From a virus, in the IMG/VR virus record IMGVR_UViG_3300035698_003511, positions 1-25,092 of that record: 25,092 nt of DNA. One strand, given 5' to 3'. Below the pieces are notes generated by a model that was given only the letters and a program-made list of their open reading frames with translations, had not been told where the DNA came from and made no database searches. Both the position numbers and the translations under genes were made by a program. Positions within the stretch are counted from its first letter, which is position 1, and every line of letters begins with the position of its first letter. Shown in pieces: positions 1 to 25,092 of the stretch.

Positions 1-144
1 CTTTAGTGCTTCACTCGCTCTAGCATACTCTGTAATGGTCTTTGCGTTCTTATCATACTCAGTTACCAACTCTTTGATTCTTGCCTCGTCTGCCATAGCT
101 ACTGTAGCCATTAGCACCAATACTAGCGTTATTATCTTTTTCAT
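1..144 (-). CDS. Small exported protein (3' end outside the window)
   Basis: The first 48 codons are visible; the gene runs off the left edge. The N-terminus has a lysine pair, a hydrophobic stretch (ITLVLVLMATVA) and an Ala-Met-Ala site before an acidic mature region, which is a typical Sec signal peptide cleaved near residue 18. The mature part (DEARIKELVTEYDKNAKTI) is charged and probably helical. An AAGGAG ribosome site lies 5 bases before ATG 144 and overlaps the stop of the upstream gene, so it is the last visible gene of the unit begun at about 2235. I do not recognise a family. Confidence 0.7.
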   Translation of the reverse strand, partial: MKKIITLVLVLMATVAMADEARIKELVTEYDKNAKTITEYARASEALK

Positions 145-146
145 CG

Positions 147-692
147 TTACTCCTTAGTTAACCATTTTACTGCGTCATTAAAATCCATATCATAATATTT
201 CATGATAAGGTCTATCGTCGTGCCGCCTTGACAACACGAGAAACAATACCACGAATTGTTTTTATATACTTTGAGTGATCCGGACGTCTCCGTATGTAAC
301 GGACAAACATAATGGCCGCGTTTCTCCCGGTCAGTTATGTCGTCCAGGATATCAGTTACCTTTATAGACTTAGCCAACTCGACTTGTAACGGCTTATATT
401 CTTCAGATTTGTGACCATGATATTGTACCTGCGCTAAATATATATAATATTTTAGTCGTTTAAGTTCTTTCTCCAGAGCAAGCAATGTTGTGAAGGGTGC
501 GTTAATTTGATGCCACCGCTGCAAGAAGTATACTGTTACCGGATCGCTATATTTCCTAACACGGAGCATATCGCGTTTAACCTTTTTACGCAACACGTCA
601 CGTTCAGCTTTAAGTTTATACATTTTGCAGCCGATAAACTCAGCCAACTCTTCAAATGTAGTAAAAAAATCTTTAAGGTTTATCTTTTCCAT
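147..692 (-). CDS. CHC2-type zinc-finger protein (orphan primase zinc domain)
   Basis: The protein has 181 residues. The C-terminal 60 carry a DnaG-type CHC2 zinc finger: Cys130, His133, Cys150 and Cys153 in the pattern CPLH...WYCFSC, followed by GG and a helix like those that end primase zinc domains. In DnaG this module recognises the template for priming. No TOPRIM or polymerase domain follows, so the protein is not a complete primase. It may work with a catalytic subunit elsewhere, or bind DNA or RNA on its own. The N-terminal 125 residues are basic and helical without a recognised fold. The start at ATG 692 has no good ribosome site. Confidence 0.75.
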   Translation of the reverse strand: MEKINLKDFFTTFEELAEFIGCKMYKLKAERDVLRKKVKRDMLRVRKYSDPVTVYFLQRWHQINAPFTTLLALEKELKRLKYYIYLAQVQYHGHKSEEYKPLQVELAKSIKVTDILDDITDREKRGHYVCPLHTETSGSLKVYKNNSWYCFSCCQGGTTIDLIMKYYDMDFNDAVKWLTKE

Positions 693-703
693 GATTATTA
701 TGA

Positions 704-730
704 CCCGGGGATGGACGCGCCACCCCCGGG
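704..730. other. GC-rich inverted repeat in the spacer before the CHC2 gene
   Basis: CCCGGGG at 704-710 and CCCCGGG at 724-730 form a 7-bp stem with a 13-base loop in the 92-bp spacer 693-784. It lies only 11 bases before the CHC2 start codon at 692. No T-run follows on the minus strand, so it is not a normal intrinsic terminator. A hairpin here could hide the weak ribosome site or bind a protein. No function is shown. Confidence 0.35.
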
Positions 731-784
731 AAGCAGTTTATTGAGGATACTCAGCTACATTCTGCTTCTTGGAGCAGTAGGTTG

Positions 785-1519
785 TTATGGGAACGATATA
801 TCATCCTGTTCGTCATGCGACTGGATATCGTTCATCTTGGTCGAGAACTGACTCGCTAACTTCTGCGCTTTAGCATAGACATCTTCTTCAGTTACACCTG
901 CAAGTTTAACCGTCATCATCAAATAATCGTCGTTTGACGGGCCGGTCTTAGTAACATGCCCAAGTTTATACTTGTACTTGAACGGTAAACCCGGCTGCGC
1001 CAAACACAAGTTGAAGTATTCACGGCCAGACTTGAAGGAACCCTTGCTAAACGATACCATCATCATCTGATCGCACGATGGGAAAAAACACAAGAAATTC
1101 AAGAACTGTGTAGCCAGTGGTTTCTCACCGTTTGGACCGAACTGCGTCTCGGCGTCGACATAAGAACTATCCTGCTTATTCGCGGCTCTCCAGATAATAG
1201 CACCGGGTTCTAGATCAGGATTGAATCCAGGCTCGTTAGCGTTCTTGGCGTTAAACCGGATCCAGTTAGTAGTGAACGCGATCGGCACAAACGTAGGATC
1301 CAGCTTCTGTTTAGTGATCGAGTTGATATAATCTCCGAACTTACAAGTAGCTTCCGTATCTTTTAGCTCAGGTGATCCGGCCTGAACCAGTTTCGCGCGA
1401 GGAACAATCAAGAGTTCCTTATTGTCTCCGGTACCGCCAAACCCTAGACTTGACTTGTCTATGATCGCCGGTGGTGCCGACTGCTCCGCAGCCGCTAGGT
1501 CTTTCTTTTCTTCTGACAT
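785..1519 (-). CDS. Putative single-stranded DNA-binding protein
   Basis: This 244-residue protein has no clear family signature by eye, but two features suggest an SSB. The tail (HDEQDDISFP) is acidic and ends in the same style as bacterial SSB (DDDIPF), the peptide that recruits repair and replication partners. The body is rich in beta-forming and aromatic residues. It lies between a VRR-NUC nuclease with a coiled-coil protein and a primase-type zinc finger, which fits a DNA replication or recombination block. A strong AGGAGG site precedes ATG 1519. A recombination mediator of unrelated fold remains possible. Confidence 0.5.
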   Translation of the reverse strand: MSEEKKDLAAAEQSAPPAIIDKSSLGFGGTGDNKELLIVPRAKLVQAGSPELKDTEATCKFGDYINSITKQKLDPTFVPIAFTTNWIRFNAKNANEPGFNPDLEPGAIIWRAANKQDSSYVDAETQFGPNGEKPLATQFLNFLCFFPSCDQMMMVSFSKGSFKSGREYFNLCLAQPGLPFKYKYKLGHVTKTGPSNDDYLMMTVKLAGVTEEDVYAKAQKLASQFSTKMNDIQSHDEQDDISFP

Positions 1520-1520
1520 G

Positions 1521-1928
1521 TTACGCCTCCTTTGGTTTGTTAAGCTTAACGCTTTCCTTATAATAATAACTGATAAATTCTGGTGGATGGATACCTTCTT
1601 CTAGCTGATCTTTAATGACGGAAGTTAAGGATCCGGAGTGGACAGTCTCCTTAATAATTTCGTCACGGTTAATCCCTTTGAGCCAATCAAACAGGCTATC
1701 ATTATTGCCCTGAGTACAACTCGCGAATAGTCTCGGCTTGACAGCGGTAACTGAGCCAATGTTGTCATAAGACGCGGTGCGTTTAGCATCCATCCCACGT
1801 AAATGCTCGATAAGCTGCTGCTCGAGATCGTTTTTCCGCTGTTTGGCAATTTTAAGTTTATCTTCAAGTATATCTACCTGTCCACACGCGTCAGAATAAA
1901 ACAGTACAAGTTGTTTTTCGTTAATCAT
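1521..1928 (-). CDS. Coiled-coil protein of the replication block, unknown function
   Basis: This protein has 135 residues. Residues about 10-45 are heptad-like and highly charged (DKLKIAKQRKNDLEQQLIEHL), predicting a coiled coil. The rest is mixed and ends in a lysine-rich tail. An AAGGAGG site precedes ATG 1928, and the stop lies next to the SSB-like gene, so the two are probably co-translated. The layout is loosely like small phage proteins found beside SSB or Gam-type genes, but I see no diagnostic motif and assign no function. Confidence 0.65.
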   Translation of the reverse strand: MINEKQLVLFYSDACGQVDILEDKLKIAKQRKNDLEQQLIEHLRGMDAKRTASYDNIGSVTAVKPRLFASCTQGNNDSLFDWLKGINRDEIIKETVHSGSLTSVIKDQLEEGIHPPEFISYYYKESVKLNKPKEA

Positions 1929-1936
1929 GTTCCTCC

Positions 1937-2212
1937 TTAAATTTCAACTTCAGATATCAGTTTTTTCACATCGTCAAGACTTCTGCAAACCCTAGCATAG
2001 CCACCAGCAAACCGGATCCGTTCAAGTTCGTATTGTTGTATCGTCGAAACACGCGCTTTATATTTCAGTTCAATCGCTATAAATAACCCGACATAACAAC
2101 AAATGATATCCGGGATCCCGGAAGTGTACCGATCGCTGACCTTCCAGAAATGCAGATCATCGACGGTCTTTAGGTAAGCTGTAACTTTGTTTCTGAGTTT
2201 AGTTTCTGACAT
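1937..2212 (-). CDS. VRR-NUC domain nuclease
   Basis: The protein has 91 residues, the size of a stand-alone VRR-NUC domain, part of the PD-(D/E)XK nuclease superfamily. Visible signature: SGIPDII (residues 31-37, with Asp35), IELK (residues 47-50, with Glu48 and Lys50), then QQYELERIRFAGGYARVCRS, typical of this fold. VRR-NUC proteins cut branched or structured DNA; small phage versions act as Holliday-junction-type or general repair nucleases. It is the first gene of the unit driven by the promoter at 2235-2263, with AAGGAG before ATG 2212. Its substrate specificity cannot be read from the sequence. Confidence 0.88.
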   Translation of the reverse strand: MSETKLRNKVTAYLKTVDDLHFWKVSDRYTSGIPDIICCYVGLFIAIELKYKARVSTIQQYELERIRFAGGYARVCRSLDDVKKLISEVEI

Positions 2213-2234
2213 GGTCCCGACTCCTTATTTACAG

Positions 2235-2263
2235 ATTATATCATTTGTCAGTACAAAGGTCAA
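2235..2263 (-). promoter_or_regulatory. Sigma70-type promoter for the VRR-NUC/SSB/primase-finger unit
   Basis: On the minus strand, TTGACC (2258-2263) and a perfect TATAAT (2235-2240) are separated by exactly 17 bases. Transcription should start near 2228, just before the AAGGAG of the VRR-NUC gene. The -35 box overlaps the stop codon of the GroES-like gene, so this is an internal promoter that restarts transcription inside a same-strand gene string. Confidence 0.85.
2244..2257 (-). promoter_or_regulatory. Candidate operator, copy 1 (TTTGTACTGACAAA)
   Basis: This 14-bp site has dyad half-sites TTTGT and ACAAA around four central bases. It fills most of the spacer between the -35 and -10 boxes. 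The identical 14-mer occurs at 5535-5548, on the other strong promoter of the window. Position and repetition suggest a repressor site; the regulator is not in the window. Confidence 0.65.
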
Positions 2264-2535
2264 GCTTTATTTATTATACCAATAACATTTTCGGCCAAAA
2301 CGATATGATAGTTAGCTGGGAATCCAGAGATATCCATGCGGATCGCGCATCTGGCGTCAAACAGAAGGTAATCGCCTGGCTTGATACCTTTGACATCTTC
2401 ACCGACAGCCACCGTTCTCCATTCTGAATCGGTTTTCTTTTGTGCAGTTTCTGGAATGACTATCCCGGAAACAGTTATTTCTTCTTTGATTTCCTCAACA
2501 ATAACGTGCTGCGTTCGCGGTGTGATCGTTTTCAT
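2260..2535 (-). CDS. GroES-like co-chaperonin (phage-encoded)
   Basis: The 91 residues from ATG 2535 match GroES in size and pattern: an N-terminal strand ending in HVIVEE, a mobile-loop region (EEITVSGIVIPETAQKK) with the GIV(I/L) motif that docks on GroEL, then TVAVGEDVKGIKPGDYLLF, the usual core, and a final strand VIGIINKA. Phage co-chaperonins such as T4 gp31 replace host GroES so that GroEL can fold the capsid protein. No GroEL gene is in the window, so it should use host GroEL. The start was chosen at ATG 2535 (ACAAAGGAG, 5-base gap); a further upstream start would add a non-homologous extension. Confidence 0.85.
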   Translation of the reverse strand: MKTITPRTQHVIVEEIKEEITVSGIVIPETAQKKTDSEWRTVAVGEDVKGIKPGDYLLFDARCAIRMDISGFPANYHIVLAENVIGIINKA

Positions 2536-2573
2536 TGCTTCTCCTTTGTTAGTGTTTTCATAAATTCTTTCCA

Positions 2574-3983
2574 CTAAAGTAAATATCCCATGCCACCTAT
2601 GATATCAATCATAGCTTCTTGCTCGGTCTTTTTACGACGTACAACGTCGAGTATAACCTGATCTATAGTTTCCTTACATATAAAATGTATATACGTACAC
2701 GATTGCGTCTGCCCGGGCCGATGTATTCTAGCTCTTGCTTGATCGTATTGTTCGTATGAATAGCTTAACGAGAAAAATATCTGAACCGACGCGTTTGTGA
2801 ACGTAAGTCCGTGAGCAGCGGAAAGAGGATGTGCAACAAGGTAGCGCAGTTTTCCACTGATAAAATCGGAAATAACAGCATCGCGATCCTTAGTCGTAGA
2901 ATTAAGTATACCAGTTTTACCTGCACGACTAGCCACTTCAGCGATTTTCTGAATCTCATATTTATAGTTCCCCCATATTATAACCTGTCCATCAATGTCG
3001 TCCAGCAGCCCCGATAGCTCGCTGAATTTCTTACTACCGAAATCCTGAATCCCCCCGGTTTCATCAAATACGAAACCACTAGTAATCTCTCGGAGTTTCA
3101 TTAGTTTCGTTAATACGTTCTTCGCCACAACATATTCTCCGCCGATCTCCGATACAAGTCGCGTCTTGAGTTCTTTATATATACGTTTCTGTTCCGGATT
3201 CATCTCGATATCACGGACCTGATCTATTTGTTCTGGTAGATCCAAGCATTCGGATTTCTTAGCGACAGAACAGAGTGGCGCTATTTTTGCTAAGAGTTCA
3301 GCTTTCTTGTTTTCCGATATCGCGTATTCCCAGCCAGTTTGAAACCGTTTCTGCATCTCTTGTCGACTGAGATATACGCCATGCATATTCATCACAGCGT
3401 CACCGCGCTGCAACTGGAAATATGTGTTCTTGAATTTATGAAAACTTGCAAACAACCTGCCAGGTTCGAGAAAGCTTATCTGACTCCACCATTCAAGCTC
3501 ACTGTTAGGAGTCGGGGTCCCAGACAAGATGAGCCTGTAGCGGAATAGTGGAGCCAGATTAAGCAACACTTTAGTTATTAGGGCAGTAGGTGATTTGAAT
3601 TTACTCGATTCGTCCGCAACACACATCATGGAATACTCTCTACTTTTACGCATGACTTCCGACGAGTTACGGCTCACCCTTAAAGATTCGTAATTGATTA
3701 TGTTGATATCTTTCGTCCAGTCGAATTTCTTACCCTTATGATAGTTATGATAGCTAAAGAACGGCGTCCACTTCTTTATATCTTCACCCCAAGCCGCCTC
3801 GATTATCGACAGCGGACAGACAACAAGCATTTTGAAGTTATTAACGTTCGTCCAGACACGCCCCGCCGCTTCTAATACAGTTCGCGTCTTGCCGCAACCA
3901 GGCTCGTGTATCAACGCTCCGGTGAAACGACTTTCAGTTAAAAACTTAATAGCTTCTTTTTGATGATCAAAGAGTTCTTTCAA
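2574..3983 (-). CDS. SNF2-type DEAD-like helicase/translocase
   Basis: This protein has about 469 residues and carries both RecA-like lobes of a superfamily 2 SNF2 enzyme. Counting from TTG 3983: Walker A PGCGKT (28-33), motif II DESS (124-127), motif III SGTP (154-157), and motif VI QARARIHRPGQ (415-425). The last is diagnostic of SNF2 proteins. Such phage enzymes move on double-stranded DNA and are linked to replication, recombination or displacement of bound proteins. I prefer TTG 3983 because it overlaps the upstream stop (TTGA) behind an AAGGTG site. A TTG at 4013 would add 10 residues but has no ribosome site. Confidence 0.88.
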   Translation of the reverse strand: MKELFDHQKEAIKFLTESRFTGALIHEPGCGKTRTVLEAAGRVWTNVNNFKMLVVCPLSIIEAAWGEDIKKWTPFFSYHNYHKGKKFDWTKDINIINYESLRVSRNSSEVMRKSREYSMMCVADESSKFKSPTALITKVLLNLAPLFRYRLILSGTPTPNSELEWWSQISFLEPGRLFASFHKFKNTYFQLQRGDAVMNMHGVYLSRQEMQKRFQTGWEYAISENKKAELLAKIAPLCSVAKKSECLDLPEQIDQVRDIEMNPEQKRIYKELKTRLVSEIGGEYVVAKNVLTKLMKLREITSGFVFDETGGIQDFGSKKFSELSGLLDDIDGQVIIWGNYKYEIQKIAEVASRAGKTGILNSTTKDRDAVISDFISGKLRYLVAHPLSAAHGLTFTNASVQIFFSLSYSYEQYDQARARIHRPGQTQSCTYIHFICKETIDQVILDVVRRKKTEQEAMIDIIGGMGYLL

Positions 3984-4387
3984 GAGGACACCTTCTTTAA
4001 ATACCCTCGGCAAGATTCAAAACGATGAGTAGTAATCAGGTCAGAGTCAGAATATACATCTCTATGATAACACTTTCTTGTGGCTTTCCATTGACAATCT
4101 TTAGCACCCCAATATCCACACGTTTCGCATGTTTTTTCTTTTATAATAGCGTCTGCACATTCCAGTGTTTCGTTAATATATTTTTTAATATTAGCTGGAA
4201 CATCTGAATGAGAGTTTAAACACAGCAATCTTCCTTGCAGGAATCCTGTTGCTGTTGCATATTTATCGCTTTTCATGTTACTCTCCTTTTCGATTGCCTT
4301 GACAAAGGCTTTATCGACAGTGTTTCTAGCAGCCCTGCCTAGATTTTTCATAAATCTTTCACCTATTTCTTTTTCTTGTTCATTCAT
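3980..4387 (-). CDS. Cysteine-rich protein of unknown function
   Basis: The protein has 135 residues from ATG 4387, which overlaps the upstream stop as ATGA, a sign of coupled translation. The N-terminal two thirds are helical and charged. The C-terminal third has a cysteine cluster (CETCGYWG..DC...KCYH) that could hold one zinc ion, followed by ESC. No catalytic motif is visible. It lies directly before the SNF2 helicase and is translated with it, so a role as helicase partner or DNA-binding factor is possible but not shown. A TTG at 4405 would give a slightly longer form. Confidence 0.6.
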   Translation of the reverse strand: MNEQEKEIGERFMKNLGRAARNTVDKAFVKAIEKESNMKSDKYATATGFLQGRLLCLNSHSDVPANIKKYINETLECADAIIKEKTCETCGYWGAKDCQWKATRKCYHRDVYSDSDLITTHRFESCRGYLKKVSS

Positions 4388-4614
4388 GATTTCGGACTCT
4401 GACAACTTATTTTCTGGATCTCTTTATACGATACCGTGAACCCGCGTATAGTTATCGTCTCACGGCCGGATTCTTGGAACGCCGTAACGAGTTGATCTTT
4501 CATGTCTTCCATCAGCTCACGATTATCCCGGATCTTTTCTTTATAGTCGACATACTCTTCACATAGCCGATACAATAAATCTTTAGGTGGCATCCCTGGC
4601 AGTTCTGCTGTCAT
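4384..4614 (-). CDS. Small charged helical protein, unknown
   Basis: The protein has 76 residues. The middle (EEYVDYKEKIRDNRELMEDMKDQLVTAF) looks like a single amphipathic helix or coiled coil, followed by a short strand-rich end (ETITIRGFTVSYKEI). This resembles small phage proteins of the siphovirus early region, but I recognise no family. ATG 4614 was chosen because AAGGAG lies 8 bases upstream; the longer form from GTG 4623 would have the ribosome site on top of the start. It overlaps the neighbouring genes on both sides. Confidence 0.6.
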   Translation of the reverse strand: MTAELPGMPPKDLLYRLCEEYVDYKEKIRDNRELMEDMKDQLVTAFQESGRETITIRGFTVSYKEIQKISCQSPKS

Positions 4615-4765
4615 CTTTATCACTCCTTTTTTCGTATAATACTTTTTTACATCCCGGACAATATACTCTTATAGCTGGCCCTTCAACGATCCGGCCTTCT
4701 TTATTGATTTTCTCCCACTCAATGTCAAGCCACGACTGGCATTCGTAACAACGTCGCTCGCTCAT
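4583..4765 (-). CDS. Small zinc-ribbon protein
   Basis: The protein has 60 residues with two CxxC knuckles, CYEC (residues 6-9) and CPGC (residues 36-39), spaced as in a zinc ribbon. The tail is charged (KRSDKDDSRTARD). It is one of several very small zinc-binding proteins of this early-type operon and starts inside the stop of the RlpA-like gene (4-base overlap), so it is translationally coupled. Small phage zinc ribbons often bind nucleic acid or host proteins such as RNA polymerase, but nothing here fixes the role. Confidence 0.65.
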   Translation of the reverse strand: MSERRCYECQSWLDIEWEKINKEGRIVEGPAIRVYCPGCKKVLYEKRSDKDDSRTARDAT

Positions 4766-5208
4766 AGCACCTCAATATTAACAGTTATAACCCCTTGACG
4801 GAGTTCCGCAATTTCCGCAAACGACGACTTTGAAAGATCAAGTCGACGTCCTTTTGCATATAGTTTCTTATTCGGGCCGCGATCGGTAATGGTGACAACC
4901 ACACTTTCTCCATTTCCGACGTTAGTAACTCTAAGCTTTGTCCCGAAATCGTAATCCCATGATGCTGCAGTCTTGTCTTCATTCCTGAATAGCGATCCAT
5001 CAGCACACCTCCCGGAAGTTCCTTCATTTTTACAAGATTCAACGCTATACCATGACGCTTTAGTCTGTATCTGTGGTAACGCTTCCGTATATACAGGTTC
5101 GGATATAACTTCTTGCCAGGAATCGTCGACTCTACTATCAAAGTTATTGATAATTAGTTTCGACATGAACGACGCGACAAGAATAAAAGCTAATATACCC
5201 ACCCTCAT
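4762..5208 (-). CDS. RlpA-like double-psi beta-barrel protein, exported or membrane-anchored
   Basis: The protein has 148 residues. Residues 3-21 form a hydrophobic signal or anchor. From residue 50 the RlpA/expansin-type barrel is clear: ASWY, CADGS, KTAAS, GTKLRVTN, SVVVTITDRGP, GRRLDLSKSSFAEIAEL and the final IEVL. The catalytic-type Asp of DRGP is present at 109. The His that follows TAA in lytic RlpA enzymes is replaced by Ser83. Cys59 and Cys68 may form a disulfide. RlpA proteins bind or cut peptidoglycan, so this could be a lysis or cell-wall protein. It sits in the early-type operon behind the 5547-5575 promoter, not directly with the holin. Confidence 0.75.
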   Translation of the reverse strand: MRVGILAFILVASFMSKLIINNFDSRVDDSWQEVISEPVYTEALPQIQTKASWYSVESCKNEGTSGRCADGSLFRNEDKTAASWDYDFGTKLRVTNVGNGESVVVTITDRGPNKKLYAKGRRLDLSKSSFAEIAELRQGVITVNIEVL

Positions 5209-5354
5209 ATTGTCACCACTTCATGTCGTACGCAGTAACCAGTTGCCTCTTCCGCTTCTGTGAGTATAGACCCACAAATCTTACAAGTAGGTTCCTCATA
5301 AGGAAACTCGTACCCTAAAATAATTTCTGCTGCTAGATTGAGATATTCCGACAT
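5205..5354 (-). CDS. Tiny zinc-binding protein (CxxC...CxxH)
   Basis: The protein has 49 residues. Its second half carries CKIC (residues 24-27) and CVRH (residues 41-44), a plausible single zinc site. ATG 5354 follows GGGGGTG at good distance. The reading frame is open further upstream, but that part overlaps the preceding 50-residue gene and has no ribosome site, so I reject the longer form. The stop overlaps the start of the RlpA-like gene by 4 bases (ATGA). Function unknown. Confidence 0.65.
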   Translation of the reverse strand: MSEYLNLAAEIILGYEFPYEEPTCKICGSILTEAEEATGYCVRHEVVTI

Positions 5355-5367
5355 AATACACCCCCGA

Positions 5368-5520
5368 TTATTTTCTGATCGGCAACTCAAGTTTGTATCC
5401 ACAACCTTTGTTGATACAAAACTCGACCCGACTTTTATTGCCATCAGACTTACGTGCATATACCTTAGTAGTTACCGAATTTTCTTTACAGTGATTGCAG
5501 TATGTAAGTTTCTTTTTCAT
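5368..5520 (-). CDS. Tiny zinc-binding protein, first gene of the early-type operon
   Basis: The protein has 50 residues: CNHC at residues 8-11 and CINKGC at 35-40, with a lysine/arginine-rich middle, so probably a nucleic-acid-binding zinc ribbon. ATG 5520 is preceded by AGGAG and lies just behind the strong promoter at 5547-5575, making it the first gene of that unit. It is too short for many gene finders. Its position suggests an early regulator or host-takeover protein, which is inference only. Confidence 0.7.
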   Translation of the reverse strand: MKKKLTYCNHCKENSVTTKVYARKSDGNKSRVEFCINKGCGYKLELPIRK

Positions 5521-5534
5521 CCCGACTCCTCTCG

Positions 5535-5548
5535 TTTGTCAGTACAAA
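5535..5548 (-). promoter_or_regulatory. Candidate operator, copy 2 (TTTGTACTGACAAA)
   Basis: This is the same 14-bp sequence as at 2244-2257, here overlapping the -10 box and the expected transcription start. Both sites are also followed by the leader GGAGTCGGGA before the start codon. A protein bound here would block the promoter. Confidence 0.65.
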
Positions 5549-5575
5549 TATACACGATACGGCGTGAGATGTCAA
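5547..5575 (-). promoter_or_regulatory. Sigma70-type promoter for the early-type operon
   Basis: On the minus strand, a perfect TTGACA (5570-5575) is followed after 17 bases by TATATT (5547-5552). The first gene downstream is the zinc protein at 5520. The promoter lies directly after the structured spacer that closes the lysis cassette, so it separates the virion/lysis genes from the early-type genes. Confidence 0.82.
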
Positions 5576-5629
5576 GTTTTATTTTTATCAAACCATAATA
5601 AAAAAATTAAGCAACATATAGTTAGGAGG

Positions 5630-5699
5630 TGGCTGGGATCTACGAGGGAGGCCATCTCGAAACAATCCCAGCCATACGCTGAAGGGAATTACACAGCGT
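5630..5699 (-). terminator. Structured spacer after the lysis cassette, probable terminator or RNA element
   Basis: Two inverted repeats stand in a row. CAGCGT/ACGCTG (5694-5699 with 5676-5681) touches the lipoprotein stop codon. A 10-bp perfect stem, TGGCTGGGAT/ATCCCAGCCA (5630-5639 with 5665-5674), follows, with a smaller CGAG/CTCG stem inside its loop. A T-rich stretch lies about 20 bases later on the minus strand, too far for a textbook terminator. The position, between the last lysis gene and the next promoter, favours termination or RNA processing. The spacer 5576-5698 holds no ORF. Confidence 0.5.
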
Positions 5700-5908
5700 T
5701 ATTTCTCTATTTTAATCCGAGCGATCTCTTCGACATACTTGTCCGATAAAAATTTACCGTTACGTGGTGCGACGTAAGTCTCGCCAGACTTCATGCTGAA
5801 ATAATCTTCTTTATCGATAGGATTCAGTATCACGTTATTTCCGGCGCAACCTATTAATACGATTCCAACCAAGATTGCTGCTGCTGTCGTCTTCACTCGT
5901 AACCGCAT
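5699..5908 (-). CDS. Small lipoprotein, candidate outer-membrane spanin
   Basis: The protein has 69 residues. A basic N-terminus and a hydrophobic stretch lead to a lipobox ending LIGC, so cleavage and lipid attachment at that Cys are expected, leaving a mature chain of about 49 residues. ATG 5908 follows AAGGAGG. The first 74 bases overlap the 3' end of the 57-residue membrane-protein ORF in another frame, and a holin-like gene lies just upstream. Phage Rz1-type o-spanins are short lipoproteins overlapping an i-spanin gene. Proline is not abundant here, unlike lambda Rz1, so the call is tentative. Confidence 0.65.
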   Translation of the reverse strand: MRLRVKTTAAAILVGIVLIGCAGNNVILNPIDKEDYFSMKSGETYVAPRNGKFLSDKYVEEIARIKIEK

Positions 5909-6008
5909 CAACCGCCTCCTTTTTTTTGCGTCTGTCTTCCCTAAAGAAAAACTTTATGGTTTTCCATAACCCGATGATCGCAGTCAAGATCAGCGTGAAG
6001 ATTTTCAC
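5835..6008 (-). CDS. 57-residue single-span membrane protein overlapping the lipoprotein, candidate spanin partner
   Basis: This short ORF starts at GTG 6008, whose GTGA overlaps the holin stop, and ends at TAA 5835, inside the lipoprotein gene in a different frame. Residues 3-21 (IFTLILTAIIGLWKTIKFF) form one membrane segment, followed by a very basic stretch (REDRRKKKEA) and a polar tail. It fills the otherwise empty space 5909-6004. The gene order holin, membrane protein, overlapping lipoprotein is that of Rz/Rz1. Against this, it is shorter than most i-spanins, lacks a long coiled coil, and the basic residues after the membrane segment favour a cytoplasmic C-terminus. Confidence 0.5.
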   Translation of the reverse strand: MKIFTLILTAIIGLWKTIKFFFREDRRKKKEAVDAVTSEDDSSSNLGWNRINRLRRK

Positions 6009-6196
6009 GTGGCTGGCCCTGATTTATTAATACCACTACGCAACGCGCCAAGTCCTAACGCACCCAGGATCCCATAAACGAAGTCAGGAATCTGGATACC
6101 CATATAACTTAGTGTCGCCTGGACACCGATCAACGCCGCAACGATATATGTTTTCTTTCCTTCCATTAACTTACCTATTTTCGATAACAAATCCAT
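6005..6196 (-). CDS. Holin-like small membrane protein
   Basis: The protein has 63 residues with two hydrophobic segments, about 16-34 (TYIVAALIGVQATLSYMGI) and 39-54 (FVYGILGALGLGALRS), separated by a short turn (QIPD), a basic N-terminus and a polar tail. This matches the two-span topology of small phage holins. It follows the tail genes and precedes the lipoprotein, the usual place of a lysis cassette. AAGGAG precedes ATG 6196. No lysozyme or amidase adjoins it; the nearest candidate wall enzyme is the RlpA-like protein. Confidence 0.6.
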   Translation of the reverse strand: MDLLSKIGKLMEGKKTYIVAALIGVQATLSYMGIQIPDFVYGILGALGLGALRSGINKSGPAT

Positions 6197-6200
6197 TTTG

Positions 6201-6557
6201 TCACTCTCCTTTTGGTTTCGGATGCCGGAGTTTAACCGCTTTTATCTGATCCACTAGATCAGTTCCGGCCGGTCCGATATTAGTACCTTCTTCCTGTATA
6301 AATGCAAGCGCGTCAGTTATCTGTCCTAACTGATCGTTAATATCAGGATATTCTTGACGCCGCTTTTCTTTATAAGCTGTCAAGTTAACATGAGCTTGAT
6401 ATTCGTCCAGATCTAGCTCAAGTTGATATTTATCAGGTTGTGCAATTGTTTTATGCTTCCATTTCGTAATGATTATTTTTCCATTTTTGTTAGTCATATT
6501 AGCGACTGATCCATACTTCCAATCGATTGCTTTTACTAACTTAATAAAATTGCTCAT
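6201..6557 (-). CDS. XkdW-like tail-module protein
   Basis: The protein has 118 residues. The C-terminal half contains EYPDINDQLGQITDALAFI, a pattern seen in XkdW-type and related short proteins encoded just after tail-fibre or baseplate genes (EYP.I..QL..I..A). The N-terminal half is polar with short strands. Its place between the candidate receptor-binding protein and the holin agrees. These proteins are thought to help attach or assemble tail appendages, but their mechanism is poorly known. Confidence 0.5.
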   Translation of the reverse strand: MSNFIKLVKAIDWKYGSVANMTNKNGKIIITKWKHKTIAQPDKYQLELDLDEYQAHVNLTAYKEKRRQEYPDINDQLGQITDALAFIQEEGTNIGPAGTDLVDQIKAVKLRHPKPKGE

Positions 6558-6572
6558 AATGTCTTCCCTTCC

Positions 6573-7595
6573 TTATATTTTAATTTCAGTAACTGTAACA
6601 CTAGCTGCTAATAAATCACCGAAAGTAGATCCACGTAACGATCCTATAACAACCGAAGTCGTTCCAGATACTCCGACTCGGATCTTAAACGTGATTAAAT
6701 CGGTTGTCCCAGCTACCATAAAATGTCTCAAATGTACCATATGAGAAGAAGATGATGAACCACCTCCTATAGATGTATCCTGTTGACTCTCAAGTCCCAC
6801 GGCAATAGCTTCATCTGAGCCGGTAGGATTTTTATACAGAGCCGCGACAGCAGGAGCGCCATTCCCAACTGCTGTTGTCATCGGGATATCAACGTCGATC
6901 TGTAATAGATTAGTCGCAGCTTTCGAAAGTATATTAACTTCTAACTCAGGGTACTCAGCACCCTCGTCCCATAACGGGGGAGTATTGTCAAAAACAAACC
7001 CCGTAGAAACAGCTATGGATTTTTCCCCCAGATCAGACGCGTATTTAATCTGCTCAATGACTTTAGTAGAGGTATCCGATGAAATATTAACAACGCTTTG
7101 TTCAATAATATTGCTGGAACTATCCGTTGCGAATTTACCTATTAACTTAAATCTAGTGAACCCTGTGGGAGCTGTCTCGCTTTCAGAGATAGAGAAAGTA
7201 ACAGTGTTGGCCGTAGCGTCGGCGCAAGCATAAACATAATATGTTGTACTTGCTGTCCTTGACCCAGTATCTATATTTGCAAACGTAATGTCAGTTGCCG
7301 TGGTATTTTTCCTTAATACTCTTTGAGAACCTGCTGCGTTGACACAAGAAACCTTACCACTTGATGCCGATATAGTATCATCATCGCTCCACGATAACTT
7401 TATGCTACAATAAGTGTCTATAATAAATCCCAAGACATCGATTGAATCTGCTTGCGTTAATCCTGACCCTAGCATACCAAGCCAAGTAGCTAACGCCTCG
7501 ATCTCATCGTTAGGTACGTTCTGATCTTCAGCCTCGACGAAATCAACGTTATCTTCTAACGTAGGAAAACTCGGTGCTGACCCAGGAATATTCAT
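6573..7595 (-). CDS. Candidate receptor-binding or tail-tip protein
   Basis: The protein has 340 residues and is rich in Ser, Thr and Gly with alternating hydrophobic residues, as in beta-structured tail appendages. An N-terminal acidic region (to about residue 60) is followed by a strand-rich domain (TTYYVYACADATANTVTFSIS). A Gly-Ser spacer (SIGGGSSSSSH) precedes a C-terminal domain (VHLRHFMVAGTTDLITFKI) resembling the head domain of trimeric fibres. It is encoded directly after the Tal-like gene, where receptor-binding proteins usually lie. Which host structure it binds cannot be told. Confidence 0.55.
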   Translation of the reverse strand: MNIPGSAPSFPTLEDNVDFVEAEDQNVPNDEIEALATWLGMLGSGLTQADSIDVLGFIIDTYCSIKLSWSDDDTISASSGKVSCVNAAGSQRVLRKNTTATDITFANIDTGSRTASTTYYVYACADATANTVTFSISESETAPTGFTRFKLIGKFATDSSSNIIEQSVVNISSDTSTKVIEQIKYASDLGEKSIAVSTGFVFDNTPPLWDEGAEYPELEVNILSKAATNLLQIDVDIPMTTAVGNGAPAVAALYKNPTGSDEAIAVGLESQQDTSIGGGSSSSSHMVHLRHFMVAGTTDLITFKIRVGVSGTTSVVIGSLRGSTFGDLLAASVTVTEIKI

Positions 7596-7598
7596 AAT

Positions 7599-8702
7599 TT
7601 ATCTCCTCTGTACGTTTTTAATCTGATACTCGATCCCTTTCTGCTGTGATGCTAAATTCGGCAAGTCACGTTTAAGCTTTACCTGAACGATTAAGCCACC
7701 ACCAATCATCTCATATCTTATATCTGAAGCTTGGTCGTGAGTTAAACTTCCATATTTAATGTTACGGCCATATTTATGTATCGTTCCGTATAAAGATTTA
7801 TCTCTTATTACCCCATCGTCTAACGCAACTGCTCCGATCGGTACGCTACTTTCTAAAAACAAATCATCTTTAATCGTAGTGAATTTCACCCTACGCTGCG
7901 AGTTGGTTGTGCTTTTAAGTAAAACTTGAGCGTAACGATTGGCGTCTGACAGTTCAGTAATAGACGACTCGAAAACGTTCTTCTCTTTACGTCCAAACTT
8001 AGAAATACTCAACGAAGATTCGATAGTTGTAAGGATCGTTGTACCTTCATTCCCGAATACGTTCATAACGTTAATAACATCTTCATCTTTACGAATAACG
8101 TTAGATTTACTAACATCTTTACCTATATGAAACGTGTGTCGTACGACGCTATCGGTTTCTTTAAAGAAAAACGCTCTGTCTCGGTCAACACCCCACTCGA
8201 AGTTTCCGGCAAGCTGTCCCAATAATTGTATCGCGTCTTTCGCTGTATGGTTTAAATCTAAATTAACAACAGAATAAGAAGAAGCATCTACATTTCCCGC
8301 GTCAAACGTTATGTTAGTATATGGCACCACGAAAGTATTCATGATGTCCGTCACTATAGTGCTAACACTTTCACCTTCGTATACTTTCTTAACGATGATA
8401 TCATCTAGCTCAACGATGTATCCGTAAAACGAACACTTGATAGATTCTTTGCCACCACTAAGGATCCTAGTTGTTTGAACAAGTTTTCCGGAATACCGGA
8501 TCTCGTTATTGATAAATATTTTGATCGATGTCTGTGGCTCGATCTTATCTTCTAAATAGTCGAAATCACTTTCTATGATTAAGTCTGCTTGCGAACAACC
8601 TCCGATATTTCTATATGCCCAGGAAACATTAGCCCTATGATCTAATACAGAGAATAAATCGCCATTCTTATCATATAGTTTTATAAAAAACGTATTAGAC
8701 AT
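7599..8702 (-). CDS. Tail-associated hub protein (Tal/gp27-like)
   Basis: The protein has 367 residues. The order of features matches phage tail-hub proteins: an N-terminal beta domain (KLYDKNGDLFSVL...WAYRNIGGCSQADLII), a second domain containing YSGKLVQTTR, a section with VSTIVTDIMNTF, and the segment AIQLLGQLAGNFEWGVDRDRAFFF, which recalls the gp27/gp44 hub fold. It overlaps the Dit gene by 8 bases. The protein should close the tail tip below Dit and hold the receptor-binding protein. No C-terminal peptidoglycan hydrolase domain is present, unlike in longer Tal proteins. Confidence 0.65.
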   Translation of the reverse strand: MSNTFFIKLYDKNGDLFSVLDHRANVSWAYRNIGGCSQADLIIESDFDYLEDKIEPQTSIKIFINNEIRYSGKLVQTTRILSGGKESIKCSFYGYIVELDDIIVKKVYEGESVSTIVTDIMNTFVVPYTNITFDAGNVDASSYSVVNLDLNHTAKDAIQLLGQLAGNFEWGVDRDRAFFFKETDSVVRHTFHIGKDVSKSNVIRKDEDVINVMNVFGNEGTTILTTIESSLSISKFGRKEKNVFESSITELSDANRYAQVLLKSTTNSQRRVKFTTIKDDLFLESSVPIGAVALDDGVIRDKSLYGTIHKYGRNIKYGSLTHDQASDIRYEMIGGGLIVQVKLKRDLPNLASQQKGIEYQIKNVQRR

Positions 8703-9468
8703 AAAACCAGTCCCTTGACGCGATACTATAACTTAACGTCGCCGCGTTGACAATAACGCTCTGGTTGCCGCCATCCGGTATCTCAAGAAACAAATTACCA
8801 CCAAAATGCGACAGTGCGTCTATAAAAGTTATTCCTGTTTGTAGTTGTACACTTCCAAGATCGCAGTCAATAGTGAGTGTCTGACCATTAAGCATAGGCC
8901 CTGTAAAATTAAAATAATGAGAATTAGCTGGTACATTTACTCGCAAATCGTTAGTAAAACTCGCACCACTGACGAAAGTGAAAACCGGCCGTGTCGGTCT
9001 GGATCCGTTATTCACTAAAGTCTCTACTGTTACGCCGTTATTGAGCGATCCGACAACTGTTCGCAACGTCGTGCTTTCCGCGTATGGATTGTTAGCCACA
9101 AGTACCATATCGACATCGTATACATATTCATATAACCCTTTTTGGAACTTCGCGTTGATCCCTTCTTTGGAAATACGTGCGTCAATAAACCGATCGTCAC
9201 GATATTTAAATTGTGCCGAATCTCCGTTATTACGGACAGCACGTATCATAGTATTTAAGTCGTTATGCAAACTGTCTTTATCGGTACTGAACAGTTTACC
9301 ATTAATCTTGATTTTGCGTGGCTTTTCATAAGCGTCTAGCGATACACCACCGCTCTGCCTACGTATATCTATCGATGGCGTGTCGAACGGTTGTTGATGT
9401 CCAACAATTTCAAACGTACGATTACTGAAAAAATATGTACCAAAAGCCAAAGTGAAATTTGACGGCAT
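8695..9468 (-). CDS. Distal tail protein (Dit)
   Basis: This 257-residue protein is encoded immediately after the tape measure (TAATG, 1-base overlap), the standard place of Dit. The N-terminal region (TFEIVGHQQPFDTPSIDI...KIKINGKLF) and the middle (FQKGLYEYVYDVDMVLVANNPY) look like the belt domain of Dit proteins: beta-rich, with the NPY turn before a galectin-like C-terminal domain (SRPTRPVFTFV... to LEIPDGGN). Dit forms a hexameric ring joining the tail tube to the tip proteins. Confidence 0.7.
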   Translation of the reverse strand: MPSNFTLAFGTYFFSNRTFEIVGHQQPFDTPSIDIRRQSGGVSLDAYEKPRKIKINGKLFSTDKDSLHNDLNTMIRAVRNNGDSAQFKYRDDRFIDARISKEGINAKFQKGLYEYVYDVDMVLVANNPYAESTTLRTVVGSLNNGVTVETLVNNGSRPTRPVFTFVSGASFTNDLRVNVPANSHYFNFTGPMLNGQTLTIDCDLGSVQLQTGITFIDALSHFGGNLFLEIPDGGNQSVIVNAATLSYSIASRDWFYV

Positions 9469-11720
9469 TACGCTCCCCTCCTACGTCGATCTATTTCTGT
9501 TGATAGCATCTCAGCCATTTCTTGCGGATCATCGACGTTACCATTTACTGTTATATTAATACTACCTCCTCCAAAATCAGAAGTTAAGTCTTTAATCATA
9601 GCATCGATACCACCGTCCTTTGATTCTGGACCACCTAAAGTTAAGTCTCCGGCCCTTATAGCCTCTGCAAAATCACGAGGTACAATCATTTCACCTGGCG
9701 TTAAGTTAGCCGGAACGCTGTCTGTGCCTTTAGAAAACCCCTGGGAAGCAATAGTTCCTATCTGAACGGCTCCTGCGGCCGCGGCAGTTGCCGCCATTGC
9801 GAGACCAACAGGAAAGAAAGGTTGAGTTGCTAGTCCACTGGTTACAGCCATAGCAGTATTAACGATAGCTTCTCCTAGCCGTATAGCCTTAATAACGTTA
9901 GCGAATTTTTGACTTTCTCCTTGCGCCACCGCGAACCCATCAGCGAGTGATCCTAACAGGCTGGCCGTCGTTCCAAGTGCGAGCTGAATACGTTGTTTGT
10001 CTATTTTTTGTTGTAAAGCAGCATGCGCTTTGGCCAGTTCTGCTTTTTTCTTAAAAAGTGCTTTTTCGGCTTCGCCTTTAACTTTATTTGCTTGAAGTAT
10101 AAAATCGACTTGATCCATCTCAAGTTTTAGTATGTCAGCTTTATGTTGTAACGCTTCTTCTTTACTGAGAGCTAACGCTTCAGCCATTATAGCGTCTATA
10201 GCTGCTTGGCCTTCAAGTATCACATTAGCTTTTTCCGTCCAGAACTCTGTTTCAGTTTGTAGTAGTGCAGCTTTCTTTTCCTCCTCAGACATAACTTCAG
10301 GAGAATCTGCACCACCTGTATCAAGATCCGATATCGCATCAACAGGTGCCTCATCTGCGCCACCACCAAGCCCTTTACCCAACCCTGCACCGACACCAAA
10401 TATCTTAGATACAATACTACTTGTATCTCCAGCACCTAGTCTGAATATAGCTTCTATCATCGTAGTAAAAGTGTCAGACACTCTACCTGTTTCTTTTTCA
10501 ACCTCTCGTAAAACATTTAACATTTTAGACAAGTCAGTTGCCGCAGCATTAATAGCAGGAGTAAAATTATCACCTATTTCGATAGTCAATGCTTGCCAGG
10601 AATTTGTTAATATTTTCAGACTAGATTCGGTAGTGTCAAATCTTTTGTTTGCTTCGTCTGTCAATGCTGTATTTATGAGAAACGCTTCATTTGACTTTTC
10701 GATTGAATCTGTTAATAATCCTCCAGCACCACCTACAGATAAAAAAGCTTGAACCAATCTTTGATCAGAAAGCCCTAGTTTATCTAATATTTTCACACCC
10801 TTCAAACCTGCCTTACCCAGTCCTTCAATAAACAATGCAAAGGCTTTTCCGGCGTCTTCTTCAAATACTTTTTTAAATTCAGCCGCAGTTAATCCAGAGA
10901 TATAAGCGAACTCTTTGAGGCTGTCACCTCCGTTTGTTACCGCGTCAGCCATCATTATAAGTGCTTTACTGACAGCCGTTCCTCCTCTCTCAGCCTTCAC
11001 CCCTACCGCTGTGAAAGCTGCTCCAAAACCAAACAAATCAGCCGAAGATAAACCTACCACTTTCCCAGCACCGGCTATCCTTTGAGCAAAACCAAGTATT
11101 TCATCTTCAGTAGTGGCAGTTGAATTACCTAAGTCAACAACAGCCGAAGCCATATTCTCTATATTTTCTAGCGGTTCTTGTATAACGTTCGCTATTCTAG
11201 CAAAACCTGTAGCCGCTGCTTCTTTTGTTAAATTAGTTGTTACTGCGATTTTGGCAACTGACTCGGTGAATTTAGTGAGGTTTTTGACGCCACGCACACC
11301 TAATTGACCAGCTATCTCTTGAATTTGAGCCAAATCCTTAGCCGCGATAGGGATTCTTGTGGATAATTCGATTAACCCGGAACTTAACTGTTTAAATTCA
11401 GCTTCAGTAGCATCTACTGTTTTCTTAACTCCAGCAAACGCGCTTTCAAATTCTATGGCTGGTGTGATCAAAGCTTCTATAGCTTGTTTCATTACACGGA
11501 AAGCTTGACTGGCTATGAAAACTCCACCAGCTACAGCTAACCATGTAGCTTTCATTTGTTGCCCTACTGATTTGGATTTTTTGTTTGTGTCGTCTAGGTT
11601 CTTTTTTGATTTCTTAGCGAATTGATCTATACTTTTATTTGCCTTATTCAGTCCGGTTTTAAGGCCTTTAATGTCTGCGCTTATTTTGACAAGAAGATTT
11701 CCGAGATTACCTGTTGCCAT
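9468..11720 (-). CDS. Tail tape-measure protein
   Basis: The protein has 750 residues, the longest tail protein here. It begins with the familiar tape-measure start (NLLVKISADIKGLKTGLNKANKSIDQF) and has long Ala/Lys/Glu-rich helices. The tape-measure core region lies at about 110-330 (ARIANVIQEPLENIENMASA). A hydrophobic helix-rich segment at about 640-680 could insert in the host membrane during DNA entry. A Gly/Asp/Glu-rich linker near residues 430-470 separates two helical parts. At the usual 1.5 angstrom per residue it predicts a tail of roughly 110 nm. GAGGTGG precedes ATG 11720. Confidence 0.9.
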   Translation of the reverse strand: MATGNLGNLLVKISADIKGLKTGLNKANKSIDQFAKKSKKNLDDTNKKSKSVGQQMKATWLAVAGGVFIASQAFRVMKQAIEALITPAIEFESAFAGVKKTVDATEAEFKQLSSGLIELSTRIPIAAKDLAQIQEIAGQLGVRGVKNLTKFTESVAKIAVTTNLTKEAAATGFARIANVIQEPLENIENMASAVVDLGNSTATTEDEILGFAQRIAGAGKVVGLSSADLFGFGAAFTAVGVKAERGGTAVSKALIMMADAVTNGGDSLKEFAYISGLTAAEFKKVFEEDAGKAFALFIEGLGKAGLKGVKILDKLGLSDQRLVQAFLSVGGAGGLLTDSIEKSNEAFLINTALTDEANKRFDTTESSLKILTNSWQALTIEIGDNFTPAINAAATDLSKMLNVLREVEKETGRVSDTFTTMIEAIFRLGAGDTSSIVSKIFGVGAGLGKGLGGGADEAPVDAISDLDTGGADSPEVMSEEEKKAALLQTETEFWTEKANVILEGQAAIDAIMAEALALSKEEALQHKADILKLEMDQVDFILQANKVKGEAEKALFKKKAELAKAHAALQQKIDKQRIQLALGTTASLLGSLADGFAVAQGESQKFANVIKAIRLGEAIVNTAMAVTSGLATQPFFPVGLAMAATAAAAGAVQIGTIASQGFSKGTDSVPANLTPGEMIVPRDFAEAIRAGDLTLGGPESKDGGIDAMIKDLTSDFGGGSINITVNGNVDDPQEMAEMLSTEIDRRRRGA

Positions 11721-12311
11721 TATCCACCTCTAATATTCCTGAAGCTTTCAACTTGTCAATTTCTGTCATGTCGAGTTGTTTGTTTTTGCCTACCCGATCA
11801 AGTTTACCGTTAGCCGCTACCCAAACAAGTCCAGCTTGTAGTTTAGTATATTCAAGTCTTTCTTTATACAGACTTTCAGCAACTAAAGAAAGTTGTTCAA
11901 CTGTAAAAGTTTCCATCACTTTAAGCGGAGACCATGAATAAGCGATAGCCACTTTCTTTATTACGTCGGGTAGAGTTATTCTTTCACTGTTAGAACTTCT
12001 CTGAATCTCTCTACCCCTTTCAACAAAGGGAGCAATTCTCGCTTGTATAGTATTCCGAACGCTTCAGCTATTTCCTTTAAATCTGAATCAGTGTCTAGCT
12101 GTTCAACGCTCACTCCAAGCATGAAACTGATAACTTTCATCATGAAGGGTACAGATGTTTTTAAACTCTGGTCAGGTTGCTCACCCAACTCCCCCCACAT
12201 CTCTATCAGATCCAGTTTTTTCGTTATTGGTAGCTTGGTGACAATCATTTCTTTGCCACACAGCGTTACCTTAACCGGTTCTCCACGCATTACTTCTAAT
12301 TCGTCACTCAT
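11707..12311 (-). CDS. Tail assembly chaperone, frameshifted long form (gpGT-like)
   Basis: A -1 shift at 12024-12030 would join the first 96 codons of the upstream ORF to the downstream frame, giving a 201-residue protein. The -1 frame is open from the slip site through the gap (VERGREIQRSSNSERITLPDVIKK) and into AIAYSWSPLKVMETFTVEQLSL, which looks like the T-domain of lambda-type GT proteins. The only alternative start, GTG 11952, has no proper ribosome site. In lambda and most siphoviruses the short and long forms coat the tape measure during tail assembly. The position just before the tape measure fits. Confidence 0.75.
11976..12311 (-). CDS. Tail assembly chaperone, short form (gpG-like)
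   Basis: The protein has 111 residues. It is acidic and helical in the middle, with MIVTKLPITKKLDLIEMWGEL near the N-terminus, as in gpG-type chaperones that follow the tail tube gene. AACAAAGGAG precedes ATG 12311. This is the product of normal translation; a minority of ribosomes probably shift frame near codon 95 to make the long form. Family sequence conservation is low, so the call rests on gene order and the frameshift. Confidence 0.72.
   Translation of the reverse strand: MSDELEVMRGEPVKVTLCGKEMIVTKLPITKKLDLIEMWGELGEQPDQSLKTSVPFMMKVISFMLGVSVEQLDTDSDLKEIAEAFGILYKRELLPLLKGVERFREVLTVKE
12024..12030 (-). promoter_or_regulatory. Probable -1 ribosomal frameshift heptamer C CCT TTG
   Basis: Read in the frame of the upstream ORF, the codons are CCT TTG preceded by C. 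The site therefore has the X XXY YYZ form, and re-pairing on CCC TTT keeps most base pairs. It lies 48 bases before the zero-frame stop, in the overlap of the two chaperone frames. I did not test for a downstream pseudoknot. Confidence 0.65.
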
Positions 12312-12327
12312 CGCCTGTTCTCCTTTG

Positions 12328-12876
12328 TTATACTACTGTCTGTGCCATTTTAAAAAGCGTCTTGCCGTTAGTTAACGCTGCACCGGCCCAATCTTCAGCC
12401 ACATCAAGCGCGTTGAACTTATATGGAAATTCGTGTAGATCGTCAGGATTAATCGCGACAGCGATCGTTCCGTCACCAGTAGCTTTCCAGATATCAAGTG
12501 TTATCGTGCTACCATCAGCAGCAATATGCTGAAATCTTAACGCGACTTCTGTGTTGTTTGGCCGACCACCAAACTCAAGTATTCTGTCCGGGCTGCTAAC
12601 ACTTGTCTGTCCGTCACCAAGAACTCTTGACAAATTGTCAAGATTCCATTGGATCCCGGTTAGCTCGAGCATAACATCTTCCTGTGACGCAAACGCCTTG
12701 ATCGCGTTCTGAGGGCTGCCCTGTCTGATTAACACGTTATTCCTTTCAACTGTCAACGTCGCCGCGCCACGAACATACCCTACATCGATCGTGGGTGTAG
12801 CATCTGCCGGTCCGATCAGTAAAACACCTGGGCCGATCGACACTTCATTAATTGATCCTGAAGGTTTATTTCTCAT
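12328..12876 (-). CDS. Major tail tube protein
   Basis: This 182-residue protein is encoded just before the tail assembly chaperone. The sequence is typical of tail tube subunits: GPGVLLIGPADATPTIDVGYVRGAATLTVERN at the start, a central ALRFQHIAADGSTITLDIWKA, then TIAVAINPDDLHEFPYKFNALD near the end. Strands alternate with Gly/Asp turns, as expected for the tube beta-sandwich. ACAAAGGAG precedes ATG 12876, agreeing with a strongly made protein. Confidence 0.85.
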   Translation of the reverse strand: MRNKPSGSINEVSIGPGVLLIGPADATPTIDVGYVRGAATLTVERNNVLIRQGSPQNAIKAFASQEDVMLELTGIQWNLDNLSRVLGDGQTSVSSPDRILEFGGRPNNTEVALRFQHIAADGSTITLDIWKATGDGTIAVAINPDDLHEFPYKFNALDVAEDWAGAALTNGKTLFKMAQTVV

Positions 12877-13166
12877 TTCGTTTTCTCCTTTGTAAAGTTT
12901 TTCTTAGGTACCCATTCTCTATATATAACACTCACAACATCATGCGGAGATTTCATCTTGGCCACACGGTCTGCATGCAGTTTCGCATACTCTTCAGTGC
13001 AGATAAAATTCCTCGTTCCGCATGCTGGACATATCAATCTAAGTATACCACCCTCAAACGTAATATACAAATCTCGATGTTTGATTGATAAAGATTTGTC
13101 ATGGCTTTCTGTAGCCAAAAAATAATCACACCCTTCTTTCCCACAACATAACTTTTTTTTAATCAT
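12873..13166 (-). CDS. Zinc-ribbon protein of the tail module
   Basis: The protein has 97 residues. Cysteines 7, 8 and 13 (CCGKEGC) and the knuckle CPAC (46-49) are spaced like a zinc ribbon, and another Cys at 56 may take part. The tail is basic and lysine-rich. It overlaps the terminator gene and the tube gene by 4 bases each, so it is translated with them. Similar small proteins occasionally lie between neck and tube genes in siphoviruses, without a known role. It may be a minor assembly factor. Confidence 0.6.
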   Translation of the reverse strand: MIKKKLCCGKEGCDYFLATESHDKSLSIKHRDLYITFEGGILRLICPACGTRNFICTEEYAKLHADRVAKMKSPHDVVSVIYREWVPKKNFTKEKTK

Positions 13167-13618
13167 TGTAATGTCCCCCTGGCTCTAAACCGTCCCAAAT
13201 ATCTCATTATTTTAGTATCCTGCTCATACATCTGAGGCCCTCTATAAAAATTCTCTAACATCAGCATATTAATGCCTACAGTATTGTCCCATCCACCGTT
13301 ATTATGTAACTCGTTTTTAGCGGCCGCGAAACACTCCATTACGTTGTCCCAGGTATAGGATCCTTCAGTTATCCCTGTCTGAAACCATAAATCAAGCTGA
13401 ATATCTATAGTTTCCAGCCCGGCATCGTCTATCGCCTGACCGTCAGACGAAAGTAACTGTATAGTTACGGCCGGCAACGCATAATTCTGTATCGTAGATA
13501 ACTCTCCGACGTAGATACGTGCCGAGTCACCTGACCCGACGTATTTCGTGACGTCAGTAATAGTTTTTAGTTTCTTGATTATTAACTGTACGACTTTACC
13601 TTCAAATGAATTAGTCAT
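13163..13618 (-). CDS. Tail terminator-like protein
   Basis: The protein has 151 residues and sits between the gp10-like neck protein and the tube gene, the place of tail terminators (lambda gpU, SPP1 gp17). The sequence shows an N-terminal helix (VVQLIIKKLKTI), a PAVTIQLLSSDGQ strand and IDIQLDLWFQ, followed by a helix (NVMECFAAAKNELH) and a final strand region. This agrees with the alpha/beta fold of the family, which caps the tail tube and joins it to the head. Assignment rests partly on gene order. Confidence 0.6.
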   Translation of the reverse strand: MTNSFEGKVVQLIIKKLKTITDVTKYVGSGDSARIYVGELSTIQNYALPAVTIQLLSSDGQAIDDAGLETIDIQLDLWFQTGITEGSYTWDNVMECFAAAKNELHNNGGWDNTVGINMLMLENFYRGPQMYEQDTKIMRYLGRFRARGTLQ

Positions 13619-14118
13619 AATTTCACCCTTTTACCTTGATAAGTTATAGTGAACCGTTTCAACGTACGTCGTAACGTCGTTAGTATTTTATCACCAACTT
13701 CGTCCAACGATCCACGCAAGAAATCACGACTCACCATTTTACTCGTTCCAAACACCACATATTTCGCATGCTCAACACTATCGTCTATCCCAGCATAAGC
13801 TTCAGCTTCAAGTGTGCCTGAATTGATTTTAGCTTTTTTTGTTCCAGACTTTAATCCAGACAGCATCTCCCCTGACTGTTTATGGACAGTATAATCAGGT
13901 TTATGTATCGACTTCGGATTACTCCTAGAATACGGATGTCCCATCTTAGCCAGATCTTTCAACGTATATTGTGTGTTTGATATATTCTCTCTGATCTTAC
14001 CTTTAAGGATCAACTCCGCTTTCTGCATGTCGATATCAACGTTTTTGAGAAAATTATCTCCATACATGACAAAATTCTTAGCTAAAGTTTTTGCACCTAT
14101 GATAGTTTTTTCTGTCAT
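13615..14118 (-). CDS. HK97 gp10-like neck/tail completion protein
   Basis: The protein has 167 residues. The pattern of N-terminal helices (LILKGKIRENI), a His/Tyr-rich middle (GHPYSRSNPKSIHKPDYTVHKQSGEM), then EHAKYVVFGTSKMVSRDFLRGSLDEVGDKILTTL matches the HK97 gp10 family, in which a conserved Y-v-fGT segment and a final helix are characteristic. These proteins complete the tail or neck at the head-tail junction. The stop overlaps the next start by 4 bases. Confidence 0.75.
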   Translation of the reverse strand: MTEKTIIGAKTLAKNFVMYGDNFLKNVDIDMQKAELILKGKIRENISNTQYTLKDLAKMGHPYSRSNPKSIHKPDYTVHKQSGEMLSGLKSGTKKAKINSGTLEAEAYAGIDDSVEHAKYVVFGTSKMVSRDFLRGSLDEVGDKILTTLRRTLKRFTITYQGKRVKL

Positions 14119-14119
14119 G

Positions 14120-16519
14120 TTACCCTGTCTTTGACGCTTTGAGTTGGTGTTGATTTAATACATCGATCAAATTATCTAACGCTGGTGATCTGTATATCGG
14201 ATCAAGATTCTTTGACGCGTCGTTCAAATAAGCTTTTCCCATATTAAGATAATAATACGCTAACTGCATCCTGGCCCGCCAAAAATCAGGTTTAAGCTGT
14301 ATCGCTTTACCTAAACATTCCAAAGCTTCTCGTTCCATATCGTCATTCATATAGTGCGACGACATGTTGAACAACGGCCGAGGATCCTGATTGCCAGACA
14401 CCCTGAACTGTTCCTGATTGATTGCATGATACCGATCGCCTTTCTCGCGAACCTTTTCTTTAGTTTTCAGATAACCTCTATGATGTATCGGTATCGGAGC
14501 CACTACCGCACGTTTAAATCCGCGCCGCTGCCTAGCTGCGACAGCATCTTCTAACGATTCATGTATCAAACCAGTATAATACAGTTCCGGAATATTTCTA
14601 TATAACCGGATAGTCTCACTAATACAATATTCATTTTCTTCCGGTATAAGACTTTTCGGAGGCACCATATAATTAATAACCTTAAACAATACCGCTTCGA
14701 CATCTTCGTCTATAATCGCGAATAACGAACAAACCTCGTTTGGATTGAACTGTTCGTCACAGTCCATATTGAGGATCCATTCAGTAGTACACTGGCTTTT
14801 ACCGAAATTTTTAGCTTCTGAATAGTTATACAGTCGGCCGTTGTGCATACTATCAAACGTTTTCTGTATTAACTTGACTGGTTTTTGATAGATTGCTTTG
14901 AACCGTTCAATAGCTTCAAGCGTTCCGTCAGTCGAACCGGTATCCACAATCACATATTCGTCAGCCACACATGCGACGTTTTCAAGCATACGATATATAT
15001 TGTCGACCTCGTTACAGCATACCGTCATAACCGTGAGCCTGTTTTTTTCGGTATATGGTTTTAACCCAACATTTTTATCAATCAAATGATGATAATCTTT
15101 ATTACCAACGTCACCCACAACCGGCCGAGGATCAGCGTTTTTATAAAAAGCATGTTTTTTCTTTCTCTGCTCGGGAGTATCGTATCCTAAATGTTTAACG
15201 CGAACATTTAACCACCCTAAATTTTCGACTGGTATATGCGGTGCAGATCCGCAATGGTGATTATATATGTTTGAGTTTTCATAGATTTGCAACCCCGGAA
15301 TAACTTTAAAGAACCGATAGTTCTGGAACCCACCAAAGATACCATCGAACCGATACATTTCTTTACCTTCTTCGTGATCCCATATCGTACGCCAGTTACA
15401 CCAGTAACCTGTGATCTCGGGATTGCTCGGTGACATATACGTCTTAACATTTTCGACAAATTTATCTTCATATACCTCATCTCCATCAATCGATATTATC
15501 CAATCAGCACCTCGAGTTATAGCCTCCTGCAACAACCAGTTACGTTCAGCCTGTTCGTTGAATGGATGTTCCGGTTCGTTCCACACCTCAACAACTTTTA
15601 CCTTATCGAAACTTCGTGCGATTTCTTCTGTCCGATCAGAAGATCTGGCCACTAAACATATTATCTCGTCAGCGAACCGGCTGGTTTGTTTCATCGAAGC
15701 TTCAAGATAGTCTTCACAATTTGCTATCCTATACACAGCGATAAGTTTCTGATCTTCTTTGGCTTTCCATTTATCATAATAAAGTTTCTGGTTGTCGATA
15801 CCGTTCTGGATATATTTTTCAATAAAATCTTTATTCCATACTTTTTGAAACGAAGCCTGGCCACGATGATAGATGAACGTTGAGAAGTCGATCCATAATT
15901 TCCAGCCCTTACGTGTCGCGCGTAAGGATAGATCGTTATCCTCATAAGAATTTATAAACCTTTCATCAAATAAATATTCTTCATCTTTCAAAAACTCACG
16001 GTTAACCATTAAACACCAACCGTAGAGTATCCCAGCTTCTTCAAAACGTTCATGGTTCTTGTTCGCCCATTCGTTCGCGAACACTTCCGAGTCTTGACCT
16101 ATATACACCCCACCTACACATTGTCGTCCGTTCGATGAGTTGGACACCGGTCCCACTATAGCAGCGGATTTCGTATCCATTACGTATGCCATGCTATCGG
16201 CCCAGCCAGGAGTTACTACTGTGTCTGAGTTAAGGAGTATAAGTTTCTCTCCCTCTGCATATCTAATCCCCTGGTTATTTGCCGGGCCGAAGTTGAAATT
16301 GGTATAGTTAAAATGTATCTTGACATTATCGTGCATATCAGATAAATCCTGAATATATCCATTAGATCCATCTTTAGAACCGTTATCTACTATGATTATT
16401 TCAAAATCTTTAGTATGCCTGAATATCGACTGTACGCATAGGGCCAACTCAGCCAGGGTATTGTAACTCACAATCACGATCGAATACTTTAAATCTAGTT
16501 TTTTCTTTTTCAAGTCCAC
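14120..16519 (-). CDS. Three-domain GT2-type glycosyltransferase with C-terminal TPR-like region
   Basis: The protein has 799 residues. Domain 1 (about 12-250): YSIVIVSYN, VDNGSKDGS, LNSDT (DxD equivalent, 96-100) and EDND at 193-196. Domain 2 (about 258-450): DGDE at 345-348. Domain 3 (about 495-685): MTVCCNE, VDTGSTDGT at 525-533 and DCDE at 586-589. Residues 715-775 look like one or two TPR repeats (EALECLGKAIQLKPDFWRARMQLAYYYL). Domain 3 plus TPR resembles SunS-type transferases, which glycosylate proteins. The start is GTG 16519 after AGGAGG. The gene is set between the head-closure and gp10-like genes. The acceptor is unknown; a virion protein or a surface glycan are the main options. 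Confidence 0.88.
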   Translation of the reverse strand: MDLKKKKLDLKYSIVIVSYNTLAELALCVQSIFRHTKDFEIIIVDNGSKDGSNGYIQDLSDMHDNVKIHFNYTNFNFGPANNQGIRYAEGEKLILLNSDTVVTPGWADSMAYVMDTKSAAIVGPVSNSSNGRQCVGGVYIGQDSEVFANEWANKNHERFEEAGILYGWCLMVNREFLKDEEYLFDERFINSYEDNDLSLRATRKGWKLWIDFSTFIYHRGQASFQKVWNKDFIEKYIQNGIDNQKLYYDKWKAKEDQKLIAVYRIANCEDYLEASMKQTSRFADEIICLVARSSDRTEEIARSFDKVKVVEVWNEPEHPFNEQAERNWLLQEAITRGADWIISIDGDEVYEDKFVENVKTYMSPSNPEITGYWCNWRTIWDHEEGKEMYRFDGIFGGFQNYRFFKVIPGLQIYENSNIYNHHCGSAPHIPVENLGWLNVRVKHLGYDTPEQRKKKHAFYKNADPRPVVGDVGNKDYHHLIDKNVGLKPYTEKNRLTVMTVCCNEVDNIYRMLENVACVADEYVIVDTGSTDGTLEAIERFKAIYQKPVKLIQKTFDSMHNGRLYNYSEAKNFGKSQCTTEWILNMDCDEQFNPNEVCSLFAIIDEDVEAVLFKVINYMVPPKSLIPEENEYCISETIRLYRNIPELYYTGLIHESLEDAVAARQRRGFKRAVVAPIPIHHRGYLKTKEKVREKGDRYHAINQEQFRVSGNQDPRPLFNMSSHYMNDDMEREALECLGKAIQLKPDFWRARMQLAYYYLNMGKAYLNDASKNLDPIYRSPALDNLIDVLNQHQLKASKTG

Positions 16520-16531
16520 TGTCGCCTCCTT

Positions 16532-16900
16532 TTAAGCACCTTTCTCCACTAAACACTCTATATGATGTGTCAATCCATTAAAATCAATTATCTGTTTCAC
16601 GTTCTTTATTAAGCCAAGAGTTAACCCGTTAATGCCGTACATCGGGGATAATATGTCACCCGGCTGTATATTCGTGCCGTATTCAGCCATGAACGTATAT
16701 CTAGCGTTCGCAAAGTCACCAGGTAGGTTACGGATCTGTTGTCCGCTGAGTTCATAAAAATACACGCTGACAGAGTCACCTACGATAGATTCTCCACTCG
16801 GCCGCAAGTCTCCCATAGCGGTACGCGTAAAGCCACTGCGTCGTTTTATCGCGATAACTCCTTTCAATATCAACGCAAATTCTTTATCATGCTGGCTCAT
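16532..16900 (-). CDS. Head-closure-like neck protein
   Basis: The protein has 122 residues and is beta-rich, with FMAEYGTNIQPGDILSP and the ending NGLTHHIECLVEKG, a pattern found in SPP1 gp16-type head-closure (stopper) proteins. Gene order supports this: connector, stopper, gp10-like, terminator, tube, if the modification genes are ignored. It lies alone between the GT4 gene and the triple GT2 gene, so the modification genes flank an essential neck gene. AAGGAG precedes ATG 16900. Confidence 0.55.
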   Translation of the reverse strand: MSQHDKEFALILKGVIAIKRRSGFTRTAMGDLRPSGESIVGDSVSVYFYELSGQQIRNLPGDFANARYTFMAEYGTNIQPGDILSPMYGINGLTLGLIKNVKQIIDFNGLTHHIECLVEKGA

Positions 16901-16902
16901 AA

Positions 16903-17907
16903 CTACTCCTTGACGTATTGATTGTAAACCTCTGTATAAAACTCTTGATATTTATCACTCATTTCTTGTTCCATAAATTCATCAGAAGCGTATTCCCTCC
17001 CTTCTTCGGAATAAGCTTCTCGGCAGTCCAGATTGTCAAATAGGAACTGCACACCTTTGACCAATCCAGAAACGTTCGGTTCAGTCAAAACGGCCTGTCC
17101 TAGTAACAACTCTTGAGTTAAATTGTTTTCATACGTAACCACCGGAACACCACACGCCATCGCCTCGATAAAAACAAGACCAAACCCTTCTGTCGGAGAT
17201 GGATATAAAAATATATCCATAGCTTTGTAGTAGTTTCCTACTTCTTCCACGTTACCAACAAAATGAACGTTGTCAAGTGGTAACGACGCAACCATGACCT
17301 TGATGTTCCCGAGATATCCGGAATCAGTTGACACTTCATCGCCCACAATCAATATGTGGCACTCAGGCTGTTTATCTTGTATGATTTTACATGCAACAAT
17401 AAATTCTTCTACACATTTATCCATACCTAATCGACCAAGTCTACCTATTACCATAGCCTCGGACGGTATCCCTAAGTCTTTACGTACGTCACAACACGTA
17501 GTCTCTAAACGATCAATATCAATACCGTTATATATCGTGCGGCATTTTCTATTAAGTTTCGTTACAACGTTACTAACGCCAACCCTAGCGCAAACATAAG
17601 AATCTCTTATGGCGGAAACAACTGGAGAATGTATAGTTTCAACTGTCGGGATCTGGTTCTTAACCTTAGACGCGAGATGGCTTTCATCTCCACCCGTATG
17701 CACATGAACAATATCACAATTAATGTTTTCGGTATCCTCACTTTCCAGGACAACCCTTGCTCCGGCTTTTTCTAGAATATTGCGCATAGGACCATCTTTG
17801 TAGGTATAAACAACATGTTCATTAACCTTATCGTGTTTTATTATCCCGGACACAACACGTTCGGCTCCACCCATTTCCAACTGATTCAGTTCGTGTAAGA
17901 TCTTCAT
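16903..17907 (-). CDS. GT4-family glycosyltransferase
   Basis: The protein has 334 residues, GT-B fold. The N-terminal lobe has the MGGAERVV loop (12-19), and IYNGID (125-130) marks the lobe junction. The C-terminal lobe has VIGRLGRLGMDK, the strand LIVGD and the motif PSPTEGFGLVFIEAMACGVPVV (236-257) with the EX7E pair Glu240/Glu248 that binds the sugar nucleotide. Retaining GT4 enzymes transfer sugars in polysaccharide or glycan synthesis. It follows the methyltransferase by 18 bases and probably works on the same product. Confidence 0.9.
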   Translation of the reverse strand: MKILHELNQLEMGGAERVVSGIIKHDKVNEHVVYTYKDGPMRNILEKAGARVVLESEDTENINCDIVHVHTGGDESHLASKVKNQIPTVETIHSPVVSAIRDSYVCARVGVSNVVTKLNRKCRTIYNGIDIDRLETTCCDVRKDLGIPSEAMVIGRLGRLGMDKCVEEFIVACKIIQDKQPECHILIVGDEVSTDSGYLGNIKVMVASLPLDNVHFVGNVEEVGNYYKAMDIFLYPSPTEGFGLVFIEAMACGVPVVTYENNLTQELLLGQAVLTEPNVSGLVKGVQFLFDNLDCREAYSEEGREYASDEFMEQEMSDKYQEFYTEVYNQYVKE

Positions 17908-17925
17908 TCATCGCCCCCTTCGCCA

Positions 17926-18510
17926 TTATTTTTTTATTAACGCCCCAAAACCGGCATTACCATGTACCGGTAAATCAAATTTTTCATAACCTTCAGGATT
18001 AAATGTTGACCAAAATGCTTTCATCTTTTCGTTCAAGTATACATCATCAAAGAAAATTAGTCCTCCTGAAACTACATCTTTTTCATAAAGATCAAACTCA
18101 CCTTGACATCTTTTACCGTCATGTAGTGTGTCAATGAATAGAACTTCTATCGCTCCCACGTCTACCTTATTAAGACTATCGCTTGCTATGAATTGCAATC
18201 CAGGCACTTTATGGCAAACATCAAGTATGCGCTCGAAGGTATGATCTACCGACACAACACTGCCACCTTCATTATTATTTGCCAACGCATAAGCTGAAAT
18301 GCCGGTATAACTACCTAATTCAAGCACCTTAACCGGCTGCAAATAATCAATCAAACAGTTAAAGAATCTATAGTAATGCGCCGGGATTCCTGGTGATCTG
18401 AGATGTTCGTTTTCTTCTGATATCAACAAACCTTCTAATTCAGAGTTATCGATTTTAACTTGTGACGCATACGATAAATTAAGTAAAAACTCTTGTGTTG
18501 TCAGTTTCAT
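17926..18510 (-). CDS. Class I SAM-dependent methyltransferase (O-methyltransferase-like)
   Basis: The protein has 194 residues. Motif I is VLELGSYTG (62-70), the acidic end of strand 2 is VDHT (88-91), strand 4 is VLFIDTLHDG (123-132), and GGLIFFDDVYL (149-159) follows. The IDxxH and FDD patterns are those of Methyltransf_24/O-methyltransferase families that modify sugars or small molecules. The start overlaps the radical SAM stop by 4 bases, so the two are translated together. A sugar or glycan methylation step is likely from context, but the substrate is not shown. Confidence 0.85.
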   Translation of the reverse strand: MKLTTQEFLLNLSYASQVKIDNSELEGLLISEENEHLRSPGIPAHYYRFFNCLIDYLQPVKVLELGSYTGISAYALANNNEGGSVVSVDHTFERILDVCHKVPGLQFIASDSLNKVDVGAIEVLFIDTLHDGKRCQGEFDLYEKDVVSGGLIFFDDVYLNEKMKAFWSTFNPEGYEKFDLPVHGNAGFGALIKK

Positions 18511-19433
18511 GTCATCCTCTCATAGTTTGTTGAAGTTGAATTCACTCTATCTTTTATTTCATATTTAGAACTATAAAGTAAAACATCTGATTTATCTGCA
18601 TTTCTTTGATCACAATGCTCACAAATAAGTCCAGAATTATCAAAGTTACCACTATCGTGACACGCTTTTATCTTATGGAAATCTGCTGTATTAAATATTT
18701 CTGTTAAATCTTGATTTTTTAAGTCTCCGAACAGAAGTTTACCATCCCAATCAAAACAACAAGCATTCACCGTTCCATCTACCTGTATCTGAAGCGGCCC
18801 GTTATTTAATCGGCCGCAAGTCTTAACCTTTTCTTCTTGTTCTTTTCTATATGTGAAGGCGTTAACCCAATCATGCGCCAACCATACTTCTAATAAATCA
18901 GGTCTCGCGTCCCATAAATCTAACCATTTCTGTACCGGCTCGCGATTAACTCCTTCAGCCATAACACACGTCAATAAGAGTTGAGTGCTTTTTTTAATGT
19001 CAAGAATTTCATTAATATTTTTACGCACTTTATCGAAATTATTCACACCATGTAATTTACGATATCCTTCTTTAGTCGCGCCATGAAAACTGATCCGTAA
19101 AGAAAAAAGTCCAGAGTCTTGCAATCTTTTAAAATAAGCACCGTCAATATACTCTCCGTTAGATACAAGTAAAGACTTTAATCCTTTTTTTGTGCATATC
19201 TTAATCATTTCAACTAGGCCACCATTCAGCGTAGGTTCGCCTATACCGGCAAAAGCTACCGTATCATATTGATTACTATCAGTAAGGACTTTGTCCAGCA
19301 GAAACTCAAAGTAATCGATCCTCATGGTATACTGTGTGCGTGTTAACTCGTTCTTCTTACATATCACACAGTTATACTGGCATTTGTTGATTATTTCAAA
19401 TCTAATCTCCTTTGATTTTGGTATCATATTCAT
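18507..19433 (-). CDS. Radical SAM protein with SPASM-type C-terminal domain
   Basis: The protein has 308 residues. Cys18, Cys22 and Cys25 form the CxxxCxxC motif for the SAM-bound iron-sulfur cluster, followed by GIGEP (63-67, the GGEP equivalent) and the usual barrel strands. Cys206, Cys225/226, Cys258, Cys271 and Cys274 form a SPASM/twitch-type region with the hallmark VDGTVNACC and GDL. Such enzymes modify peptides or proteins or carry out sugar chemistry, as in many polysaccharide clusters. GGAGG precedes ATG 19433, which overlaps the previous gene by 32 bases. The base composition of this stretch looks AT-richer than the tail genes. Confidence 0.9.
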   Translation of the reverse strand: MNMIPKSKEIRFEIINKCQYNCVICKKNELTRTQYTMRIDYFEFLLDKVLTDSNQYDTVAFAGIGEPTLNGGLVEMIKICTKKGLKSLLVSNGEYIDGAYFKRLQDSGLFSLRISFHGATKEGYRKLHGVNNFDKVRKNINEILDIKKSTQLLLTCVMAEGVNREPVQKWLDLWDARPDLLEVWLAHDWVNAFTYRKEQEEKVKTCGRLNNGPLQIQVDGTVNACCFDWDGKLLFGDLKNQDLTEIFNTADFHKIKACHDSGNFDNSGLICEHCDQRNADKSDVLLYSSKYEIKDRVNSTSTNYERMT

Positions 19434-20100
19434 GCCCCTCCATTCTGAAATTTATAAAAGGATTTATTGCATATATGTTACAACCATAAATCTCTTTCAG
19501 TTTCGCCTTTAACCTCTCACTATCACTGTTAACCCTATCAAACCATGTATTATAATATGGCACGAAATTATCCTTTTGATAATCTTCTATATGTTTAGCG
19601 TAATTTTTGAGGTGACTCTTCTTGTCTATCCACCCACAATCATGACCACAAATCATGATGTTTTTAGCTCCCATATACGCGGCCAAGTGTAGACAACTGG
19701 TTATTGTGGAATAACTGACAAAGATATCATCATCCTTGCCAACCGCGGCAAGGATATCCTTGAAGTTGAGTTCTGTATCCTCAAATTGACCTTTCTTGTG
19801 CGTAAAAATATAATCTATTCTAGGATTTTCGTTTATGGGATGACCTATATCTCCACAGTCGTGTAACGAGGCCACAACAGTTGATCGGTTCGCGTCAGCG
19901 CATTTATCTATAAATTGTTGATGTTTAAAAACTGAATAATGTACTGGAAAATGTTCCCATACGTTATTAGCACCTATTGTTATCTTTTTTATGAAAAATA
20001 ACGGATCAATATACTCCATGCTTGGACCAGCACCTAACACGTATATATCTTTATCTTTGTGGATATCTTTTAAATATGTGATGGGGATGCGTTTATTCAT
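19402..20100 (-). CDS. MptE/Maf (DUF115)-like or GT42-like protein
   Basis: The protein has 232 residues. VLGAGPSME (21-29) is the nucleotide-binding loop shared by DUF115/MptE-like proteins, flagellin glycosyltransferases of the Maf family and GT42 sialyltransferases. TIGANNVW and, later, STITSCLHLAAYMGAKNIMICGHDCGW match the second half of this fold, where a Ser/Thr-Ser segment precedes a helix and the GxD strand. These enzymes use CMP- or nucleotide-linked nonulosonic acids, or make a pterin diphosphate. In a glycosyltransferase cassette, a sugar transferase is more likely. A weak ribosome site precedes ATG 20100. Confidence 0.7.
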   Translation of the reverse strand: MNKRIPITYLKDIHKDKDIYVLGAGPSMEYIDPLFFIKKITIGANNVWEHFPVHYSVFKHQQFIDKCADANRSTVVASLHDCGDIGHPINENPRIDYIFTHKKGQFEDTELNFKDILAAVGKDDDIFVSYSTITSCLHLAAYMGAKNIMICGHDCGWIDKKSHLKNYAKHIEDYQKDNFVPYYNTWFDRVNSDSERLKAKLKEIYGCNIYAINPFINFRMEGHEYDTKIKGD

Positions 20101-20117
20101 ACGAATAAAAGTCGCCT

Positions 20118-20507
20118 TTAACTATCTCTTAAATCTTCTCTTAATATAAACTGCTGTTCGCCTGGGCTTTCAAACGGTCGCGCTACTGAACCGAATGTTT
20201 GTTCCATTGTCTCGTCCCACGGAATCACTCCGCGTTCAAACCATGCTGCCGCATTTTCTCTTAACTGTTTGGCAATTTTCGTTGTATCCTCTGAATAGTT
20301 TCCGGCTTTCTTGATTTTGGCAAGTCTCGCCGCGTCGTTAGCTTCGATAAGTAACGCTTTACCTGTCGCCTGATTAACATCGTCATCAGACGAGGTCAAT
20401 AAGGCTTGGATCTCTTCATCAGTGAATACAGCGTTAGTAGAACTCGTATCCCCTATGTTAAGCCTGACTTTTCCTATATCTGTCCCTAAAGAATATGTGA
20501 ATGTCAT
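20118..20507 (-). CDS. Head-tail connector (gp6-like adaptor)
   Basis: The protein has 129 residues. The N-terminal IGKVRLNIGDTSSTNAVFTDEEIQALL is the signature of phage head-tail connector proteins: a short helix, the RxxIGDT turn, then (f)tDeeI. Helices follow (GKALLIEANDAARLAKIK), as in HK97 gp6. These proteins bind below the portal. The start overlaps the truncated methyltransferase by 4 bases; the stop is 17 bases before the modification cassette. Confidence 0.8.
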   Translation of the reverse strand: MTFTYSLGTDIGKVRLNIGDTSSTNAVFTDEEIQALLTSSDDDVNQATGKALLIEANDAARLAKIKKAGNYSEDTTKIAKQLRENAAAWFERGVIPWDETMEQTFGSVARPFESPGEQQFILREDLRDS

Positions 20508-20806
20508 TTGATTGCTACTCCTATCATATCGTCACAAACATCGCGACAATGTTCAAAGAAATTACCTGATATTATAATATCGAAATGCTCATCCGGGAAT
20601 GGATATTCGTAAGGTTTATCAAGAACGATATCAACACCTTTCCCGGGGAGAAGATCAATGCCGATATACTCAGATGCGTCTTTAAATAACCCTTTGAAAG
20701 TTCCGTTAATGTCTTGACTTCCCACATCTAACACTTTAGCACCAACAACTCTTTCTTTGTACTTTATTGCAAAATTCCTCATTAGTGTCATTGCGCTTTC
20801 GTGCAT
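20504..20806 (-). pseudogene. Truncated class I methyltransferase
   Basis: The protein has only 100 residues. VLDVGSQDINGT (25-36) is motif I, YIGIDLLPGKGVDIV follows, and FDIIISGNFFEHCRD is motif IV and the FEH helix of a class I SAM methyltransferase, family about 200 residues. The chain then stops abruptly (DDMIGVAIK), so the second half of the Rossmann fold and the substrate part are missing. The connector starts right at the stop with a 4-base overlap. It is probably a remnant of a once full-length modification gene, though a working short protein cannot be ruled out. Confidence 0.65.
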
Positions 20807-20831
20807 TGCCTCTCCTCCTCTTCTTCTTACG

Positions 20832-20866
20832 AACTAGGGTAGAGACTATGTGTCCCCACCCTAGTT
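20832..20866 (-). other. Hairpin between the capsid gene and the truncated methyltransferase
   Basis: AACTAGGGT (20832-20840) and ACCCTAGTT (20858-20866) form a perfect 9-bp stem with a 17-base loop in the 79-base spacer after the capsid gene. No T-run follows on the minus strand, so it is probably not an intrinsic terminator. It could stabilise the 3' end of the capsid mRNA or reduce expression of downstream genes. Confidence 0.5.
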
Positions 20867-20885
20867 ACTCGCTCCAAGAAAACTA

Positions 20886-21878
20886 TTAATTACCGCCTTT
20901 ATATACCGCCTGATAGAACGCAGCTTTCGCCTTGAAATCCCATCTGACCTTATAATCGATATCGTCATAATCATAACCCCAGGGATCATCGCCACCCCCA
21001 GCTATCATGATCGTATCGGCTTTTTTGAGAAGTAAATCTGGTTCCTGCTTGCCACCCAAGTACCCTACTTCGATCGCATGTGCATCTTCAGGATCAGCGA
21101 ACAAGTAAAACCTATTCGCAAAGTTATTGTCCATCATCGGCTCAATAACCAGTTCAAGCGGTGCCTGGTTCTTCGTTAACGCTGGATTCCTTAAAGGATT
21201 GTTTCTCAGGCTCGAGGTTGATCCTATAAGTTCAGTCGCGTTAAGCAACCATTTTGCTGTTTCAGCATCAGTGGCCGAAGTAACAAGGTACTTCGCTCTG
21301 ATACCCATATTCTCACCTGAATCTGGGTCCGTAGCGATCGCTATGGCCGTCGTACCGGCTTGCAGCGTTGCTACGCCAGTAGCATCGGCTGAAAGATTCG
21401 TCATACCACTATTCGCGGCTCTAAGTATCGCGCTGCCGTCATAAGCCAGCTCGTTAGCTTCTAGCACAGCGATAACAGCTTTCGCAAGTGTTCTTTTCGC
21501 AGACCTACCCATCTTCTTCGGTATATCTTTGAAAGCGTCCCTATCATCATTGATGATAGTTTCCCGTAACAGAGAATAAATCAAACCATACGTTTCAGCC
21601 TTGATGCCATAAGTCTGATCACTCAATTTACCGGCTTGATACGGCCCACCCGGAGCTTTTTTCTGAAGATCTCCGAACTCACTCAACCAAGCACGATTGT
21701 GAGTTTTGAAATCGTTCAATGTCGTCGCCTTAGTGAAAATACTCGGCATAGACGAGAAACCATTAAACGCATCCAAGATGAGTTTATGCTGAACGTCAGC
21801 AAGTATTGAAGGGAAATCCCCAGGCGCGTTTGATTCTTTCAGTTTTTTATACTGATTTAAAAGGCTATTTTTTAACAT
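20886..21878 (-). CDS. Major capsid protein (Mu gpT-like)
   Basis: The protein has 330 residues. A long N-terminal helical part is followed by KAETYGLIYSLLRETIINDD, a mixed core, and the end WGYDYDDIDYKVRWDFKAKAAFYQAVYKGG, which matches the final strand of Mu gpT-type capsid proteins. The order protease-scaffold, decoration protein, capsid agrees. AACAAAGGAG precedes ATG 21878, and the spacing is consistent with high output. The fold should be HK97-like. Confidence 0.82.
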   Translation of the reverse strand: MLKNSLLNQYKKLKESNAPGDFPSILADVQHKLILDAFNGFSSMPSIFTKATTLNDFKTHNRAWLSEFGDLQKKAPGGPYQAGKLSDQTYGIKAETYGLIYSLLRETIINDDRDAFKDIPKKMGRSAKRTLAKAVIAVLEANELAYDGSAILRAANSGMTNLSADATGVATLQAGTTAIAIATDPDSGENMGIRAKYLVTSATDAETAKWLLNATELIGSTSSLRNNPLRNPALTKNQAPLELVIEPMMDNNFANRFYLFADPEDAHAIEVGYLGGKQEPDLLLKKADTIMIAGGGDDPWGYDYDDIDYKVRWDFKAKAAFYQAVYKGGN

Positions 21879-21940
21879 TGTAAACTCCTTTGTTTTTAAA
21901 GATTAATAATTATTTTCACGTGCCAACCTATTCCTATATA

Positions 21941-22309
21941 TTACTGACCGTTATAGGCTGCTGTAACAGGAGATCCAATGTTTAGCCTGCACAGATAATT
22001 CGTACCACTGATCTGTTTCAATATCTGACCAACAGGAATATCGCCTTGAGCCGCACCCAAAGAAAGCGCGTCTGCTGTTGGAGTAGCTGTTCTATTATAG
22101 TACAAATAAGAACCCTGACTCTTTGTTCCGGTGATAGCAAGAGTCAATTCTGCTAATCCTTGCAATACAAACGTCACCGTATTGCCAGACAAAACGTTAT
22201 CAATCGGGATTCCAAGTATCCCCGCGACACGAGCAATCGCGCCACTAGACACATCTGATGTTATTCTAACATCCACTCTTCGTCCGCTTTTATTTGAAAG
22301 ATTTTTCAT
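21941..22309 (-). CDS. Capsid decoration protein, DUF2190-like
   Basis: The protein has 122 residues. SSGAIARVAGILGIPIDN, then TVTFVLQGLAELTLAITGTKSQGSYLYYN and IPVGQILKQISGTNYLCRLNI, form the pattern of DUF2190-type capsid decoration proteins: small beta-barrels next to the capsid gene. They stabilise the head or add binding sites. Such an exposed protein is a natural candidate target for the modification cassette, but that is inference. AACAAAGGAG precedes ATG 22309. Confidence 0.75.
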   Translation of the reverse strand: MKNLSNKSGRRVDVRITSDVSSGAIARVAGILGIPIDNVLSGNTVTFVLQGLAELTLAITGTKSQGSYLYYNRTATPTADALSLGAAQGDIPVGQILKQISGTNYLCRLNIGSPVTAAYNGQ

Positions 22310-22335
22310 ACTGGTACTCTCCTTTGTTTTTAAAT

Positions 22336-22364
22336 ATTATACTAATTCACATCTAACGACTAAG
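22336..22364 (-). promoter_or_regulatory. Possible weak promoter before the decoration/capsid genes
   Basis: TATAAT (22336-22341, minus strand) lies 27 bases before the start codon of the decoration gene. The -35 region at 17 bases distance (CTTAGT, 22359-22364) is poor. An activator-dependent or phage-specific promoter would fit; chance is also possible in this AT-rich spacer. Confidence 0.3.
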
Positions 22365-22373
22365 AACTAACCC

Positions 22374-22838
22374 CTACTCTTCGTCGTCTTTCTTTTCTTC
22401 TTTGATACCTAAACTCTCTCTAAGCTCTTTCGCTGCGGATTCTCTAACTGAATCGTCTTTCTTCGTAGCGTCAGATTTCAGTTTAACTCCACCAACTTTC
22501 GACAAGTAATCAAGTTCTTGCTTAACCGCTTCCTTGACTTGCCCTTCAAGATCAGATTCGGACTTAAACTGTTTCGCCTTAAACTCTTCACAAAATTTCA
22601 AGATAGCTGGAGCTGGCAACTGCGAAGCTTCTAACAACCCTTTTACCTTCGACTGGTATTCGACCTGTAAAGTTTCTTCGGTGTGCTTCTCTTCAACTTC
22701 TTTAATGCGAGCGTCTACGGCTTCTTTGATAACTTTTGCGTTATCTGCTTTCACATCTTCTATTACTTCCGCCCGGATAGACTCTATAAGGTCAGGTCTT
22801 TCCGCTTTAACCTCAGATAGTTTTACTGTTTTTAACAT
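22374..22838 (-). CDS. Scaffold protein from an internal start inside the protease gene
   Basis: An in-frame ATG at 22838 (residue 343 of the longer protein) has a very good ribosome site, AAGGAG 8 bases upstream. It would give a 154-residue protein: MLKTVKLSEVKAERPDLIESI, then long charged helices and an acidic Lys/Glu/Asp tail (KKDDEE). This is the character of a scaffolding protein. Lambda makes Nu3 within C, and Mu makes gpZ within I, in the same way. The evidence is the ribosome site and the composition change, not protein data. Confidence 0.65.
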   Translation of the reverse strand: MLKTVKLSEVKAERPDLIESIRAEVIEDVKADNAKVIKEAVDARIKEVEEKHTEETLQVEYQSKVKGLLEASQLPAPAILKFCEEFKAKQFKSESDLEGQVKEAVKQELDYLSKVGGVKLKSDATKKDDSVRESAAKELRESLGIKEEKKDDEE

Positions 22839-23864
22839 AACAACTTCTCCTTTTTTTTGTCTCGCTGACTCAATTAAATACTCTACTCGTCCCCTGGCAC
22901 CAGCCTCAGTCACCCAATCGACACTGCGCGGTGATGCGATCTCGTCAATTACTTCAACTTGCATACCATCCATAGTTTGAAAAGATCGTTTTCCAGACGC
23001 GTTAATAGATATACCTATATTTTCACGGAATACAGGATCTCCTAGTTTGTTCGCTAACCATTCGTCATGTATATGTATCTGGCCCATTGCTTTACCGTCT
23101 TTATACCAGCTTTTTTCTATAATACCAACTTCGTCGCGTATAGATCGTTCCGGTTTCTCTCTTTCTTCACGATCAGTCGGATGATCGATAAACATCTTGA
23201 CACCCGCGAAGAGTGGCGCCGCTTCTTTGATGGTTTTATCCGGATAAAAGCGTTTTTTGTCGAAATTAATGCCTTTTTCGATCAAAACAGCTACTAATTT
23301 ACGACTTTTTGTGTCGAATTTAGCCTCTTTAAGCGTGAATTGTTCGCATAAATCGTCTTCCACGGCCTCTTTTGTAGCCGCGGATTCGGCTACATACTCC
23401 GGATTAACCTCAACCGGTGAGCCTAAATCAACCGTTTTATCTTCATTTATGCTAAAAGTTACCTTGAAATCCTTACTATCTTGCGAAACAATAGCATAAC
23501 CTTCAAACATGTGGCTTACATACGCCATAGAATTACCATATTCGTCTTTAGGAAACAATACCGATCCGTTTATAGCGTCTTGTACCTGTAAAGTAATATC
23601 TAAAAACGATCCTTTTGGCGCGGACTCGTGTAAACTCTTTTCCATGTTCTCGGCATGCTGCCTGGCCCATTCTTTCGCAGCTTCTTTCGTAAATTTATTT
23701 TTATCGAATAAAAATTCTTTGATTCGATGCTCACCTGTTTCTGTCAATACGCATCTGGCTTTAACTCCGTTCGCCAACAACACCATAGATTCTGTTCCAG
23801 TCGCTTTATTATCTTTCTGAAATACAATAAATCCGGAACCAGATTCTCTTATAAAATATTTCAT
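22374..23864 (-). CDS. Capsid maturation protease fused to scaffold
   Basis: The protein has 496 residues. An N-terminal XkdF-like part (to about 180) has KFTKEAAKEWARQH. The protease domain (about 180-335) has FIDHPT with His228, GISINASG at 284-291 with Ser286 as the likely nucleophile, and VDWVTEAGARG. These are typical of Mu gpI-type prohead serine proteases. From 343 on the chain is scaffold-like and helical, ending acidic. The gene stands before the decoration and capsid genes, as expected. An A8 run lies just before the internal start; a slip there would end the protein soon after the protease. Confidence 0.75.
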   Translation of the reverse strand: MKYFIRESGSGFIVFQKDNKATGTESMVLLANGVKARCVLTETGEHRIKEFLFDKNKFTKEAAKEWARQHAENMEKSLHESAPKGSFLDITLQVQDAINGSVLFPKDEYGNSMAYVSHMFEGYAIVSQDSKDFKVTFSINEDKTVDLGSPVEVNPEYVAESAATKEAVEDDLCEQFTLKEAKFDTKSRKLVAVLIEKGINFDKKRFYPDKTIKEAAPLFAGVKMFIDHPTDREEREKPERSIRDEVGIIEKSWYKDGKAMGQIHIHDEWLANKLGDPVFRENIGISINASGKRSFQTMDGMQVEVIDEIASPRSVDWVTEAGARGRVEYLIESARQKKGEVVMLKTVKLSEVKAERPDLIESIRAEVIEDVKADNAKVIKEAVDARIKEVEEKHTEETLQVEYQSKVKGLLEASQLPAPAILKFCEEFKAKQFKSESDLEGQVKEAVKQELDYLSKVGGVKLKSDATKKDDSVRESAAKELRESLGIKEEKKDDEE

Positions 23865-23874
23865 ATTTCTCCTA

Positions 23875-24627
23875 TTAAATACTTTCTGGAATAATTTCCT
23901 CTATTTCTTCTGTCTCATATTGACAAGTTTCTATTTCTTCAGGTTGACTTATGGATTCTATGATCCGTTCAATCAGAGCTTCTTCGTTTATTACATGCTT
24001 GGCACCGTATCCTGTTTTAATAATTTGTAACTCTTTAAAAAGTTTTTCTTGATTGTTCGATATGCTTTTATATAACAAGTTTACTTTATTTTCTACATTT
24101 GTCAAATCTTTTGACTCAAATAAATCTTTTATATGTTTTTTTACTTCTTGTATGTCTTCTGAATTGTCAATCTGTTTCAATAATTTTTTCACATCCCGTT
24201 TAATTATTTTATTAGATTTGAGAACCAGATCTTTTTCTTTTTCGGTCCAAACCGAGTTTCCCAACGCTCCGGAAAACACAGTAGGTGTCTTTGCCGTTAC
24301 GTCAACAATATAAGAAGATACCCTGACGTCAGTATCAGCCGACACACCTTTAATAGAAACCGTAACAATTTCACCAGCAAACACCGCTAATTTATTTGAT
24401 TGTACTACAGTCTTTGTTGTTCCGGACGAGATATCGTTATAGTCATCCCTGACTCGGCCGTTAACATCATAACGGATCTGATATAATCCGTCGCCGGCAA
24501 TCGGATTAGCAGCATCTCCAAGATCAACTCGAACGTTTATCTCAGCGTCAGTTAACATCGTGTATTGCTGCACTTGTATTAAACTTGAAATGTCTAATAG
24601 CGCCGTCGCAGTATTAAGAGTGTTCAT
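23875..24627 (-). CDS. Head-region protein with beta domain and coiled coil, unknown
   Basis: The protein has 250 residues. The first 130 form a beta-sandwich-like part (INVRVDLGD, GLYQIRYDVNGRV, TVVQSNKLAVFAGEIVTVSIKG). Residues about 140-210 are a strongly charged coiled coil (KSNKIIKRDVKKLLKQIDNSEDIQEVKKHIKDLF), and the end is acidic. This suggests an elongated oligomer such as a head fibre or accessory virion protein, but I recognise no family. AGGAG precedes ATG 24627, which overlaps the upstream gene by 14 bases. Confidence 0.5.
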   Translation of the reverse strand: MNTLNTATALLDISSLIQVQQYTMLTDAEINVRVDLGDAANPIAGDGLYQIRYDVNGRVRDDYNDISSGTTKTVVQSNKLAVFAGEIVTVSIKGVSADTDVRVSSYIVDVTAKTPTVFSGALGNSVWTEKEKDLVLKSNKIIKRDVKKLLKQIDNSEDIQEVKKHIKDLFESKDLTNVENKVNLLYKSISNNQEKLFKELQIIKTGYGAKHVINEEALIERIIESISQPEEIETCQYETEEIEEIIPESI

Positions 24628-24835
24628 GCTTCTCCTCGGTATTTTTAAGATCGTCTATCAACTCTTGATCTATTTTAAGTATATGTGCTAGATAAGCATA
24701 TTCAAGTTTACGATAGGCTTTTCTGGCTAGACAATCTGCTGAAGTTTTAGAGATAGCCACATTGATATCTTCATATAGCGGAGCCATTTTCTTGATATCG
24801 TGGAGAATGGTTTTAAGAAACTCATCTTTATCCAT
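24614..24835 (-). CDS. Small helical protein of the head module, unknown
   Basis: The protein has 73 residues, almost fully helical in appearance, with two charged amphipathic segments (LKTILHDIKKMAPLYEDINVAI and LEYAYLAHILKIDQELIDDL) and a polar end. It overlaps the following gene by 14 bases and has a GGGG-rich ribosome site before ATG 24835. No motif is recognised; the position near the portal side suggests a minor morphogenesis role. Confidence 0.5.
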   Translation of the reverse strand: MDKDEFLKTILHDIKKMAPLYEDINVAISKTSADCLARKAYRKLEYAYLAHILKIDQELIDDLKNTEEKHEHS

Positions 24836-24844
24836 AGCTACCCC

Positions 24845-25072
24845 CTATTTCAATCCTACCTGTATAGCGATATAACTTATCAAAACCCCTAAAACTACTC
24901 TAAAAGTCCAGTCCAGTAGTCCGTTCTTACTCTTATCTTGGTGTTGCATATACTCAAATGATCGCCTAGCCATTTCAGCCACACCGATCCTTCCATTACC
25001 CATGAGCAGTTTTTGTATGCTCTTTGATGTGATCTCAAGTTTATCGAGTTTTTCCCTTAGATCGGTATCCAT
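24845..25072 (-). CDS. Small C-terminally anchored membrane protein (XhlA-like in layout)
   Basis: The protein has 75 residues. An N-terminal coiled coil (LREKLDKLEITSKSIQKLL) is followed by a single C-terminal membrane span (TFRVVLGVLISYIAIQVGL) ending in Lys. The layout resembles haemolysin-like XhlA proteins or other small phage tail-anchored proteins, but the sequence does not prove it. It lies on the head side of the genome, far from the lysis cassette, so a lysis role is less likely than for the holin-like gene at 6005-6196. The upstream region lies outside the window. Confidence 0.5.
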   Translation of the reverse strand: MDTDLREKLDKLEITSKSIQKLLMGNGRIGVAEMARRSFEYMQHQDKSKNGLLDWTFRVVLGVLISYIAIQVGLK

Positions 25073-25092
25073 TATGACCCCATTTTGTTAGC

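Follow-up and report, generated by a model that had tools for sequence, protein, structure and literature searches.

What do enzymes of the kind that build and decorate glycans do among the genes that join the head of a phage to its tail, and do they serve the particle, the host surface or neither? The window analyzed here, an IMG/VR record taken in full (25,092 bases), raises this question through five enzyme genes lying in one tight run (MptE/GT42-like, radical SAM, O-methyltransferase, GT4 and triple GT2), which is bounded by gp10-like and Neck1 genes and holds a head-closure-like gene between GT4 and GT2. The minus-strand order is protease, decoration, MCP, truncated methyltransferase, gp10-like, MptE-like, radical SAM, Methyltransf_24, GT4, head-closure-like, triple GT2, Neck1, tail completion, tube-like and tape measure, with all genes of the locus open on that strand (Table 1). 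The tube-like gene is labeled by position. Most of the locus genes have a purine-rich stretch just upstream of the start codon, and the gaps between genes, starting at the gp10-like gene and ending at the next tail gene, measure +17, -32, -4, +18, +2, +12, +1 and -4 nt. Since these gaps span only -32 to +18 nt, co-expression of the enzyme genes with the neck genes is probable. A sequence-only reading had placed five modification genes within the neck genes, with the head-closure gene inside the cassette; the gene identities, with Pfam support for each enzyme, and the setting among the neck genes both hold. Absent from that reading was a sixth, shortened methyltransferase gene upstream of the gp10-like gene, possibly what is left of an older tailoring gene that occupied the slot between MCP and gp10. 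Promoter and terminator scans gave no signal above shuffles, and neither tRNA nor Rfam RNA was found. A diversity-generating retroelement beside the Mtd-like gene was considered and rejected, as 7 records held no repeat pair and no reverse transcriptase, and no integrase was found in a 95-kb relative.

Table 1. Genes of the head-tail locus in the window, in their minus-strand order
Feature	Coordinates	Strand	Match or basis
Truncated SAM methyltransferase, 100 aa	20504-20806	-	phrog_32762 (5e-16, positions 6-88 of 180); Methyltransf_11 weak
gp10-like head-tail gene, left edge of locus	20118-20507	-	phrog_1732 (unknown function); orthologue comes after MCP in relatives
MptE/GT42-like enzyme, exchangeable tailoring gene	19402-20100	-	PF01973
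Radical SAM enzyme with auxiliary-cluster domain, BtrN-like, exchangeable tailoring gene	18507-19433	-	PF04055 + PF13186
Methyltransf_24 O-methyltransferase-like, exchangeable tailoring gene	17926-18510	-	PF13578; O-methyltransferase structures matched
GT4 glycosyltransferase, core clade gene	16903-17907	-	PF00534 (6.6e-27)
Head-closure/adaptor-like protein	16532-16900	-	Orthologue matches; none convincing for the window protein
Three GT2 domains + TPR-like tail, core clade gene	14120-16519	-	PF00535, three stretches
Neck1/tail completion protein, right edge of locus	13615-14118	-	phrog_5 (5.6e-6); same place in relatives

IMG/VR scans seeded by radical SAM, MptE, MCP, GT2 and GT4 all converged on one clade; with the MCP, an alignment scan gave 80 loci and a single-sequence scan none. 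Once near-identical contigs, which are fragments, had been merged, the clade comprised 16 lineages, namely the window and 15 related IMG/VR lineages (L003, L009, L010, L014, L019, L022, L023, L025/L104, L033/L105, L099, L102, L103, L107, L109 and L112). GT4 is present in all 16, and the order GT4 - head closure - GT2 is kept in 14 of the 14 whose contig spans the block, the two left out being L003, which ends inside the head-closure gene, and L019, which ends inside GT4. The arrangement is not chance, because this block recurs in 14 lineages. Neck1 is the next gene after GT2 wherever the sequence continues. Within the block, MptE and radical SAM genes separate head closure from GT2 in two lineages (L010, L099), and small ORFs are interposed in L103, L104 and L107. 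The comparison of related genomes at the same site thus recovered the block, and the case that would have told against the sequence-only reading, relatives lacking any cassette, was not encountered in the clade, no member being without GT4 and GT2 where its contig reaches the site. Outside the clade, a profile scan found cassette-like genes in 0 of 44 more distant MCP relatives, the subset of 72 having at least 4 kb downstream of the MCP.

The core glycosyltransferases are kept with the care given to a structural gene. GT2 is as conserved as the MCP (mean identity 53% vs 48%), the acidic DXD-like motifs of its three domains are retained in all full-length members and the EX7E motif of GT4 in all 16 lineages, each with small variations, as is also true of the methyltransferase and radical SAM motifs. 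In a co-inheritance test that draws on few lineages, GT4, GT2 and head closure diverge in step with MCP, protease, gp10 and Neck1, as judged from pairwise identities (Mantel r 0.65-0.88, P <= 0.0006; r 0.56-0.87 without the closest pair, L102/L112).

The remaining genes behave differently. The slot between gp10 and GT4 holds MptE, radical SAM and Methyltransf_24 (MT24) in the window, L003, L009 and L014, MT11 and MT24 in L023 and L025, two methyltransferases in L022, a methyltransferase with a sugar 4,6-dehydratase in L019, and a polysaccharide pyruvyl transferase either alone (L033) or with methyltransferases (L102), while L107 carries a different radical SAM/SPASM gene and an MptE-like/methyltransferase fusion between MCP and gp10. 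Among six phages, GT4 tracks the MCP (r 0.76, P 0.02), as do gp10, protease and decoration, whereas radical SAM (-0.16), MptE (0.30) and MT24 (0.03) do not. In a radical SAM tree with several weak forks, the gene of an unrelated phage (L004), which lies directly after a terminase-like ORF, nests inside the group of the clade. These divergence patterns and slot contents show that the GT4 and GT2 pair is inherited with the virion genes and that the tailoring genes (MptE, radical SAM and methyltransferase) are swapped between phages. The cassette as a single unit, as first described, was therefore not borne out; GT4 and GT2 form a core to which the other three are exchangeable additions.

The nature of the triple GT2 protein may indicate what the core does. 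Its third domain and tail are closest in profile matches to GmaR (2.3e-27) and to SunS (2.8e-18), which carries out the S-glycosylation of a peptide; the likeness lies in the soluble GT2 fold. The tail matches TPR structures by profile, and Pfam TPR_11 reaches 17.6 bits, below the cut-off of 26.8. In GmaR of Listeria, the glycosyltransferase domain adds GlcNAc to flagellin and a TPR domain follows (PMC9638930). Unlike in GmaR and SunS, the domain here is fused behind two more GT2 domains, and the sequence ends soon after the TPR-like part, leaving no room for the long antirepressor domain of GmaR. The first GT2 domain resembles polysaccharide-type enzymes (chondroitin synthase, TagF). The GT2 part gave a partial GtrB-like profile match only, and the locus lacks the membrane-anchored GtrB and flippase GtrA that mark Gtr-type seroconversion cassettes; none of the cassette enzymes of the window has a strong membrane segment (highest 19-residue hydropathy 1.60). 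In isolated phages, GT2 matches were partial only.

The MptE-like protein matches PF01973 at 37.2 bits (cut-off 34.6), and its predicted model, of modest confidence (pLDDT 63), is equally near MptE 8sd5 (rmsd 4.2 over 143 residues) and CstI 2p2v (4.4 over 162), with Z 9.1 to both. Five MptE-like sequences share H153, H163 and further histidines without change, and the catalytic histidine of GT42 may lie among them, in a region that is partly of low confidence in the model. The likeness to MptE, to the GT42 sialyltransferases CstI and CstII and to Maf is thus one of family and fold, from which the reaction does not follow. The protein had no meaningful PDB sequence match and no match in isolated phages. 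As for its structural neighbors, three of eight orthologues of the head-closure-like protein match the head-tail adaptor family phrog_615, at 4.8e-5 in the best case, and for one there is a match to head closure Hc1 (0.015), the window protein itself being without a convincing match; in its poor model (pLDDT 49) neck proteins reach only Z 3.6-4.6, among unrelated folds. The name gp10-like was given by position only, and "head closure" and "gp10" are partly positional names.

The radical SAM enzyme, with PF04055 and PF13186 (Radical_SAM and SPASM) above cut-off, is closest in profile to BtrN, an enzyme of aminoglycoside biosynthesis that acts on sugars (1.7e-18), the radical SAM core and the small auxiliary-cluster domain both aligning; further matches are to tetraether lipid synthase, MoaA, DesII and BlsE. 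The CX3CX2C motif (C18, C22 and C25 in window numbering) and C206, C225, C226, C271 and C274 are invariant in 8 sequences. A full SPASM domain has seven cysteines and two auxiliary clusters; the five conserved C-terminal cysteines found here would fit one auxiliary cluster, like the twitch domain of BtrN. The relationship to BtrN is distant and the genetic setting here is one of glycosylation, as against aminoglycoside synthesis. Isolated phages gave one distant match, in Phage C48C1 (26%).

Taken together, we consider it fairly probable (about 0.6) that the locus encodes a cytoplasmic assembly line, built into the head-tail operon, that makes a variable glycan on a virion protein. The soluble three-domain GT2 would join a sugar to a virion protein through Ser/Thr (or Cys), its GmaR/SunS-like third domain and TPR-like tail acting as the part that links to protein. 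Chain extension from host nucleotide sugars would fall to GT4 and the two remaining GT2 domains, after which the MptE/GT42-like, BtrN-like radical SAM and O-methyltransferase proteins would alter or cap sugars of the chain. Swapped tailoring genes may in this way give each lineage a different outer sugar. The order of reactions, the tailoring chemistry and the acceptor are what we infer from the genes. A virion protein is the most likely acceptor, given that the enzyme of the linking type is soluble and shares its inheritance with virion genes. Of the two targets first proposed, a virion protein or a host glycan, the former is now better supported, by the GmaR/SunS-like domain and the lack of strong membrane segments; nothing points to the decoration protein in particular, which had been offered as an example, and no Ser/Thr-rich tail stood out as a candidate acceptor among the structural proteins. 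What counts against an assembly line of this kind, besides the lack of such a tail, is the polysaccharide-type first GT2 domain, the polysaccharide-type loci in which cellular relatives of the radical SAM enzyme lie, and the fact that no gene for nucleotide-sugar synthesis was seen in the window.

By the main rival reading, a glycan of the host surface is the target and is remodeled late in infection, for receptor masking, progeny release or rival exclusion, and the site of the enzymes in the virion operon sets only the late timing. Genes for a pyruvyl transferase, a 4,6-dehydratase or an MptE-like protein are of the sort usually seen in surface polysaccharide loci, and the radical SAM relatives in Omnitrophota adjoin polysaccharide deacetylase, GT4 and sulfotransferase genes. 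In pelagimyophages, too, a variable island with glycosyltransferases, and in some of them a radical SAM gene, adjoins a neck gene and is interpreted as modifying the O-chain (PMC7029224); those phages are myoviruses and their host recognition cluster is an island of about 45 kb with tail fibers, whereas the locus here is short and has a fixed glycosyltransferase pair. Against such remodeling, the locus contains no flippase or membrane-anchored glycosyltransferase, the GmaR/SunS-like domain is of the linking type, and GT4 and GT2 are co-inherited with virion genes, so that we regard it as rather unlikely.

An insertion hotspot, gathering transferable cargo that has no specific role in the virion, is more doubtful still. 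It would account for tailoring genes that differ by lineage, change slots and do not track the virion genes, for their lower GC in the window (0.354-0.366 for the three, vs 0.40-0.43 for GT4, head closure and GT2) and for the truncated methyltransferase; yet no lineage that could be checked is without GT4 and GT2, whose motifs are intact and which evolve along with the virion genes, and the variable genes all belong to one functional kind, the alternatives (pyruvyl transferase, 4,6-dehydratase, methyltransferases) being sugar-type or methyl-transfer enzymes throughout. Although glycosylation of DNA is a known activity of phage glycosyltransferases (cited in PMC12619734), modification of the phage DNA is very improbable here, given the protein-glycosyltransferase-like domain, the position among neck genes and the lack of any base-modification gene among the window proteins scanned, which represent only part of the genome.

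Glycosylation of a virion protein has its closest known counterpart in the mycobacteriophages Che8 and Rita, whose capsid and tail tube subunits are reported to carry glycans (Freeman et al. 2023, cited in PMC11256854 and PMC12619734) and which likewise have phage-encoded glycosyltransferases. Maravista, which is related to Che8, has its glycosyltransferase genes near the 3' end of the genome and not among neck genes, and the passages drawn on here mention no radical SAM, MptE-like or pyruvyl transferase gene, unlike the present loci. Judged from the open-access literature, what appears to be new is a glycosyltransferase pair fixed among the neck genes and accompanied by tailoring genes that are exchanged. 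Phage glycosyltransferases are usually classed as movable auxiliary genes, whereas two of them here act as virion genes across 16 lineages, so that programmed, lineage-specific glycans on phage particles become a question testable by expressing a few genes. More tentatively, at somewhat less than even odds, a glycan on the virion may be a regular component of the particle throughout this uncultured phage lineage, made by core linking and chain-building enzymes of the neck operon, with interchangeable tailoring enzymes, including a radical SAM enzyme acting on sugars, lending every lineage a distinct surface sugar in the manner of bacterial O-antigen loci.

Omnitrophota genomes were examined as those of possible hosts. 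The MCP was found in 0 of 285 of these genomes and MptE in 0 of 270, in a set without a positive control, and relatives of the radical SAM gene occur in 9 of 270, standing close to the group of the clade in the tree, where several forks are weak. A link of the phages to Omnitrophota is only a lead, and the locus is a place to look for what the BtrN-like radical SAM enzymes shared by phages and Omnitrophota act on.

The radical SAM gene of the cassette also occurs on a high-GC contig of an unrelated phage (L004:839-1783), immediately after a terminase-like ORF, and in the radical SAM tree this sequence is nested within the group formed by the window's clade, i.e., the phage lineages sharing the GT4, head-closure and GT2 block. 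The family is further present, at 47% identity, in Omnitrophota MAGs (L015:9995-10933 and L016:5684-6613), whose loci also carry genes for polysaccharide deacetylase, GT4, B12-radical SAM or sulfotransferase. These bacterial genes may represent the source of the phage gene or a link to the host.

The family matched by the Mtd-like product of the window corresponds to the second domain of Mtd, the major tropism determinant of BPP-1, and the product is likely a receptor-binding protein. A search for a diversity-generating retroelement accompanying this gene found none.

Feature coordinates in the window
Feature	Position	Strand	Remark
Mtd-like protein	6573-7595	-	PF21916, 1.3e-8
Truncated SAM methyltransferase	20504-20806	-	Between MCP and gp10-like gene

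Among 14 lineages compared, the head-closure protein bears an extra N-terminal domain in 11 (e.g., L010:8122-8760 and L014:7567-8394), and the short form is found in the window, L009 and L099.

The slot occupied by the truncated methyltransferase contains other inserts in L025, L107 and L006. The L025 interval (9653-14132) codes for three proteins with signal-peptide-like N-termini, one of which (668 aa) weakly matches DUF5123. In L006, a distant relative without the cassette, a GIY-YIG/NUMOD3 homing endonuclease (9262-9891) immediately follows the gp10-like gene.
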